A stretch of DNA of 64,000 nt. It comes from an uncultured Pseudomonadales bacterium. GTDB lineage: Bacteria; Pseudomonadota; Gammaproteobacteria; Pseudomonadales; Pseudohongiellaceae. The stretch is from positions 1-64,000 of the forward strand of contig CALKNV010000018.1 in NCBI GenBank assembly GCA_938091935.1, read 5' to 3'. Positions within the stretch are counted from its first letter, which is position 1. Every line of letters begins with the position of its first letter. The translations under genes and the position numbers were made by a program. The notes under the pieces are model-generated. The model ran no database searches and was not told the origin of the DNA. It saw only the letters and a program-made list of their open reading frames with translations. This document shows, one piece after another, positions 1 to 64,000 of this stretch.

Positions 1-178
1 CACCAATCCTCCGCGTAGAGTCGCCGCCTTGAAGAAGAAAGGGCTAAGGCGTGGGGAATACCGTCATGCCGTATTCGGGCGCGCAAACAAGCCCTGCTAT
101 AAGTGTGGCTCTCCAATCCAAAAAGACTCTCTCGCCGGTCGGCGCTTATACTGGTGCGCTGACTGTCAGGCCAATTAG
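1..178 (+). CDS. Fpg/Nei-family DNA glycosylase, C-terminal zinc finger (partial)
   Basis: This is the 3' end of a gene that begins before the window; the frame is open from base 2 to a TAG at 176-178. The roughly 58 visible residues end in a classic FPG/IleRS-type zinc finger: GRANKPCYKCGSPI, then about a dozen residues, then YWCADCQAN, giving a C-x2-C-x16-C-x2-C pattern. In Fpg (MutM) and endonuclease VIII (Nei) this finger follows the helix-two-turn-helix and contacts damaged DNA during base excision repair. Which of the two enzymes it is cannot be decided, because the N-terminal catalytic residue (Pro2) lies outside the window. The family assignment is strong from the cysteine spacing and the RANKPC..CG..I context. 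A longer-looking ORF in another frame (51-320) overlaps it and is not protein-like. Confidence 0.85.
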   Translation, partial: TNPPRRVAALKKKGLRRGEYRHAVFGRANKPCYKCGSPIQKDSLAGRRLYWCADCQAN

Positions 179-369
179 AACCGCGCCGGAACTTAAACGC
201 CCTTCCAGTCGCGATAGCTCGAGAACAAGTCTTCATGTAACGGCTTTTTGCGCGTACATATCGATTGGCGAGTCGAGATTACTGGATAGATCAACCGGGG
301 AGGCATTAACGCTGAACTGATGTCTTTACTGTGCCGAAAATTCTGAACTGACAAATAACCTGGTTACGG

Positions 370-1893
370 TCATGCGACAATAAACTGCCCCATCATGCCA
401 TTGTCCTCATGCTCACAGATGTGGCAGTGATACATATAGGGAAGTTACGGATCTGAAAAATGCGCGAACTCCATGACGATCTTGACGGTCTCGCCGGGTC
501 CGATTTTCACCGTGTCCTTGAAAGCTCGCTCATGCTCATGAGGTGCTCGACCATTGCGTTCCTTTACCTGGAACTGCCCATGGTGGACATGAAATGGATG
601 CATCATCATGGAGTCATTGGTGATCTCCCAGACTTCTGTCGTACCAACTCGAATTCGTTCGTTGATCACACCCATTTCCATGGCGGCGTCGTTGATAAAG
701 AACTGGTCGCCACCGCCCATCATGCCACCGCCACGCTGGCCTCTGCCGCCAGGGCCGCCGCCGCACATCATACCCATGCCCATAGCCATGCTTAGCGTAA
801 ACTGGCGTGTATTGTCGATACCGACGTCCTCAAAATCTGCTACATCGGTAAGCTTGCCTGATATCCGGTCAGAGGTTTGCAAGCTGGATTGCTGAATAAT
901 AGACAGCACCTGGAGTCTGTCGTTGTCTCCCGACATTCGGCGCATCATGCCCCTGGATTGAAAAGGAGAGTCAGCCGCCATGGGCAGGCTGATCAGGTCA
1001 ACCGGGTTTCCATCACTGAAATCGACAACAATCTCGCAGCGCTCAGCAGGGGCGAGCTCCAGTAGGCTCATGTCATAGGGTGCGCCGAGAAAACCGCTGT
1101 CACAAGCTAGCTGCTGGAAATTGCGACCATCGCTAAACGCGATGTTATAGGTGCGGGCATTGGAACCGTTCAAGATGCGGAAACGTACCTTCCCCGTAGT
1201 AGGCACAAAATAAGGTGAGCGGGTTCCGTTTACCAACACCGTGTTCCCGCGCATTCCCATCATGATATCTCGATGAGTGGAAATATATTGGAAGGAGCCA
1301 TCCTGGTTAAAGCGGCGATCCTGGATTACCAGCGGAATATCATCCACGCCATATTCAGACGGAAGAGCAAGCTGATCCGTCTCAGCATCGCCGACGATGA
1401 TCATGCCGGCAAGTCCACGATAAACCTGTTCACCGGTTTTTTCGACTAAATGTGAGTGGTACCAGAAGGTGCCGGCTTTTTGGATAACCTGAAAAGAAGG
1501 ATGCCAGCTGCCACCCTCCGGGATTTCCTGATGCGGCCCACCCTCGGCAGATGCCGGCACATGCAAGCCATGCCAATGCAGGGTGGTAGACTCCTGCAGC
1601 TGATTAAATACATCCATAGTGACCTGGTCGCCACCGTGCAGTCGCAGCGTTGGGCCCAGAAAACTGCCGTTGATGCCCAGGGTAGGGGTATCCAGATCAT
1701 CGAAGAATCGCGTGTTGCCAGACTGGATGTTCAGCTGATAGTGCTGTCTGTCGTCACGTATTTCGCCGATGTTTAGTGTTGGGATTTTTAGCGGATTTCC
1801 GCGATTAGCCGCCTGCTGTGCCCAGGAGAATTTGGGCAGCAAGAGCCCGGTAGGACCAATGCTGGATGCCTGCAAAAATTGCCTTCGTTTAAT
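370..1893 (-). pseudogene. Multicopper oxidase (CueO/CopA-like) with premature stop
   Basis: Periplasmic multicopper oxidase with three cupredoxin domains. The copper motifs appear in order: HWHGLH, WYHSH, HPFHVHHGQF and, after an in-frame TAA at 445-447, YMYHCHICEHEDNGMM followed by GQFIVA and a TGA at 370-372. The frame is unchanged across the TAA, so one nonsense codon removes the final HCH motif, which supplies type 1 and trinuclear copper ligands. A Met/Gly-rich stretch (MAMGMGMMCGGG and following) precedes the last domain, as in cuprous oxidases. At the N-terminus a Tat signal (KRRQFLQAS) is only encoded if translation starts at ATT (1891-1893); the first standard start is TTG at 1873-1875, which has a GAAGG ribosome site but cuts off the twin arginines. 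Both ends suggest a degenerating copper oxidase, unless the stop is a sequencing error or is read through. Confidence 0.85.
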
Positions 1894-2030
1894 CTTTCCT
1901 GCTGAGTCCTCGGGTTAATGGCAAATTATTTATCATTATTGCCTGAATCAAATTATGACAGAAAGAGGGAGCGCGAGAGGCAGCATCAGTAGCAAACCCG
2001 ATATAGCTCAAGACTTTTGCAGAGTCAGTT

Positions 2031-2858
2031 TCACCACTGGCTTGGGTCTACCCGGTAAAACACCTTTAGCTGATGAAACAACTCTTTGTGATGTGTCGCC
2101 ATCTCTTGCGGTCTTTCAAAAAATGTTTCCGTGGCGACGGCAAAAAATTCTGCCGGGTTCTTTGCGCCGTAGTGATCCAGGAGTGTTTGTTTGCCCTGGT
2201 CGGCACGTTTTTGCAGCTTGTCGAATTCCTCGCTGAACACATGTGCCCAGCTGCGGTATGCGCCATGGGTGCTGAGGACCGGAGCGCCGTTGGTGGCACC
2301 GGATTCATGGTCTAGCTGGTGCGCAAATTCATGCAACACTACATTGCGGCCATCGCGCAGGTTCTGTACCCCCTTCTTAACGTTATCCCATGCCAGGATT
2401 ACCTTGCCCTGACTCCAGGATTCGCCTAGCAGGGCAATATGGTCGGTGGAAACGAAGCCATGTTCATTGGCCACATCCCGTGTTGCCACAAAAGTCGAAG
2501 GATAGACAAGGATGGACTGGAGATCTGGATAAGGCACTCGATCCTGATTTAATAGCATCAGGCAAGCCTGGGCAGCAATCGTAACCCTAATATCATCATC
2601 GATTTCCTGGCCTGCACAGCCATAAAACGTTTTGTCGTTGAGAAAAACCTTGATAAGCAGTTTTAACTGCTGAAGCTGCGCATCCGGTAATTTCAGAACG
2701 AATGGTAAACGCTGCTGGAGAATACGCTGCCATGCGTCGGGAAAAGGCCGCTGCTGGATGCGGGCAATTCGGATTCTGGGCCAGAAAAAGTTGCGGAATA
2801 CTACTGCGGCAACAATCAGCAGCAGTATCAGTACGGTTAGCAGAGATCGGGTATCCAT
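2031..2858 (-). CDS. mtfA: MtfA-like zinc metallopeptidase
   Basis: A 275-residue protein of the MtfA (Mlc titration factor A) family, close to the E. coli protein in length. It has an N-terminal membrane segment (about residues 6-22) and the zinc-binding motif HEFAHQLD around residues 176-183, with a downstream Glu in ATETFFERP as the probable third ligand. In E. coli MtfA binds the glucose repressor Mlc and has aminopeptidase activity; whether that role holds here is unknown. The membrane segment is a feature of many longer marine homologues. The ATG at 2856-2858 lies inside a long inverted repeat (separate entry), so translation may be structurally controlled. No strong Shine-Dalgarno sequence is visible. 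The gene lies between a copper oxidase and a Met/His-rich peptide on the same strand, but I see no functional link. Confidence 0.85.
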   Translation of the reverse strand: MDTRSLLTVLILLLIVAAVVFRNFFWPRIRIARIQQRPFPDAWQRILQQRLPFVLKLPDAQLQQLKLLIKVFLNDKTFYGCAGQEIDDDIRVTIAAQACLMLLNQDRVPYPDLQSILVYPSTFVATRDVANEHGFVSTDHIALLGESWSQGKVILAWDNVKKGVQNLRDGRNVVLHEFAHQLDHESGATNGAPVLSTHGAYRSWAHVFSEEFDKLQKRADQGKQTLLDHYGAKNPAEFFAVATETFFERPQEMATHHKELFHQLKVFYRVDPSQW

Positions 2859-2879
2859 GCAGCATGATGATACCCGATC
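2845..2879 (-). promoter_or_regulatory. Inverted repeat enclosing the mtfA start codon
   Basis: Perfect 11-bp arms (GATCGGGTATC at 2845-2855 and GATACCCGATC at 2869-2879) flank 13 bases that contain the mtfA ATG. Inside, CATG-CTG-CATG can extend the stem further with a two-base bulge, so the start codon itself would be paired in the mRNA. It could be a translational control hairpin or a dimeric repressor operator. Confidence 0.55.
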
Positions 2880-2898
2880 GAGCGGATTTCAGGTTGTC

Positions 2899-3024
2899 TC
2901 AATGGCCGGGGTGCTCATCTCCCTGACCATTATGATCCATCGCGGCATTGTCGCTCTGATTCATGCTGTCATGACTCATACCGCCGTGATTCATACCGCC
3001 GTGATTCATGCCTCCGTCAGTCAT
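2899..3024 (-). CDS. Small Met/His-rich peptide, putative copper binder
   Basis: A 41-codon ORF with ATG at 3022-3024 and TGA at 2899-2901. The product begins MTDGGMNHGGMNHGGMSH, continues with further Met, Asn, Asp and His residues and ends DEHPGH; 6 of 41 residues are Met and 6 are His. The repeated MNHGG unit resembles the Met/His repeats of copper resistance proteins such as CopA, CopB and CopM. An AGGCGG stretch lies 7 bases before the ATG. There is no signal peptide, so it is either a cytosolic metal-binding miniprotein or the surviving tail of a longer copper protein; an in-frame TAA 27 bases upstream argues against a present-day longer form. It lies on the same strand as the broken multicopper oxidase, two genes away. 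Sequence composition, not homology, supports the call. Confidence 0.5.
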   Translation of the reverse strand: MTDGGMNHGGMNHGGMSHDSMNQSDNAAMDHNGQGDEHPGH

Positions 3025-3190
3025 TGGCTGTCCGCCTGCTATTCTATTGATTTAAGGCTGTTTTTCAGACGGTTACGATATGAGGGGAAGCAACGGACCG
3101 CAATTTATTGCCAAATCACCAACAGGCTGTTCAGATTTGGCACTAGATGCGGTGCAGAGAGTTATTTAGATTGGCGTGGCGGCTTGCTGT

Positions 3191-3730
3191 TTAGCGAGTG
3201 TGGAACTTCCAGTTACCGTCCACGACTTTAAGATAGGCATAGCCTCCGGTGAAGCGCGGAGCGGAGTCTGTGCCCATGGGTTGGCACCAGAAAATACCAA
3301 CTATCGCGTCGGGTGCGCTGGATAAGCTGCTGCCCAGCAAGCGATGCTGTTCGATAGATGGGTCGAAGGCTTCCTGGTACATGTATTTCACGCCCATGTC
3401 ATTCTGTGCCAGCTGCCGCACGTTCGAGATGAAACCGTACATATCAAGGTAAGCGTCGCCGTCAGTGACCAGAGTCTTGAGCCACTCATCATCTGCCAGT
3501 GTGACTGCGGCATAGGCATTTCGAAACAACAGCAGTTGGTCATTGAACAGCGCTGTGACGGTTTCTGAATTCCAGTTGTGATAGCGCGCGCACTGAGACC
3601 CTTCGACCTGTTGCAGTGGGGTGAAGATGGCATCGAATTCGTCTTCCGGGTTGTCATAGTCTTGTGCAGATACGAATAAGATCTTGCTTAATATCAAGCA
3701 CAAGAGTGTGGAACGACTTATTTTAAGCAT
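3191..3730 (-). CDS. Exported protein of unknown function
   Basis: A 179-residue protein starting MLKISRSTLLCLILSK with a predicted signal peptide cleaved after FVSAQ. An upstream Met at 3775 would put 15 extra residues before the signal sequence, so the internal ATG (3728-3730) is preferred. The mature part is acidic at first (DYDNPEDEFDA) and contains two cysteines, in EGSQCARYHNW and GIFWCQPMG, which may form a disulfide. The C-terminus reads GGYAYLKVVDGNWKFHTR. I recognise no family and no catalytic motif. It is transcribed toward the Met/His-rich peptide and mtfA but is separated from them by about 165 bases. Confidence 0.65.
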   Translation of the reverse strand: MLKISRSTLLCLILSKILFVSAQDYDNPEDEFDAIFTPLQQVEGSQCARYHNWNSETVTALFNDQLLLFRNAYAAVTLADDEWLKTLVTDGDAYLDMYGFISNVRQLAQNDMGVKYMYQEAFDPSIEQHRLLGSSLSSAPDAIVGIFWCQPMGTDSAPRFTGGYAYLKVVDGNWKFHTR

Positions 3731-3854
3731 TGGGTTCTCTATTGCTTGTAGGTGGCTGCTAAAATTACAGGCCAAGAGGGTAGTGTATCCTAATTTTGTC
3801 GAGTTTTAGCACCATGTGGCCGCGTGTTGGCACATTTTAGAATTGATAAATTTT

Positions 3855-3886
3855 GGGCTGGCTCAATAATTTGAGCGAATCAGCCC
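3855..3886. other. Intergenic hairpin after the S9 peptidase gene
   Basis: Outer arms GGGCTG/CAGCCC and inner arms GCTCAA/TTGAGC around a TAAT loop, with a GAAT bulge, about 30 bases past the stop codon of the S9 peptidase on the minus strand. No T-run follows on either strand, so it is at best an atypical terminator. Confidence 0.35.
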
Positions 3887-3915
3887 TGGGGAAAGCATGG
3901 TACTTTAGACTGAGA

Positions 3916-6345
3916 CTACTCGCCAACCACATAGCGATTGAGCCAGCTGTTCATTTCCCAAAGTGTATGCAGCACCGATTCCCGCGCACGGTAGCCGTGG
4001 GATTCGTGGGGTAACATCACCAGCCTGGTTTTCACCCCATGCCCTTTGAGTGCATTGTAGAAACGGCGGCTCTGCAGTGGGAAGGTGCCTGAGTTGTTGT
4101 CGGCCTCGCCATGGATCATCAGGATTGGCTCTTCGACTTGATCGGCATGCATGAAGGGTGACATTCGAAAATAGATATCAGGTGCTTCCCAGAAGGTGCG
4201 CTCCTCTGCCTGAAAGCCAAAGGGGGTCAGGGTGCGGTTATAGGCGCCGCTTCTGGCGAGCCCCGCAACAAACAGATCGGAGTGTGCCAACAGATTTGCG
4301 GTCATGAAGGCGCCGTAGGAATGACCACCGATGGCGATCTTGTCGGGTTCAGCAACTCCCATGTCCACTACGGTGCTTACAGCGGCAGCGGCGCTGCTGA
4401 CGAGTTGTTCCACGTAGGCATCATTGGGTTCAGTTTCGCCCTCTCCGATAATAGGCATGGTGGGACCATCGAAGATGGCGTAGCCGCTGGCCAGAAAGGG
4501 CAGCGGCCCATTAACGCTGATGGCGTTGAACCGGTATGGCGAGCCGCGCATCTGGCCCGCCGAACTGGCATCTTTGAACTCGCGCGGATAGGCCCACATC
4601 AGCATGGGGAATGGGCCATCCTCCTTGGTCTTACCTGGGGGCAGGTAAAGGGTAGCCGTGAGCATGACGCCATCATCGCGCTGGTAGCGAACCACTTCCT
4701 TATAGACATCAAGCATATGCGGGTACGGGTGCGGAAACGCAGTGAGTGCTGTCTGTTGGGTGGAGCTCAAATCAAGCCGGTAATAATTGCCGGGCGCAGT
4801 GGGTGACTCCTGGCGAATGAGCAGCGCCCGCTGATCGCTGTCCAGAAATCCCATGAACGCAGCGTAGCTCGGCGCTTCAGAGCGCCATAGTCTTTCACTG
4901 GTTTTGCTGGTCAGATTAAGTCGGTCAAGAAATGGGCGATCACCCTCTGCTGATGCGCCGGCACCGGAGAGAAAAATATCGCCTGAAGCACTGCTTATCA
5001 GCGTGGGTCTGCCATACTGATTGCGCTCGGTGATGGGAGTCCCAGGGTCGTTGTAGCGATCTTCGGTAGAGCGGTCGAATAACAGTTCCGGAGTCGCGCC
5101 GCCATCGGGCGCCACAATCCAACTCCGGGTCCGGCGCGTGCTCCACCAGGATTCATTCACCAGGGCCAGCTCGCCATGGCCCCAGGTAGTGCCGGCATAG
5201 CGCATTTCCAGCTCGATAAGTGTTTCGGGCTGGTCGCGAAACGGTGCGCTGTAAGTGAACAGGGTGTCGCGAATGTTGACGTCGGCGCGCGGGTTACCGC
5301 CATCCTGAGCTTCAACCCAATATAGGGTCGCGGGTGAGTCAGCTCGCCAGTTCATGGACCGCGGGCCAGTGGGCACTGCGCCACGCCCGATCGGCACTTC
5401 CTCGGCCAGCGGCAGGCTGGCGATCTCTCGGAGCAAGTCTCCGGAGCTGTCCCAGACTTCGAGCCGGTGGGGAAATCGGTACTGAGGAACCAGGTAAGAG
5501 AAAGGCCGCTGCACTGTTTCCACCAGCAGATAATCAGCGCCAGGTGAAGGCAGGGCGCGGCGAATCAGGTCAGGCTGTCCCAATTCCTGGGCGTAGCCGC
5601 TGACATCGACCATCAAAAGCTGGACCTGGCCGTAATACTCGAACAGCGCCTCATCATGGCTGTTTTCCATCAGATCCTGATAAGTCCTGGCGGCCGCAGG
5701 TCTGCCAGTAGATTCTTGAATCACAGGCCCGGACGGTACCGCCGGCTCCTCGGGCTCAGGTCCCCGTGCTTCGGGTACGGCTTTAACTAGCAAGCGGAAT
5801 GAGTCTGACATCCAGCTGAACGGTGCGCCGAATAGCCCGTTCATCTCTCTGGCGATGAGCCGCCGGGCTGAAGCCGAATCCACTTCCGCAAGCCATAGCT
5901 CAATGTGGTCACTCTGGTCCAGGGTGAAAGCGATGCGGGAACTGTCTGGTGACCAGCTGACGTCTCGAATTCGGGGATTGGCGGGTAAGCCGGTGATGAC
6001 GCGAGAACCACCATTTTCCAGACTCTGCAGCGTCAGGCTGTTGTAATAGCTGCTGCGGCTCCTGCCATTGTTGGCAGGATTAATCCGCAGGCCGGCGATG
6101 CGCAGCTCCGGCTGCGAGAGCTCCGTGATCGAGGGCAATCCTGGTCGTCCCAAAATCAGCATCCAATCCTTGGCCGGGTCAACCGACACCGCTGGTGTAG
6201 GCTGTGCATCCACAATATCGGCAATATCCAGGGGCGGGGTTCGATAGGCTTGATCCGCGTTTTGTGCTGCAACAAGACTGCTCAAAAATGAAGCTGTGAT
6301 CAGCAGCACTATCTGTAAACTGGATATACGCGGTGATGTGGCGGT
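3916..6345 (-). CDS. Exported S9 family serine peptidase
   Basis: An 809-residue prolyl-oligopeptidase-family enzyme, most like the glutamyl-aminopeptidase/DPP-type S9 subgroup. An N-terminal signal peptide (MTATSPRISSLQIVLLITAS, ending before QNADQAYR) is followed by a beta-propeller region with WSPDSSRIAF repeats and a C-terminal alpha/beta hydrolase. The catalytic serine is in GHSYGAF, the Asp in IHGEADNNSG and the His in LPHESHGYRA. It probably degrades short peptides in the periplasm. The start at 6343-6345 is chosen because GGAG precedes it by 8 bases and the signal peptide begins there; an upstream start (6378) would add 11 residues. It is divergent from the acetamidase-like gene and forms no obvious operon. 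Confidence 0.9.
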   Translation of the reverse strand, partial: TATSPRISSLQIVLLITASFLSSLVAAQNADQAYRTPPLDIADIVDAQPTPAVSVDPAKDWMLILGRPGLPSITELSQPELRIAGLRINPANNGRSRSSYYNSLTLQSLENGGSRVITGLPANPRIRDVSWSPDSSRIAFTLDQSDHIELWLAEVDSASARRLIAREMNGLFGAPFSWMSDSFRLLVKAVPEARGPEPEEPAVPSGPVIQESTGRPAAARTYQDLMENSHDEALFEYYGQVQLLMVDVSGYAQELGQPDLIRRALPSPGADYLLVETVQRPFSYLVPQYRFPHRLEVWDSSGDLLREIASLPLAEEVPIGRGAVPTGPRSMNWRADSPATLYWVEAQDGGNPRADVNIRDTLFTYSAPFRDQPETLIELEMRYAGTTWGHGELALVNESWWSTRRTRSWIVAPDGGATPELLFDRSTEDRYNDPGTPITERNQYGRPTLISSASGDIFLSGAGASAEGDRPFLDRLNLTSKTSERLWRSEAPSYAAFMGFLDSDQRALLIRQESPTAPGNYYRLDLSSTQQTALTAFPHPYPHMLDVYKEVVRYQRDDGVMLTATLYLPPGKTKEDGPFPMLMWAYPREFKDASSAGQMRGSPYRFNAISVNGPLPFLASGYAIFDGPTMPIIGEGETEPNDAYVEQLVSSAAAAVSTVVDMGVAEPDKIAIGGHSYGAFMTANLLAHSDLFVAGLARSGAYNRTLTPFGFQAEERTFWEAPDIYFRMSPFMHADQVEEPILMIHGEADNNSGTFPLQSRRFYNALKGHGVKTRLVMLPHESHGYRARESVLHTLWEMNSWLNRYVVGE

Positions 6346-6596
6346 CATGGTTATTGCTCCGTTAGATATCGATCGCATTCACTGATCGCTGGACTCTGCT
6401 TCTAAAGCTATCGGAAGTGATCGAAACCGGCAAGGTGGAGTTTGCGGGCAGCGACAAATTGCCCTGCCGCGCAATAGTCGATAGATTGACTGTCTATCGG
6501 ATGCTGCTTGGGATCATCGCAACTCCCAGTCAGGATGCTGAGCGGCTGTTATCAGTTACTTCAATGTGGCCAGCAGAGCTGGCGGGTGATCATGGG

Positions 6597-7841
6597 ATGA
6601 ATCGATTCTTATCTTGTTTTGCTTTCTTATTGGGAATGTTGGGCCCAATTCATAATTTGACTGCGGCTGACAATCAGCTTGTTGTAGTCGGCGGCACTGG
6701 CGTTGATTGCATAGAGGATCCCGGCTGCGTCAACCGCTTGCACCCTGATATTCCAATGGCGGCACGTGCGGCGCCTGGTCAGACAATTTTATTTCATACC
6801 CGTGACGCCCGGGATGTAATCGGTGCTGCTGCTCAGCAAGGGGAGGAGCCCGATACCCTGAGTGGTGATTTCAGCCGTGTGCATCCAATCACTGGTCCTG
6901 TTCATATCGTTGGCGCAGAGGCCGGAGATGTGCTGAAAGTGACTATCAACAGCATCGATCCAGGATCCTATGCCTGGTCCACAGGCGGGAGTTCTGGATT
7001 CATTCCCGACCTGGTGGATGGCCAGAGCATGGTGATATGGCGGCTCAATAGGGAGTACGCGGAGACTGACGAAATCCCGGGTATTCGCATCCCCAACGCC
7101 AGTTTCCCGGGTGTCATCACCACCTTGCCCGGCGCGAACGAACACCGACGTATGCTGGAGCGGGAACAGGCCTTAGCAGACGCCGGTGGGCGGGTGTCTT
7201 TACCAATGTCAGAAGGGGCAGACCCGGTCGCGCTGTGTGGGCCGCGCGGTCCAGCCTCTGAAGAGTGTCTGCGCACGATTCCGCCGCGTGAGCACGGCGG
7301 TAATATGGATATCCGCTACCTCAAAGCCGGCGTGTCGGTCTACCTGCCTTGCTTTATAGATGGTTGCGGTCTGGCCATTGGCGATTTGCATTATGCGCAA
7401 GGCGATGGCGAGGTTTCTGGCACCGCTATCGAAATGTCGGCCGACGTCTGGGTTACCACCGAGGTCTTGAAAGATGGTCCAGACTTATCGCGCGGACCCC
7501 ACTATGAGGGCTCGTCGCAACTGCTGGATATTCCCTCCAGACGTTTCTATGCGGTCACGGGCATTCCTGTAAAAGATGCGGGTGAAGTGCCGCCGGATAT
7601 GGAGTATCTGAATTCTGACGTAATAGCAGGACTAGAAAATCTCTCCAACGATATCAATCTTGCCGCGCGTAACGCCATCGACGGCATGGTCGATTACATT
7701 TCTACGACCTACGGCTACACCCGTCAGCAAGCCTATGTGATCGCCAGTGTGGCGGTTGATATTCGAATTTCGCAGCTGGTGGATGCGCCTAACGTGGGAG
7801 TTACCGCGTTGCTGCCTCTCGATATATTCATTAGCGAGTAA
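6597..7841 (+). CDS. Exported acetamidase/formamidase family protein
   Basis: A 414-residue protein of the FmdA/AmdA family (Pfam 03069). The family core is visible in GDFSRVHPITGPVHIVGAEAGD near the start, and later in DIRYLKAGVSVYLPCF, IGDLHYAQGDGEVSG and EMSADVW. These enzymes hydrolyse formamide or short amides to ammonia and an acid. Unusually for the family, translation from 6597 gives a signal peptide (MNRFLSCFAFLLGMLGPIHN), implying a periplasmic location. The open frame extends 60 codons further upstream (6417), but that segment has no signal-like character, so the internal ATG is preferred although its ribosome site is weak. The substrate is unknown. The DUF429 gene follows 38 bases later on the same strand. 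Confidence 0.85.
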   Translation: MNRFLSCFAFLLGMLGPIHNLTAADNQLVVVGGTGVDCIEDPGCVNRLHPDIPMAARAAPGQTILFHTRDARDVIGAAAQQGEEPDTLSGDFSRVHPITGPVHIVGAEAGDVLKVTINSIDPGSYAWSTGGSSGFIPDLVDGQSMVIWRLNREYAETDEIPGIRIPNASFPGVITTLPGANEHRRMLEREQALADAGGRVSLPMSEGADPVALCGPRGPASEECLRTIPPREHGGNMDIRYLKAGVSVYLPCFIDGCGLAIGDLHYAQGDGEVSGTAIEMSADVWVTTEVLKDGPDLSRGPHYEGSSQLLDIPSRRFYAVTGIPVKDAGEVPPDMEYLNSDVIAGLENLSNDINLAARNAIDGMVDYISTTYGYTRQQAYVIASVAVDIRISQLVDAPNVGVTALLPLDIFISE

Positions 7842-7879
7842 GCAGAATTTTAAATTAATATACCTGGCCCTTTTTACTC

Positions 7880-8629
7880 ATGAAGTTGAAACACTATACA
7901 CTGGTTGGTATCGATCTGGCGTGGGTAAGTGCGAACAATCCGACGGCGATAGCAGTAGGCAGCCTGCGAGGCAAGACGCTGACTCTCGATGCAGTGTTGC
8001 AGAATCTTTATGGTATAGAGAGTATTCTTCAGCATCTTGCTGGCATCGATTCTCTTCATGGAGTCACCATTGACGGACCGACGATTATTCGAAATTTCAA
8101 TGGTAGAAGAGCCTGTGAGGATGAGCTGAGTCGGGTCTACGGTAGCCGTAAAGCAGGCTGCCATACTTCCAACCTGTCGCGTTATCCTAACGCCGATAGT
8201 GTCAAGCTAGGGGATGCGCTGGCAGCCAGAGGCTTTGTCCATCTTGGCAACCATGCTAAGTGCTGGCAGTCTGAGTGCTATCCTCATCCCGCTTTGATCG
8301 AAATCTTTCAGCTGCGGGAGCGGCATCTCTATAAGAAGGGTGGGGTAGAGCAGAAGCGGCAGGGACAGAAAGCGCTGGCGCAGTTGCTATTGCGCCTGGA
8401 AAGCTCGCCAGTACTGCGTTTGCGCATACCAGGCGAACTTAAATTCGTGTTTTCGCGTGAGGCGATCACGGCGCTGCGCGGGAAGGCTCTCAAGCATAAT
8501 GAAGATGCGCTGGACGCAGTGATCTGCCTCTACATCGCGGGACTGTATCAACTGGGTCACCAGGCCAGAATATTCGGTGATGCGGCGTCGGGCTATATCT
8601 ATGTCCCCCAGGGTGGCTGCTTGCCCTGA
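7880..8629 (+). CDS. DUF429 family protein
   Basis: A 249-residue protein with the DUF429 signature: LVGIDLAWVSANNPTAIAV at the N-terminus, an IDGP motif near residue 65, SRKAGCHTSN and the C-terminal NEDALDAVICLYIAG. The fold is predicted to be RNase H-like, with acidic residues (GID..., IDGP, EDALDA) positioned like a nuclease active site; biochemical function is not established for the family. No signal peptide is present. It may be co-transcribed with the preceding acetamidase-like gene, but the pairing has no obvious metabolic logic. Confidence 0.85.
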   Translation: MKLKHYTLVGIDLAWVSANNPTAIAVGSLRGKTLTLDAVLQNLYGIESILQHLAGIDSLHGVTIDGPTIIRNFNGRRACEDELSRVYGSRKAGCHTSNLSRYPNADSVKLGDALAARGFVHLGNHAKCWQSECYPHPALIEIFQLRERHLYKKGGVEQKRQGQKALAQLLLRLESSPVLRLRIPGELKFVFSREAITALRGKALKHNEDALDAVICLYIAGLYQLGHQARIFGDAASGYIYVPQGGCLP

Positions 8630-8974
8630 AGCGAATTGATGAGTGCGATTTGCTTGGGGTTCAATTGCTTAGCTGCATTTATTCAAGTGTCGATTCCACA
8701 GTCTTTCGCAACTTGCTAATTCCCCGGTATGAATTAGTCTTGCTCCTAAAGCTAACCTTGTGAATATTTAATGCTGTGTTAGTCCGTCAGCGTTTCGGCT
8801 CTTGTGGGTAATAAAACGCGATAGAAATCTTGAGCTGTTTAAAAAGCATTCAGATAGTTACTGTGTCACTGACCTTGCAGTCGTTGTGGATAAATTGTTT
8901 ATAAAACGATAGTTCAAAAAGTAATCAATCTTAAGCTTAAAGCAATTTTTTTTTCAAAAAAGTATTAAGAAATA
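8630..8974. other. A/T-rich intergenic region upstream of a strong promoter
   Basis: No coding potential on either strand. The last 80 bases (about 8895-8974) are extremely A/T-rich with phased T and A tracts, a pattern typical of UP elements that stimulate the adjacent promoter. Confidence 0.5.
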
Positions 8975-9002
8975 TTGGCAGCCACTAAGTTTTATGTATA
9001 AT
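8975..9002 (+). promoter_or_regulatory. Strong sigma-70 promoter
   Basis: TTGGCA at 8975-8980 and a perfect TATAAT at 8997-9002, separated by 16 bases, with an A/T-rich upstream tract. Transcription should begin near 9009. No annotated gene starts within 500 bases downstream. Confidence 0.65.
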
Positions 9003-9008
9003 CAAAGC

Positions 9009-9732
9009 ATCGTTGTTCAAAGTGATCGCTTCGGTGTAAAAACCAAAACGACTCTTCAAACAGCGCTCACGGCGCAGGAAGTAAGCCGGGAACAAACATC
9101 GAATTGCACTGTCGTTGCGGGCATGTCCGAAGCGGCTGAAAGCAAACGAGGAGGGTGGAACTCAAGGGTCTGAATCGAAAGATTTAGGTCGGCGAGGAAA
9201 GCAGGAATCGCAAGCTGCGGATTGATGCCCCGGAACTCTTGCTAACTGATGGAACGTTGTGACGAGTGCTTTTTCCATAGCATCAGGATCGCCAAAGAAT
9301 CTGTTCGGCCAACAGGCTTTGACGGGTCCCGGCCTAGGACTTTAAATCTGGGATTTATTTCTCAGAGGCACCCGGAAGCCACCGCAGACGCGCGAGCCCT
9401 CACAGGCGCGAGCCGATGCAACGGCCTATCGCTGAAGTCGCTGAAAAGTGATTTTTGGGGTACGTCAGGAAACTTGCGGGCTAGGGTTAAAAGAAGAACA
9501 CCAGTATCTTGTGCCTCACCGCTCAGATACTGACAGCTCAACTGATGATCCTGTAGAGGGGGCTCCGCTTGCGGCGTCCCTTCTCAAATTTTATATCGGC
9601 CGAAATTTCCTTCAGTTTAGCCTTTTGCACCTGCTCCACTTTTCTCCTAATAAATTCAGTTGCTTGGTTCCGCAGCGCATGTGCCCACTGTCTATTCTGA
9701 TATGGAGCGCAGGCTTACTGCGGTCCATTTTT
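9009..9732 (+). ncRNA. Candidate long structured non-coding RNA (about 0.72 kb)
   Basis: The segment between a strong promoter and an intrinsic terminator lacks a convincing ORF; the two longest frames (9249-9533 and 9448-9747) have non-protein-like composition and no ribosome site. RNA-like features include a 7-bp hairpin closed by a GAAA tetraloop (CTGAATC at 9170-9176, GATTTAG at 9181-9187), a 7-bp stem CAGTATC/GATACTG (9502-9508 and 9526-9532), and a repeated GCGCGAGCC (9390-9398 and 9406-9414). GGA occurs 10 times in 9061-9300, far more often than TCC. It does not resemble tmRNA, RNase P RNA, 6S RNA or SRP RNA as I know them. It could be a new ncRNA, or the leader of a lost gene. Confidence 0.5.
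9703..9732 (+). terminator. Intrinsic terminator of the candidate ncRNA
   Basis: Stem TGGA-g-CGCAG, loop GCTTA, CTGCG-g-TCCA, followed directly by TTTTT (9728-9732). It reads in the + direction and closes the unit that starts at about 9009. Confidence 0.6.
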
Positions 9733-9809
9733 GGGGTCAGTCAATAAACTGGCGAGGGCAATCCGAGCGGTCATGGCTGTCGGGAGGGCGTTCGCTTGCC
9801 AATCAGTGT

Positions 9810-9862
9810 CCGCCCAAACGCTTTTCCTCTGTTTTGCGACAAGGGGAAAAACGTTTGCCCGG
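9810..9862. repeat. Long imperfect inverted repeat
   Basis: Arms of 18 bases (9810-9827 and 9845-9862) match in 15 positions around a 17-base spacer. Both carry the core CAAACG/CGTTTG next to TTTTCC/GGAAAA. It lies 22 bases past the end of the acyl-CoA ligase gene and may act as its 3' hairpin, though no T-run follows. Confidence 0.4.
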
Positions 9863-9884
9863 ATGCTCGAGTCATTTTAAGGTT

Positions 9885-11531
9885 CTAGGCGGCTGGAAAC
9901 TCGTAATCTGCAAAGGTCTTACGCAGACCCAGCTTGTTCAGTTTGCCAGTCGCGGTGTGCGGGAGCTCGTCGACAAATTCCACGCCGTCAGGCACGGCCA
10001 TCTTGTGCAACTTACCGCGCAGAAATTCCAGTACTTCTTCGCTGCTGAGGCTCTTCCCTTCCTGTAGCACACAAATAAGGAGAGGGCGCTCAGTCCACTT
10101 GGGGTGGTAACGCCCGATGACAGCAGCTTCGGCAATATCCTCGTGGTTGACCGCGGCGTTCTCAATTTCAATGGAGCTGATCCACTCGCCTCCGGACTTG
10201 ATGACATCCTTGGTGCGGTCTGTAATTTGCAGAAAGCCATCGGGACTGATGGTGGCGACGTCGCCGGTATTGAACCATCCCTTTTCATCTACTGGACATT
10301 CTTCATTACCCGGCACGTCAGACAGACCGAAGTAACCCTTGGCAACCCATGGGCCTCGCACTTTAAGTGCACCGAATGCCTCGCCATCCCAGGGCAGCTC
10401 CTCATTGTTCTCATCAACAATACACATTTCGATACCAAATACGCCGCGTCCCTGAAGACACTGGAGGTCGGTCATTTGCTCATCGCTGTAATTTTCCATG
10501 CCTTTCTTGAGGCTGAATATGGTGCCGAGCGGGCTGGTCTCTGTCATGCCCCATCCCTGCACAACGGTGCAGTTATGCTGTTCCCGGAATCGCTCGACAA
10601 TTATGCGAGGACAGGCAGCGCCACCAACGCTCACGCGAGCAAGGCTTGGAATGGTCTTGTTGTTCGCGGCCAGGTAGTCCAGAAGCGCCAGCCAGATGGT
10701 TGGAACGCCAGAGCTGAAGGTGACTTCTTCGCTGGTCATCAGGTCGGTGAGAGTTTCGCCGTCTGCCATCTTGGGCCCAGGCAGAACCATTTTCATGCCA
10801 ACCATAAGCGCTGCGTAGGGAGCACCCCAGGCATTCACATGAAACATAGGGACAACCGGTAGGGTTGTTTCCATATTGGATGCAGTAGTGACATCTGGCA
10901 ATGCGCCCGAAAGGGCGTGCAGCAAGGTGGAACGATGACTGTACACAACACCCTTGGGATGCCCGGTTGTGCCAGAGGTATAGCACATGCCGCTTGCCGT
11001 GTTTTCATCGAACTGTGGCCATTCGTATTCATCGGACTGCTCTGCCAATAACTCTTCATAACACACAACATTAGGCAGCGTGGATTCTGGCATATGCGCT
11101 CGGTCAGTCATCACCACGATAGTTTCAACCTTGCTCAGGTGATCCTTCAGCGCTTCCAGCAATGGCATGACCAGCACATCTACAAACAGGATTTTGTCCT
11201 CTGCATGATTGATGATGTAGGCAACTTGTTCGGGAAACAGTTTTGGGTTGATCGTGTGACAAACCATGCCGGAACCAGAGACCCCGTAATAAAGCTCCAT
11301 ATGGCGGAAATCATTCCAGGCCAGAGTGCCTATCCTGTCTCCAAATTCAGCACCGAGGGCGGAAAGTGCATTAGCCAACTGACGACATCTTTTGGCAAAA
11401 GTCTTGTAGGTCTGTCGATGGCGCGGGCTATCGACCGTGACAGAAACCATTTCTACTTCCGGGAAATTCTTCTCCGCATGTTTCAGAATCGACGAAATCA
11501 TAAGCTGGGAATTCATCATCAGGGCTTGCAT
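9885..11531 (-). CDS. AMP-binding acyl-CoA ligase (AlkK-like)
   Basis: A 548-residue member of the acyl-adenylate ligase superfamily. The phosphate-binding loop [12 protein letters not shown], the GWGMTE motif, the hinge region [20 protein letters not shown] and the C-terminal catalytic lysine in [10 protein letters not shown] are all present. Enzymes of this subgroup activate medium- or long-chain fatty acids (AlkK type) or related acids such as methylmercaptopropionate (DmdB type) to CoA thioesters for beta-oxidation; the exact substrate cannot be read from the sequence. The start at 11529-11531 is supported by AAGGA 6-7 bases upstream. The gene stands alone on the minus strand, divergent from the aminotransferase gene. 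Confidence 0.9.
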
Positions 11532-11846
11532 AGCGTTTCCTTCTCTAACATTGGGCAGTGTACTTATTAATGTGTTTACCGGTATCGCCCGAAATTATTT
11601 GGAGCGGCAACGGCAGGTAAGTGTAGCTTATACGCAGAGCTTGTCGGACACAATCAGGCTGAAACTTCAGGACTGTTTGGCACTGGCTGGGAAACTTTGC
11701 ACTCGTGCCGAATTCCCTTTAATCTGCAGGGACACTGACAAAAAGCTGCCGTGTTGCCTGGTTCTGGACAGTCGCGCCCGCATTGATCCCGTACTCTAAT
11801 TCACAGCAGATACCAATAACGATAATAATTTAACTCGAGGCTAGCC

Positions 11847-13109
11847 ATGGATAAACGTGCTTTCATCAAAAACCTGGGTGTCATGGGTGCCAGCCTCTCA
11901 GTGGGATTTACTTCGCTGCGGAAAGCCGTGGCTGCGGTAGAGCATGTGTCGCCTGCTGATCTGGCCGCCGATGAAGATTTCTGGCTCAAGGTCAGGGGCG
12001 ACTATGAGATCAAACCGGACTATATCAACCTTGAGAATGGTTATTACTGCTTTCTGCCGCAGCAGACTCTGGAGCATCTCATCGATCACATGCGCATGGT
12101 TAACCGGGAAGGTTCTTACTATATGCGCACGGTGCAGTTCCAAAACAAGAACAGAGTGGCTAATGCCGTGGCCGAGATTGTCGGTTGTAGTGCCGAGGAA
12201 GTGGCTATCACCCGCAACACCACCGAGTCCCTGGATCTCATCATTGGTGGTCTGGATTGGCAGCCAGGAGACGAGGCGGTCATGGCCGAGCAAGACTATG
12301 GCGCTATGCTTAACCACTTCAAGCTGGTGGAGAGGCGCTATGGCACCGTCAATCGCTTGGTCTCGGTGCCCAATCATCCCCGCAGCGATGAAGAACTGGT
12401 GGAACTCTACGCCTCGGCGATTACGGATAAAACTCGGCTCCTGATGATTTGTCACATGATCAACATCACTGGGCAAGTGCTGCCGGTGCGCAAGATCGTA
12501 GACATGGCTCATGCCAGAGGTGTTGAGGTCATGGTGGATGGTGCTCACGCCTATTCCCATGTGCCGTTCAGAATGAGCGACCTGAACTGCGATTACTATG
12601 GCACCAGTTTGCATAAATGGCTGAGCGCGCCACTGGGCTCAGGCATGCTGTATGTGAAGAAGGAGAAAATCGATAGGGTCTGGCCGCTGCTCGCCGAGCG
12701 CGACCTTGGAACGAATGATATGCGGCGTCTGAACCATGTTGGCACCCACCCGGTGCACACAGATTTGGCTATTCTAAACGCGATCGAGTACCAGAACACC
12801 CTGGGGCTGGAGCGCAAGGCGGCTCGCCTGCAGCACCTTCAGCACTACTGGACCAGCCAGCTCAGGGGGTTGTCTAAAGTGATTATTAATACCCCGGCAG
12901 AATTGCATCGCCATGGCGGCATCGGTAATGTGGGCATCGAAGGGTTGGAGCCAGCTGAGCTGGCTGAGCGTCTGATGAACGAGCATGGAATCTACACCGC
13001 GGCAATCAATCGGCCAGGCGTTCGCGGCGTGCGGGTGACGCCAAACGTGTACACGACCAATGGCGAACTCGATGCCCTGGTGTCTGCCATCAAGACCTTG
13101 AGCGCTTAG
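11847..13109 (+). CDS. Exported class V aminotransferase (isopenicillin-N epimerase-like)
   Basis: A 420-residue PLP-dependent fold-type I enzyme. The PLP lysine lies in SLHKWLSAPLGSG, preceded by DGAHAYSHVP with the PLP-binding Asp; TRNTTESLD forms the phosphate-binding region. The closest known groups are isopenicillin-N epimerase-like proteins and cysteine desulfurases, but the reaction is not predictable. The N-terminus MDKRAFIKNLGVMGASLSVG is a Tat-type signal with a KR rather than RR pair, so the enzyme is probably exported folded with its cofactor, which is unusual for PLP enzymes. GAGG lies 6 bases before the ATG. No partner gene is adjacent; a 317-base gap follows. Confidence 0.85.
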   Translation: MDKRAFIKNLGVMGASLSVGFTSLRKAVAAVEHVSPADLAADEDFWLKVRGDYEIKPDYINLENGYYCFLPQQTLEHLIDHMRMVNREGSYYMRTVQFQNKNRVANAVAEIVGCSAEEVAITRNTTESLDLIIGGLDWQPGDEAVMAEQDYGAMLNHFKLVERRYGTVNRLVSVPNHPRSDEELVELYASAITDKTRLLMICHMINITGQVLPVRKIVDMAHARGVEVMVDGAHAYSHVPFRMSDLNCDYYGTSLHKWLSAPLGSGMLYVKKEKIDRVWPLLAERDLGTNDMRRLNHVGTHPVHTDLAILNAIEYQNTLGLERKAARLQHLQHYWTSQLRGLSKVIINTPAELHRHGGIGNVGIEGLEPAELAERLMNEHGIYTAAINRPGVRGVRVTPNVYTTNGELDALVSAIKTLSA

Positions 13110-13426
13110 GTTGACAGGAAAAACCTCTCTCGCAAAAAAAGTGCAGGCCTAATCTTTATCGGGTGGCCTGATCGCGCCATTGTAGCTGTGGCTATAGATA
13201 CCGATTCGGGTTGTTCACAAAATTGAAAGGGTTTTGTGGTAGCTTTGAGTTGCCGGGTAAGCGTTATCACTTTGCGTTTTTCAGCGTATGCGCCGGCGTA
13301 TTTTTCGATGCAAATTCCAGGGTAAAATTAAGCGCAAAAATCAACATGAGATTTGGCTTTAGCTTCGACGAAAGCAGCCAAAGTTATCGTCTCAATATTT
13401 GAGCTTAGCCATAAAAAGTGTTCCCT
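13110..13426. other. Intergenic region upstream of pyruvate kinase
   Basis: No convincing gene is present; a 63-codon frame (13211-13402) has no homology I recognise. A weak hairpin (AGGCC/GGCCT, about 13145-13170) lacks a T-run. It probably carries the pyk promoter, but no clear -35/-10 pair stands out. Confidence 0.4.
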
Positions 13427-14881
13427 ATGCCCGATCCACAGGCTTTATCCCAGCGCAAAACCAAGATTATCGCGACAGTCGGTCCGGCATGTGATGACGT
13501 CGCTACCCTTGAGGGCATGATTCATGCGGGGCTCAATGTGGTCCGGCTGAACCTCTCCCATGGGGACTATGAGAGCCATGCCAAGCGAGTGGCGCAGGTA
13601 AGACGGGCGGCATCTAATGTGGGTGCGCACGTTGCCATCATGGTCGACACCAAGGGTATCGAGGTCAGGACCGGGCTGCTTGAAGACGGCCCACTGATCC
13701 TGGAAGCGGGTGAGACCTTCTCGCTTTTTTCTGATGATCGCACAGGTAACCTGGAAGGTGTGTCCGTTAGTTACCGGAAGCTATCCGCCGGTGTCAAAAA
13801 GGGTGACGTGATACTGCTTGATGATGGCGCGATTGAGCTTAGCGTTGCCGCAGTAAACGCGGCGGCAATCGAATGTGCGGTAGTGCATGGCGGGGTGCTT
13901 GGTGAGAGAAAGGGCGTCAATTTGCCAGGTGCCCAGCTGGCAATTAGTGCCATCAGTCCAGAGTTTCTGGAAAACCTGGAAAACGAAATCGACTTTGCGG
14001 TCGCCCAGCAGGTGGATTATATGGCGGCCTCTTTCGTGCAGTCCGGCAGCGAAATCCAGGGGATAAGAGACAGGCTGAATGAGCGCGGTAGCCAGATTCC
14101 AATCATCGCCAAAATCGAGAATCAGGTCGGCGTCGACAATGTTGAAGCTATCGTGGCGGCAGCAGACGGTATCATGGTGGCGCGAGGCGATCTCGGTGTG
14201 GAATTGCCTTTGGCGGAGGTGCCAAGTACCCAGAAAAAGCTGATTCAATGCTCGGTGACTAACGGCAAGCCTGCGGTCACGGCAACCCAAATGCTGGCCT
14301 CCATGGAGACCAACCCCAAACCCACCCGGGCGGAAGCCAGTGATGTGGCCAATGCGATTCTTGACGGCACTTCTGCAGTGATGTTGTCCGGCGAAACGGC
14401 GGTTGGACTGTATCCGGTGGCGGCCATACAAACCATGTCCGCGATTGCACTGCGGGCAGAAGCGTCTTTGCGGGAATTTGGCTTCCTGCAAACCATCAAG
14501 ATGACTGAGGCCGCCAAGATTGCCGAGGCTATCGGGCAAGCGGCAGCGCGCCTTGCCGAGCAGCTGCAGGCCGCTGCCATCATCACCTTGACGGATAGCG
14601 GATATACAGCGCGCTTGATCTCGAGACATCGGCCAGAGAGTTTAATCCTGGCTGTAACAGCATCTGACAGAGTGGCGCGCCGCCTGGCCATGAACTGGGG
14701 CGTGATTCCCTTGCTCTACGATGAGGAAACTGCAGATAGTGATGAATCGCGGACCAAATTTGGCTGCGGGCGCGCCCGCGAATTGGGCCTCCTCGAGTCA
14801 GGTGATGTAGTCGTAATTACCCACGGCGCACAGCGCGGTGCTGGCGGCACCGACCTGATACGCGTGCTGGAAATCGACTAA
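13427..14881 (+). CDS. pyk: Pyruvate kinase
   Basis: A 484-residue pyruvate kinase catalysing the last step of glycolysis, phosphoenolpyruvate plus ADP to pyruvate plus ATP. Visible motifs are KIIATVGPA, NVVRLNLSHG, the catalytic IIAKIENQVGVDN, MVARGDLGVELPL and ATQMLASM....TRAEASDVANA, followed by the C-terminal domain ending RGAGGTDLIRV. One oddity is DTKGIEVRTG, where nearly all pyruvate kinases have DTKGPEIR. The ATG at 13427 is preferred over a GTG three codons upstream (13418); neither has a good ribosome site. The gene is monocistronic with a terminator just downstream. Confidence 0.95.
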   Translation: MPDPQALSQRKTKIIATVGPACDDVATLEGMIHAGLNVVRLNLSHGDYESHAKRVAQVRRAASNVGAHVAIMVDTKGIEVRTGLLEDGPLILEAGETFSLFSDDRTGNLEGVSVSYRKLSAGVKKGDVILLDDGAIELSVAAVNAAAIECAVVHGGVLGERKGVNLPGAQLAISAISPEFLENLENEIDFAVAQQVDYMAASFVQSGSEIQGIRDRLNERGSQIPIIAKIENQVGVDNVEAIVAAADGIMVARGDLGVELPLAEVPSTQKKLIQCSVTNGKPAVTATQMLASMETNPKPTRAEASDVANAILDGTSAVMLSGETAVGLYPVAAIQTMSAIALRAEASLREFGFLQTIKMTEAAKIAEAIGQAAARLAEQLQAAAIITLTDSGYTARLISRHRPESLILAVTASDRVARRLAMNWGVIPLLYDEETADSDESRTKFGCGRARELGLLESGDVVVITHGAQRGAGGTDLIRVLEID

Positions 14882-14890
14882 CTCCGCCAG

Positions 14891-14920
14891 GCCTGATTGA
14901 AATCAAGGCTTTGTTGTTTT
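14891..14920 (+). terminator. Intrinsic terminator of pyk
   Basis: Stem GCCTGATT / AATCAAGGC with one bulged A, followed by TTTGTTGTTTT, 10 bases past the pyk stop codon. Confidence 0.5.
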
Positions 14921-15078
14921 CACAGTAGCAGAGGTTTTGCCTCTCTAATTTGGTTTGCTCTCTGGTTGTGCCGATCCAGCTTAGCTCAAATCTCTGCCAG
15001 TTCATTGTACTCAGCACCGCCGAGTCGGTGTAAACTGCGTGCTGTCCTTGGCGCCAACATTTACCGCAGGAGAAACCC

Positions 15079-16350
15079 ATGAAGAAAGATACTATCGCTA
15101 TTCACGGCGGATACGAAACCGATGCCACCACCAAGTCAGTCGCTGTGCCGATATTTCAAACCGTCGCCTATGAATTCGATGATGCCCAACATGGTGCCGA
15201 TCTTTTTAACCTGGCGGTACCTGGCAATATCTATTCACGCATAATGAATCCAACCAACGACGTGTTAGAGCAACGCGTTGCTGCCATGGAGGGAGGGCTG
15301 GCGGCGTTGGCCGTGGCATCCGGCATGGCGGCCATCAACTATGCGATCCTTACTTTGGCGAAGGCTGGCGACAACATCGTTTCCACACCGCAGCTGTATG
15401 GCGGAACTTATACGCTGTTTGCACACATGCTGCCGAGCCAGGGCATTGAGGTGCGATTCGCAGAAGACGATTCTGCAGAAGCGCTGGAAAAACTTATCGA
15501 TGACAAAACCAAGGCGGTATACTGCGAAACAATAGGTAATCCGGCTGGTAATATTATTGATCTCGAACCAGTGTGTGCGGCCGCGCACAAACACGGTGTC
15601 GCTGTGATCGTAGATAACACGGTGGCGACCCCTGCGCTGTGTAATCCAATTGAATTCGGCGCTGATATCGTGGTGCACTCCCTGACCAAGTATATTGGGG
15701 GACATGGCACCTCTATCGGTGGCGTGATTGTTGATTCGGGTAAATTTCCCTGGGCCGAGCATGCCCAGCGTTATCCCGAGCTGAATGAGCCTGAGCCTTC
15801 CTATCACGGCGTGGTATATACAGAGGCGCTGGCAGAAGCAGCTTACATAGGCCGTGCCAGAACAGTGCCACTCAGAAACACGGGTGCTGCGTTGGCGCCG
15901 CTCAATGCATTTTTGCTGCTGCAGGGCTTGGAGACATTGGGTCTGCGCATGGAGCGACACTGCGAAAATGCTATGGCTGTTGCCAAATACCTGGAAGCCC
16001 ATGACAAGGTTGAGTGGGTTAGCTTCGGTGGCTTGGAATCAGATGCCAATCATGCCCTCGCACAAAAATACTGCTGTGGCGTTCCTGCTTCGCTGCTGAC
16101 ATTCGGTATTAAAGGCGGTTTCGAAGCAGGTGTTAAGTTTTACGATGCGCTGCAGATGATTAAACGTCTGGTGAACATTGGTGATGCCAAGACTCTGGCC
16201 TGTCACCCTGCTTCAACTACCCACAGGCAATTGACCGAAGCTGAACAGCTTCAGGCTGGTGTGAAACCTGAAACCCTGCGAATCTGTGTAGGTATCGAGC
16301 ATATCGATGACATTATCGCCGATATCGAACAGGCATTGACTGCGGCATAG
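15079..16350 (+). CDS. O-acetylhomoserine sulfhydrylase-like PLP enzyme
   Basis: A 423-residue Cys/Met-metabolism PLP enzyme of the length and type of O-acetylhomoserine aminocarboxypropyltransferase (MetY), which makes homocysteine from O-acetylhomoserine and sulfide. Motifs include NPTNDVLEQRVAAMEGG near the N-terminus, the PLP lysine in VVHSLTKYIGGHG, and the C-terminal LACHPASTTHRQL and LRICVGIEHIDDI. GGAG is placed 6-8 bases upstream of the ATG. MetY is favoured over cystathionine synthase/lyase by the overall length and by the insert before TEALAEAAYIGRAR. It stands alone between pyk and an unrelated exported protein. Confidence 0.88.
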   Translation: MKKDTIAIHGGYETDATTKSVAVPIFQTVAYEFDDAQHGADLFNLAVPGNIYSRIMNPTNDVLEQRVAAMEGGLAALAVASGMAAINYAILTLAKAGDNIVSTPQLYGGTYTLFAHMLPSQGIEVRFAEDDSAEALEKLIDDKTKAVYCETIGNPAGNIIDLEPVCAAAHKHGVAVIVDNTVATPALCNPIEFGADIVVHSLTKYIGGHGTSIGGVIVDSGKFPWAEHAQRYPELNEPEPSYHGVVYTEALAEAAYIGRARTVPLRNTGAALAPLNAFLLLQGLETLGLRMERHCENAMAVAKYLEAHDKVEWVSFGGLESDANHALAQKYCCGVPASLLTFGIKGGFEAGVKFYDALQMIKRLVNIGDAKTLACHPASTTHRQLTEAEQLQAGVKPETLRICVGIEHIDDIIADIEQALTAA

Positions 16351-16476
16351 AAGCTTATGCTTGGACCCTGAGGTTAGATCTCAGGTGTGAAGCAAAAAGT
16401 TAATCCACGCTCAGTCTTAGACCGGGTGTGGATTTTCAGTAGCAACAAGACAGCCTGTACATATAAAGGATTGCGA

Positions 16477-17358
16477 ATGAAATCAGGCCGAACATTAATC
16501 AGATTGATTGGCTTTTTGGTGGTGCAGTTGCTTGCGATTGCATCGCTGTCCGCGCAGCCTGCGAGTGGACCAGAGGCCGAGGCACGTGCGGCGCTGGATA
16601 GATTTCTTATTGCATTCAATTCCGGAGACAATGAGCAGGTACGACAGCAGCTGCATTTTCCGCACGTTACCCATCGGGCCAACTCGATTTCTGTCGCGGG
16701 CCACCCCGCAGACTTTTCCGTCGCCTATGAGTCCCATCGCAGGTCAGGTTGGGCGCGTAGTCGTTGGGATAATGTTGTTACCTACCTGGTGTCGGATGAA
16801 AAGGTAAATCTGGGTGTCGACTTCTCGCGTTTAAACGCCGCCGGTGAAGTGATTGCGCGGGGCTACGTGTTTTACATATTTACCAGCAAAGAAGGCCGCT
16901 GGGCGATGCAATACCGCGCGGGTAGTCTTGGCCCGGAGAGCTACGAAGAGGCAGAGTTGGCGCAGGCACAGCGTGATGCGTTTGCGGCCGTGGAGTATTT
17001 TTTCGGTGCGTTTAACGCGAATGACCGATTTGCCTTATCCTATGTAAATCACGTCCCCCAGGCAGCTATCGTTTATGAAGATAATCGCTTTGTATTCGCC
17101 GATTCCATGAATTCGCCGTTAATTGAAACCGACTTTGATGGCCTGAGAGATAGGGAAGACTGGTCCCGCAGTGAGTATTCGGATATCGCCATTCGTGGCG
17201 CCACGCCTGATCGCGTGATATTCGAATTAACCTTTGAGCGGCTTAATAGCGCGGGTGAAGTCTATATGCGCATTCCAGCAACCTGGGTGATCGCCAGAGT
17301 CGACGGACGCTGGGGAATGCAATTTCGTTCCCTGATGACTTCTACCATTTCGAATTAG
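16477..17358 (+). CDS. Exported protein with two SnoaL/NTF2-like domains
   Basis: A 293-residue exported protein. The signal peptide MKSGRTLIRLIGFLVVQLLA ends before QPASGPEAEA. Two tandem, similar domains follow: the first starts ARAALDRFLIAFNSGD and the second AFAAVEYFFGAFNAND; each ends with a similar GRWAMQYR / GRWGMQFR strand, the signature of duplicated NTF2/SnoaL-like cone folds. No catalytic residues can be assigned. The ATG at 16477 has AAAGGA 6 bases upstream; the frame opens earlier at 16387 but without a signal sequence. The stop codon overlaps that of the convergent DUF2855 gene by four bases. Confidence 0.7.
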   Translation: MKSGRTLIRLIGFLVVQLLAIASLSAQPASGPEAEARAALDRFLIAFNSGDNEQVRQQLHFPHVTHRANSISVAGHPADFSVAYESHRRSGWARSRWDNVVTYLVSDEKVNLGVDFSRLNAAGEVIARGYVFYIFTSKEGRWAMQYRAGSLGPESYEEAELAQAQRDAFAAVEYFFGAFNANDRFALSYVNHVPQAAIVYEDNRFVFADSMNSPLIETDFDGLRDREDWSRSEYSDIAIRGATPDRVIFELTFERLNSAGEVYMRIPATWVIARVDGRWGMQFRSLMTSTISN

Positions 17359-18455
17359 TTTCCTGAGATATTCACCACCAGTCCTTTTTCCGGCGCCAGC
17401 GTGCCGCCACAAACATCTCCGTACACATCAGCCAGTGCTGCTACGCCTGTGAGATTTACTAACTGCATCCACTGGGCGCTCTGCTGTGTTGCTTGCAGGA
17501 CGAATCCGGACGAGCGCTTCTCGAATTCTGCTGGTCCCCATTCCTTCATTCGCATTTGAATGTGACTCGGTGCGAAGAAAAACTCGCGCTTTTCCTGGGG
17601 AATGCCTGTGTCTTGCCCAGCCTCATCCCAATGGGTGAGACCTACATTCAGGCAGTAGGCCAGATTGTCATCAAGATGCTGCGAAATGCGGGCGAGCAAG
17701 CCCGCATTGCCGGACATATCGACAATGACTGAGGGTTTGGAGGCATCGATTCTTTCCAGCGCATCATAGCTGACGGTCTGGTCATAAATGCCGAGACTCT
17801 GTACCCAGTCCTGATTGCCAGCGGAGGTCAGGCCGATTGATGTGGGTGCGTTTTCATCTGCCGCCAAGGCATAAGCCAAGCCGATGCTGGTTTTGCTTGA
17901 AGCGCTGACGATGAGCACCTGTTTGGCGCCGTGCCATTGTTTGTGTTGCAGGCTATCCCATAAGCAGTAGGAAGTGATAAAGAGTGGCCATAGCAGCATG
18001 CGGTAATCGTCCATGCTGCTGTCATAGCCCGGTTCAAAATCAACCCGGCGATAGGTGTTGTATCCCGCCGGCAGTCTGGATCGGTGTTCTGCGCCATCAA
18101 CCAGGCGATTTTGGAATACCCCGACATTCTGCATTTTTAGATGACTGCCAGTGGGAAAGTATCCAAATACGCGTTCGCCAACTTCGACTCCTTCTGTGTT
18201 GCTTTGCACTATATTCGCAAAACCCCACACCGGGATGATGCCCCAACTATCATCAGCATTGTCCCCTGCCGGAAAGAACTGCCAGTAACCCAGCTGAGCA
18301 CCTGCAGCCGCATAGGTCACGTTGTTTGCACTGAAACCGAATTTGTCGATTTCCAGAAGAAGTTCTCCTTCAGCCAGCGGCGCGCTGACATCCAGTTGAG
18401 AATCCGTCAGGCGGGTTTGAGTGATATCGGATTTTGAAGTTTGAAATTCTTTCAT
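17355..18455 (-). CDS. DUF2855 family protein
   Basis: A 366-residue protein of the DUF2855 family, distantly related to medium-chain quinone oxidoreductases. The N-terminal half shows the GroES-like pattern (LLEIDKFGFSANNVTYAAAG) and PVWGFANIVQS; the central part VLIVSASSKTSIGLAYALA resembles a nucleotide-binding Rossmann strand; the protein ends LVVNISGN. It lacks an export signal. The cofactor and substrate are unknown, though NADPH binding is likely by analogy. The 3' end overlaps the convergent SnoaL-like gene by four bases, leaving no room for a terminator between them. The remains of an outer-membrane protein gene start directly behind its promoter. Confidence 0.82.
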   Translation of the reverse strand: MKEFQTSKSDITQTRLTDSQLDVSAPLAEGELLLEIDKFGFSANNVTYAAAGAQLGYWQFFPAGDNADDSWGIIPVWGFANIVQSNTEGVEVGERVFGYFPTGSHLKMQNVGVFQNRLVDGAEHRSRLPAGYNTYRRVDFEPGYDSSMDDYRMLLWPLFITSYCLWDSLQHKQWHGAKQVLIVSASSKTSIGLAYALAADENAPTSIGLTSAGNQDWVQSLGIYDQTVSYDALERIDASKPSVIVDMSGNAGLLARISQHLDDNLAYCLNVGLTHWDEAGQDTGIPQEKREFFFAPSHIQMRMKEWGPAEFEKRSSGFVLQATQQSAQWMQLVNLTGVAALADVYGDVCGGTLAPEKGLVVNISGN

Positions 18456-18488
18456 GTGTTTTGGGACCTGTCTAAAAATTCGCGGTTG

Positions 18489-19423
18489 ATGCGCTTAAAG
18501 GCTTTCAGCTATAGATTCGAGGTGTGGCATGCAAGTTACTCTGACGTTTTTGAGCTGTCCACCTTCATCTTTTCAAAATGTCGCCAATCCCACGCTGCCA
18601 ACAGGAAGTTGCAATGAAGCAGCAAAGGGGAAATTGCTTATGGCTGGTCTAAAGGTCTTATAAATGACAGCTATTTGCGCTGGACTGCAGGATTTCGCTA
18701 CCGCCGTGATCGGTTCGGCCCAAGCCCGGATTTGCCACCGCCTTTAATCTCGATGAATTGTACCGAGCGGAAGACCTTTACCTGGGGCAGCAGCTGATGG
18801 TGCGAGTCGGTTATGCTGCTGAGAAATTCGGCTCGGATCAAAACCGGGTCGTGCTGGAAGGTAGGTACAGCAGCACCCTGGTGTTTGGTGGCGGTCAGTT
18901 CTGGCAGCATAGTTTGAGTTGGGAGGCACTGCTCAACACCAACTCCGGTAATTCAGAGGATCTGCTGATCAGTTACTCCAATCGCCATTTTTACCGCCAT
19001 TCTCCCCGCTGGGCATTCTTTGCCGGCATCAACGCCAGCTACGCAAACAATCTTAGCCGTGAAAAGCAGATCTTCATGGGTGGCGATCGCGGTGCCCGGG
19101 CATTTGACAACCGGCTACAGGTAGGGGACCGGAGTGCGGTGTTTAGCCTGGAAGAGAGAGTCTACACCGACTTGCACCTGTTCAATCTGATTCGCATTGG
19201 TGCTGCTGCGTTTCTCGATGTTGGCAGGGCTTGGGAGCCAGGAGCAGATTCTGGTCTACCGGATGACTGGTTGGCCAATGTTGGTTTTGGTTTGCGCTTG
19301 ATGTCCAGTAAGGCTGCGTCCAGCCGCATAGCCCACCTGGATATCGCCTTTCTCATGACTAACCGAAATCACCCAGCGGTGGACAAGGTGCAAATCGTTT
19401 TCAATATCAAGGGTAGATTCTGA
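18489..19423 (+). pseudogene. Omp85/surface-antigen-type beta-barrel remnant
   Basis: The intact 3' part (frame open from 18710 to 19423) encodes the C-terminal half of an Omp85/D15-like barrel: alternating strands such as YAAEKFGSDQNRVVLEG and RWAFFAGINASYANN, the conserved FMGGDRGARAFD, and a terminal QIVFNIKGRF strand ending in Phe. Upstream pieces lie in another frame (LINDSYLRWTAGFRYRRDRF at about 18657-18716, after an in-frame TGA at 18615-18617). Thus at least one frameshift (near 18720-18745) and one nonsense codon separate the fragments, and no signal peptide or start survives. The intact gene would have been an outer-membrane protein, perhaps of the ShlB/TamA-like or patatin-associated D15 class. 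Confidence 0.75.
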
Positions 19424-19507
19424 CAGCGCTTGAGCCAATCTTTGGAAGTAGCGAAAACGATTGGGTTAAGTACTGATATGGTCAGCAACAGATGACGGCG
19501 ATACGGC

Positions 19508-19627
19508 ATGGGTGAACATCTCGCGACAATCGATTGGTTGATGATTGCTGCCAATCTGATCTTTCTGGTTGCCTTCGCTGTGGTTACTGGCAGGCTGAGG
19601 CAAAATACGAGTCAAGCCATTGAATAA
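19508..19627 (+). CDS. Small single-TM protein or symporter remnant
   Basis: A 39-codon ORF starting MGEHLATIDWLMIAANLIFL and ending RQNTSQAIE, with one hydrophobic segment (about residues 9-27) followed by a basic stretch (GRLRQ). The start resembles the N-terminus of sodium:solute symporters, where an LDWLxxxAYL motif opens the first helix, so it may be a truncated symporter; it may also be a genuine small membrane protein. No good ribosome site is visible. Confidence is low. Confidence 0.3.
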   Translation: MGEHLATIDWLMIAANLIFLVAFAVVTGRLRQNTSQAIE

Positions 19628-19989
19628 ACCTGCGTTCTGGTTTAGCAATGGTCAGATTGCGCTGGATTGCTGCCTTCAAAACTTCCTTTATCTCTTTTCT
19701 ATCCTATTGTGTTGCAAGGGTTAATTTCCGTAGCTCTGGCGCGCATACAATTTGTAACACTTGGCAGCCCAGAAAATTGACCTATATCAGTAATTCCTTG
19801 CTCCCTCCTAGCAAAATCCTTCCCATGGCGATTTATAACCGCTAGGTGCAACGACAGACAGCCAGCGCCTTAAAAATTGGAAGATTGCAGTTGATTCCAG
19901 TGCTTCGAGCCTAAGTTATATAGAAGCAAGAACGGCTGAAAATGAAGTGATACAGATTCTGTGTCGTTAGTTCTTAACAGGAGAGCTCC
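19628..19989. other. Intergenic region upstream of the heme-copper monooxygenase gene
   Basis: No credible gene on either strand. A TTATAT at about 19915 lies at a suitable distance to be the -10 box for the operon starting at 19990, but no clear -35 box accompanies it. Confidence 0.35.
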
Positions 19990-21324
19990 ATGAAAACTAC
20001 TAAACTAATTGGGCTATTTTCAGCAATGGCCCTCGCGCCAAACCTTGCAGGCGCCCAAGATGCTATGGATGAGCACCCGACTTACGCAAAAGAAGTCTCA
20101 AGAATCATTCAGGAAAACTGTCAGGGCTGTCACCAGCCAGGCCAGATTGGCCCCATGTCTTTTACCAACTATGAAGAAGTTCGCCCCTGGGCGCCTCTGA
20201 TTCAGCTTAAGGTGGTGCAGAAAGAAATGCCTCCGTATCAGTATGACGATCACATTGGTGTACAAAATTTGAAAAACGATTGGCGTATGGATCAGGAAGA
20301 CATTGACACCATCGTAGCGTGGGTGAATGCAGGTGCGCCTTTTGGTAACCAGGAAGATCTGCCTCCGCCCAAACAGTTTCCAGAAGTGGGTGAGTGGCGT
20401 CTGGCTTCAGAGCTAGGTGAGCCAGATCACGTCATCAAGTCATCCGCGTGGGATGTGCCAGCCAATGGTCAGGACCTGTGGTGGGAGCCTGAAGTGGATT
20501 CAGGAATCACGGAAAGTCGCTGTATCAAGGCAGTTGAAACCTTGCCGTCAAAAGCTGCCCACGGATCGACTCACCATGCTAATTCTCACTTCCTGGTGCT
20601 GGACAACAATGGTGAGTGGGTACGCGGCGATCGTCTGTCAGAGTTTGCATTCGGCAAGCTTGGTGAGAAGGTGCCAGAACGAGCCTGTCGTAAAGTACCC
20701 GCCAATTCCAAGGTTGGCTGGAGCATCCATTACTATCCGGATGGTAACGCAGTGCCCGATGACCAGGTGTCAGTTGGTATCTGGTACCACGACGAAGCAG
20801 ACGAATTTGTCGAAGAAGAGTCTTATAAGCAGGATCTGCGACTCTATAACCTCACCAGCGGTGGTGACTATCTTATCCCTCCCCACGGCAAGTTGATGAC
20901 CCAGGGTTTTCATTCATTTGATCACCCGGTTCGCATCGACAGCTGGCAGCCGCACTTGCACTTGCGTGGTGTAGCTATGAGCATGGAAATCTATGATCCA
21001 AACACTGGTCGTCGTGAGATGCTTAGTCAGGCTTCCAACTGGAATGCGGGCTGGAACCACAGCCATACCTATGAGGATGGATATCAGCCGTTGATTCCGG
21101 CAAATACAACCATTATCCTCACCGCCTGGTATGACAACAGCGCAAACAATCCTCTCAACCCGGATCCAGACCAGTGGGTTGGTGCAGGACAGCGCACAAC
21201 TGACGAAATGTCTCATGCCTGGATTGCGGTGACGCATCTGGATGACGCAGGCTTCAAAAGAATGCTGGTTGAACGTGAAGAACGAGATCGTCGAACCTTT
21301 GCAGGCTCCGGAGGAGATGAATAG
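19990..21324 (+). CDS. Cytochrome c-fused dicopper (PHM/DBH-like) monooxygenase
   Basis: A 444-residue exported protein (signal MKTTKLIGLFSAMALAPNLAGA). Residues about 30-120 form a c-type heme domain with CQGCH at 44-48. Residues about 150-420 resemble the type II, ascorbate-dependent copper monooxygenases (peptidylglycine hydroxylating monooxygenase, dopamine beta-hydroxylase). All expected ligand motifs are seen: THHANSH (195-200) and SIHYY (His247) for one copper, HLHLRG (His322, His324) and RTTDEMSHA (Met407) for the other. The fusion suggests that heme c feeds electrons to the copper site in place of ascorbate; this is inference. The substrate is unknown. AGGAG lies upstream of the ATG. 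The stop codon overlaps the start of the next gene, so the two are coupled. Confidence 0.82.
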   Translation: MKTTKLIGLFSAMALAPNLAGAQDAMDEHPTYAKEVSRIIQENCQGCHQPGQIGPMSFTNYEEVRPWAPLIQLKVVQKEMPPYQYDDHIGVQNLKNDWRMDQEDIDTIVAWVNAGAPFGNQEDLPPPKQFPEVGEWRLASELGEPDHVIKSSAWDVPANGQDLWWEPEVDSGITESRCIKAVETLPSKAAHGSTHHANSHFLVLDNNGEWVRGDRLSEFAFGKLGEKVPERACRKVPANSKVGWSIHYYPDGNAVPDDQVSVGIWYHDEADEFVEEESYKQDLRLYNLTSGGDYLIPPHGKLMTQGFHSFDHPVRIDSWQPHLHLRGVAMSMEIYDPNTGRREMLSQASNWNAGWNHSHTYEDGYQPLIPANTTIILTAWYDNSANNPLNPDPDQWVGAGQRTTDEMSHAWIAVTHLDDAGFKRMLVEREERDRRTFAGSGGDE

Positions 21325-22259
21325 TGAAGTTTTTTAAGCGAACATTGATAAAGGCCTCGGCTGCAGCCTTAATGGGTTTAGTTGCTGCGCCACTCTGCGC
21401 GCAGCTGCCGGAACACCTCCGCGACTACCCCCTGGCCACGCGAGGCGCTACCGGTGAGTCAGTGGCGCCATTCTTCAACGGCTGGATCAGGAATGAGGAT
21501 AGATCAATCACATTGATATTCGGATTTGCTAACCAGAATCGCGAAGCCGTCACCGATATTCCGTTGGGCCCGAATAACTTTATCGAGCCAGCAAAGTATG
21601 ATGGTGTTCAACCTACGCACTTTCCGGTCTACCAACGTCGCGGTTTTGTGGGTATCCAGGAGCGTGGCGCTTTCGCTATCGTAGTGCCCGCCGAAGAAGC
21701 TGACACCGAGGTCGTTTGGACACTGACCTCCGGCGGGCAGACCTGGTCTGTTCCTGGGCGCGCAACCTCAACATCTTACGAGATGAGTGATGGCGAGCGT
21801 GCGCTGGGTTCACTAAAGCCCGCGATTCGCTTTGACCTAAATGGATCTGAAGCTGCCAGTGTGCAGGGCATGTATGCGGCGCCTATGGAAGCCTCTGTTG
21901 GAGATCCGATCACCTTATCTGCCTACGTGCAGGATCGTGGCAATCGCGAGGCATACCCGGAAAACAAGATGATGCTCTACCCTGTTGGTACAGAGTGGGT
22001 GTTGCACCGGGGGCCAGCCGGCGCTGTACCAGAGTTCTCAGTGCCTTTGATTACCGGCCGCGAGCGCGCACAGCAAGGTGGTGAAAGTGGTACCAGTGGC
22101 AACAATGGCTGGGAAGAAGTCACCACACAGGCGACTTTCTCAGAACCTGGTGAGTATGTCGTGCGACTGCGTGCCGATAATTTCCAGGCGCCTGACAGCA
22201 AGTTTGACAACGTTTGCTGTTGGTCAAACGCCTATATACCGGTGACCGTTACACCTTAA
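21324..22259 (+). CDS. Exported partner protein of the heme-copper monooxygenase
   Basis: A 311-residue exported protein with signal MKFFKRTLIKASAAALMGLV ending before QLPEHL. It starts with GTG overlapping the TAG of the preceding gene (TAGTG), with a strong GGAGGAGA ribosome site inside that gene, so the two proteins are probably made in fixed ratio. The mature part is rich in beta-strand-like sequence, contains SVGDPITLSAYVQDRG and a C-terminal GEYVVRLRADN strand, suggesting Ig-like folds, and ends with a vicinal CC pair (NVCCWSN). I do not recognise a named family. The coupling implies it acts with the monooxygenase, perhaps as a structural or substrate-binding subunit. Confidence 0.65.
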   Translation: MKFFKRTLIKASAAALMGLVAAPLCAQLPEHLRDYPLATRGATGESVAPFFNGWIRNEDRSITLIFGFANQNREAVTDIPLGPNNFIEPAKYDGVQPTHFPVYQRRGFVGIQERGAFAIVVPAEEADTEVVWTLTSGGQTWSVPGRATSTSYEMSDGERALGSLKPAIRFDLNGSEAASVQGMYAAPMEASVGDPITLSAYVQDRGNREAYPENKMMLYPVGTEWVLHRGPAGAVPEFSVPLITGRERAQQGGESGTSGNNGWEEVTTQATFSEPGEYVVRLRADNFQAPDSKFDNVCCWSNAYIPVTVTP

Positions 22260-22284
22260 CTGTACTCTCCTGCAAGAGCGGAAG

Positions 22285-22323
22285 ACGCCCTGGGTTTTGA
22301 GAGAGACCTGGAGCGTTTTTTTT
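22285..22323 (+). terminator. Intrinsic terminator of the monooxygenase operon
   Basis: Stem from ACGCCCTGGGT (22285-22295) to ACCTGGAGCGT (22306-22316), with one mismatch and two G-U pairs, followed by eight T residues. It lies 26 bases past the stop codon. Confidence 0.7.
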
Positions 22324-22503
22324 GCGAACTAAAAATCCTATCGGTTAGTGTGAGACCTGGCTTTTAGCTTGTTCTTATCATGCCGGAGTATTACTGTCGG
22401 AGCAGTATATTGGATAGTTGAACTTATTCGCGCAGCGCAAATTCTGAGACTCTTAAAATGAATCAAGTCACTAAAAACACCACGCTCAGATTTTCGCTGG
22501 ACC

Positions 22504-22547
22504 TGCTGGTTTTGATCCCTTGAGCCGCTTTTGCTGCAAAACCAGCA
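22504..22547. repeat. 11-bp perfect inverted repeat with hairpin neighbour
   Basis: TGCTGGTTTTG (22504-22514) and CAAAACCAGCA (22537-22547) are perfectly complementary around a 22-base spacer. A second compact hairpin, GTGGCG-aatc-CGCCAC, follows at 22563-22578. Neither is followed by a T-run. Both lie in the non-coding stretch between the terminator and the TonB receptor. Confidence 0.45.
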
Positions 22548-22756
22548 ACATAAATTTCACATGTGGCGAATCCGCCACGGCAATTCCGCTAAAAGTCTAA
22601 TGGTTGAGTAGCTTCTGTTGCGGAGTATTCGCGAATTGATAGGAAGCACTTGATGTCATGTCTGCCAGAATCACAATTTCTGTGAAGTTCGTGTTTTAAA
22701 CACGTCCAAATTTGATTGATCTGAGGCAATTTTTTTCCATGTAAAAGGCTATTCGG

Positions 22757-22787
22757 TCATGCCTGCGACACCATGTCGCAGGCATGA
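22757..22787. promoter_or_regulatory. Perfect 14-bp palindrome upstream of the TonB receptor
   Basis: TCATGCCTGCGACA (22757-22770) and its exact reverse complement TGTCGCAGGCATGA (22774-22787) are separated by CCA. It ends 59 bases before the receptor's leader ATG. With no T-run it is unlikely to be a terminator; a repressor operator or 5'UTR hairpin controlling the receptor is more plausible. Confidence 0.5.
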
Positions 22788-22926
22788 CTTGGACAGCTTC
22801 CGCTTGATTCGTGGTGCTAAATCGAAATAATTTATTCGGAGAGAAAATGCGAAAGTTACTAAGCCTTGTGATCGGTGCAGTTGTGGATCCGTTCTGGTTC
22901 TGGGTGTTCAAGACAGTCATACAATA

Positions 22927-24930
22927 GTGACTGATGACACTCTAGTAGCGCCGGCGGATACCGCCCAGATGCTTCGCAAGATGCCAGGCGCAAACATCAA
23001 CAAAAATGGTGAATTGACCGGTATTGCACAATATCGCGGCGTGTTCGGTGATCGTATCAGTGTCGCGGTTGATGGTGCCCAGATCAGCGGTGCCGGGCCC
23101 AATGCCATGGATGCCCCGCTGTCTTATGCCCCGGTCGCCCTGCTCGAATCACTAACCATCAATCGAGGCATTGCGCCGGTGAGTTCCGCTCAGGAAACTA
23201 TTGGCGGTTATATCCAGGCCAATACCTATTCTGGTGAATTTGGCGTTGGTAATGGTTTTGAATTCGCGGGCCGGACCTATTTCGGGACCCAGACTGTGAA
23301 TGAGGGCATGGTAGCAAGTGGTTTCTTTTCCATGGCGAATCGCAATCATCTGATTCGTGGTTTCGTCATGAATGAAAGCGCCGACGATCAGGAGTTTCCC
23401 GGCGGCAAGATCTTGCCCAGTGAATACGAGCGCGAGCGCTTCGACTTGGGCTATAGCTTTCGAACGGGTGATCACGAATTCAGTATTGATCTCGCGCGGA
23501 ACAATACCGGCGACGCGGGAACGCCAGCGTTGCCGATGGATATACAGGCTATCGATAGTGACTTGTTTCGATCCAAGTACATTTATTCTGGAGCCGGCGG
23601 CACTCTCACAGCTGAGTTCTTTGGTAGTGACAATGAACACTGGATGACGAACTTTCATCTGCGGCGACCACCGCAAGATAACCCAATGTCCCCAGGCAGA
23701 ATGCGATTCCGCCAGACCTTTGCAGCCAGTGAGAACCTGGGTTTCAACCTAAAATACGAACAATATGCGGGCAATGGCACTTGGATGTACGGACTCGATG
23801 GCCATTTCACCGACCATGAGGCGATTGTGACCAATCCCAACGTTGGGCCGTTTTTCCTCTACAACTTCAATGACACCCAGCGTGACATTCTCGGCGCTTT
23901 TGTTGAACTCAGTTTGTCGCTCGGCAGCAATATGGGGCTGGATGCTGGTGTTCGCTATAACCGGGTGAGCATGGACTCCGGCGATATTGGTTCCAACCAG
24001 AATCCCAAGAATATGCCCATGGGGATGCCGGTGATGATGAATAATATGTCATCCATGCTGGCGAATGAGTTCAACAACTCTGATCGCTCCCAGACCGACA
24101 ATAACTTAGACTGGTTTGCACGCCTCAGTCTGGGGGCTGATAACGGCTTGATTTGGTACCTGGGTGCTGCGCGCAAGACACGTTCGCCTTCCTACCGGGA
24201 GCGCTACCTGTGGACGCCAATGGAATCTACCGGTGGCATGGCAGACGGCAAGACCTATATTGGCAGAGTAGATCTGGACCCGGAAGTTGCGCACGAGCTT
24301 GAATTGGGCTTCGATTTCGATGGCCAAATTTTTTCAGTGTATCCACGTCTGTTCTACAAAGATGTCTCCGATTTCATTCAGGGAACGCCTGCAACCAATA
24401 TGGTGGTGAATAACCTGGCGATGATGATGAGCAATATGGGTATGGGGGCGCCAAACCCGCTGCAGTTTAATAACACAGACGCCACGTTTTATGGCTTCGA
24501 TGTTGAGGCACGCTATGAACTCTCCAGCCAGTGTACGCTACGCGCTATCGCAAACGTGGTGCGGGGCGAGCGTGATGACATCAACGACTACCTGTACCGA
24601 GTATCCCCGGATAACCTGATTCTGGCTCTGGACTACTATGCTGATGATTGGCTGATTTCTCTGGAAGGCATTACCTATGCCGACCAGGACCGCATTTCTG
24701 TAACTAACCTGGAGCAGACCACCGATGGTTATACATTGCTTAACCTGTCCGGCATTGTAGGTTTTGCCGCTGGCGCCGAACTGCGATTGGGCGTCGAGAA
24801 CTTGTTGGACGAAGACTATTTTGATCATCTTGCCGCATACAACCGGGCCTTCAATCCCGATATTGCAGCGCGCACGCGTATGCCTGGTCTGGGCCGCAAT
24901 GTCTACGGCCGCTTGATGTGTTATTTCTAG
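22927..24930 (+). CDS. TonB-dependent receptor, OprC/NosA copper-receptor-like, leader frameshifted
   Basis: A 667-residue TonB-dependent outer-membrane receptor. The plug begins DTAQMLRKMPGANINKNGEL and continues RGVFGDRISVAVDG and NAMDAPLSYAPVALLES, which match the OprC/NosA copper-receptor pattern. The barrel ends GRNVYGRLMCYF with the usual C-terminal aromatic. Two Met-rich loops (about residues 363-377, MPMGMPVMMNNMSSM; about 492-510, NLAMMMSNMGMG) suggest Cu(I) binding. The signal peptide is encoded by ATG at 22847 (MRKLLSLVIGAVV) in another frame; adding one G to the GG at 22885-22886 would restore a continuous leader. As it stands, that frame ends in TAG at 22925-22927, overlapping the GTG used here. 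The gene may therefore be inactive, or the base may be a sequencing error. Confidence 0.82.
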   Translation: MTDDTLVAPADTAQMLRKMPGANINKNGELTGIAQYRGVFGDRISVAVDGAQISGAGPNAMDAPLSYAPVALLESLTINRGIAPVSSAQETIGGYIQANTYSGEFGVGNGFEFAGRTYFGTQTVNEGMVASGFFSMANRNHLIRGFVMNESADDQEFPGGKILPSEYERERFDLGYSFRTGDHEFSIDLARNNTGDAGTPALPMDIQAIDSDLFRSKYIYSGAGGTLTAEFFGSDNEHWMTNFHLRRPPQDNPMSPGRMRFRQTFAASENLGFNLKYEQYAGNGTWMYGLDGHFTDHEAIVTNPNVGPFFLYNFNDTQRDILGAFVELSLSLGSNMGLDAGVRYNRVSMDSGDIGSNQNPKNMPMGMPVMMNNMSSMLANEFNNSDRSQTDNNLDWFARLSLGADNGLIWYLGAARKTRSPSYRERYLWTPMESTGGMADGKTYIGRVDLDPEVAHELELGFDFDGQIFSVYPRLFYKDVSDFIQGTPATNMVVNNLAMMMSNMGMGAPNPLQFNNTDATFYGFDVEARYELSSQCTLRAIANVVRGERDDINDYLYRVSPDNLILALDYYADDWLISLEGITYADQDRISVTNLEQTTDGYTLLNLSGIVGFAAGAELRLGVENLLDEDYFDHLAAYNRAFNPDIAARTRMPGLGRNVYGRLMCYF

Positions 24931-25224
24931 AGTTTAATCATTCTTTAATTCGCTTGGGTCGGCTTCAGTTAATGAGGTCGGCCCATTTTGCACCCAATGC
25001 AAGCCGGCTAGTTGACCTCATGCTGGTGGCTCAGGGACGGCAGGCTATTTTAATGCTGTATCGGGATTTCATATTTTTTCTCCTGACTCGTTTTTGCCCA
25101 GCATGATAAATTCAGATTATCCAGCATTTAATCTAAATCAAACCAGGGCCGAATTGGTCTCGCGTGCTCAGGAATTGAGAGTCAGTTTTTCTGAACGTTG
25201 TTGCTCAGTGAAATCAACGCAAAT
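24931..25224. other. Intergenic region after the TonB receptor
   Basis: No gene-like frame or recognisable signal on either strand before the shared terminator at 25225. Confidence 0.35.
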
Positions 25225-25260
25225 AAAAACCCCACCTCACAATGTGAGATGAGGTTTTAT
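25225..25260. terminator. Bidirectional intrinsic terminator
   Basis: AACCCCACCTCAC-aat-GTGAGATGAGGTTTT forms a stem with two mismatches, with A-rich sequence before it and T-rich after it, so it can terminate both the TonB receptor (+) and the FAH-family gene (-), whose stop lies about 70 bases away. Confidence 0.65.
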
Positions 25261-25330
25261 ATGCTGATACTTTGCAACTGAAGCAAACAAACAGGCTGTT
25301 CGGCCTGTCCTGAGTTCGCTAAGTCGACTA

Positions 25331-26500
25331 TTAGCGATTGTCTCGATAAGTGCTAACAGGAGGCAGCTGCGCGCCTGACAAATCAGCAGGAACGCTACCC
25401 TCCGCCCGCACCACGTGGGTGAGGGTGCCGATTCCGTCAATGGTGGCCTGAATCATTTCACCATCAACCAGGAAACCTGAACCCGTGGCGCGTTCCACTC
25501 GGCCGGCACCAGTGCCGCCAGAGGTGCCACTTTGCAGCACGTCGCCTGGAAACACAGTAATCAGCGATGAAGCGTACTCGATGAGTTCTGGAATATTGTG
25601 AATCATGTCGCCAGCTCGTGCTTCTTGCACGGTCACGCCATCAACAACAGTAATCTGATGCAGACGGTCCATGGGATCGCCATAGAATTCTTTTGGCACA
25701 ATCCAGGGTCCGTGGGGAGCGAATGTATCGTGCCCCTTGCCAACAAACCAATCCGAACGCACGCCATAACCACCGGGTGGGCGACCACCGCGGTCAGAGA
25801 CATCCATTGCTACCATGTAGCCAAACACATGGTCATAGGCGCGAGAAGCTGAGACATACTTGCCGGCCTTTCCGAATACGATTGCCATTTCAACTTCATA
25901 TTCAATCTCATCACGGCCATAAGGCATGATGATGTCATCGCCGTCTCCCACGATGGCGCCGCGGGTAGGCTTCAAGAACAGATAAGGTACGCCGCGATTT
26001 TCCTGGCGTTCGCGTGTGCGCCGCTCAAGTTCTGCCGCGGTGCAGCCTTCGCAGGCGTGGGTGTAGAAATTCACAGCCGCATTCATCACCTTGCTTGGGT
26101 ACTGAATGGGCGCCATGATGTCCACATCTGCAACCGGGTGTACGTAGTCAGGCAGGTTGCGTGTTTCCAGCAGACCTTCCGCTACCATCCAGTTGACGAC
26201 CTCGTATACGCGATACTTCAGGCCATATTCATACTGTTCGATGAGTCCCAACATGTCTTCCGGCATGGCCATCTTGGCGTATTGTGGACGCAATTCCATG
26301 GCGCGATTTGCCGCTTCGAGTTCCACAATGAGTGAGTCATCGCGAACCACGAGTCCAACTGTGGGTACATCATTGATGGCGAATGTGCCGACCTTGAAAG
26401 GTTCGACCGATTCCATGTCTTGAGCGAAGACACTGGATACGGAGGTCATAAGGACCAGAGCCGTACCGAGCGTCAGGGAGATAAGGCTTTTTCTTATCAT
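25331..26500 (-). CDS. Exported fumarylacetoacetate hydrolase family protein
   Basis: A 389-residue FAH-superfamily protein. The metal-binding core is visible in DEIEYEVEMAIVFGKAGKYV (Glu-x-Glu) and in YMVAMDVSDR (Asp), followed by the family's C-terminal GDVLQSGTSGGTGAG and GEMIQATIDGIGTL. Family members cleave or decarboxylate beta-diketo acids. Unusually, it begins with a signal peptide (MIRKSLISLTLGTALVLMTS, cleaved near VFAQ), implying a periplasmic enzyme. An insert with CEGCTAAELERR contains two cysteines. It lies about 200 bases downstream of the cytochrome operon on the same strand and may share function with it, although a weak terminator separates them. Confidence 0.87.
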   Translation of the reverse strand: MIRKSLISLTLGTALVLMTSVSSVFAQDMESVEPFKVGTFAINDVPTVGLVVRDDSLIVELEAANRAMELRPQYAKMAMPEDMLGLIEQYEYGLKYRVYEVVNWMVAEGLLETRNLPDYVHPVADVDIMAPIQYPSKVMNAAVNFYTHACEGCTAAELERRTRERQENRGVPYLFLKPTRGAIVGDGDDIIMPYGRDEIEYEVEMAIVFGKAGKYVSASRAYDHVFGYMVAMDVSDRGGRPPGGYGVRSDWFVGKGHDTFAPHGPWIVPKEFYGDPMDRLHQITVVDGVTVQEARAGDMIHNIPELIEYASSLITVFPGDVLQSGTSGGTGAGRVERATGSGFLVDGEMIQATIDGIGTLTHVVRAEGSVPADLSGAQLPPVSTYRDNR

Positions 26501-26612
26501 AATTTACTCCCGTGCCGAGGCACTAAAACGAGATTTATGTCTTGTCAGCGCAAACCGGGCTGGTTGTATGGCTGACAGCCAGCAAAAGGTATCTCTCCCT
26601 TCCCAACTTGTC

Positions 26613-26639
26613 CAGATTAAAAGACGGATAGAGACGTCT
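26613..26639 (-). terminator. Weak intrinsic terminator after the cytochrome operon
   Basis: On the minus strand AGACG-tctctatc-CGTCT is followed by TTTTAATC. The stem has only five pairs, about 60 bases past the last cytochrome gene. Confidence 0.35.
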
Positions 26640-26697
26640 GAACGCAGCAGTTAGAGCTAAACTGACGTCCAGAAAGGGTAATGCTGGGGATTTCTGC

Positions 26698-27093
26698 CTA
26701 ATTCTGAGCAATCAGTATGCTGCTTAGCCATTCCAAATCGCCTGCTAGCGGTTTTTCTCCTGCGGGCATGCCGTTGCTCGCCAGAATATGGGCCATCAAG
26801 GCAGTGCTTTGCTCTGTGCCAAGGCTGCCGGGCTGATCCATCGGCATGGTATTTGCGATACGCAAGTACAGTGCTGCAGCCGGCGTGCCTGACCAAATCG
26901 TATTGAAGGCTCGGCCGGTGAACTCTTCGATGCTGTGGCAACGGGCACAATGCTGATCAAACAGCCCCTCGCCTCGCTGCGCCTGGGCTGCTGTGAAAAT
27001 GCCATCCGCAGTGGTCTCGGGAGACTGCTCCGTGCAAGCTGCTAACAATAGTAATGACGCCCACAAGAATCCTGGTCGCGCAGATCCACTCAT
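26698..27093 (-). CDS. Monoheme cytochrome c lipoprotein
   Basis: A 131-residue lipoprotein: MSGSARPGFLWASLLLLAAC is a lipobox signal, followed by a single c-type heme motif CARCH in GLFDQHCARCHS and a distal Met region (ANTMPMDQPG). It is a small class I cytochrome, a likely electron carrier anchored to a membrane. The ATG at 27091-27093 lies four bases after the stop of the diheme gene, with GAGG 11-12 bases upstream, so it is the third gene of an operon. The frame extends upstream inside the previous gene, but only this start gives a signal peptide. Confidence 0.83.
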   Translation of the reverse strand: MSGSARPGFLWASLLLLAACTEQSPETTADGIFTAAQAQRGEGLFDQHCARCHSIEEFTGRAFNTIWSGTPAAALYLRIANTMPMDQPGSLGTEQSTALMAHILASNGMPAGEKPLAGDLEWLSSILIAQN

Positions 27094-27097
27094 CGCG

Positions 27098-27997
27098 TCA
27101 AGACCTCGGCGGATAATCGAACTGCAGGGCAGGTGGGCATTGCGAACCTGATGCATCTCCCTTGACCCAGTCCTCCAGTGCGCGGCGCTCAGGATCGTCC
27201 TTGGCAAACCAGCGGCGGCCGCCGTTATGCATGAGATCCCCTCCAGCATTTGGGTGCAGCGGTTTGTGCAGGAACCGGCTGCTGTCCGGGCGACCCGGAT
27301 CAATCAGGTAAACCAGATCTTCATAAGCCTGGCGCGATTGCTCTTCAGTCCAATAGGCATTAGCTGGCGGTTCGACAGCAAATTCGCCGCTGTGACACTC
27401 TGCGCAGGGCATGGCGTTTTCGATTGGATTTACAAATATGGGCTGCACGCAGGAACGAAAAAATTCGTAATCGACTTCCGCCACTTCGGAAGCGCCGGCG
27501 GTATCTGAGCCGGATGCGATCCATTCGGCAATGAGCCGGTATTCACTGTGGTTGCTGCTGTCCCAGAAAATTCCACCGGAGTGTCGCTCTCCTCCAGCTG
27601 CGGGAGCCAACGGTGCCATCAACAGCCGACTGCGATCAGGGTCGCTTGGATTGACTAGCATTGCTACGTTCTCAAAATTCTGTCTGGACTGCGCTTCAGT
27701 CCAAAACACCCGGTCACCCTCAAGTGTCAATGGCTGCAGGCCAAGTGGGGCATTGGCCTGGCTGGTATGGCAAGCGACGCATCCCGCATCTGAGCCGATG
27801 TAGCCGCCGCGCGGCCGCATGAAAATGGGCTCGACTGCCTCTTTATAGAATTCATAGTCCAGGCCTTTGGGAGTATCTGGCGCGCTGATATTGGACTCAG
27901 AGAGAGCGCTTTGCGGGCTGGGGGTTTCCTGTCCGCAGCTTGCCAGCAGCAGTCCAGCCGTTGTCAGCACTGCCAGCTTGAAAGAAGTTATTCTCAT
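27098..27997 (-). CDS. Diheme c-type lipoprotein
   Basis: A 299-residue lipoprotein with signal MRITSFKLAVLTTAGLLLASC. It contains two similar halves: the first with DYEFYKEAVEPIFMRPR and the heme motif CVACH, the second with DYEFFRSCVQPIFVNP and CAECH. Each half is followed by a similar YWTEEQSRQ / FWTEAQSRQ segment and an LxxPLxPxAGG motif, showing internal duplication. This arrangement is typical of periplasmic multi-heme proteins found with exported propeller proteins. The ATG overlaps the propeller gene stop (four bases), so translation is coupled. The electron donor is unknown; the downstream monoheme lipoprotein is a natural partner. Confidence 0.8.
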   Translation of the reverse strand: MRITSFKLAVLTTAGLLLASCGQETPSPQSALSESNISAPDTPKGLDYEFYKEAVEPIFMRPRGGYIGSDAGCVACHTSQANAPLGLQPLTLEGDRVFWTEAQSRQNFENVAMLVNPSDPDRSRLLMAPLAPAAGGERHSGGIFWDSSNHSEYRLIAEWIASGSDTAGASEVAEVDYEFFRSCVQPIFVNPIENAMPCAECHSGEFAVEPPANAYWTEEQSRQAYEDLVYLIDPGRPDSSRFLHKPLHPNAGGDLMHNGGRRWFAKDDPERRALEDWVKGDASGSQCPPALQFDYPPRS

Positions 27998-29091
27998 TGC
28001 GCCTCTCCCTGCCAGTCGCTGGGCATAATGGCAGTAAATATACGCTTTGGAGCCTGTCCAACCGGAAATCGCTTGATCACCTCCATCGCCTCGACATCTA
28101 CTACCGCAGTCTCATTGTGGCTGGCTACACCTACCCAGATGTGTTTGCTGTCATTGGTCGCGGTTAGCCAGGCGGGGTTGCCAATATAGACTCGGCCCAG
28201 GTATTCATAGTCTGGAAAGCTATAACCATAGATGTGCGACGTGGCACGACTGGAATGCCAGACCTGACTCTGGTCAGGCAAAACGACTATACCGTGGCTA
28301 GGTGCACTCTGAATGCCATCAGCAGTTTGGTCGGTACGATTCCAGGCGTCGTCCGGGGGGCTGATCTTGTTTACTACTTCCTGGGAGTTCCAGTCTATCT
28401 CCCAGAAACCATGCCAGCCACCGACATTGATGAGCAGTGAGCGCGTGGAACCATCGGGGTTGGTGGTAAAGGCGATGGGGCGGACACCGCCGGTGAAGGG
28501 GTTTTGGGTATAGGGTATGGACATCTCCCACGCCACTTCATCTGTTTCGGTATCGATGGCAATGATTTCGCTGGCGCCAATCATACCGCCCACGGCGTAG
28601 CGACCGTCTGGAGTAACAAAAGTATTGTGAACACCACCGCCGGTCTCAATGTTGGCGATGATTTCATGTGAATCCATATCGATCACCTGAATCAATGGCT
28701 CGGCAATGATTGCCACATAGACCTTACGGGCGCGCATACTGGCGGACAGGTTGTGCGGGCCATTGGCTAGCTGAATGCGTTCCTCCACCTCAAAGGTTTG
28801 AGTATTAACCACATCGACAGTTTGTTCGTGTTCGTTGGTGAAATAGTAATGAGTACCGTCGGCGTGCACCGTTGCCCCATGGTTGTGGGGTAAATCAGGA
28901 ATGTAGCCGACTTGCTCCATGGTATCGGGGTCAAATACGAAGACATCCGTGCCGGCCGAGTTTGTCTGCAAGATGCGTGTAGGACGGTCCGTCAGCGGAC
29001 CATCAACCGTATCGGCATAATAGGTTTGAGCAGCAGCAGGGAGGCTGCAGAGCCCACTTAGGATCAGGCTGCAATAGAAGGGTGTTTTCAC
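27994..29091 (-). CDS. Exported YncE-like beta-propeller protein
   Basis: A 365-residue exported protein made of beta-propeller repeats such as VFVFDPDTMEQVGYIPDLPH, VDVVNTQTFEVEERIQL and IAIDTETDEVAWEMSIPY, the YncE/YVTN type. The signal peptide VKTPFYCSLILSGLCSLPAA is read from a GTG at 29089-29091 with GGAGG five bases upstream; an upstream in-frame ATG (29157) would add 22 residues without a ribosome site. Histidines in LPHNHGATVHADGTHYY and GGGVHNTF could bind metal or heme. Such propellers occur beside c-type cytochromes in periplasmic dehydrogenase systems; here it is the first gene of the propeller-diheme-monoheme operon. The function is unproven. Confidence 0.8.
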   Translation of the reverse strand: MKTPFYCSLILSGLCSLPAAAQTYYADTVDGPLTDRPTRILQTNSAGTDVFVFDPDTMEQVGYIPDLPHNHGATVHADGTHYYFTNEHEQTVDVVNTQTFEVEERIQLANGPHNLSASMRARKVYVAIIAEPLIQVIDMDSHEIIANIETGGGVHNTFVTPDGRYAVGGMIGASEIIAIDTETDEVAWEMSIPYTQNPFTGGVRPIAFTTNPDGSTRSLLINVGGWHGFWEIDWNSQEVVNKISPPDDAWNRTDQTADGIQSAPSHGIVVLPDQSQVWHSSRATSHIYGYSFPDYEYLGRVYIGNPAWLTATNDSKHIWVGVASHNETAVVDVEAMEVIKRFPVGQAPKRIFTAIMPSDWQGEAQ

Positions 29092-29536
29092 AGGGACCTC
29101 CAAATTAGTTGTTGTTATAAGGTTTGTGTTTCTGGAACAGTGGATAGACCTTATCACCGATAAATTAGGCTATCAATGATTGCAGGTGATCGGCTTCGTA
29201 ACAGGGGAGCGCTGCAGGGAAGGCTAACTCACTCCAGGTGGGAATCGTTGCAAAGCTGAGCGCGTAAGGAAAGCGTGCTTCCGGTGTTTGGCTATCAATT
29301 AGCTGCGATTCTGGAAAGATTGCACAAAAGCTATGCAATATCGCGCTAGCTGTAGGGCACAATATTGCTGTGAAAACCGAATGTTAGCCGTAAAAATTGC
29401 TTGGCCAAATTCCCGGGCTTAATGCAGAGGTCAAGAGTTATATCCATACCGACTGCGATCAGCCTCATGCACCAGAAAATTATCTATGGAAGGGTATGAG
29501 GAGGTGTGCTGCGCGCCGGGAATCTTGAGAATGTTT
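29092..29536. other. Intergenic region upstream of the propeller operon
   Basis: Nothing coding is convincing; a 65-codon minus-strand frame (29165-29362) has no start signal or recognisable similarity. The propeller operon promoter should lie here, but I cannot identify it. Confidence 0.35.
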
Positions 29537-29580
29537 TGAAAAGGGGGGGGCTTCAGACGTAAGTTTGCCTGGAGCCCCCG
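29537..29580 (-). terminator. Intrinsic terminator of the decayed exported gene
   Basis: On the minus strand GGGGGCT...AGCCCCC (7 bp or more, loop about 20 bases) is followed by TTTTCAAAAC. It lies about 30 bases past the end of the pseudogene. Confidence 0.5.
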
Positions 29581-29609
29581 TTGTTTAATCATTTGTGCTA
29601 GCGCCTGGC

Positions 29610-30379
29610 CTAGGGCTGCAGGCATGGTAACCCGTAGCTCAGTTCTTGATCGATCACTGTGACCGGGGCATCCCAGGTAATGAACCGTTCATTACCCATC
29701 TCCTGTAGGCGCGCTGCCTACTCTGGTGTGACACCGCTAAATGGTCCTGAACCATCCAGAGCCGCATAGCCATCCTGCGGCACTAGCAGCCAGAACTCTC
29801 CTTGAGAACCGCCGGTTGTCGTTTGAAACATCTGTGCCCCGACGACACCCGATTTCGTCATGGCTGGCCTAGCCATATCATTCCAGTAGCTCGCAAATGC
29901 CATTCTTTGCCTGGTTGAACTAATAAGTGTACGACCGTTGTTATGCCGGTATTGGGCGTGCTTTCCATGCTGAGATCAGGGCGCGACGTCACGTTCATGC
30001 TGCGTCTGGACTTGACGGTTTGGTTCCAGAGTCCCAGGGCCAATTGGCTTTCAAGTGAATTTGCGCCGGGTGAATTTTAAGTCTCCAGCGAGGTCATATA
30101 GGGAATAGGTATTGCTACGGTGACTTGCATGGTGTTGCCAAGGGTAACCCGATTGGTCAGCCGCCACGCCAGTCCTCTTGCCCGTGATGCGGGAATAAAA
30201 GAGTCTCTATGTATTGCCCTGAATTGCTCCATCTTGTCTGGATAGATTTCAAGCTGATTCACCTGAATGAGTATTGGCTCGGCGTTCTGTTGGGCAATGG
30301 CCTGGGTGGTAATTGTCGACGCCAATAAGGCGAAAAGTAGATTACTGAAGGTGAGCTTTTTATTAGTTCGGAATAGCAT
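29610..30379 (-). pseudogene. Decayed exported protein, possibly NIPSNAP/ABM-like
   Basis: A clear gene broken into pieces. It starts at 30377-30379 (AGGAG upstream) with signal MLFRTNKKLTFSNLLFALLA. The first fragment (QVNQLEIYPDKMEQFRAIHR) runs to an in-frame TAA at 30077-30079 and continues in the same frame (SQLALGLWNQTVKSRRSMNV) to about 29905, where a frameshift leads into MAFASYWNDMARPAMTKSGV. That frame has a TAG at 29718-29720 and continues (AARLQEMGNERFITWDAPVT) to the final TAG at 29610. So two nonsense codons and one frameshift interrupt a protein of about 255 residues. The VNQxEIxPDKMEQF pattern suggests a dimeric alpha/beta-barrel (NIPSNAP or antibiotic-monooxygenase type), but this is tentative. 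Confidence 0.75.
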
Positions 30380-30646
30380 TGGCCTCTCCTTTCCAGGCGC
30401 GCGCACGATCTACGCCCGAAAACGTTGTTTTTGGTTATGTTGCTTGGTTGAGATGCTAATAACGAATGATTAGTGCTGAGAGTGCTTGGCTAAGGATTCA
30501 GCATGCACACACGCTAGCACGGGATAATGTCTAGTAATAGGATATTTAAACCGACTATCTCAAAATAAGGGGCATACATCGTTGGCGTGCCGCATAAATC
30601 CGGTCTTCTTCGGAGAGAGGTGCTTTTTTCTGAAAACCAGTCTCAG

Positions 30647-31243
30647 CTATTCAGTACGTTCGTTCTTATATTTCTCTGTGATGATATTGGCGGCTCGTTC
30701 AAAATCTCGTTTGAGTGCAGAGTTAAAGACTCTTCTAACTATGAATGCGAATAGTCTGCTGCTGGCTTGATAGCTTGCCGCGACACTTAGCTCGGTATTA
30801 TTGTTATCAATTTCAGTGAGTGAATAACGCGTGATTGAATACTTGAGAGGAGCCGACAGCGTGGAGAGTTCCATGTTGGTATAGTAGGCAAACTCTGCTG
30901 GAGCAGTGAATAGCAGGAACCGCTGTGCCAGGGTTTCCCCGTTGTCCATTGTCGTAACCCGCAGACTGCCTGGCCCAAGCATGCCTCTGGTGGTGGAGCC
31001 GGAATGATCAAACCGCAGCGCGGCAGCGCCATCAGCATATTCGTCCAGCCGAGTGGTGAGAAAATCGAATACATAGTCACTGGGCGCTGCAATACTGACG
31101 CTAACTGTACTATCCGGGTCAGACCGTGTCCGCTGTAACTCTGCTGCGATGAAGTCGCTACCAAGCCCAGGGGTTCTATTCTCCGCCCCATGGGTGCCGG
31201 GTATAACTATTAGTAGTAATAAAACTAAATTAGCGCTTCTCAT
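30647..31243 (-). CDS. Exported SRPBCC/START-like protein
   Basis: A 198-residue protein with a signal peptide (MRSANLVLLLLIVIPGTHGA). The mature part has a SRPBCC-like pattern: STVSVSIAAPSDYVFDFLTT at the start (the usual first strand followed by PxxVF), a middle LRVTTMDNGETLAQRFLLFT strand region, and a long C-terminal helix FNSALKRDFERAANIITEKY. SRPBCC domains form hydrophobic pockets that bind lipids or polyketides; the ligand here is unknown. The gene lies 20 bases downstream of the sterol desaturase-family gene on the same strand, so a shared lipid-related role is plausible. Confidence 0.65.
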   Translation of the reverse strand: MRSANLVLLLLIVIPGTHGAENRTPGLGSDFIAAELQRTRSDPDSTVSVSIAAPSDYVFDFLTTRLDEYADGAAALRFDHSGSTTRGMLGPGSLRVTTMDNGETLAQRFLLFTAPAEFAYYTNMELSTLSAPLKYSITRYSLTEIDNNNTELSVAASYQASSRLFAFIVRRVFNSALKRDFERAANIITEKYKNERTE

Positions 31244-31263
31244 CGGCTTAGGCTATAAATTCC

Positions 31264-32082
31264 TTATTGCTTATCTATGGATGGTGCGATCAAAGGCTGT
31301 TTGAGTAAAGCCGGGATGGTCCGTGTAGTTTTGCCAGTAAATCCATTAATGCCAAGCACCATGGTTTCCTGGCTTTCCTCTGGCGCTTCAAGATAAGTGC
31401 CAAGCATTCGATCCCAGAAACTGAAATTGAATCCGAAGTTCTTGTTATGCTCAGTTTGATCTCGCGAATGGTGTATACGATGCATGTCCGGAGTAACGAT
31501 GACAGTTCTCAGAATTTGGTCGGCGGCACGAGGCAGGCCAAGATTGCTATGGTTGAACATGGACATGAGGTTAAGGATTACCTCGGCTAATAAAACCGCC
31601 AGGGCAGGTGCGCCGAGGGCTACTATTAGCGCGAGCTTGATCAGGGCTGACAGCAAGATAGAAAGAGGATGAAAGCGATTGCCGGTGGTGAGGTCGTAGT
31701 CTTCGTCTGTGTGATGGACACGATGCAGGCGCCAGAACAGCGGGATGGCGTGAAATAACCGGTGCTGGCCGTAAATCGTCAGGTCGAAGAGTAGGATAAA
31801 CAGGGCAATCTCTAGCCACGGCGGCAGCGTCAGCAGATTGAACAGTCCGATACCTCGGTCAGTGGCCCAGACTGCCCCCGCCACGCCAGCTATGGGCACC
31901 AGCAAGCGCAAGATCAGGGAATTGGCAAGGCTGAGCCCCAGATTTGTGGCCCAGCGCTGTTGTCGTGGGAAGTTGCGCTGTCGACGCGGCCATCGAACTT
32001 CCGCCAGCGCGAGGATTAAGAATATCAGGGCAAATAATCCCAGCCTTACCCAAATTTCAAGATCAGGTGTCAGGGCGTTCAA
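31264..32082 (-). CDS. Sterol desaturase/fatty acid hydroxylase family membrane protein
   Basis: A 272-residue integral membrane protein with four or more hydrophobic segments and the diiron histidine clusters of the fatty acid hydroxylase superfamily: HRLFH, HRVHHTDEDY, and HRIHHSRDQTEHNKNFG. Such enzymes hydroxylate or desaturate lipids at the membrane. The start is TTG (32080-32082); there is no in-frame ATG between it and the upstream stop. It is followed 20 bases later by the SRPBCC gene. Substrate cannot be inferred. Confidence 0.85.
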   Translation of the reverse strand: MNALTPDLEIWVRLGLFALIFLILALAEVRWPRRQRNFPRQQRWATNLGLSLANSLILRLLVPIAGVAGAVWATDRGIGLFNLLTLPPWLEIALFILLFDLTIYGQHRLFHAIPLFWRLHRVHHTDEDYDLTTGNRFHPLSILLSALIKLALIVALGAPALAVLLAEVILNLMSMFNHSNLGLPRAADQILRTVIVTPDMHRIHHSRDQTEHNKNFGFNFSFWDRMLGTYLEAPEESQETMVLGINGFTGKTTRTIPALLKQPLIAPSIDKQ

Positions 32083-32214
32083 AGCGGCAGTTCCAGGTTT
32101 AATGGTGGGTAAAGGGCTTCAGTTTTGTAGTACGGCATAGGGGTGCTCACAGTGGTTGTTGAGTAGCTCGAAAATGGCATTTGGCGGGCGATATCAGGAT
32201 CCAAACTTACTCCA

Positions 32215-33135
32215 TCAAGCGAAACTGCTTAATTCGTGCTCGCGAGGCATGGCGTTCTGCGCGCCAAGTCGGGTCACCGCTATGGACGCCGCATAACAGG
32301 CGAATTCTATCGCCTTACTCAATGTCGCGCCTTTGACGAGCGCTGTGGCCAGCGCGCCATTGAAACAGTCTCCTGCTGCAGTGCTATCCAAGGCGCTTAC
32401 TGTAGGCGCAGCGATGACTTCTATACCCTGCGGAGAAGCCATCATGACACCTTGTCCACCAAGGGTCAGTGCCACGTTGTTTGCGCCCATTTCTAATAGC
32501 CGATGGGCCGCAGTCTTTGCGCCATTGCTGTCTTCGATATCGATGCCCGTCAGCATCGCAGCTTCCGACTGATTGGGCGTGATCAGGAACAAGTCCTGAA
32601 ACACAGTATCCGGTAGTTCTCTGGCGGGAGCTGGGTCCAGAATAATCTTGCAATTCTTCTGCCTCGCCAGTGTCAGCACATGGCTGACCGTATTCAGCGG
32701 GATTTCAAGTTGCAGCATAACCAGGGAATTATCAGGGACATGATTAAAACTTTGTTCTACTTGCCGCAGACTCAAGGAACTGTTGGCTCCGGGCGCAACC
32801 ACGATATGGTTTTCTCCCTTTTCATCCACGCTAATAAGTGCGACACCTGATGCTCTGTTCTCATCTCGATAAACGTGGCTACAGTCGATTAGTTCGTCCT
32901 TAAGCCCTGCGATGGCTTTATCACCAAACACGTCGCGGCCAACACAACCCACCATGGCGACAGCAGAACCCAGGCGTGCCGCTGCGACTGCCTGATTGGC
33001 GCCTTTACCGCCAGGATTCATAAGAAATTCACCTCCCAGTACCGTTTCACCTGGGCTTGGAAGCTTGCCAGCCTTTACAACCATGTCGGTGTTGATGCTT
33101 CCGATTACCCAGATAACAGTGCTGCCATTGTTCAT
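32215..33135 (-). CDS. rbsK: Ribokinase
   Basis: A 306-residue PfkB-family sugar kinase. Signatures: GSINTDMVVKAGKLPSPGET with GGEFLMNPGGKGANQAVAAA (substrate binding) near the N-terminus and ALDSTAAGDCFNGALA (catalytic Asp, anion hole) near the C-terminus. It phosphorylates ribose to ribose 5-phosphate. The ATG (33133-33135) overlaps the TGA of the nucleoside hydrolase gene by one base and has AGGA 8 bases upstream. The pair makes biochemical sense: the hydrolase frees ribose from nucleosides and this kinase feeds it to the pentose phosphate pathway. It has 'STAAGD' where most ribokinases have 'DTTGAGD'-like motifs. Confidence 0.9.
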   Translation of the reverse strand: MNNGSTVIWVIGSINTDMVVKAGKLPSPGETVLGGEFLMNPGGKGANQAVAAARLGSAVAMVGCVGRDVFGDKAIAGLKDELIDCSHVYRDENRASGVALISVDEKGENHIVVAPGANSSLSLRQVEQSFNHVPDNSLVMLQLEIPLNTVSHVLTLARQKNCKIILDPAPARELPDTVFQDLFLITPNQSEAAMLTGIDIEDSNGAKTAAHRLLEMGANNVALTLGGQGVMMASPQGIEVIAAPTVSALDSTAAGDCFNGALATALVKGATLSKAIEFACYAASIAVTRLGAQNAMPREHELSSFA

Positions 33136-34109
33136 CAATTATTCCTGTCTTTGGCCGCTGTGCTCAGGATGCTGCGGCATAGCTCAAGCACAGCTGGGCC
33201 ATCGACACCGATACAAATAGTGCTGTCAGCCACATCATCCCACGCGCTGGAAACGTATTCTCTGAGATCATCACCATGAATGGTCTGGCCCATTGCGATG
33301 CCTTCGGTAACCGCTCGAACTGGTTGATTGATCGTAGCGAAGAGATCTGGGGCCAGTAAATAGGCGATTGCCGCAGAATCATGCAGGGGACACTCGAACC
33401 TGCCGCTGAGGCTATGATGGAAATCCAGATAGTATTGATGGCTGTTGGCAATAAACTTGCCGGCTTCACCCCCATATTCAAGCAGTGATTGCATATAGGG
33501 CCGATCCATTATGATTTCATGGGTCACATCCAGGCCAACAATGGTAGTCGCCATGCCGCTGCGAAATACAATATCTGCCGCTTGTGGATCGCTGGCGATA
33601 TTTGCTTCCGCGACGGGGGAGACATTGCCGTTGTGCCGATTGTAACCAAAAGCCCCACCCATAATGATGAGCTGTTTGACCCGGTCAGCAAAATTGGAAT
33701 CCAGCTCCAATGCCTGTGCGATATTAGTCAGTCCGCCAACAGCAATGATGATAGCCTCGCCGTCACCTTCTTTTGTCACTTCAACCAGAGCTTCAGCCGC
33801 TGGCATCGGATCAATCTTTGACCGAGGAGCCGGCAGGTCAATGTCGCCCAGCCCATTCTCTCCATGCACGTGAATGGGAAAACCCTCTCCCAGACGCTCG
33901 CCCATCGGTGTTGCGGCACCCTGGAAAACTGGTGCCTCAATACCAAACAAGTCTTTCATGATTAGCGCGTTGCGGGTTGTGTCGGCGATGCTGGCATTGC
34001 CAAAGCGGGTAGTGATTGCTAGCAGCTCAACAGACTCGGCATAGTGCAAAAGCAGCAGCGCCATGGCATCGTCGATGCCAATGTCATTATCAAATATGAC
34101 TGGATGCAT
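33135..34109 (-). CDS. Nucleoside hydrolase (inosine-uridine preferring type)
   Basis: A 324-residue nucleoside N-ribohydrolase. The family calcium-binding motif appears as FDNDIGIDDAMALLL at the N-terminus; IIMGGAFG, NGNVSPVAEANIASDPQAA and the C-terminal region with FECPLHDSAAIAYLL (the second Asp) complete the active site. It splits purine or pyrimidine nucleosides to base and ribose. The ATG at 34107-34109 is preferred because homology starts at MHPVIFDND; the frame extends 18 codons upstream. It is cytoplasmic and coupled to ribokinase. Confidence 0.9.
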   Translation of the reverse strand: MHPVIFDNDIGIDDAMALLLLHYAESVELLAITTRFGNASIADTTRNALIMKDLFGIEAPVFQGAATPMGERLGEGFPIHVHGENGLGDIDLPAPRSKIDPMPAAEALVEVTKEGDGEAIIIAVGGLTNIAQALELDSNFADRVKQLIIMGGAFGYNRHNGNVSPVAEANIASDPQAADIVFRSGMATTIVGLDVTHEIIMDRPYMQSLLEYGGEAGKFIANSHQYYLDFHHSLSGRFECPLHDSAAIAYLLAPDLFATINQPVRAVTEGIAMGQTIHGDDLREYVSSAWDDVADSTICIGVDGPAVLELCRSILSTAAKDRNN

Positions 34110-35039
34110 GTTCGCCAAGGACTTCTCTAGTTTGTCTGCGGAGCGGCTTCGCCGAGCAGCCACCAGGTTGCTGAAAACGGCACCTGCTTGGCATCGTCTG
34201 CCAACGCCAGTTCTGCAGCAGCGCTATTGTTAAACGCCGCCAAGAGTGAAGCACAGAGAAGTGCATCGCACGGCATTTTTCGAGATATGAAGCATGGCTG
34301 CTGCGACTTTGGAAATAGGGTATCGGTCATGAGTTACCTGGCACAAAAAGCGGGTGGAAAAAGAAAGGTTAACGGGCACATGCTCAATGGTCTTCGGAGG
34401 AGCTTAAAAGCTCTATAGCAGCAAGTCCACCTGAGCGAGGCCAAATCATTTCCATTTTCGGATCTATAGGTAGGTTAGAGTTCGTTATCACCTCATATTG
34501 GATCCTGGTAGCACTCTGTTTACGAATCTTAATCGCGCGGTGCCGAGATGCCTCATGGGAATGGCCATGCGAAGTTCGAGCATCACAAATGTTGCCTGAC
34601 TGGATGACTTTCAGACTACGGGTAGTTGTCCCGGCGGAATTAGCTTGAGAACTAACGGCGCTATGTCTGTCAGACTAACTATAGCGGGTTTTAGCGAAAC
34701 CACGCTATGGTGGCCGCATAGCCGAATTTAATCCGATCTTTTTGGCTGTCTTATTTGCCCTGATAGATGCCTAGGCTTGTGCAATCAAAAATGGCTGAGA
34801 CCGGAAATCTGAGCGCTGCAAACAACGCTGTGATTTGTCGCCAAAGGCCTACGCTGTGCGACAGCATAAGCGTAGATTCAAAGCTCGGGCGAGTGTAGGC
34901 TATCGGCATGTAGTCGGCGCGTACAGTATGAGCCATTTTTCGGTTTGTTTTGAATGTCTGAAGTCTTTGCTTGAAAATTCTGCTTAAAGTGATTGCCGAA
35001 ATTTCTGCCTGCTTTAACATCGTGAGCTTTAATTGTTTG
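34110..35039. other. Long intergenic region with a hairpin
   Basis: About 930 bases without a confident gene. A 67-codon minus-strand frame (34127-34330) has a hydrophobic segment (CDALLCASLLAAF) but no ribosome site. A hairpin at 34681-34708 pairs ATAGCGGGTTT with AAACC-a-CGCTAT around TAGCG. The region probably contains decayed sequence, since a truncated cyclophilin follows. Confidence 0.4.
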
Positions 35040-35315
35040 TACGCGCTATCGACGGCTGATCCTGCGGCACGAGGTGAAGTAGGCTCAGCCAGCTCAAAAT
35101 TTTTTATCTGTATTGGTGATCAGCCGGGATTGGATTATGGGCAGCCCAGAAACGCAGACGGGCAGGGCTTTGCCGCCTTCGGTCGGGTTGTTAGGGGCAT
35201 GGAGGCAGTAAGAGCTATCAATGCCGCAGCTACAATCAATAACTCGGATTCAGAATACACGCAGGGGCAGATTATCGCTGATCCTGTCGAGATACTATTA
35301 GCCGTAGTTCAGTAA
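35040..35315 (+). pseudogene. Cyclophilin-type peptidyl-prolyl isomerase fragment
   Basis: About 90 residues match the C-terminal half of a cyclophilin: SASSKFFICIGDQPGLDYG, then RNADGQGFAAFGRVVRGMEA, and a terminal strand near ADPVEILLAVVQ. The catalytic N-terminal half, with the usual FHRVI and QGG motifs, is absent, and the frame upstream (from 34971) encodes unrelated residues. It is thus a 5'-truncated remnant that cannot fold into an active isomerase. The surviving part is well preserved, which suggests recent truncation. Confidence 0.75.
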
Positions 35316-35411
35316 TAATTTCTGGCTTGCGGCTTTGTTTGCATTTATGCCCACATGAGTGCGCTAAGAAAACGCCAACGCCGACAACGACGACAGGAAC
35401 GCCTAAATAGT

Positions 35412-36998
35412 ATGACCAGGTTAATTATTACGCTCACCGCATTATTATTCTCAGAGTGGGCTTCCGCCCAGGGCGGATCATCTATAGTCCCAGGAGAAGA
35501 AGGCGCAACTCGGGCCATTCGTAACGGCATCGCGATTCCTGATTCTGCGCCGAACCGCAATCGGGGTGAAGGCCCGTTCGATCAGTTGCTCATCACCAAT
35601 GTCATGTTGATCAGCGGCGAGGGTGCACCGCCACGGGGGCCGGTAACAATCGTGGTGGAGAGAGACCGGATAGCCGCGATTGAATCTACTGCTCCGGTTA
35701 TTTCTGGTGCGAGAATTATTGACGGTACCGGCATGTACGCATTGCCCGGCTTCATTGACGCCCATACCCATATTGGAAACACCGGGCAGGGCCTCACCGG
35801 TGCGATCACACCGCCGGAATACGTTTTCAAACTGTGGATGGCGCACGGCATTACCACAGTCAGGGAAGTTGGTAGCGGGATGGGGCTGGATTGGACCGTG
35901 GCGCATCGCGAGCGCAGCGATGCGGGAGAAATTACCGCGCCCAGGCTGGTGGTGCACGCGATGTTTCCCGGCGGTTCGGTGACCAGTGCTGCAGGTGCTG
36001 AAGCCTGGGTTCGGGAAGTGCATCGCCGCGGCGCCGATGGTGTGAAATTGCGAGGCGCGACCCGCGCCGCGACGGAGGCGATCTATGCCACCACCCGTGA
36101 ACTGGGTATGGGAACATCAAATCACCACGATCAGACTTCGGTGTACTCCACTAATGTGCTGGACAGTGCGCGGATGGGATTGGATAGCATGGAACACTGG
36201 TATGGTCTGCCGGAATCTCTGTTTACTAATCGCACTATTCAGGACTATCCGGTTGACTATAACTATTCCGACGAGCAATGGAGATTCGGTCAGGCAGGTC
36301 GCCTTTGGCAGCAGGCTGCAGCGCCAGGTAGCCCAAAATGGAATGCGGTGCGTGATGAACTGATTGAGCTCGATTTTACACTGGTGCCTACGTTTACAAT
36401 CTATGAAGCCAATCGGGACGTGATGCGGGCCCGCGATGCGGAATGGCACGAGTTGTATACCTTGCCGGCGTTACAGGAATTTTTTATGCCGGATCCACGT
36501 CTGCACGGCTCCTACCATTTCGACTGGACCACCGCCGATGAAGTAGCCTGGCGTGAAGCCTTCAGGATCTGGATGGACTTCGTCAACGACTTTAAGAACA
36601 ACGGCGGTCGTGTGGTCACCGGTTCTGATGCTGGTTTTATCTTCAAACTGTTTGGCTTTGCCTACATCAGGGAGTTGGAGTTACTGCAGGAGGCAGGTTT
36701 CCACCCGTTGGAGGTTATTCAGGCGGCAACATTGAATGGTGCTGAACTGATCGGTATGGAGGATGAAATAGGTTCGATCGTGCCGGGTAAGAAAGCCGAT
36801 ATTATCCTGCTGGACGAAAACCCGGTAAGAAACTTCAAGGTTCTTTATGGCACGGGCCACATGTACCTGGACCGGGAAGCAGGTGAACTGAAACGGATTG
36901 GTGGTGTCAGCTACACCATCAAGGATGGCATCGTGTTTGACGCCAAACAGCTCTTGGCGGATGTTGAAGCTATGGTGCGCGCGGCTAAAGATCTCTAG
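35412..36998 (+). CDS. Exported amidohydrolase family protein
   Basis: A 528-residue exported metal-dependent hydrolase. Signal peptide MTRLIITLTALLFSEWASAQ is read from the ATG at 35412; an upstream ATG (35355) would place 19 basic residues before it. Amidohydrolase motifs: FIDAHTHIGN (metal His pair), DGVKLRGATRAATEA (lysine), NHHDQ and MEHWYG (His), and TGSDAGF (metal Asp). The C-terminal AATLNGAELIGMEDEIGSIV and PGKKADIILLDENP are typical of imidazolonepropionase/prolidase-type members. The periplasmic substrate is unknown. It has no operon partner. Confidence 0.87.
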   Translation: MTRLIITLTALLFSEWASAQGGSSIVPGEEGATRAIRNGIAIPDSAPNRNRGEGPFDQLLITNVMLISGEGAPPRGPVTIVVERDRIAAIESTAPVISGARIIDGTGMYALPGFIDAHTHIGNTGQGLTGAITPPEYVFKLWMAHGITTVREVGSGMGLDWTVAHRERSDAGEITAPRLVVHAMFPGGSVTSAAGAEAWVREVHRRGADGVKLRGATRAATEAIYATTRELGMGTSNHHDQTSVYSTNVLDSARMGLDSMEHWYGLPESLFTNRTIQDYPVDYNYSDEQWRFGQAGRLWQQAAAPGSPKWNAVRDELIELDFTLVPTFTIYEANRDVMRARDAEWHELYTLPALQEFFMPDPRLHGSYHFDWTTADEVAWREAFRIWMDFVNDFKNNGGRVVTGSDAGFIFKLFGFAYIRELELLQEAGFHPLEVIQAATLNGAELIGMEDEIGSIVPGKKADIILLDENPVRNFKVLYGTGHMYLDREAGELKRIGGVSYTIKDGIVFDAKQLLADVEAMVRAAKDL

Positions 36999-37136
36999 CC
37001 TGCAGTTGTATGGTTTTTCCTAACATACCTGTACACATCTGTGCACACTGTATTAGTGGATGAATAGCCGGGGTGCTTGGACTGATTCCAAACAAAATCA
37101 GCAACGCTAACACCACTGGGCAACGAGGGTAGAAAA

Positions 37137-37844
37137 TTGAAGAAAGGAATAGCATTTGTAGGCAACAACTGGCTCCTGCTGATCGTTGCCGGATTAACTT
37201 TTTCACAAGCACTCGCGCAGGAAACCAAATCAGGCATTCCGCTGGATCAGCCCTGGAAAGAAACGGTTTATGAATTTGCGGCTAACAACCTGCAGCACAC
37301 GGCGTGGGGGCTTGAGCACAGTGAACGCGATTACCAGCTGGCAAGAGTATTGGCTGCAGGCGATGGGCTGGAGATTGATGAAGATGTCCTATTCGCGGCA
37401 GCATTTCTGCACGATATGGCAGCCTTCGAACCCTACGCGGTAGCGGGAGAAGATCATTCCAACACGGGTGCTGACAAGGCGGGCACTATCCTGGAGCCAG
37501 CCGGTTTCCCTATGTCAAAATTGCCGTCTGTGCAGGCCGCTATTCGCGCCCATATGTATTACGCCGAAGCGCCGACTGAGCCTGTTGCGCAAGTATTGCA
37601 CGATGCGGATACTCTCAATTTCCTTGGTGCTATCGGCGTGACCCGCATTATTTCCCTTACTACACGGGAAAGGCTGGCCAAGGACTTGCCTACGGCGGTG
37701 GCTACCCTCGAGAATTTCAGTCGTCAGCTGCCCGCCAGTCTGGTCACTGCAACCGCAAAGGCCATGGCCGCTGACCGGGTGCAGGAGATGGAGAGTTTTC
37801 TGGCGACGCTCCGTGCCCAGAGCGCCGACGGCAGGGCGCTCTAA
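37137..37844 (+). CDS. Exported HD-domain phosphohydrolase-like protein
   Basis: A 235-residue protein starting with TTG (GAGG eight bases upstream) and a signal-like N-terminus (MKKGIAFVGNNWLLLIVAGL, then FSQALAQ). The HD motif is visible in FLHDMAAF (His-Asp), with EHSERDYQLARV before it and VLHDADTLNFLGAIG after it, in the order His, HD, His-Asp expected for a metal-dependent phosphohydrolase. HD enzymes are mostly cytoplasmic, so export is unusual; the substrate is unknown. It is preceded by a 138-base gap after the amidohydrolase on the same strand. Confidence 0.78.
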   Translation: MKKGIAFVGNNWLLLIVAGLTFSQALAQETKSGIPLDQPWKETVYEFAANNLQHTAWGLEHSERDYQLARVLAAGDGLEIDEDVLFAAAFLHDMAAFEPYAVAGEDHSNTGADKAGTILEPAGFPMSKLPSVQAAIRAHMYYAEAPTEPVAQVLHDADTLNFLGAIGVTRIISLTTRERLAKDLPTAVATLENFSRQLPASLVTATAKAMAADRVQEMESFLATLRAQSADGRAL

Positions 37845-38330
37845 GCTCACTCGCCGCGGATTTCTCCTCAACTTCAAGTTCTCCCTCCCGTTCCTGACGG
37901 AGCGGCTAAGGCTGCGCCGAATCAGGGGCAGGCTATGAGTGTGATTCGGCCCGAAATTCCCAATTTTGGGGCGGTTTTCTTGCCCGCATATGCCAGACCA
38001 CTTTATCAGTTACAAACTATTACAAACTATTACAAATCGTAGGGTTAAATTCACTCTAAGCGATTGATATTGAAACGAGTTTTAATCTTGCCGCTTAGCT
38101 TCGCACTTGCTTGTAAGAGGGAGATTGCTTATGCTCTGACTGCGTCTGTCACGCGTGCTCAGGCTAAAAACAAATCTAAAAACAAGCCCTAGGTCTGGCC
38201 ACACAGGAGCGCATGTAATGCGCAGTCTCAGCGATCCTGTCTTACGAAGACGCTGGCTCAGACCACATTCAGTCAGTGTTCAGCAGCCCTGAGCAGATAA
38301 TTTCAAGAACAGATATTAAGAGAGCCCAAA
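37845..38330. other. Intergenic region with direct repeats upstream of the PQQ dehydrogenase
   Basis: No gene is seen. Two sets of short direct repeats stand out: TACAAACTAT twice in tandem plus TACAAA (38011-38036, a 10-base period) and CTAAAAACAA twice (38164-38173 and 38176-38185). Either may be a regulator-binding site for the PQQ dehydrogenase operon. Confidence 0.45.
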
Positions 38331-40271
38331 ATGAGAACACCCAGGAGAATTATTTCTTCACTGCTAATGAGCGCCGGCACGCTTGCTCTGTCGTCTGGAG
38401 CACTCGCCCAGTCAGGCACCTCAGTTTACGAAGGTGATTGGCCCGAGTATCACGGTGATCATTTCGCACAGCGCTATTCGCCCTTGGATCAGATCAACGC
38501 GGAAAATGTTGGTGATTTGGAGATCGCATGGCGCTTCTCTACTCAGGGTTTTGGACCCTCCACAGATTTCAACAATCCCTCAACGCCTATCGAAATAGAT
38601 GGTGTGCTGTATGCCAACGTGGGCAGCACCCGGAATGTAGTGGCGCTGGATGCAAGTTCCGGACAAATCCTGTGGTTGTGGCGTCCACAGGAAGGCGCTC
38701 GTTTCGATGAGGCCCCTCGAAAGGGTGCCGGTCGGGGCGTTGCCTTCTGGACCGACGGTGACAACAAGCGCGTCATAGACGTCACGCCTGGCTATCACCT
38801 TGTATCACTGGACGCCGAGACCGGTGTACCGGATCCGGCATTTGGTGAAGACGGTATCGTGGATCTCTTCGATGGCTTGCGTAACGCTGACGACCCCAGA
38901 TTTCCTTATCCAGATATCGGTCTGTCGGCCGCACCATTCGTGATGAATGATGTGATCGTGGTTGGCGCGGCTCACCGAGTGGGTATGCGACCGCGTTCCA
39001 AGTCCAATGTGAAAGGCGATATTCGCGGGTTTGATGCGCGCACTGGTGAGCTGCTGTGGACTTTCCGCACGATTCCAGAACGCGGCGAGGTGGGTTTTGA
39101 ATCCTGGCTAGACGGGGGCATCGAATTTACCGGTAATGCGGGTGTTTGGGCACCGATGTCCGGTGATCCAGAACTCGGTCTGGTCTATTTGCCGGTTGAG
39201 TCTGCTACCGGTGACCGCTTCGGCGGTGATCGTCCGGGCGATAACCTTTTCTCTGACTCAATCGTGGCGGTGGATATCAAGACTGGCGAGCGGCAGTGGC
39301 ACTATCAGCTGACTCACCATGACATCTGGGATTGGGATATTCCATCTGCGCCTGTGTTGTCTGATTTGCCTAATGGTCGCAAGATTCTGATGTCTGTCAC
39401 CAAGCAGAACTGGGTTTATACCTTTGACCGCGAGACTGGCGAACCAATTTGGCCAATCGAAGAACAACCGGTTCCGGCGGGCGATGTGCCGGGTGAGTGG
39501 TATTCACCTACGCAGCCTTATCCCACTCGACCTGCTCCTTATGATCGACAGGGATTTACCGAAGATGATCTGATTGACTGGACACCTGAAATTCGGGCAC
39601 TGGCGTTGGAGGCGATCGAAGGCTTTCGTCTGGCCCCCAGCGTCTATTCGCCGCCTTCACTGGCTGATGCGGATGACGGCACCCGCGGTGTGCTGACCTT
39701 ACCGTCTGCGACCGGCGGCGCAAACTGGGAAGGTTCAACCATCGATCCAGAAACCGGTATCTTATACGTGCCGTCTCGAACCGCACTGGCTGTCATGTCG
39801 CTAGGTAAAGATGAAGATTCTGACCTGGACTTGAGCGCAGCTTTCGGTGTGCGTGTGCCGCGCGTGCAAGGCCTAGAAATTGTTAAGCCGCCTTATGGTC
39901 GCATCACAGCAATCGACATGAATTCAGGTGATCACCTCTGGATGATTGCCAACGCCGATACACCTGACCAAATCAAAAACCATCGCTTGCTGGAAGGTAT
40001 AGATATTGAGCGTACCGGTATCCCTACGCGCTCTGGTATTTTGGTCACTAAATCCCTGCTGTTTGTCGGTGAAGGCACCGGCGGCCGGGGAGCAAGCCCC
40101 ATATTCCGCGCCGTCGACAAGGCGACTGGAGAGATCATTGCCGAGCTGGATTTACCCAATAATCAGTCCGGCCTACCATTCACTTATGAACACGATGGCA
40201 AACAGTATTTGGCAATGTTTGTCAGTGGCGGCGGTCAGGCAGCAGAGCTGGTGGCCTTCGCGTTGCCATAA
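38331..40271 (+). CDS. PQQ-dependent quinoprotein dehydrogenase
   Basis: A 646-residue exported quinoprotein with an eight-bladed propeller. Signal MRTPRRIISSLLMSAGTLAL ends before QSGTSV. The mature start DWPEYHGDHFAQRYSPLDQI is the hallmark of PQQ-linked glucose/alcohol dehydrogenases, as are the tryptophan-docking repeats (ALDASSGQILWLWRP, FDARTGELLWTFRT, VDIKTGERQWHYQL) and THHDIWDWDIPSAPVL. It lacks the membrane domain of Gcd and has no C-terminal heme motif, so it needs a separate electron acceptor. Two YceI genes follow at 25 and 29 bases and probably form one operon. PQQ synthesis genes are not in the window. The substrate may be a sugar or alcohol. Confidence 0.87.
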   Translation: MRTPRRIISSLLMSAGTLALSSGALAQSGTSVYEGDWPEYHGDHFAQRYSPLDQINAENVGDLEIAWRFSTQGFGPSTDFNNPSTPIEIDGVLYANVGSTRNVVALDASSGQILWLWRPQEGARFDEAPRKGAGRGVAFWTDGDNKRVIDVTPGYHLVSLDAETGVPDPAFGEDGIVDLFDGLRNADDPRFPYPDIGLSAAPFVMNDVIVVGAAHRVGMRPRSKSNVKGDIRGFDARTGELLWTFRTIPERGEVGFESWLDGGIEFTGNAGVWAPMSGDPELGLVYLPVESATGDRFGGDRPGDNLFSDSIVAVDIKTGERQWHYQLTHHDIWDWDIPSAPVLSDLPNGRKILMSVTKQNWVYTFDRETGEPIWPIEEQPVPAGDVPGEWYSPTQPYPTRPAPYDRQGFTEDDLIDWTPEIRALALEAIEGFRLAPSVYSPPSLADADDGTRGVLTLPSATGGANWEGSTIDPETGILYVPSRTALAVMSLGKDEDSDLDLSAAFGVRVPRVQGLEIVKPPYGRITAIDMNSGDHLWMIANADTPDQIKNHRLLEGIDIERTGIPTRSGILVTKSLLFVGEGTGGRGASPIFRAVDKATGEIIAELDLPNNQSGLPFTYEHDGKQYLAMFVSGGGQAAELVAFALP

Positions 40272-40295
40272 ACTTAGACAGGAGTAATTAATCAC

Positions 40296-40871
40296 ATGCG
40301 AACTTTAATGCAGAAGTTCTTTCTGGGGATCGCACTTTTCACTACTGGTGTTGTAGCCAATGCGGCTGAATGGGTGCTGGATCCTGGCTTGTCCCAAGTT
40401 ATCTTCGAGTACTCTTATGGCACTGATCCATATCAGGGTCGATTTTCCAATGTGCAGGCAAACTTTGATATCGATCCGATGAGCCCTACCAGTTGCAAAT
40501 TCGATGTCACCATCAACATAGAAGATATTGAGGTGGATTCGCCTGAGGTTCTAGACTACCTGCTCGACTATGAGCTGTTTGACGTGGATACCTGGCCGAG
40601 CGCCACATTCACCGCTGAGAAGTGCCGTCTCACTGGCGTCAACACTTTCGAAGCGGACGGTACTCTGACGATTCGTGATCAAACCAATCCAATGACTTTT
40701 CCATTCGAACTCAATATCGATACTTGTGATGGGCAGGTCTGCTTTAACCTGGTCAGCGAAGTCGAGCTTCTGCGCCTGGAATACGGTGTGGGTCAGGGCT
40801 ACTGGGCAAATACTGCTGAAGTGCCCAATGAAGTGACTGTTAAAGTCGATGTCTACGCGATGCTGCAGTAG
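40296..40871 (+). CDS. YceI family periplasmic protein (first copy)
   Basis: A 191-residue protein with signal MRTLMQKFFLGIALFTTGVV and the YceI lipocalin-like barrel: WVLDPGLSQVIFEYSY at the start, VTINIEDIEVDSPEVLDYLL, DTWPSATFTAEKCRL, DGTLTIRDQTNPMTFPFEL. Related proteins (such as TT1927b) bind isoprenoid quinones or lipids in the barrel. Two cysteine pairs may form disulfides. The gene follows the PQQ dehydrogenase by 25 bases; it may handle quinone, the natural electron acceptor, although this is inferred from the neighbourhood. Confidence 0.85.
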   Translation: MRTLMQKFFLGIALFTTGVVANAAEWVLDPGLSQVIFEYSYGTDPYQGRFSNVQANFDIDPMSPTSCKFDVTINIEDIEVDSPEVLDYLLDYELFDVDTWPSATFTAEKCRLTGVNTFEADGTLTIRDQTNPMTFPFELNIDTCDGQVCFNLVSEVELLRLEYGVGQGYWANTAEVPNEVTVKVDVYAMLQ

Positions 40872-40899
40872 CAACCGATCAACAATAAAAGGCTAAACC

Positions 40900-41550
40900 A
40901 TGCTTAATCTAACTAAATCCAGTCTCGGCCGCGCTACCGCTTTCATCGCCAGTGTGGCTTTCCTTGGTGCCTGCGATCGGCTTGTGACGCCGGATCAAAC
41001 CACTGAAATCACCGAGGTCAGGGGCGGGCAATATGTGCTTGATAGCGACCACGCTGCGCTGTTGTTCAAGCTGAATCATCTGGGCTTTTCGACTTTCCTT
41101 GGTCGCTTTACCGAGTTCGATGCCTCACTGGATTTCGATCCGGAAGATATTGAAAATGCCAGTCTCGAAGTTGTCGTGGAAATGGCTTCTATCAATGTCA
41201 ATTTGGCGGAGTTCGAGGAAGAATTGCGTGGCGATAACTGGCTGGATGTTGAACAGTATCCGCAGGCTATTTTTCGCACTACTTCCTTCGTTGAAGCAGT
41301 TGACGAAGATACCTTCGTGTTCGCCGGTGATCTCACCTTTCACGGCACAACTGCACCGGTCAATCTGGTAGTGAACTTCAACGGTGGTGGCCGTAACTTC
41401 CTGACTCGCAGTTATACGGTAGGTTTCTCTGGCAGTGCTGCATTCAACCGCTCGGATTTCGGTGTTGATCGCTTTACCTCATTCGGAGTGGGTGATGAGA
41501 TCGAACTTGAGATGCACGTTGAGTTCATGGATGCTGGTGGCGAGAGCTAA
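40900..41550 (+). CDS. YceI family lipoprotein (second copy)
   Basis: A 216-residue YceI protein with a lipobox-type signal (FIASVAFLGACDRL), so it is probably membrane-anchored, unlike the first copy. The barrel motifs are YVLDSDHAALLFKLNHLGFS, VVVEMASINVNLAEF, EQYPQAIFRTTSF, DLTFHGTTAPVNLVV and FGVDRFTSFGVGDEIELEM. AAAGG lies seven bases before the ATG. It is the third gene in the PQQ dehydrogenase operon, ended by a strong terminator. The two YceI copies are only distantly alike, suggesting different ligands or membranes. Confidence 0.87.
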   Translation: MLNLTKSSLGRATAFIASVAFLGACDRLVTPDQTTEITEVRGGQYVLDSDHAALLFKLNHLGFSTFLGRFTEFDASLDFDPEDIENASLEVVVEMASINVNLAEFEEELRGDNWLDVEQYPQAIFRTTSFVEAVDEDTFVFAGDLTFHGTTAPVNLVVNFNGGGRNFLTRSYTVGFSGSAAFNRSDFGVDRFTSFGVGDEIELEMHVEFMDAGGES

Positions 41551-41597
41551 ACAGCCCGCGAAATCTGGTCATTAATCGAAAGATTGGACCAATCATG

Positions 41598-41634
41598 AAA
41601 ACCCCAAACGGTTCACGCAGTTTGGGGTTTTTTA
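41598..41634 (+). terminator. Strong intrinsic terminator of the PQQ/YceI operon
   Basis: AAACCCCAAAC (41598-41608), a ten-base loop, GTTTGGGGTTT and then further T residues. Perfect G/C-rich stem with an oligo-T tail. Confidence 0.85.
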
Positions 41635-41810
41635 TTGCTTGTTTTCAAAAGCAGGGACGCAGGATCGCTGTCCATTATTCGACATTGCGCCATCTCGCTG
41701 AAATTACCCGTCAATTTCTTGTGTTTTGCCCATGCTGCGACGTCTGGAGCTGGCGTGAGAACTACACTGACTGTTAAATTTTGACACAGTTAGGGCTGGG
41801 CGCTTGGGGT

Positions 41811-41816
41811 TATAAT
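41811..41816 (+). promoter_or_regulatory. Possible -10 box for the FMN-binding protein gene
   Basis: A perfect TATAAT at 41811-41816. A TTGACA at 41781-41786 lies 24 bases away, too far for a normal sigma-70 promoter, so the -35 partner is uncertain. Initiation near 41823 would leave only seven bases before the ATG at 41830, favouring the ATG at 41860. Confidence 0.3.
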
Positions 41817-41859
41817 TACAGTTAACACGATGCCGCAGACATCTGGTGGTCGCCTGAAT

Positions 41860-42453
41860 ATGTTGCAAACATTATCGAGCCGAAATTTTCGCAGGGTTTT
41901 AGTCCTGGCGCTCGTTCTGAGTTCGGCCTTTTTCATGGGCGATAACCTCAGTGCGTGGCTGTCGGCTGAGCAAGACTTTTACCGTTCAGCTTATGCCGCG
42001 AACTCGGACCACACCACGGAGCGCTTGCTTAAAGCAGTCGTGCCAGGTGCTGAGAGCTTTTCTGAGAAGGAGGGAGAGCCACCGGTATACAAGGCCTACA
42101 AGACTGACCCTGAGACCGGCGAGCAAATTCTGACAGGTTATGCATTTGTGACGCCAGATTTTCCTCCGGAACCAAATGGCTATAGCGGGCCTATTGATAC
42201 CCTGATTGGAATGGGTCTGGACGGCAAAATAGTCGGACTGAAAGTAATCTACTACAAGGAATCTCTGCGCTATACGATCGGCGATTTCTTTTCCTGGGGC
42301 TTCGAAGAGCAGTTTGTAGGCCTGGATGCAGCTAATCGATTTCGTGTGGACAAGGAAATCGATGGTATCGTAAAGGCCACAATTTCAGCCAAGGCTGCAG
42401 CGAGGGGCATACGCCGTTCCGTGCGTGCGGTAACCGAAGCCTACATCCACTAA
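41860..42453 (+). CDS. FMN-binding domain protein (NosR/RnfG-like)
   Basis: A 197-residue protein with an N-terminal membrane anchor (RRVLVLALVLSSAFFMG) and one periplasmic FMN-binding domain as in RnfG, NqrC and the N-terminus of NosR. The hallmark is GYSGPIDTLIGMGLDGKIV followed by DGIVKATISAKAAARGI; the Thr of the flavinylation motif (usually SGATxT) is retained in KATIS, but the flanking residues are unusual. Covalent FMN attachment by ApbE would be expected; ApbE is not in the window. It is a stand-alone gene, not part of an rnf, nqr or nos cluster. A start at 41830 is also possible. Confidence 0.78.
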   Translation: MLQTLSSRNFRRVLVLALVLSSAFFMGDNLSAWLSAEQDFYRSAYAANSDHTTERLLKAVVPGAESFSEKEGEPPVYKAYKTDPETGEQILTGYAFVTPDFPPEPNGYSGPIDTLIGMGLDGKIVGLKVIYYKESLRYTIGDFFSWGFEEQFVGLDAANRFRVDKEIDGIVKATISAKAAARGIRRSVRAVTEAYIH

Positions 42454-42602
42454 TCAAAGTCAGATTCCATCCGCCCTGATCAACCCTTCGTTTTTCTTCT
42501 TTCTTCGTCCCTGCGACATCGAGTGGTCTGCGCTTGTTCGCGCCGAAGGCAGCTGATAGCTTTAAGTTGTTAATCGACCCACCTGCTATGAGAGATTCAA
42601 CC

Positions 42603-44342
42603 ATGGTTTCCAGATGGCTCTTGCTTTGCCTTTTTCCATTTACTGTATTTACAACCTCGTTCGCGGCGGCTCAGTCAGCGGAAGAAGTAGCCCGATTTTC
42701 GATTCGATTTTCAGATGACCTGACGAGCGATGCGCAAGATGGGCGTCTACTATTGATGCTGGCCGCCCACGATCGTTCAGAACCGCGCTTCCTTGTCAAT
42801 AATGGCCTGAACACGCAATTGATCTTTGGTCGAAATGTCAGTGACATGGCTGGTGGGGAATCGGTGGTGATCGATGGCTCTCATATTGGGTTTCCGCTTG
42901 CCGATTTATCGGAAGTGCCACCTGGCACCTACTACGTGCAGGCACTTTTGAATCGCTATGAGGAGTTTAATCTCAGTAATGGAAGGACCGTGAGCCTGCC
43001 GCCGGATCGAGGCGAGGGGCAACGCTGGAATCGTAAGCCGGGCAATTTTTATTCCGCGCCTATTGAAATTGAAATATCCGAGGCTGGAATAAATCAGTTT
43101 GAAATAGTGATGGACCAGGTTATCCCTGAAATCGAACCACCCGCGGATACTGAATACATAAAGCACATCAAGATGCGCAGTGATCTGTTGTCCGAATTCT
43201 GGGGGACCGATGTCTACCTCGGCGCCCATGTTCTGTTACCAGAGGGGTTCGATGAGAATCCCCAGGCAAGCTACCCGCTGATGGTATTTCATGGTCATTT
43301 CCCGAGTGATTTTGGTGGTTTCCGAACTGAACCGCCTGAGGCCGATCTAGAGCCGGTTTATAGCGCCCGATTTGATCTGGACGGCTATAATCTAATCGAG
43401 CAGCAAGAGGCCTATGACTTCTATCGAACCTGGGTCAGCGAAGACTTCCCGCGCTTTCTGATCATTGAGGTGCAGCACCCGACGCCTTATTACGATGATT
43501 CCTATGCCGTGAATTCGGCCAGTCAGGGGCCTTACGGTGATGCCATCACTTATGAGTTGATTCCATATATAGAAGAACAATTCAGGGGAATCGGAGAAGG
43601 CTGGGCCAGATTCACCTATGGTGGTTCTACCGGTGGCTGGGAAGCCATGGCGGTACAGACCTTTTATCCTGATGAGTACAACGGCGCCTTCGCTGCCTGC
43701 CCGGATCCAATCGATTTCCGCGCATACATGACCATCAATATTTATGAGGATGACAACGCCTACTATTACGATAGCCAGTTCCAGAGAATCCCGCGCCCCG
43801 CGCATCGTGACTATCTAGGACACGTCGATGCCAGTCAATATGATTACAATCGCCTGGAGGCGGTGCTGGGTGACAAGAATCGCTCCGGTCAGCAGTACGA
43901 TATCTGGGAAGCCACGTTTTCACCTATGGGAGACGACGGCTACCCGGTGCGCTTATGGGATAAGGAAACCGGCGTGATCAACAAGGAGGTCGCTAAATAT
44001 TGGCGTGAGAATTACGACCTTCGCCATATCCTTGAACGCGACTGGTCGACCCTTGGCCCCAAGCTGGAAGGCAAGCTACATATTTATGTCGGGGATATGG
44101 ATAACTACTATCTGAATAATGCGGTGTATCTCACCGAGGCGTTTCTGGAAAGTACCACCAATCCTTACTATGGCGGTGTCGTAGACTATGGGGATCGCGC
44201 CGAGCACTGCTGGAACGGCGATCACGATAACGGCAATGGGATTTCCCGCCTACGGTATAACAGCATGTATGTGCCTCGCGTTTTGGAACGGATCGAGCAG
44301 ACTGCTCCCGCTGGTGCAGACCTTTCCAGCTGGCGGTATTGA
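42603..44342 (+). CDS. Exported esterase-like protein with N-terminal beta domain
   Basis: A 579-residue exported protein (signal MVSRWLLLCLFPFTVFTTSF). Residues to about 190 are a beta-rich domain (FSIRFSDDLTSDAQDGRLLL). The rest resembles an esterase-D-type alpha/beta hydrolase: YPLMVFHGHFPSDFGG and a nucleophile elbow GGSTGGWEAM; a candidate acidic residue lies in YVGDMDNYYLN and the His probably in GDHDNGNG. No cleavage specificity can be predicted. The frame begins 23 codons upstream at 42534, but the ATG at 42603 begins the signal peptide. Not part of an obvious operon. Confidence 0.72.
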   Translation: MVSRWLLLCLFPFTVFTTSFAAAQSAEEVARFSIRFSDDLTSDAQDGRLLLMLAAHDRSEPRFLVNNGLNTQLIFGRNVSDMAGGESVVIDGSHIGFPLADLSEVPPGTYYVQALLNRYEEFNLSNGRTVSLPPDRGEGQRWNRKPGNFYSAPIEIEISEAGINQFEIVMDQVIPEIEPPADTEYIKHIKMRSDLLSEFWGTDVYLGAHVLLPEGFDENPQASYPLMVFHGHFPSDFGGFRTEPPEADLEPVYSARFDLDGYNLIEQQEAYDFYRTWVSEDFPRFLIIEVQHPTPYYDDSYAVNSASQGPYGDAITYELIPYIEEQFRGIGEGWARFTYGGSTGGWEAMAVQTFYPDEYNGAFAACPDPIDFRAYMTINIYEDDNAYYYDSQFQRIPRPAHRDYLGHVDASQYDYNRLEAVLGDKNRSGQQYDIWEATFSPMGDDGYPVRLWDKETGVINKEVAKYWRENYDLRHILERDWSTLGPKLEGKLHIYVGDMDNYYLNNAVYLTEAFLESTTNPYYGGVVDYGDRAEHCWNGDHDNGNGISRLRYNSMYVPRVLERIEQTAPAGADLSSWRY

Positions 44343-44550
44343 GTCGGGAGTTTCATTGACCCAGATACACCAATCAGTAAACAGACTGTATATGTTAAAG
44401 AAACGGCCGGCACGCATATCCTGCCGACCCTACAATCGAGGTCTGAACGGGTTTTCGCTGATCATTTCGAGTCTGACAACACTGGTGTTCGCGCTCTCGC
44501 CTGGCTGAGGCACTGGTCACGCAGTGCTTTGCGACCGCAGTAGATCAGTC

Positions 44551-46083
44551 TTATCTGCTTGGCGACTGAGCTTCAATAAAGCGCCGCGTATCTTGCAGCA
44601 GTTCGAGCCGTGAGGGTTCGTTCACATACATCATGTGTCCCCCCTGGTAATACTCATACTCCACCTGTTCTGCGCGAATACCGTGACGGTTCAGGGTGTA
44701 CTCGGCATCAAAGAATGGTGTAACCATGTCAAAGTAGCCGGATGCCACCAGCACCTTCAGAGCAGGATTGATACGCAGGGCGGTGGATAAATCGTGCGCT
44801 GTGTTCACGTAGGCTGGCTCCCAGGATGAGCCGTCAGGAACTCGGCGCCAGCGCCAGTTGCTGCTGAGCCCAGGGTCAGCAGGATTGAGGTACTGACGAT
44901 TCCAGTCTACTCCAAGTTCGCTGCGCATATAGGACATTAGTGATGCCTTATAAGCGCCGGAAATCGCGTCACTCGCTGCATCCCTCGAAGTCTGGGCAGC
45001 CAGGTCATCGACTTCGTCTTCGGTATAGCGGGAATCCAGCCTGCCTACAGAAACGCCTTCGTCCCTGCGCAATTCCTTAACGAAGCGGTTGCCCTGGACT
45101 CTCAGATTGGCCTTGTCGATATAGTCGGTGCTTAGACCAGTGAAATAGGCCAGGCGATCACGCACTGCCAGGTATTCTTCCGGTGTTATGGTGTTGCCTT
45201 TAAACAGGGCTGGCAGATACTCATTGACTGCAAACTCACGCGCCTGTCGCAGGAATATTTCCTGGCTTTCCGGGGGTGGCTGCACGCGCCCATGATACAA
45301 GGCAGTTGCGGCCATCGTGGGCACATAAGTGATAAAGGAAATCACATTGTCGCGCACGTATGGGGTAGAACCCTGATAGTCTAGTGCCTGGGAAACAAAC
45401 ACAATACCGTTGAGGCTGATTGAGCGATCTTCTTCCATCAGCTTGGCAACGGCGGCCGCACGGGTCGTACCAAAACTTTCACCGAGCAAGAACTTGGGAG
45501 AATTCCAGCGGCCATGTTCGGTAATCCAGGTAGCAATGAAATCCGCCATGGATTCTGCGTCTTCGTCCAGCCCCCAGAAGTCCTTGCCTTCATATCCGCC
45601 GAGGGCGCGAGAAAAGCCGGTGCCTACTGGATCAATAAAAACCAGATCGCTGACATCAAGGATTGTCTCCGGCGCATCTACAACCGGGTAGGGCGGAAGT
45701 CCGGCGTGGGTTGCATCAGACGGTACGACAATGCGCTTGGGTCCATAGCTACCCATGTGGAGCCAGGTTGAAGACGAGCCTGGGCCGCCGTTCCAAATGA
45801 AGGTGACAGGCCTCACTTCTCCTTCTGCCAGATTCTTTTTAGTATAAGCAAAGGTAAAAATGGATGCCTTGGGCTCACCCTTAAGATCCCTGATGTAGGT
45901 TTCACCCGCTATCGTCTGGTAGTCAATACGTTCGCCATTGAAGCGGCCGGAATGGTCGCTCATGAAGCGAGTTGGTTCCGGAACGTCGATGGCAGCGGTC
46001 TCTTCCTGCTCTGCGGCAATCGTGGTATTGAGTGATAGCAGCAAGGTCATGCAGAGGATTATTAGAGCTGTTATTTGATTCAT
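44551..46083 (-). CDS. Exported serine carboxypeptidase (S10 family)
   Basis: A 510-residue S10 carboxypeptidase with signal MNQITALIILCMTLLLSLNT. The family motifs are all present: TFIWNGGPGSSSTWLH (oxyanion hole), FLLGESFGTTRAAAVA (nucleophile Ser), SGYFDMVTPFFDAEY (Asp) and YQGGHMMYVNEPS (His). The enzyme would remove C-terminal residues from peptides in the periplasm at mildly acidic pH. It lies 21 bases downstream of the creatininase-family gene on the same strand and may be co-transcribed with it. Confidence 0.92.
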   Translation of the reverse strand: MNQITALIILCMTLLLSLNTTIAAEQEETAAIDVPEPTRFMSDHSGRFNGERIDYQTIAGETYIRDLKGEPKASIFTFAYTKKNLAEGEVRPVTFIWNGGPGSSSTWLHMGSYGPKRIVVPSDATHAGLPPYPVVDAPETILDVSDLVFIDPVGTGFSRALGGYEGKDFWGLDEDAESMADFIATWITEHGRWNSPKFLLGESFGTTRAAAVAKLMEEDRSISLNGIVFVSQALDYQGSTPYVRDNVISFITYVPTMAATALYHGRVQPPPESQEIFLRQAREFAVNEYLPALFKGNTITPEEYLAVRDRLAYFTGLSTDYIDKANLRVQGNRFVKELRRDEGVSVGRLDSRYTEDEVDDLAAQTSRDAASDAISGAYKASLMSYMRSELGVDWNRQYLNPADPGLSSNWRWRRVPDGSSWEPAYVNTAHDLSTALRINPALKVLVASGYFDMVTPFFDAEYTLNRHGIRAEQVEYEYYQGGHMMYVNEPSRLELLQDTRRFIEAQSPSR

Positions 46084-46104
46084 TGTTTCTAGTGCCTGGA
46101 GATT

Positions 46105-46980
46105 TTATTTGCTGTCAGAAATCGCGGCGCGAATTGCCGTAGCAGTGTATTCTGCGCGAAAATTAATCATATCCTTGCCGAGTTGGATCGTCTCGGCCAT
46201 TGGAGTGATGGCGACGCCGTTGATGGAAGCGAGCCCTGCATCCACGCGCTGCTGGTAGCGTACCTGATCAGGGTCGGTCACCATCATCATAGCGGTGACC
46301 CAGATGTCATCGTGATAGCCATCGCGCTGGGTCTCGGCAACCCCTAGCTCTCGTTCGGTGAATTGCTCGGTTTCTACCCAGCCCGGATCGTAAAACTCGC
46401 GAATGAAATGAATGTCAGTGGCATCGCTCGACCAGGCCTCTGCCAATTTGTTGGCGACGTTCGCCATGCCACGCTGATTACCACCGCTGTCACCGATCAT
46501 TACTATGTCAGAGAAACCTGCCTGCTTGAGGCTGCTGGCGATATCGCTGAGTAGCGCTTCGTAAGTCGCTGCGCTGAGGCTTATTGAACCTGGGTAAAGC
46601 ATTGCGCCTGATGGTGGTTCAATACTGCCCTCCGGCACGAATTTGACGATGGGAGCACAAAGAGCGTTGCCTAACTCTGCGGCGATAGCAGGGCAGGCCG
46701 CTTGCAGAATCAGATTGTGCTTGCCGGTGGTGAGGTATGGTCCATTCTCTTCGATGCCACCGGTTGCAATGATTACAGTGGAAGTGCCGTCGGCGATGAG
46801 ATCCCGTATTTCCATCGAGGTGAGTTCTTCCAGCCAAAAGGACTGGCCTGCAGCGATTGGTCGATCCGTGTTTTGCCACTCTTCCAGCTCGTTATTCTGC
46901 GCGAGAGCGCTACATGCGCAGAAAGCGAGCGGGAGCAAGGTGTATTGCTTTAATGCGGAAAATTGCTCGGGAAAATTCAC
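46105..46980 (-). CDS. Exported creatininase-family protein with altered metal ligands
   Basis: A 291-residue creatininase-superfamily protein. Read from the GTG at 46978-46980 (GAGG eight bases upstream) it has a signal peptide (FSALKQYTLLPLAFCACSAL). The family's first metal motif (usually E-x-H-G-P-H-L-P-x-G-x-D) reads GGIEENGPYLTTGKHN, so the usual His and Asp are replaced by Asn and His, and the NGHGGN motif reads GDSGGNQ. The rest (YPGSISLSAATYEALL) matches creatininase/amidohydrolase proteins. Metal binding would therefore differ from cytosolic creatininase, or be lost. It precedes the S10 carboxypeptidase gene by 21 bases. Confidence 0.8.
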   Translation of the reverse strand: MNFPEQFSALKQYTLLPLAFCACSALAQNNELEEWQNTDRPIAAGQSFWLEELTSMEIRDLIADGTSTVIIATGGIEENGPYLTTGKHNLILQAACPAIAAELGNALCAPIVKFVPEGSIEPPSGAMLYPGSISLSAATYEALLSDIASSLKQAGFSDIVMIGDSGGNQRGMANVANKLAEAWSSDATDIHFIREFYDPGWVETEQFTERELGVAETQRDGYHDDIWVTAMMMVTDPDQVRYQQRVDAGLASINGVAITPMAETIQLGKDMINFRAEYTATAIRAAISDSK

Positions 46981-47279
46981 TGTCAAATCCTCATTAAGAA
47001 TAGGTGTTTGGGGCGCCATTTCCTGCGCGCAGCTGGATTCATTACGTGCCATGCTACCGCAAAATTCGGGTAATCGCTCACTGAGGCGACCGCATATCAG
47101 ATAAGGCACTAATTGTTTCAATATCAGGCTTCCAGAGGGGGATTGGACCATTGACAGGGCTGTGGTGATGACGCCTAATCTGCCTTAGTTTTTCAGGCGT
47201 GAGCGGGCCTTGGTGAACATCTGGGTGAACCAAATTTGTGCACTGCTTGACGCCACCAGCCCGATAACGAGTATCAGAT

Positions 47280-48563
47280 TTGTCTCTTAAGATTCGCCAC
47301 ATCCTGCTGTCAGGACTTGTTCTGCTGGCATTGCTTGCCGCCTTTATCCTGTTGCGGTCTCCCGCTGTCGAGAGGGAAGGGCCATTGTTGACGGCGCAGA
47401 TCGCCGAAAGTGAGCTAATTGCCCGCGGTGAATATTTGGTAACAGCAGCAAACTGTGCCAGTTGCCACACCACCAATGACGGCGAATTTATGGCGGGTGG
47501 TCTAGCGTTCAAAACCCCTTTCGGCACGATCTACTCCACCAACATTACGCCTGATCCGGATACCGGAATAGGCGCCTGGTCAGATTGGGATTTTCTGAAT
47601 TCGCTGCGCCATGGTATTCGTCCAAATGGCGAGCACTTGTATCCGGCTTTTCCCTATACCTCGTATACAAAGGCCAGCGATGAAGATATCGCCGCCATGT
47701 ACGCCTACCTGCAATCCATTGAGCCGGTGCAGCAGCCGCCACTGGAAAACGAACTGGAATTTCCTTTCAATCTGCGAGCCCTGGTGGCTTTCTGGAAAAT
47801 ACCCTATTTCGATGCCGGTGCCTTCGAACCGGAGCCCGATCAGTCTGCAGAGTGGAATCGAGGCGCCTATCTGGTTGAAGCTCTGGCTCATTGCAGCGCT
47901 TGTCACACGCCGCGCAATGCCGTTGGCGCCGAGCGATTGGACGCCCATATGAGCGGTGGGGAGTATATGGATCTGGTCAGCAGTGGCGAATACCGCGCGT
48001 GGTCCGCACCAAACCTCACTTCCTATGATCGGGGCCTGGCGCTCTGGTCTTACGAGGATGTGGCCAGCTATCTCAAGACTGCGCGCAATGGAATCCTCGA
48101 GTCATTTGGGCCGATGAATGAGGTCATTCTTAACAGTACTCGCTATCTTGCAGATGACGATATTGATGCGATGACAACTTACCTGAAGTCTCTTGCTCCA
48201 GTCTCCGATCTTAGCACCGCGGAACCTGATGCCGGACTCATGGGGCGCGGCAGAACGATTTACAACCTGCACTGTGGTACTTGTCACTTGCCCACCGGTG
48301 CCGGTGACCCGGAAATGGCGCCGCAACTGAACCGTGGCAGCCTGGTGGTGCAGGACGAAAACCCGGCCTCCATGATTAACGCCATTCTGTATGCTCCACA
48401 CGTGCCAACACCACCCTTGCCGTCAAAATGGCGTGAAGTGATGGAAGCGTATCAGTACACCCTGGATGATGAAGAAGTCGCGGCAGTTGCTACCTTCATT
48501 CGTCACTCATGGGAAAATGCGGCCGGTATTGTTACCCCAGAGCAGGTGGCTCGGCAGCGCTAG
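47280..48563 (+). CDS. Triheme cytochrome c subunit
   Basis: A 427-residue membrane-anchored cytochrome (hydrophobic residues 8-24) with three heme motifs: CASCH at 59-63, CSACH at 205-209 and CGTCH at 332-336. Each module has a distal Met region. The arrangement and length match the cytochrome subunits of PQQ alcohol dehydrogenase and gluconate 2-dehydrogenase, which pass electrons to quinone; here no flavin or PQQ subunit is adjacent. The start codon is TTG (47280). It is probably the first gene of the DUF1592-DUF1552 operon, 70 bases upstream of the next gene. Confidence 0.85.
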   Translation: MSLKIRHILLSGLVLLALLAAFILLRSPAVEREGPLLTAQIAESELIARGEYLVTAANCASCHTTNDGEFMAGGLAFKTPFGTIYSTNITPDPDTGIGAWSDWDFLNSLRHGIRPNGEHLYPAFPYTSYTKASDEDIAAMYAYLQSIEPVQQPPLENELEFPFNLRALVAFWKIPYFDAGAFEPEPDQSAEWNRGAYLVEALAHCSACHTPRNAVGAERLDAHMSGGEYMDLVSSGEYRAWSAPNLTSYDRGLALWSYEDVASYLKTARNGILESFGPMNEVILNSTRYLADDDIDAMTTYLKSLAPVSDLSTAEPDAGLMGRGRTIYNLHCGTCHLPTGAGDPEMAPQLNRGSLVVQDENPASMINAILYAPHVPTPPLPSKWREVMEAYQYTLDDEEVAAVATFIRHSWENAAGIVTPEQVARQR

Positions 48564-48633
48564 TCGCATCCTACTCGCGACTCGCGGAATAAGGGCTTGA
48601 CCGGGCGATACGGTCAGGTAATTTAGAATAACT

Positions 48634-50382
48634 ATGGTTAAACAAGCTGAAATGATGAATACAGTTCTCGCCAAGACTAAAGCCGCGGGCAGCGTGATGC
48701 TCATGCTTTTCGCCGTACTGCTGGTGGCCTGTGGTCAACAGCCCAGTGAACCTGCAGAACCAGAAACCGCCGCTTCACCGCTGCGCACGCGTCTGTTAAC
48801 CGGAGAACAGTATTCCAATACCATTGCTGCTGTGTTCGGCGATGATGTTGCCAACAGTGTGTTGCCGCCGATTCCACCCATGGATCGCACTGACGGCCTG
48901 CTGGCCTCTGGCACTGCATTTGTCGGCGTTACCTCTGATCAGGTGTCTCAGATTCAGCAAACTGGCGCGGCGATTGCCGCCCGGGTAGTAGATGAAGAGC
49001 ACCGTGACTTTCTGATCCCCTGTTCTCCGGAATCGATTGCCGCTGCAGACACGACATGTGCCGGGTTGTTTCTGGGCGAGGCGGGTCGATTGCTGCTGCG
49101 TCGACCCCTTGAGGAAAGTCGTTTGGCTGAACTGGTGCAGATCGCGGACTACGCCGCTGAGCAGACAGAAGACTTTTATGATGGGCTGGCTCTGGCCCTG
49201 GAGGCTATCTTGATTAGCCCAGATTTCGTCTTTATAGCCGATCGCGCAGAACCGGACCCTGAGGCCCCAGAACAGGAGCGTCTGGACAGTTATTCCGTGG
49301 CCTCTCGGCTCAGCTTCCTGCTATGGAATGCGCCGCCTGATGATGCCCTGCTGCAGGCGGCAGAATCCGGGGAATTGCACACCGAAGAGGGCCTGGCCAG
49401 GTCGGTAGACCGCATGCTTGCCAGTGCCCGTCTCGAGGAAGGTATGCGCGCCTTCTTCGATGATCTGATGACATTCGATGAATTTGAAAGCCTGGCTAAA
49501 GATCCCAATGTCTATCCTATGGTTACCGGCACCACACTGGAACATGCGCGAGAGCAAACCTTGCGGACCGTAATCGATCACCTGATTACACGAGAAGAAG
49601 ACTATCGGGATCTATTCACGACCAAAAAGACTTTTATGTCGATGCAGCTGGCCACGGTCTACGATACCCCCACCAGGCAGGGCTGGGTACCCTTCGAATT
49701 TGAAGAAGACAGTCCGCGCCTTGGGCTGCTGACCCATGTCAGTTTCCTGGCGGTAAATTCCCATTCCGTGCGCAGTTCACCCACGCTTCGGGGCAAAGCC
49801 CTGCGTGAGACCTTCCTGTGCCAGAAAGTACCGGACCCACCACCCGATGTAGATTTTTCGGCACTGATAGAGGCCGAAAACGCCAGAACAGCCAAGGAAC
49901 GTCTGGCGGCCCACAATTCGAACCCATCCTGTGCGGGCTGCCACCTGGTGACGGATCCCATGGGTCTGTCCCTTGAGAATTTCGACGGGGCCGGCCGGTT
50001 TCGCGAAACCGAGAATGGCGCCGAGTTGGAGATAGCCGGTGAGCTGGACGGTATATTCTATGAAGATATTGCCGGGCTCGCTCAGGCTACGCGAAACCAC
50101 CCTAAACTCTCGTCCTGCCTGGTTAATCGGCTCTATGCTTATGGTACCGGTGGGCCTGTGTCCCTCAGGCACGATCGCGACACGTTAGCGTGGTTTGAGG
50201 ACCGTTTTGTTGCAAATGGTTACAAGTTACCCGCTTTATTACGCGATATTGCGCTCTCAGGTGCCTTTTCGAGCGTGAGGTCAGCGGAAACTCGGGGTAA
50301 TATAGAGGATTCGTTTCCAATCAAGTCACCTGCCGAAAGAGCCAGCGCTCAACCCAGCCTGGCCAGTGTGGAGAATCAGTGA
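48634..50382 (+). CDS. DUF1592/DUF1588/DUF1585 heme lipoprotein
   Basis: A 582-residue lipoprotein (lipobox LLVACGQQ). The domain order matches planctomycete/myxobacterial PSD-type proteins: an N-terminal LTGEQYSNTIAAVFGDD (DUF1587-like), LLLRRPLEESRLAEL (DUF1595), SYSVASRLSFLLWNAPPDDA (DUF1592), GLLTHVSFLAVNSHSVRSSP (DUF1588) and a C-terminal SCLVNRLYAYGTG (DUF1585). A single c-type heme motif CAGCH lies in NPSCAGCHLVTDPMG. Biochemical function is unknown; these proteins almost always pair with DUF1552, as here, where the two genes overlap. A redox role beside the triheme cytochrome is inferred. Confidence 0.87.
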   Translation: MVKQAEMMNTVLAKTKAAGSVMLMLFAVLLVACGQQPSEPAEPETAASPLRTRLLTGEQYSNTIAAVFGDDVANSVLPPIPPMDRTDGLLASGTAFVGVTSDQVSQIQQTGAAIAARVVDEEHRDFLIPCSPESIAAADTTCAGLFLGEAGRLLLRRPLEESRLAELVQIADYAAEQTEDFYDGLALALEAILISPDFVFIADRAEPDPEAPEQERLDSYSVASRLSFLLWNAPPDDALLQAAESGELHTEEGLARSVDRMLASARLEEGMRAFFDDLMTFDEFESLAKDPNVYPMVTGTTLEHAREQTLRTVIDHLITREEDYRDLFTTKKTFMSMQLATVYDTPTRQGWVPFEFEEDSPRLGLLTHVSFLAVNSHSVRSSPTLRGKALRETFLCQKVPDPPPDVDFSALIEAENARTAKERLAAHNSNPSCAGCHLVTDPMGLSLENFDGAGRFRETENGAELEIAGELDGIFYEDIAGLAQATRNHPKLSSCLVNRLYAYGTGGPVSLRHDRDTLAWFEDRFVANGYKLPALLRDIALSGAFSSVRSAETRGNIEDSFPIKSPAERASAQPSLASVENQ

Positions 50383-51731
50383 TGAAAAAGCTGGATCAGA
50401 AACTAAGCCGACGTCGATTTCTCAAGGGCACTCTGCATGGGGGCGCCGTTTCCGTAGGTCTGCCTCTACTCAATGTGTTTCTGAACGAGAACGGCACAGC
50501 CTATGCTGATGGCATGCCTATACCGCAGCGCTTTGGTACCTGGTCCTGGGGGCTGGGTATGAGCGAGTCTATCTTTGTGCCGAAGAAGACTGGCCCCAAC
50601 TTTGATCTCCCCGAGGAAATCGCGGCGCTAGCGCCAGTGCAGGAGCACATCAATCTCTACACCAACTTTCATGTATTCAAAGACGATGCGCCTAATCTCT
50701 GCCATCACTCGGGTTGGGTGGTGCTGCGCTCAGGGATTGCGCCCACTGCGCGAGAAAATCGGCCCGGTGAGACGATCGATGTCTCGGTGGCTCGTCAGAT
50801 TGGCAATGCAACCCGTTTTCGCAGCCTGAGCGCGACGGCCACCGGCGATGTCAGGGACAGCTTCAGCTACGAGGGTGGAAACTCCGTGAACGCACCGGAG
50901 TGGTCGCCACTGCGGTTTTATCAGCGCCTGTTTGGTGATGGATTCCAGGATCCCAATGCGGCTACCTTTACTCCGGATCCCCGAGTGATGGTGCGCAAGA
51001 GCGCGCTCACTGCTGTTCAGGAAGAGGCGCAAAAGCTTGAGAAATCGCTCGGCGCCGAAGATCGCCAGCGTCTAGACCAGTACTTCACTGGTCTGAGAGA
51101 CCTGGAGCGACGCTTCGATCTGCAGTTGACCAAGCCAGATCCACGCGAGGCCTGCGTCATGCTGGAAGAGCCCATGGATCTGCCCACCGGATTGGATGCC
51201 GATCTGGTTGCCAAGCGCCACCGCATGATGACGGACCTGATGCTTATGGCCGTGGCCTGTGACCAGACCCGCGTTTTCAATATGTTTTATGCCTCGGCAT
51301 TCTCTGCCACTACCCAGCCGGGTTACGACAAGCCGCACCACACGGCGACTCACGAAGAGGCGGTAGATCCCGTGCTTGGCTATCAGCCACGTACGTCCTG
51401 GTATACCCGCAGGGCTATGGAAGAGTGGGCTTACTACGTGCAGGCTCTGGCTGACTTCAAGGAAGGCGATGGTTCGCTGCTGGATAACAGCTTCATTTAC
51501 GCGACCACCGACCAGTCTTTTGCCAAGATTCACGCCATCGATGGTATCCCCATGTTCAGTGCTGGCACTGCGGGCGGCCGTGTGAAGACTGGCCTGCATA
51601 TCGACGGCGCTGGATCGCCGGGCTGTCGACTTGGCTATACAGCGCAGAAACTGATGGGGTTGGATATTGAGAACTGGGGTGACAAGAGTAATAACACCTC
51701 CAGCGATATCGGCGAAATCCTGGTCACTTAG
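50382..51731 (+). CDS. Tat-exported DUF1552 protein
   Basis: A 449-residue protein with a perfect Tat signal (LSRRRFLKGTLHGGAVSVGL). Its start overlaps the stop of the DUF1592 gene (TGATG), with GGAG upstream; a GTG one codon earlier is possible. The family's features are seen: WSWGLGMSESIFVPKKTG at the start of the mature part, NLYTNFHVFKDD, GEARR-like regions, and HHTATHEEAVD with histidines and acids that could bind metal. The Tat route implies folding, perhaps with a cofactor, in the cytoplasm. DUF1552 is uncharacterised; pairing with DUF1592 suggests one complex in the periplasm. Confidence 0.88.
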   Translation: MKKLDQKLSRRRFLKGTLHGGAVSVGLPLLNVFLNENGTAYADGMPIPQRFGTWSWGLGMSESIFVPKKTGPNFDLPEEIAALAPVQEHINLYTNFHVFKDDAPNLCHHSGWVVLRSGIAPTARENRPGETIDVSVARQIGNATRFRSLSATATGDVRDSFSYEGGNSVNAPEWSPLRFYQRLFGDGFQDPNAATFTPDPRVMVRKSALTAVQEEAQKLEKSLGAEDRQRLDQYFTGLRDLERRFDLQLTKPDPREACVMLEEPMDLPTGLDADLVAKRHRMMTDLMLMAVACDQTRVFNMFYASAFSATTQPGYDKPHHTATHEEAVDPVLGYQPRTSWYTRRAMEEWAYYVQALADFKEGDGSLLDNSFIYATTDQSFAKIHAIDGIPMFSAGTAGGRVKTGLHIDGAGSPGCRLGYTAQKLMGLDIENWGDKSNNTSSDIGEILVT

Positions 51732-51793
51732 TTCTGCTGACCCGGGCCTACATAGGTTTGCTCACACGGTTCTGATCAAATAGGAAACAAGCA

Positions 51794-53140
51794 GTGAATG
51801 TCCTCAACCGACTTTCAGTAGTTTCAATGCTTGGGCTGTTGCCAGCCCTGGCCTCAGCCGCTGGCGAAGGCCAGTACACCGAAGCGTACCGCGACGTTCC
51901 CATCCCGGCAGGATTTCGGGTAGAGGCGACACCAGAAGGCCCGGTGTTTGCCAATACTAATGGCATGACCCTGTATAAGTGGCCACAGCATAAGCTCCGC
52001 AACGGCTATAGCGGCGAGTCTCCCAGCAATCCGGCATGCTATAACGAAGTGCTCACAGTGACTGCTGGCCTGATGAGTCCATACCCGCCGGGTATCAAAC
52101 TCCCTGAATTAGACAAGCGTAAAAGCTGCACAGATCTGTGGCATCCCGTTGTTGCTGCGGCTGATGCGGAAGAGGTGGGTGAATGGACCATCGTTGAACG
52201 TCGTGACGGCTCCTTGCAGTGGGCCTATGAGGAGCAGCCGCTTTATACCTCAATTAAAGACAGCCAGCCCGGCGATGTAATGGGGGGAACCCGACGCAGC
52301 TTCGGTGGGGATTCGCCGGCCAAACGCGTTCCGGTAGGGCCGCCATCCCTGCATCCTCCTGGCTTCAGTATTCGCAGTACTTTCAATGGCCGCATGCTTG
52401 CCACTGATCGCAGCGCTTCGGTCTACAGTTTTGATGGCGATTCCGCTACCAGCACAGCCTGCGAGGGAGCATGTCTCACTGATTGGGAGCCGGTTGTCGC
52501 TCCGTCCCTGGCTCGCGAACGGGGTGAATGGTCCTTATTTGAGCGCTCGCCGGGCGTTCGGCAATGGGTATTCAGGGGCAAGCCTTTATACACTTACAAA
52601 TTGGATGCCGGCACCTGGTCACAGACTGGCACTGATACTCCTGGATGGAGCAATGTTTATACCCAATTGGCCGATCCTTACCCCGCCAGTTTCAAATCCC
52701 AGCCCACAATGGTTGGTAACGCACTGGCCACTGCAGAAGGCAAGTCCATTTATATATACAACTGCGGTGAAGATTCCCAGGACCAGTTTGGCTGTGATCA
52801 CCCCGATGACACGCAGGTCTACCGTCTGGCCATGTGTGGTGCAGGTGACCCGGAGCGATGCCAGGAGCACTGGCCATATGTAGTCGCTGACGCCGATGAA
52901 GAGTCTAGCGGCAGGATTTGGCGCATCGTCTGGATCGAACCCATGACAGGACGCTTTGCAGAACCCAATCAAGAAGGTGCCCTGAGAGTCTGGGCCTACC
53001 GTGATCGACCGGTCTATACCTTTGGTGGCGACAAGCGGCCCGGCGACCTGCATGGTGGCGGCACCGGTGAATGGAGAGGGCAGCGCAATGGCCTCAAAGC
53101 CATCATGCTGCGCGACGATTTCTTTCGAGGGCATCTCTGA
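51794..53140 (+). CDS. Exported protein with three lipoprotein_15-type repeats
   Basis: A 448-residue exported protein (signal VNVLNRLSVVSMLGLLPALA, GTG start, AGGA eight bases upstream). It contains three copies of the 'secreted repeat' (COG4315, lipoprotein_15): NGMTLYKWP...WTIVERRDGSLQWAYEEQPLYT, ASVYSFDGDS...WSLFERSPGVRQWVFRGKPLYT, and KSIYIYNCGE...LRVWAYRDRPVYT. Each carries a Cys-containing loop and the W-x-x-x-x-x-PLYT end. The function of the repeat is unknown. It is the fourth gene of the operon and overlaps the next gene by one base, so it is likely a subunit or accessory of the same system. Confidence 0.85.
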   Translation: MNVLNRLSVVSMLGLLPALASAAGEGQYTEAYRDVPIPAGFRVEATPEGPVFANTNGMTLYKWPQHKLRNGYSGESPSNPACYNEVLTVTAGLMSPYPPGIKLPELDKRKSCTDLWHPVVAAADAEEVGEWTIVERRDGSLQWAYEEQPLYTSIKDSQPGDVMGGTRRSFGGDSPAKRVPVGPPSLHPPGFSIRSTFNGRMLATDRSASVYSFDGDSATSTACEGACLTDWEPVVAPSLARERGEWSLFERSPGVRQWVFRGKPLYTYKLDAGTWSQTGTDTPGWSNVYTQLADPYPASFKSQPTMVGNALATAEGKSIYIYNCGEDSQDQFGCDHPDDTQVYRLAMCGAGDPERCQEHWPYVVADADEESSGRIWRIVWIEPMTGRFAEPNQEGALRVWAYRDRPVYTFGGDKRPGDLHGGGTGEWRGQRNGLKAIMLRDDFFRGHL

Positions 53141-54222
53141 TGAGTACATCAATGAGTACTTTTTTTGCCAGGCCAGTGAAGTACGTGGCGCTGCTTTGCG
53201 GTGGTGTACTGCTGAGCAGTATGGCGGTTCACGCCGACGAGTCACGCATACGCAACCGCACCATTAGCTATGTGATGACAGACTTGTTCTGGTCGGTTTA
53301 CCAAACCGAGGACGCCAAGCAGGAATGCCCCCGCGGTTTCAATGATGGGCCGCGTGAGCAGTTCGAAAAGTTGTTTCCTTATCATGAAGGTCTGTCGGTG
53401 GAAGAGACACAACTGGCCCAGGAGATTGAGACCTGGCACCCCACGACCGAATCCGATGGGTTCGAGTTCTACGAAGTGGAAGGCGAGTTATCCTGGGGGA
53501 TCAACCTCGATGGTGAAGTCAGCCCGAACGATTTCACCCATCCTGACGGTACACCCGGTATCGATAATGAAGTTTACCGCGCGGTGGGCTGCGTCATTGG
53601 TTTTCGCGGACCCGATGGTGTCGAATACATCTTCCAGGATAAGGCGATTCTGGATGAAGAATACAATCGTATGATGATTGAACTCACGGAGGTCGACAGC
53701 CTGGAGAATGATGACGCCGTGTTGGTTAATATGTATCGCGGCATGGATCGGCTGCTGACCAACGCCACCGGCCAGGAAGTCATGGCAGGAGGCACCCAAC
53801 GTATTGACTATCGCTGGGGAGAAAGCCTGATCCGTCAATTCAATGCCAGGATTGTCGATGGCGTACTAATTACCGAGCCGATGCCAGAGATGGTTATGCC
53901 CTGGCAAAACCTGAGTGTTCCCTCGATTCATATCTTCAAGGATGCTCGCTTTCAACTTGATCTCACTTCAGAAGGGGCAAGTGGAATCCTGGCTGGCTAT
54001 GCTGATGTGGATAGCTGGTATTATCAGCTGATTCGTAACGATTCAACGCATCACTTGAGCAACGGCCAGATCTCTGGCATCTCACTTTACAAGGCGCTGC
54101 GACGTCTAGCTGATGCTCACCCCGACCCTGAATCCGGCGAGAACACAGCGATTTCCACATCTCTGGATGTGAAGATGGCGCAGGTGTACATCGTGCATCC
54201 TGACAGCAAGGCAGGCGAGTAG
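53140..54222 (+). CDS. Exported protein of unknown function, last gene of the operon
   Basis: A 360-residue exported protein (signal: FFARPVKYVALLCGGVLLSS, cleaved near VHAD). Its ATG overlaps the TGA of the previous gene (TGATG) with GAGG upstream. Notable segments are ISYVMTDLFWSVYQTEDAKQ, ECPRGFNDGPREQFEKLF with the first Cys, HPDGTPGIDNEVYRAVGCVI with the second, and a C-terminal LRRLADAHPDPESGENTAIS. I recognise no family. Such proteins co-occur with DUF1592/DUF1552 pairs in this window only by position; strict coupling indicates a shared role. Confidence 0.7.
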   Translation: MSTSMSTFFARPVKYVALLCGGVLLSSMAVHADESRIRNRTISYVMTDLFWSVYQTEDAKQECPRGFNDGPREQFEKLFPYHEGLSVEETQLAQEIETWHPTTESDGFEFYEVEGELSWGINLDGEVSPNDFTHPDGTPGIDNEVYRAVGCVIGFRGPDGVEYIFQDKAILDEEYNRMMIELTEVDSLENDDAVLVNMYRGMDRLLTNATGQEVMAGGTQRIDYRWGESLIRQFNARIVDGVLITEPMPEMVMPWQNLSVPSIHIFKDARFQLDLTSEGASGILAGYADVDSWYYQLIRNDSTHHLSNGQISGISLYKALRRLADAHPDPESGENTAISTSLDVKMAQVYIVHPDSKAGE

Positions 54223-54233
54223 GTAGCTGCTAG

Positions 54234-54680
54234 CTAATTGCTGCTGGCTAGAATCCGGTCCAGCTGATCCGCAAATTGTTTCTTGTCAGCATTGCTGAAG
54301 GCGGCTGGGCCGCCTGTGTGTTCGCCGCTGCTGCGCATTGTGTCCAGAAAATCCCGCATATTCAGCCGCGCGCCAATATTTCCCTTGGTGAATTTTTCTC
54401 CCCGTGGGCTGAGGGCGCGTACGTCCTTTGCGATTACCTCCGCCGCCAGAGGAATATCGCTGGTGATAACCAGATCGTCAGGCTCCGCCCGCCTCACGAT
54501 CTCGTTGTCAGCCACATCGAAACCGGCAGCTACCTGCACGGCGCTAATGAACCTGGAAGGTGGAGTGCGAAGCGGTTGGTTGGCGATCAGGGTTAACTGT
54601 GTGCCGGTGCGCTCTGCGGCGCGAAACAGGATGTCCTTGATCGCGCCGGGACAGGCATCGGCATCTACCCAGATTTTCAT
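54234..54680 (-). CDS. YaiI/YqxD family protein (UPF0178)
   Basis: A 148-residue cytoplasmic protein with the UPF0178 signature: [16 protein letters not shown] at the N-terminus, the acidic [15 protein letters not shown] and the C-terminal [23 protein letters not shown]-like nuclease fold has been proposed, consistent with the conserved aspartates, but the function is not established. Full length for the family. It is convergent with the DUF1552 operon, 12 bases away, and 20 bases downstream of the nitronate monooxygenase gene on the same strand. Confidence 0.9.
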
Positions 54681-54700
54681 GCTATAGGTTTCAGCGTGGC

Positions 54701-55663
54701 TTAAAGTTTAAGTCGCGCTCGCGCCGCGTCATATTCTGTTCGTAGCCGTGCGACCAATTCTCCGGCGGGTAATACCGCTTTCACCGCATTGATGCCCTGG
54801 CCTGAGCCCCAGATATCTTTCCAGGCTTTCTGTTTAGAGCTTCCGCCAGAGCCGAAATTCATATTGGAAGGGTCGCTTTCAGGCAAATTGTCCGGATCGA
54901 GTCCGGCTGCTTCGATGGAGGGTCGCAGGTAGTTGCCGTGAACGCCGGTGAACAAGTTGGTATAGACGATGTCGTTGGACGCGTTCTCTACTATCCCTTT
55001 TTTATAGCCCTCAGCGGCATCAGCTTCCTCAGTAGCGATAAAGGCAGAACCAAGATAAGCAAGGTCGGCACCCATTGCCTGAGCCGCCAGTATGCCATCT
55101 CCAGTAGAGATTGCACCTGACAACAGAACCGGCCCATCAAACCACTCCCTAACCTCCTGGATAAAAGCCATGGGCGACAGTGTGCCGGCGTGACCACCAG
55201 CGCCAGCCGCCACGCAAATCAAGCCATCGGCGCCTTTTTCTATGGCTTTTTTGGCAAAGCGATTATTGATGACATCATGTAGACAAATTCCACCATAGGA
55301 GTGAATTGCTTCAAATACTTCTGGGCGCGCTCCCAGAGATGTAATGACAACTGGCACCTCGTGTTTTACGCAGAGCTCAACATCATGCATGAGTCGGTCG
55401 TTGGAGTTGTGGACAATCTGATTTACCGCAAAAGGTGCTGAGGGAGTGTCAGGGTTGGCTGCGTCGTGCTCAGCGAGCTCGGTTTTGATGCGGGTAAGCC
55501 ATTTATCCAGTTCTTCGGCCGGGCGTGCATTCAGGGCTGGGAATGATCCGACTACGCCGGCCTTGCACTGGGCAATGACCAGGTCTGGATTGGAAATAAT
55601 GAAAAGCGGCGCTCCTACTACAGGTACTGAAAGGCGGCCCTGCATACATTTTGGTATTGGCAT
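54701..55663 (-). CDS. Nitronate monooxygenase family protein
   Basis: A 320-residue FMN-dependent TIM-barrel enzyme of the nitronate monooxygenase/2-nitropropane dioxygenase family. Motifs: [20 protein letters not shown] at the N-terminus, [20 protein letters not shown] and [20 protein letters not shown] for FMN binding. It oxidises alkyl nitronates to carbonyl compounds and nitrite, or may act on other carbanions. It is cytoplasmic and probably shares a transcript with YaiI downstream. Confidence 0.9.
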
Positions 55664-55681
55664 AATAACTATATATCTCTT

Positions 55682-55807
55682 TTAGATTGGTTCTTTGTTG
55701 GTAAATTCCTGAACGCTGCTGGGTTTGAAATCTGCAATGAGTTCGATGTGCCTGTCCTGAAAGTCGATCAGGTGCACGCTGTCTCGAGCCTTGCCCATTA
55801 TAATCAT
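55682..55807 (-). CDS. Short ORF of unknown function
   Basis: A 41-codon frame (MIIMGKARDSVHLIDFQDRH...FTNKEPI) just upstream of the nitronate monooxygenase gene on the same strand. The composition is protein-like but there is no ribosome site or recognised family. It may be the tail of a decayed gene. The rest of the gap up to 56024 holds nothing I can identify. Confidence 0.25.
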   Translation of the reverse strand: MIIMGKARDSVHLIDFQDRHIELIADFKPSSVQEFTNKEPI

Positions 55808-56024
55808 CGCTGCGGTTTTTACTTACCCCTTGGTCGCTGGCTGGAGCAAACTTGAACCGATAGCGTAACGGGTTTTTTGGAAATAACAAGTTGGAGTCGA
55901 GACAGGCAATCTGAAGCATTCAATATCTGAGCCGGCTAGTGTTGGTGTTGAAGATTTCAGGTTTGGTTTTTGGTCCTGTGCTGCTTGAAAACGCGAGTAT
56001 CGATAGCAATCTGGTCGTGTTAAA

Positions 56025-57044
56025 TCAGCGCTTGGCGATAATCATGGCGAAATGTGGGAGCAGGTCACCACTGTCTACCAGGTTTTTCTCAATAGCAAAA
56101 ATCAGGTCGAGCATTTTAATCGACTCGGGATCGTCTTGACGGAAATTACCAGCAATATCCTGCAGCATGTACTGCAGCAGCGTGCCGCCAGTGAAGTTGA
56201 ATTCCTCGACGTGGAAATGCCTGTTGATGGCATCCATTATCTCTTGAGAATGGATTGCCTCTGATGGGTCAACGCGCTCCACTTCCTCAGGGTCTGGGAA
56301 ATAAACATGGCTGCGGACCTGGCCGCGGTCATGCTCTGCGTGAGAGACTCGATATTTGGCAGGGATCATTTGGAAGACACCCTGCATGGCTTCTTTCTCC
56401 CGGTCGCTGTAAGCCATACGATTAGGGCCGATGTATTCGTTCACAAACAGGTAGCCCTTGCGTCGCAGCGCGGCGCGACACCTCGAAAGAATGGTATCGA
56501 GATCCGACATATGATGTAGAGAGGAGTTAAAGTAGATCGCATCATATTTTTTACTGGGAAAGTCGCTGGTTTCCACGTTACACACCGAGTAATGGAGCAA
56601 GTCCGCTACTCCGGCCTTCCTTGCTTCCTCTCTGGCGATTTCTATTCGCTTCGGCGCAAGGTCGATGCCCTCTATACGCATGGCTGCATTGATACTGGCC
56701 AGATGTCGCTCCAGGGCACCATCACCGCAGCCGATGCTCAACACGCAATCTACAGGTTTGCGCGGCTGTGATTTAAAGACTCGATCCGATAATGTGCTTT
56801 TGCCGAGAAAGTGCTCGACTGAAAAATTAACCCAGCTCGGGTAGTCACGACCCCCTGAAGCCATGAGCTGATGTCGCCGATTAATTTCCGGGTTGGCCAG
56901 CCAGTAGGTCTCCCCGTGAAAACTCTTATCGGTATGCTCATCCCAGTAGTCTGCAACTTTGCTGTCTACGTCAGCCTGGGATTCCGGCTGTGCGGCTGCA
57001 TCTCCGCCGGTTTCGTGTTTTGCGCTGTGGACGTCTGCTGTCAT
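56025..57044 (-). CDS. SAM-dependent methyltransferase
   Basis: A 339-residue class I methyltransferase. The SAM-binding motif I is VLSIGCGDGALERHL, motif II region IEGIDLAPKRIEIA, and YDAIYFNSSLHHMSDLDTIL with GYLFVNEYIGPNRM follow in the usual order. The first 60 residues are a polar extension (HETGGDAAAQPESQADVDSK), then DKSFHGETYWLANPEINRRH, a pattern seen in sugar or lipopolysaccharide-type methyltransferases. The ATG at 57042-57044 is preferred to a GTG at 57080; neither has a good ribosome site. The substrate is unknown. Confidence 0.82.
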   Translation of the reverse strand: MTADVHSAKHETGGDAAAQPESQADVDSKVADYWDEHTDKSFHGETYWLANPEINRRHQLMASGGRDYPSWVNFSVEHFLGKSTLSDRVFKSQPRKPVDCVLSIGCGDGALERHLASINAAMRIEGIDLAPKRIEIAREEARKAGVADLLHYSVCNVETSDFPSKKYDAIYFNSSLHHMSDLDTILSRCRAALRRKGYLFVNEYIGPNRMAYSDREKEAMQGVFQMIPAKYRVSHAEHDRGQVRSHVYFPDPEEVERVDPSEAIHSQEIMDAINRHFHVEEFNFTGGTLLQYMLQDIAGNFRQDDPESIKMLDLIFAIEKNLVDSGDLLPHFAMIIAKR

Positions 57045-57323
57045 GGCTTTGCATTGTAACGCTAATCGCGCGGAATGCACGCTGGCTTACTGCTGCCTAT
57101 GGAGCTGGGGCTGCTGAAGTCATGGAGCCTGCTTAGCTGGTAACTAGGAAAATGCTGTCAACTCCGCTAGTTTGATAGACTGGATAGATGAATCTGAGCC
57201 GAACTCAGAGTTTAGTAGAGTCTGGGCGGGAACAGATCCAGAAGCGCGATTGCATACAGTGAAGGCAAAGACCAAATTGATCTGATAAGTAATCTAATTA
57301 GTGATCTGACAAGGGGCAGGAAT

Positions 57324-57627
57324 ATGCGGTCATTATGTCTCGTCATTGGTGCGGGTGCCGGAATTGGTGGTCATGCAGCGAAAAGGTTTGCCCAGGGAGG
57401 CTACCATGCCGCGCTCTGTCGCCGGACTGACCAGCAAAGTCTAGATCAACTGGTGGCAACTATAGAGTCAAGCAGAGGCTCGGCTTCCGGCTAAAGTCTT
57501 CGAACTGGGTTGGCGTATGGGCACCTTCGGTCTTTTCCGGACAGCACAAACCGTATGCCCCATGATGCAGCAGCGGGGTAAGGGAACGCTGCTCGTTACC
57601 AGCAATTTCCGCAGTTCAGGCAATTAG
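57324..57627 (+). pseudogene. Short-chain dehydrogenase remnant
   Basis: An ATG with a good ribosome site (GGGGCAGG, 57324) starts MRSLCLVIGAGAGIGGHAAK, the Rossmann GxGxGxG of an SDR, and runs 56 residues to a TAA at 57492. The matching middle part, VFELGWRMGTFGLFRTAQTV and GKGTLLVTSNFRSSGN, follows in another frame and ends at a TAG (57625-57627). The segment in between is deleted and the C-terminal half, including the YxxxK active site, is missing. The 8-base direct repeat TGATCTGA (57278 and 57302) lies upstream. Clearly non-functional. Confidence 0.75.
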
Positions 57628-57729
57628 ATCTGTACTTCCGAACTCAGCGTTTTATCGACAGTAACAAGATACAAGCTTGCACTTAGTTTTTCATCAGAGG
57701 GACTCTCCATCGAATCTTATGTTCTGTCC

Positions 57730-58209
57730 TTGTTAGAGGAGAATCGAAATGCCGCCATTTTGTTGGTGCCGATGCTGGCATTTGCTGAGGCCTGCGTTGG
57801 TATAGGGATTTTTATTTCTGGTGCCTTTCTCGTCATTGTTTCTTCACTCTTGTTTTTTAACGAGGTGGCGTCTCTTCAAACAATCTGTCTGTTGGCTATG
57901 ACAGGCGCGCTGCTTGGAGATCACATCGGATTCTATGTGGGGCACTTCGTTGGCCCAAAATTGCATGCTTCGCAGTTTGCGCAAAGGCAAAGGGAGGCGA
58001 TCGCGCGGGCCGACGCCATGGTTTTCAAGTATGGGCCTTTCACGATATTCATCGGTCGCTTTGTGCCCGCAGTACGCAGTATCTTGCCTGCTCTGATTGG
58101 CATGAGCGGTTTCAGTCGGCGACTCTATTCCATTCTCGATATACTGGCCTGCGCCCTTTGGGCTATTGCTCTGGGCGCAATCGTGTATTTCATTGGCGAG
58201 ACTTTCTGA
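57730..58209 (+). CDS. DedA/VTT-family membrane protein
   Basis: A 159-residue membrane protein of the DedA (SNARE-associated/VTT) family. Motifs: AFAEACVGIGIFISGAF, GALLGDHIGFYVGHFVG, and FGPFTIFIGRFVPAVRSILPA-like region (FIGRFVPAVRS) with the conserved arginine, then a C-terminal helix LWAIALGAIVYFIGE. DedA proteins flip or transport undecaprenyl-type lipids or maintain the proton-motive force. No ATG is available: the only starts are TTG at 57730 or CTG slightly upstream, and similarity seems to extend a few residues before them (IESYVLSLLEENRNAAI), so the 5' end may be damaged by the SDR decay next to it. Confidence 0.78.
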   Translation: MLEENRNAAILLVPMLAFAEACVGIGIFISGAFLVIVSSLLFFNEVASLQTICLLAMTGALLGDHIGFYVGHFVGPKLHASQFAQRQREAIARADAMVFKYGPFTIFIGRFVPAVRSILPALIGMSGFSRRLYSILDILACALWAIALGAIVYFIGETF

Positions 58210-58392
58210 CAATTGTGCTGGCTGGCTAACCTGTTTTGTTCTTTAGTCGTCTGGGGTTAGCAAGTTAGCAGCGCGAGCCTGAGGTTAACCGCTGATTCCA
58301 AAAGCTGGCGTAATGGACATTCTAGGGCGTCGGCGCTAGTCTAGAGAATTAGCGTGGTATTTCAGAAACTCAGTTTAATTAGCCAGCAAAAA

Positions 58393-59241
58393 ATGAATCG
58401 ATCCAGGCCTTTGTTTTCAATACTTGCCGCTGGCTGGTTGCTGAGCGGCTTTGAGGCATCAGCGCAGTCCATTGCGCTGACACATTGTCTCGGAGACTGT
58501 CCGCGTTACGAGTCGCAACTGGTCGCTGATCGGGCCAAAGTTGTGGTGCATCATCTCTATGCGGCAGGCTTGAACGGAGATAGTGGACTGGCAGACTGGT
58601 CTGCTTACCGCTTGACAGCAGATGCTGTGGGTGTCGCTTCCTTGCTCCCGCGCGCCTGGCAGCCAGATCGATTGACTGAATTTTCGCCACTCGAAGATGT
58701 CATATTGGCTGAAAACTCTGGGCTCAGTCTCGCCGAAGTTGCAACCGTGAGTTCGAATCCCTACGCTGGATTGAGTCCGCAGCAAGCGCCACCTGAAGAC
58801 AGGGCTCGGCTTGCGCCGATGACCAGTTTTGCCAACACACCTTATTGGCCTGACCTTAACAATCTCAGCAACATGATACCTATGCCAGCACCGCTGCGCA
58901 GAGGTGCCTGGCTGCAGCTGGAGCAGCGATTAAATCGTTTGGTTGCCGCGAAGGGCGAGCTTTATATTGTTGCGGGTCCATTGTTCCTGATTAGTAATCT
59001 TGGTGTTTCGCCCGCAAGTTCCTCATTGAATCCCGCGGCTTACTTCAAAGTCGTAGCTAATTCCAGCGGCATCGTGGCTTTTGTATTTCCGCAAGAGCTT
59101 GGGCAATTTGAATCTTTCTGTGCACAGCAAGCCAGGTTGCCGGAGATTGAGCAGATGGCTGGACTTAAGCTGTTTCCAGGTGGCGGTAAGCTCGGTGTGT
59201 CTTCAACTCTGATTGCTGATTTGGGCTGCACGGAAATCTAA
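58393..59241 (+). CDS. DNA/RNA non-specific endonuclease-like protein with altered active site
   Basis: A 282-residue exported protein (signal MNRSRPLFSILAAGWLLSGF ending near ASAQ). It resembles the NucA/Serratia-type nuclease family: LTHCLGDCPRYESQ at the start of the mature part, LAPMTSFANTPYWPDLNNLS, NMIPMPAPLRRGAWLQLEQR and GELYIVAGPLF. The catalytic DRGH motif reads DRAR, so the general-base His is gone, and the Mg-binding Asn of the LNRGxW motif is Arg (LRRGAW). It is therefore probably not a nuclease of the usual mechanism. Start at 58393 chosen for the signal peptide; an upstream GTG (58354) exists. Confidence 0.7.
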   Translation: MNRSRPLFSILAAGWLLSGFEASAQSIALTHCLGDCPRYESQLVADRAKVVVHHLYAAGLNGDSGLADWSAYRLTADAVGVASLLPRAWQPDRLTEFSPLEDVILAENSGLSLAEVATVSSNPYAGLSPQQAPPEDRARLAPMTSFANTPYWPDLNNLSNMIPMPAPLRRGAWLQLEQRLNRLVAAKGELYIVAGPLFLISNLGVSPASSSLNPAAYFKVVANSSGIVAFVFPQELGQFESFCAQQARLPEIEQMAGLKLFPGGGKLGVSSTLIADLGCTEI

Positions 59242-59263
59242 TCTACCTTGATTAGCCGCCCTG

Positions 59264-59524
59264 CTAGCGAAATGTCGCTTCTGACTGCTTGCAGGTCTGG
59301 CTACTAGCGGTTTTGAGAAAAAATTGACCGTCATCTTGCAAAAATGTGAACCCCGCCAACAAAGCCGAAGCTCTGTGCGATTCACAAATGTCATTGATAT
59401 TTTCTATAATGATGGGCGATTGTTGAGGAACAGCATTTGCCGACATGATGTTTTTATCAATCTCTAGCCAGACAGCTCCAACACTAACTTTAATGCGTTC
59501 ACTTGGGCAGGGACATTCGGACAA
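59264..59524 (-). CDS. Possible small protein divergent from the PilZ gene
   Basis: An 86-codon minus-strand frame with a TTG start (59524). The product begins SECPCPSERIKVSVGAVWLE and has a plausible protein composition, but no known family and no clear ribosome site. It is divergent from the PilZ gene, with 18 bases between the starts. It may be spurious. Confidence 0.3.
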   Translation of the reverse strand: MSECPCPSERIKVSVGAVWLEIDKNIMSANAVPQQSPIIIENINDICESHRASALLAGFTFLQDDGQFFLKTASSQTCKQSEATFR

Positions 59525-59542
59525 CAGTCCAGTTGATTAAGT

Positions 59543-60268
59543 ATGGAAACACTCAATATTTCAGATGGAGATCTCACCCACCGGCAGGAGATTATTCAGC
59601 TACTGCGCATGGCGATTGAACAGCAATGGTCGATGTCCTACGTGACTGCGGTGAAGAATCGCGTCACTACACACTCGCTTTACCTGGTCTCGGTTAATGC
59701 TCTTGAGGGCACAGTCTCAGTTAGTGGCAAGAATCTGGATACGATTAAGCCCGGTCAGACCCTTATGTTCAGAGGGCAGAGCGGCTCACTGTCAGTGGTA
59801 TTTCAGACCAGGAAGGGCGATCCCGCAACAGGCGTAAAAATACAAAACTCCGACAGCATTTTTGAATTTGACATCCCCTATAAAATCGCCTGTACTCAGT
59901 TACGAAAGACTTTGCGGGTTAATGTTGATTCATTCTACGAGGTACCCGTCATCCTTTATATGGTTAACGGTGCACTGATAGATTCGGTGCTTATGGATAT
60001 CTCGACTTCAGGCGCGAAATTTAGAGTCTACAAGGATCTGAACAAGGAGCTAAACAGCATGCAGATGGTTGATGCCTGCAAGATTACGTTGCCCGACGGA
60101 GAAGTCATACAGACCGGTGTGCAGCTCATCCAGATGATCAATGATGAGCAGTCTGAGCTCTCCTTCCTGCGCTGCCAGTTTATCCACATGAAGCCAGAGG
60201 AAGAGAATAAGCTCGAGAAATTCATCGAGGATACCCTCGCCAAGGTTGATGATCTTCAGCCTGACTAA
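59543..60268 (+). CDS. YcgR-like PilZ-domain c-di-GMP receptor
   Basis: A 241-residue protein with a YcgR N-terminal domain (residues to about 125) and a C-terminal PilZ domain. The c-di-GMP-binding residues are intact: RKTLR (RxxxR) in LRKTLRVNVDSF and DISTSGAKF (D/NxSxxG). YcgR-type proteins act as flagellar brakes or in biofilm switching; no flagellar genes are in the window, so the target is unknown. The ATG at 59543 lacks a strong ribosome site. It stands alone, upstream of the polyphosphate:AMP phosphotransferase gene by 230 bases. Confidence 0.85.
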   Translation: METLNISDGDLTHRQEIIQLLRMAIEQQWSMSYVTAVKNRVTTHSLYLVSVNALEGTVSVSGKNLDTIKPGQTLMFRGQSGSLSVVFQTRKGDPATGVKIQNSDSIFEFDIPYKIACTQLRKTLRVNVDSFYEVPVILYMVNGALIDSVLMDISTSGAKFRVYKDLNKELNSMQMVDACKITLPDGEVIQTGVQLIQMINDEQSELSFLRCQFIHMKPEEENKLEKFIEDTLAKVDDLQPD

Positions 60269-60497
60269 ACATCGATGAAATGTTGTGGGCGGTCTCCCAT
60301 GTTTAACGCCATGTTCCTTGAATGTTCACCCTGGCGGATGTGGCGATTCCTCTCTGTCCCTACTCTTATCGCTGTAATATTCAATTTGCCAGCAATCGCC
60401 GCTTTTTGATCTCTGACAAACAAACCGTAATGACTGCTTGCACGGTTTTTCGCTTATCGCTTAAGTTGATCAGATTGAGAACAATGAGAAGAGCGCC

Positions 60498-61997
60498 ATG
60501 TTTGAAGCTGCAGAAATTGGCAGAACCCTCGCCAAAGAAGAGTTCAAAAAGCTTGAGCCCAAAATTCATCATCAGGTGTTGCAACTACAGCAGCGCCTGA
60601 GGAAGTCTGATAAATCCCTCGTAATCATCATATCCGGGGTTGAGGGTGCCGGGAAAGGTGAGGTCGTCGATCGCTTAAACCGTTGGCTGGATATCAGGGA
60701 TGTGCAGACTCACGCTTACTGGGAGGAGACTGATGAAGAAAGTCAGCGTCCCAAATTTTGGCGGTTTTGGCGCGATATACCCATGCGGGGGACCGTAGCA
60801 GTAATGTTTGGCTCCTGGTATACCAAGCCCCTTATTGATGCAGCATTCGACAGGCTGAATGAGGCAGAATTTGACCAGGCGCTTACCCGCAATCGAGAAC
60901 TGGAGCGCACTCTGACCGATGGCGGCGCGATAATTTTGAAACTCTGGTTTCACCTTCCAAAGGATGAACAGAAGAATCGCCTTGAGAGTGAGGCGAAGGT
61001 GAGCAAGTTCAAGAAATCCCCTTTGCTTGAAGAGTTTTCTAAGAAGTACGACACCTTCGTGAAGGTCTCGGAACATGCCCTGCAGTTCACCGACACGGGC
61101 GACACGCCATGGCATATTATCGAAGCTACAGACCCGCGCTATCGTGATGCCGCCGTGGGTCGGGCGCTGGTAAAGTGTCTTGAACGAAGTTTGGGTTCTG
61201 AACCTGATCAAGTTGACCCGGCGCCAGCGGAACCCAGTTCGATCGAGTTAGTGCAGCTCAATGATGCCGAGCTAACTATATTGGATGCTGTTGATCTAAG
61301 CCTTACCCTGACAGAGAAGGAATACACTCAGCGTCTGCTCAGTCTGCAGGCCGAATTACATGACTTGAGTTGGCAGTTACACAAAGCCAAGCGCAATGCG
61401 GTGCTTTTGTTTGAGGGTTGGGATGCCGGAGGCAAAGGCAGTGCTATTCGGCGCCTCACCCAGGCGATAGATGCACGTCTCTATCGCGTGATACCAGTAG
61501 CAGCCCCCACTGATGAGGAAAAAGGGCGCCACTATTTGTGGCGATTTTGGCGTCACGTCCCCCGCGCCGGCTATATCACTATCTATGACAGGTCCTGGTA
61601 TGGGCGAGTATTGGTGGAAAGAGTTGAGGGGTTTGCCCGTCGAGAGGAGTGGCTGCGTTCCTATCAAGAGATCAATGAGTTCGAAGACCAGTTAGTCGAC
61701 CATGGGGTGGTACTCTGCAAATTCTGGCTGCACATCAGCGAAGATGAGCAACTGCGCAGATTCAAGGAGCGCGAGATTGAGCCGCGAAAGCAGCACAAAA
61801 TTACTGACGAGGACTGGCGGAATCGAGAGAAATGGGACGATTACAAGCTGGCGGTGAATGATATGGTAGCCCATACCAGTCTGGATCAAACGCCATGGAC
61901 ACTGGTCTCGGGTAACGACAAGCTGAATGCCAGGATTCAGATACTGGAGACTGTCTGTGGCGCACTCCGCAATGCGCTCGGACTGCCGCCATTGTAG
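60498..61997 (+). CDS. pap: Polyphosphate:AMP phosphotransferase (two-domain PPK2)
   Basis: A 499-residue protein made of two PPK2 domains. The N-terminal copy carries a Walker A of the form SGVEGAGKGEVV and the later FWRFWRDIPMRG; the C-terminal copy has GWDAGGKGSAIRR, HYLWRFWRHVPRAGYITIYD and DRSWYGRVLVERV. Length and layout match class II PPK2 (Pap), which phosphorylates AMP to ADP with polyphosphate. In two-domain Pap proteins the C-terminal domain is catalytic and the N-terminal one is degenerate, as seems the case here (VEGAGKG). Single gene with no partner. Confidence 0.92.
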   Translation: MFEAAEIGRTLAKEEFKKLEPKIHHQVLQLQQRLRKSDKSLVIIISGVEGAGKGEVVDRLNRWLDIRDVQTHAYWEETDEESQRPKFWRFWRDIPMRGTVAVMFGSWYTKPLIDAAFDRLNEAEFDQALTRNRELERTLTDGGAIILKLWFHLPKDEQKNRLESEAKVSKFKKSPLLEEFSKKYDTFVKVSEHALQFTDTGDTPWHIIEATDPRYRDAAVGRALVKCLERSLGSEPDQVDPAPAEPSSIELVQLNDAELTILDAVDLSLTLTEKEYTQRLLSLQAELHDLSWQLHKAKRNAVLLFEGWDAGGKGSAIRRLTQAIDARLYRVIPVAAPTDEEKGRHYLWRFWRHVPRAGYITIYDRSWYGRVLVERVEGFARREEWLRSYQEINEFEDQLVDHGVVLCKFWLHISEDEQLRRFKEREIEPRKQHKITDEDWRNREKWDDYKLAVNDMVAHTSLDQTPWTLVSGNDKLNARIQILETVCGALRNALGLPPL

Positions 61998-62056
61998 GAG
62001 TCTGACCCCGGCTCAGGGCCTGAGCAAAGCCAGCCCTGAATAGTTGGCAAGTATCC

Positions 62057-63124
62057 TCAGGGTTCGCTTTGAATTGTCAGCGTGTAGTCCCCCGTCTCCT
62101 GTCCAACAAAGCTGGATACGCTCGCCTGGTAGCTGCCAGTCTCCTCCAGAGTGAGAGTCAGCATGGAGCGACCGCTGTCACCGTTATAGTCATCGTTTAT
62201 GAACTCTTGACCTGAGGGTGTGCGGACAGTCAGAACGGTGTCGAAACTGCCAGACCGTAATTCCAATATGGCCAGGTCTCCAGCGCTGCCTGAAAAGCTG
62301 AAGATGTCGACATAGGAACCATCGGCTTGGGTCATATCTGATCTTATAAGCTCGCCGCGTTCGATGCGGCCCATGCTGCTTCCCTGCATGTCCACTACCA
62401 ACCGTATAGCACCCTCGCTAAATAATTCGCGACAGTCATCGGCATCATGCAATCGGTCTTCTTCCAGCAAAGTGGAAGCCATGCCTCTACCTGCGAATCG
62501 GGGGTCATCACACTCGCCATCACCGGCCCAATCGCTGCTGTTGTCGCCAAAGTCGATAGCCTCGCTAGCTATCCAGTTGCCGGGCTGAGTGCCACCAAAC
62601 AAGTTAAGTGATGACCAGTCCTGTGCATCCTCTTCGGTAATGATAAGCCTGGCTGGCTCGCCGGCATCACTGCTGCTATAGCTGCCAACCCAAATATGAT
62701 AGTTTCCAGAAACTGGCGTATTGAAACTGATACCTGCATTAGTGCCAGGTAGCACATCAGCGTCATCGTTACACTGCCAATTGCCTCGAGGATCATTGAT
62801 TATCAAGGTGGTGTCGATGTCGCTGTCCACAAAAAAACCCAGCTCACTGTTGCCAGCTTCATACTTGATCACATAGTCAGCCTGGTCATTAGAAATATAG
62901 CCAAGACACTCATTGTTCAGTAGGGCGACTGAATCCGGACCACCAGCCTCCAACATCACCACCAGAGGATCTTCGATAAAGCCAGACGTCAGCGCGCTGC
63001 TGCCATAGAGCGGTTCCGTATCAAGGTTTTGTGAGAATGCTGGTGCACTGCCAAGCAGTGAGAGGGTCAGCAGTATTGTGACGAATGATGATCTGCGTGG
63101 TATTCGGGAGTTGGGCAACGTCAT
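62057..63124 (-). CDS. Exported protein with PPC-type beta domains
   Basis: A 355-residue exported protein with signal peptide (RSSFVTILLTLSLLGSAPAF ending before QNLDTEPL). The N-terminal part has PPC-like beta-sandwich features (DVLPGTNAGISFNTPVSGNY, HIWVGSYSSSD), the centre an acidic segment (EAIDFGDNSSDWAGDGECDD, FSEGAIRLVVDMQGS), and the C-terminal domain a second PPC fold ending ETGSYQASVSSFVGQETGDY. PPC domains are typical carbohydrate- or peptidase-associated beta folds; no catalytic site is evident. Divergent from the trypsin-like gene, so a link to proteolysis is possible but not shown. Confidence 0.72.
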   Translation of the reverse strand: MTLPNSRIPRRSSFVTILLTLSLLGSAPAFSQNLDTEPLYGSSALTSGFIEDPLVVMLEAGGPDSVALLNNECLGYISNDQADYVIKYEAGNSELGFFVDSDIDTTLIINDPRGNWQCNDDADVLPGTNAGISFNTPVSGNYHIWVGSYSSSDAGEPARLIITEEDAQDWSSLNLFGGTQPGNWIASEAIDFGDNSSDWAGDGECDDPRFAGRGMASTLLEEDRLHDADDCRELFSEGAIRLVVDMQGSSMGRIERGELIRSDMTQADGSYVDIFSFSGSAGDLAILELRSGSFDTVLTVRTPSGQEFINDDYNGDSGRSMLTLTLEETGSYQASVSSFVGQETGDYTLTIQSEP

Positions 63125-63509
63125 AAAGCGTGTCTCAGTCAGTCAGAGAATTTTGGAATCAGTATAGCAAGTCAGACATAAACTCACTATCCAGCTTGGC
63201 TAGTATGGGTAAACTGGGCTTCAGTTCTCTTTTTTCAACCCGGCAGACGCTAGTATTTTCCTGTAAATTCACAGCGCAATTGTATTATCGGAATGAATAT
63301 TGTCGAGTCGTTAACGATTCGACGCTTAATGCGGGCAGATACATGGACTTAGAGGTCAATGGATTCTAATCTTGGCCAATCAGGTAGCTGTAAATCAAGC
63401 TATGCGGGTGTCACTAAACTTGCAGGGCTTTAGATTAGGGCTATAGACCAGGACCAGGGATTCCTGGAGCGAACTATAACTAAACTCAATAGAGTAACAA
63501 GAAAAAATA
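63125..63509. other. Divergent intergenic region with a palindrome
   Basis: Between two divergent exported-protein genes. A 22-bp near-perfect palindrome lies at 63302-63323: GTCGA, G, TCGTTAACGA, T, TCGAC (one non-complementary pair), likely a regulator-binding site. No gene is seen. Confidence 0.4.
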
Positions 63510-64000
63510 ATGAGACTTAAAAATATCATGAATGGGGCGCTTGCCGGGATGATGTTGACGAGCCTGACCATTGCGCATGCCAAAGAGATTGGGCAAGGCG
63601 CAGGCGTCACTCAGGACGCGTCAGCCATTATTAACGGCACTGCTGCTTCAACCAGCACCTATTCCTGGATGGGATTCCTCGCGAATGAAGATGGCCAGTT
63701 TTGTGGTGCGAGTCTTATTTCTCCTACCTGGGTTCTCACTGCTGCGCATTGTTTTCTCAATGTGCCGGGAGACGCGATTGATATTGCAACCGGGGCCCAG
63801 GCAAATGTGGTTTTGGGCTCAGATACTGCTAGTCCGCTGGCGACGGGCGCGATCAATGCGGCAATAGGCCAGATTCAGATTCATCCGAGTTACAATCCTG
63901 ATGAAGCGACGAGTCCTAATAAAGATGATTTCGATATCGCGCTAGTGGAATTGACCGAGGCGGTATCCTTGCAACCGGTTCAGCTACTGAGCGGTGATTC
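63510..64000 (+). CDS. Exported trypsin-like serine protease (partial, runs off the end)
   Basis: The first 163 codons of an S1-family protease. The signal peptide is MRLKNIMNGALAGMMLTSLT (then IAHAK), followed by a pro-region and SAIINGTAASTSTYSWMGFL (activation-site-like IINGT), the catalytic His in LISPTWVLTAAHCF, and the catalytic Asp in KDDFDIALVELTEAV. The Ser motif (GDSGG) is beyond the window. The start ATG is at 63510-63512; the upstream region has only weak ribosome-site potential. No stop codon is reached. S1 proteases in marine bacteria are usually secreted degraders of peptides. Confidence 0.9.
   Translation, partial: MRLKNIMNGALAGMMLTSLTIAHAKEIGQGAGVTQDASAIINGTAASTSTYSWMGFLANEDGQFCGASLISPTWVLTAAHCFLNVPGDAIDIATGAQANVVLGSDTASPLATGAINAAIGQIQIHPSYNPDEATSPNKDDFDIALVELTEAVSLQPVQLLSGD

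Follow-up and report, generated by a model that had tools for sequence, protein, structure and literature searches.

OLE RNA (RF01071) is an ornate, standalone bacterial RNA of about 600 nt, and, like ROOL and GOLLD, it was found to form multimers made of RNA only, according to PMC12286853. There, an intermolecular self-kissing loop of OLE was seen by cryo-EM, and a palindrome switch in loop L9.3, equal to the one described below, was taken as support for this contact. That paper describes ROOL and GOLLD as large RNAs with kissing loops between copies, whose genes are carried by phages and prophages, frequently close to tRNAs; for ROOL it reports several pseudoknots and a search for protein partners that found none, and it presents the raiA motif RNA, another large structured bacterial RNA, as a monomer (PMC12286853).

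The window analyzed here, that is, the whole stretch of 64,000 nucleotides, carries between two genes a region (approximately 8860 to 9626) that comparison of genomes identifies as a predicted conserved, free-standing RNA gene. We regard it as close to certain that this is a real gene for a structured non-coding RNA. The initial annotation had proposed a long structured ncRNA of a new class, and this proposal is supported by conservation in 12 genomes, by compensatory changes, and by a control region that is kept across gene neighborhoods. To our knowledge, few RNAs longer than 500 nt combine comparable conserved structure with the lack of a known family. The features that define the unit and its borders are as follows.

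9009 to 9626, plus strand: predicted RNA, about 618 nt, with its start from the -10 and its end from the conservation limit.
8975 to 9002, plus strand: predicted promoter TTGGCA-16-TATAAT, from the alignment of 11 upstream regions, the -10 being the conserved part.
8861 to 8871, plus strand: upstream motif CTGTGNCACTG, an imperfect palindrome and likely (putative) regulator site; its pattern is matched in 8 of the 11 upstream regions.
8907 to 8917, plus strand: upstream motif CGATnGTTCAA; small variants in 8 of 11 upstream regions.
8885 to 8893, minus strand: exact TTATCCACA, within the 300 bp before the promoter.
9553 to 9585, plus strand: predicted hairpin of about 14 bp (helix 17) with the strongest covariation, followed by AAATTTTA.
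9703 to 9732, plus strand: terminator proposed by the initial annotation, there only in the window genome (G000) and, in weaker form, in G002.

We place the start of the RNA at 9009 because of the position of the -10, and its end at 9626 because conservation ceases at TTTAGYCTTTT; the RNA is therefore probably about 618 nt long. The unit had earlier been closed at the terminator at 9703-9732 (TGGAgCGCAG/CTGCGgTCCA plus TTTTT). The letters of its 10-bp stem exist, but the stem is not conserved: nothing was seen at that place in the close relative G023, and homology with distant relatives ceases earlier, near 9620-9626. Other terminator-like sites lie more than 200 nt downstream in G023, G004, and G090. 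On sequence grounds, we take the 9703-9732 structure to be a putative backup terminator or the terminator of the convergent gene, outside the conserved unit. The hairpin at 9553-9585 is kept in 12 of 12 sequences and is terminator-like by the set rule in 7 of them; in the 110-pair model described below, 97.3% of its cells are paired and 6 of its 15 pairs have two-sided changes. Conserved letters run 40 nt past it, and it may be either an intrinsic terminator or the last domain of the RNA.

The upstream comparison includes 11 sequences, since G080 comes without upstream DNA, and a pattern match alone was used to assign the G025 promoter. The promoter letters given by the initial annotation, TTGGCA (8975-8980), 16 nt, and TATAAT (8997-9002), with an A/T-rich tract 5' of them, were confirmed in the window. 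Across relatives, the claim holds for the -10, whose sequence TATGTATAAT recurs without mismatch in 8 of the 11 upstream regions, but not for the -35: TTGGCA is kept in the window's clade only, and G006 and G014 read TTGGCC. In the 11 regions compared, CTGTGNCACTG starts 129-143 bp ahead of the end of the -10; it has one mismatch in G002 and G004, is missing from G025, and matches once in the window against 0.21 matches expected. The version of CGATnGTTCAA in G006 and G014 is CGGTCGTTCAA, and this motif, too, is not found in G025. On this alignment, the motifs at 8861-8871 and 8907-8917 form part of the conserved unit. The G025 RNA (L033:7457-7760) is approximately 150 nt longer, the extra length being in its 5' part; its upstream motifs are absent, and its promoter and start are uncertain.

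Exact copies of TTATCCACA, which we take to be the DnaA-box consensus, occur no more than 300 bp ahead of the -10 in 7 sequences out of 11 and 3 of 5 lineages, against 0.2-0.6% per sequence in shuffles, the motif having been picked after inspection of the sequences. The window and loci L030, L031, L033, and L035 are among those with such a copy upstream of the RNA. The copies differ in position and strand among carriers, and 4 of the 11 sequences have none. Two copies are found in the whole window against 0.39 expected; the second lies at 60180-60188. Control of the RNA by DnaA is thus possible from the presence of TTATCCACA upstream.

Signs read from the window sequence by itself are at chance level. 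We found 2 promoter-like sites against 2.4 expected and 4 terminator-like sites against 3.4 expected, and shuffled versions of the predicted window transcript fold about as well as the transcript itself (z -0.58; 8 of 20 as good). The longest plus-strand ORF is 94 aa, compared to 71.5 +/- 21 in 50 shuffles, which agrees with the earlier statement that the region has no credible ORF. Because these signs (promoter, terminator, fold, ORF) are at chance level, the case for the RNA rests on comparison. Two internal features noted earlier are present in letters and differ among relatives: the 7-bp stem with a GAAA loop (9171-9188) is identical in G000, G023, and G002 only, and the GCGCGAGCC repeat exists in both copies (9390-9398 and 9406-9414) but is exact in the window only. 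Together with the 9703-9732 terminator and the -35, these are mostly lineage-specific and give no grounds for belief in the RNA.

The structure obtained from the alignments contains, in addition to helix 17, the following predicted elements.

9069 to 9260, plus strand: 5' domain closed by the long-range stems 9069-9073 x 9256-9260 and 9081-9085 x 9238-9242, with CCGGG/CCCGG (helices 2-4).
9249 to 9278, plus strand: hairpin TGGAA/TTCCA (helix 8), a pseudoknot in which the loop holds the 3' strand of the long-range stem.
9290 to 9324, plus strand: palindromic-loop hairpin CG/CG, CAAAG/CTTTG, CTGT/ACAG (helices 10 and 11).
9325 to 9341, plus strand: hairpin GGTCC/GGACT with GCC in the loop (helix 12).
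9348 to 9365, plus strand: hairpin CTGGGA/TCTCAG (helix 13), 98.3% of cells paired.
9376 to 9470, plus strand: variable arm holding the GCGCGAGCC repeat, its length and sequence varying by clade.
9483 to 9552, plus strand: 3' domain closed by AGGGTTA x TGATCCT, from the seven-sequence fold (A2).

RNAalifold on ten sequences gave 100 pairs, 33 of them with at least one kept two-sided change. A 110-pair model evaluated on 10 sequences has 90.5% of its cells paired, and when partners are slid, pairing falls to 35.5-48.1%. Two-sided changes occur in 33 of the 110 pairs and 80 cells, a level reached in 0 of 500 shuffles, with the caveat that the 12 sequences represent about five lineages, so that covariation counts are partly inherited. 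This is the outcome of the covariance analysis on relatives that the initial annotation had suggested as a check. The number of further pair types does not stand out from shuffles (164 of 500). The same holds for a recount in which helix 15, misplaced by one column and so understated in the 110-pair count, was properly set and is 94.3% paired; helix 17 was misplaced and understated in that recount, in which pairing kept by compensatory changes again exceeds the shuffled and slid controls. Helices 6 and 16 are 84% paired only. As for the sequences used, G080, which begins at a contig start and has the 3' half only, is in alignment A4 and in neither A3 nor A5, while G025 is in A3 and A4 and was left out of A5, its 5' part being longer and poorly aligned.

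The best-supported elements are 9555-9563 x 9576-9584, 9081-9085 x 9238-9242, and 9069-9073 x 9256-9260. In helices 2-4, 94-97% of cells are paired and 8 of 21 pairs have two-sided changes. The pseudoknotted helix 8 has 91.7% of cells paired, with a two-sided change in 1 of 6 pairs; helices 10 and 11 have 94.3% and 100%, with a two-sided change in 1 of 11 pairs; and helix 12 has 100%, with 1 of 5 pairs showing a two-sided change, found in 4 sequences. The variable arm is shortest in G004 and G078, and 7 of 12 sequences are largely without the part that bears GCGCGAGCC. The 3' domain shows two-sided changes in 11 of its 35 pairs compared to 5.9 in shuffles, none of 500 shuffles being as high, and further pair types are again not above shuffles (23 of 500). 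Its closing helix AGGGTTA x TGATCCT has 94-95.4% of cells paired and two-sided changes in 3 of 9 pairs, and was not picked in fresh folds of A4 and A5. A possible helix joining the 5' and 3' ends (9030-9040 with 9597-9602; 4 pairs, 90% of cells paired, two of them two-sided) falls in weakly aligned sequence. Across the relatives, base pairing has been preserved through paired changes, and this comparison establishes a conserved structure with a predicted pseudoknotted core.

One loop in this structure bears on how the RNA might work.

9307 to 9310, plus strand: self-complementary loop GGCC, a palindrome in each of the 12 sequences and the proposed site of self-kissing (dimer formation).

The loop caps the hairpin at 9301-9315 (CTGT-tCGGCCa-ACAG). 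It reads GGCC in 10 of 12 sequences and AGCU in the other two, and is palindromic throughout. Among all four-letter stretches of the alignment, the sole Watson-Crick complement of the loop in 12 of 12 sequences is the loop itself, and the two RNAs with the switched loop contain no second AGCU. The palindrome reaches 6 nt in 5 of 12 sequences only. When the hairpin is folded in isolation, 3 of 4 pieces expose the loop in their lowest-energy fold and the fourth does not. We also tried a kissing contact between the loops at 9305-9311 and 9330-9336, and rejected it: the pairing breaks in G006 and G014. By sequence and by analogy with OLE, the palindrome switch is suggestive of a self-kissing loop, not proof of one, and homodimerization of the RNA is in our judgment a little short of an even chance.

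The strongest rival is a real RNA that remains monomeric, working by itself or scaffolding a protein complex, with the loop making a tertiary or protein contact. The switch from GGCC to AGCU is a single evolutionary event (G006 and G014 are sisters), which speaks for this explanation, and if G-U pairs are allowed, GGTT at 9485-9488 could also pair with the loop in 12 of 12 sequences. That GGTT, however, already sits inside the AGGGTTA closing helix of the 3' domain, and no stretch other than the loop itself is its Watson-Crick complement throughout the 12. We judge a monomer to be rather unlikely, if far from negligible, and continue with the self-kissing dimer as our working interpretation.

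We searched for the RNA with covariance models. Model R1, built from the 3' domain, detected it in 12 of the genus's 84 genomes, the window's included (E 1.6e-33 to 2.0e-17), and in 5 of the 48 that are at least 90% complete. Model R2 returned the same 12 carriers among 137 genomes of the family. Under the stricter filters used for these large searches, 2 of 390 genomes matched in the order sample, both of the same genus, and 1 of 369 in the class sample (mid-domain model R3), the window genome itself. A DNA search of 58 genomes found the RNA in 7, counting the window's own. For a divergent form, we examined 40 RNA-less genomes (36 of the genus and 4 of sister genera) using R3 with laxer filters, which gave weak matches in 12 of them, the best at E 0.52. 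An exact pattern scan of a collection of 84,980 species returned 12 stretches, 11 of them in Gammaproteobacteria/Pseudomonadales/Pseudohongiella records that correspond to genomes already found. The twelfth, in a Clostridia record, and a pattern match in a viral contig (L048, L050) fail both models and were taken as chance. As far as these searches reach, the RNA appears to be patchy inside one Pseudohongiella-like clade, with none outside it.

The 12 copies occupy four different gene contexts, defined here by flanking genes.

DUF429 and AMP-binding ligase: window, G023, G002, G006, and G014.
PQQ dehydrogenase and YdjM: G004, G078, and G090.
Creatininase homologue: G080, G087, and G089.
Cupin and CMD protein: G025.

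In 9 of 12 carriers the RNA is followed by a convergent gene; in G004, G078, and G090 the following gene is co-oriented. Because the gene is convergent there, the RNA is no leader in those nine, and we rejected a cis-regulatory leader or riboswitch. In the window, a DUF429 gene lies just upstream of the RNA at 7880-8626 (Pfam E 3e-15); other carriers have other genes in this place, so no link between DUF429 and the RNA is implied. The gap between the DUF429 and ligase genes is about 33, 260, 354, and 344 bp in four RNA-less genomes, and by equal measure 1,180 bp in G014 and 1,158 bp in G006 with the RNA. Without the RNA, this gap thus varies over approximately 33-354 bp (L062, L065, L066, and L080), as in a flexible landing site.

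Such changes of address could reflect the RNA of a mobile or selfish element, a cassette of approximately 770 bp moving between intergenic sites. Beyond the four contexts, G005 and G067, two RNA-less sisters of the carriers G006 and G014 on the rpoB tree, keep the convergent gene pair with gaps of about 260 and 33 bp. Presence of the RNA requires 5 changes on this tree, one of them owed to the bad G004 row, a partial frame with an absurdly long branch; the tree has 24 rows and includes 9 of 12 carriers (G000, G023, and G089 had no rpoB match). Against mobility, the R1 search found one full copy per genome, a second match in G002 being partial and at a contig start. The 10 flanking proteins tested include no transposase, reverse transcriptase, or nuclease, and the RNA has no Rfam, phage, or plasmid match, the lone pattern match being that in the viral contig mentioned above. 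We consider a mobile element improbable, and set aside phage or plasmid cargo for the same lack of matches. Instead, the RNA looks like an accessory gene, apparently lost or relocated together with its control region. Its patchy occurrence and shifting location suggest that the RNA is accessory and regulated, and not a housekeeping molecule.

A diverged version of some known RNA (RNase P, tmRNA, a group I or II intron, or OLE) would have similar size and complexity, and OLE shares the palindrome switch. Nevertheless, we hold this to be very improbable. Of the 18 genomes searched, 17 have RNase P at another locus, including 11 of 12 carriers, and tmRNA scored above cut-off in 12 of 18, including 6 of 12 carriers, so that both identities were rejected on the basis of separate copies in those carriers. 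The carriers with no tmRNA above cut-off are draft genomes, 58-96% complete, with G014 (96%) among them. In the Rfam scan, which had also been suggested earlier, the window gave no match at gathering score, and nine loci (the window's and those of eight relatives) gave none at E <= 1; four matches at E 1.2-4.9 were to unrelated models far below their cut-offs and were discarded. The OLE covariance model matched 0 of 12 genomes at E <= 10, a search in which the control genomes were silent as well.

CsrB/RsmZ-type RNAs are free-standing, intergenic RNAs of Gammaproteobacteria, and a sponge of this type, titrating a protein by means of many GGA motifs, would suit the 14 GGA and 4 CAGGA of the window RNA. 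The GGA counts are, however, within one SD of the shuffle mean in all 12 sequences (for the window, 14 compared to 12.9 +/- 2.3), ANGGA is not enriched, and CAGGA is high in G000, G023, and G002 only, with 0 in six others. With no enrichment in any of the 12 and no Rfam match, we rejected this identity, which we rate as scarcely credible. Least credible of all is a conserved DNA element or small protein gene in place of an RNA: peptide matches between clades reach 79 residues, on an antisense frame, but they are mostly shorter than 50 residues and scattered over all six frames, the pattern expected from nucleotide conservation, and the compensatory pairing lies in registers that sliding destroys. 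The initial annotation had named a conserved protein in relatives as evidence that would count against an RNA; we found no conserved reading frame across relatives, and ORFs are within the shuffle range.

Comparison of the relatives thus establishes a locus with conserved sequence, covarying pairs, a predicted pseudoknotted core, a conserved control region, and no conserved protein. Our preferred reading, held with moderate confidence, is an autonomous gene for a structured ncRNA of approximately 618 nt that has no Rfam family, acts in trans, forms a particle, and homodimerizes through a self-kissing loop. Specifically, the RNA would be transcribed from the promoter at 8975-9002, and would act in trans, which we think very probable, folding as a compact particle. 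Two copies would join by the self-complementary loop at 9307-9310, self-kissing as in OLE, and the resulting homodimer might offer a scaffold or a sequestering surface; a scaffold role for the RNA or its dimer is doubtful. The most far-reaching version, a new gammaproteobacterial class of large ornate RNA with a self-kissing homodimer independent of OLE and with transcription tied to DnaA and hence to replication state, we consider unlikely as a whole. We found no published description of the RNA in searches, mostly outside subscription journals, on Pseudohongiella and on large ornate, dimeric, and gammaproteobacterial RNAs.

The closest known system is OLE, which the RNA resembles in size, in its ornate standalone form, and in a hairpin-loop palindromic tetranucleotide that switches from GGCC to AGCU, as PMC12286853 reports for OLE. 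It differs from OLE in giving no match to the OLE covariance model, in a search whose controls were silent too, and in its gammaproteobacterial hosts; those of OLE are mainly extremophilic bacteria according to PMC12286853, and Gram-positive per abstracts. None of the 10 flanking proteins is recognizable, by Pfam names, as OapA, OapB, or OapC. The likeness to OLE is one of mechanism, the switching palindrome, and not of homology. Unlike ROOL and GOLLD, the window RNA has no phage match and no Rfam match, and the window has no tRNA. It shares with raiA the character of a large structured bacterial RNA, again with no Rfam match. By sequence, the RNA is a family of its own, and most likely it works like the large ornate bacterial RNAs. 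If our reading of the loop is true, homodimerization by a switching palindrome arose in an unrelated RNA of another phylum, and RNA-only multimers are a recurring solution rather than a curiosity.
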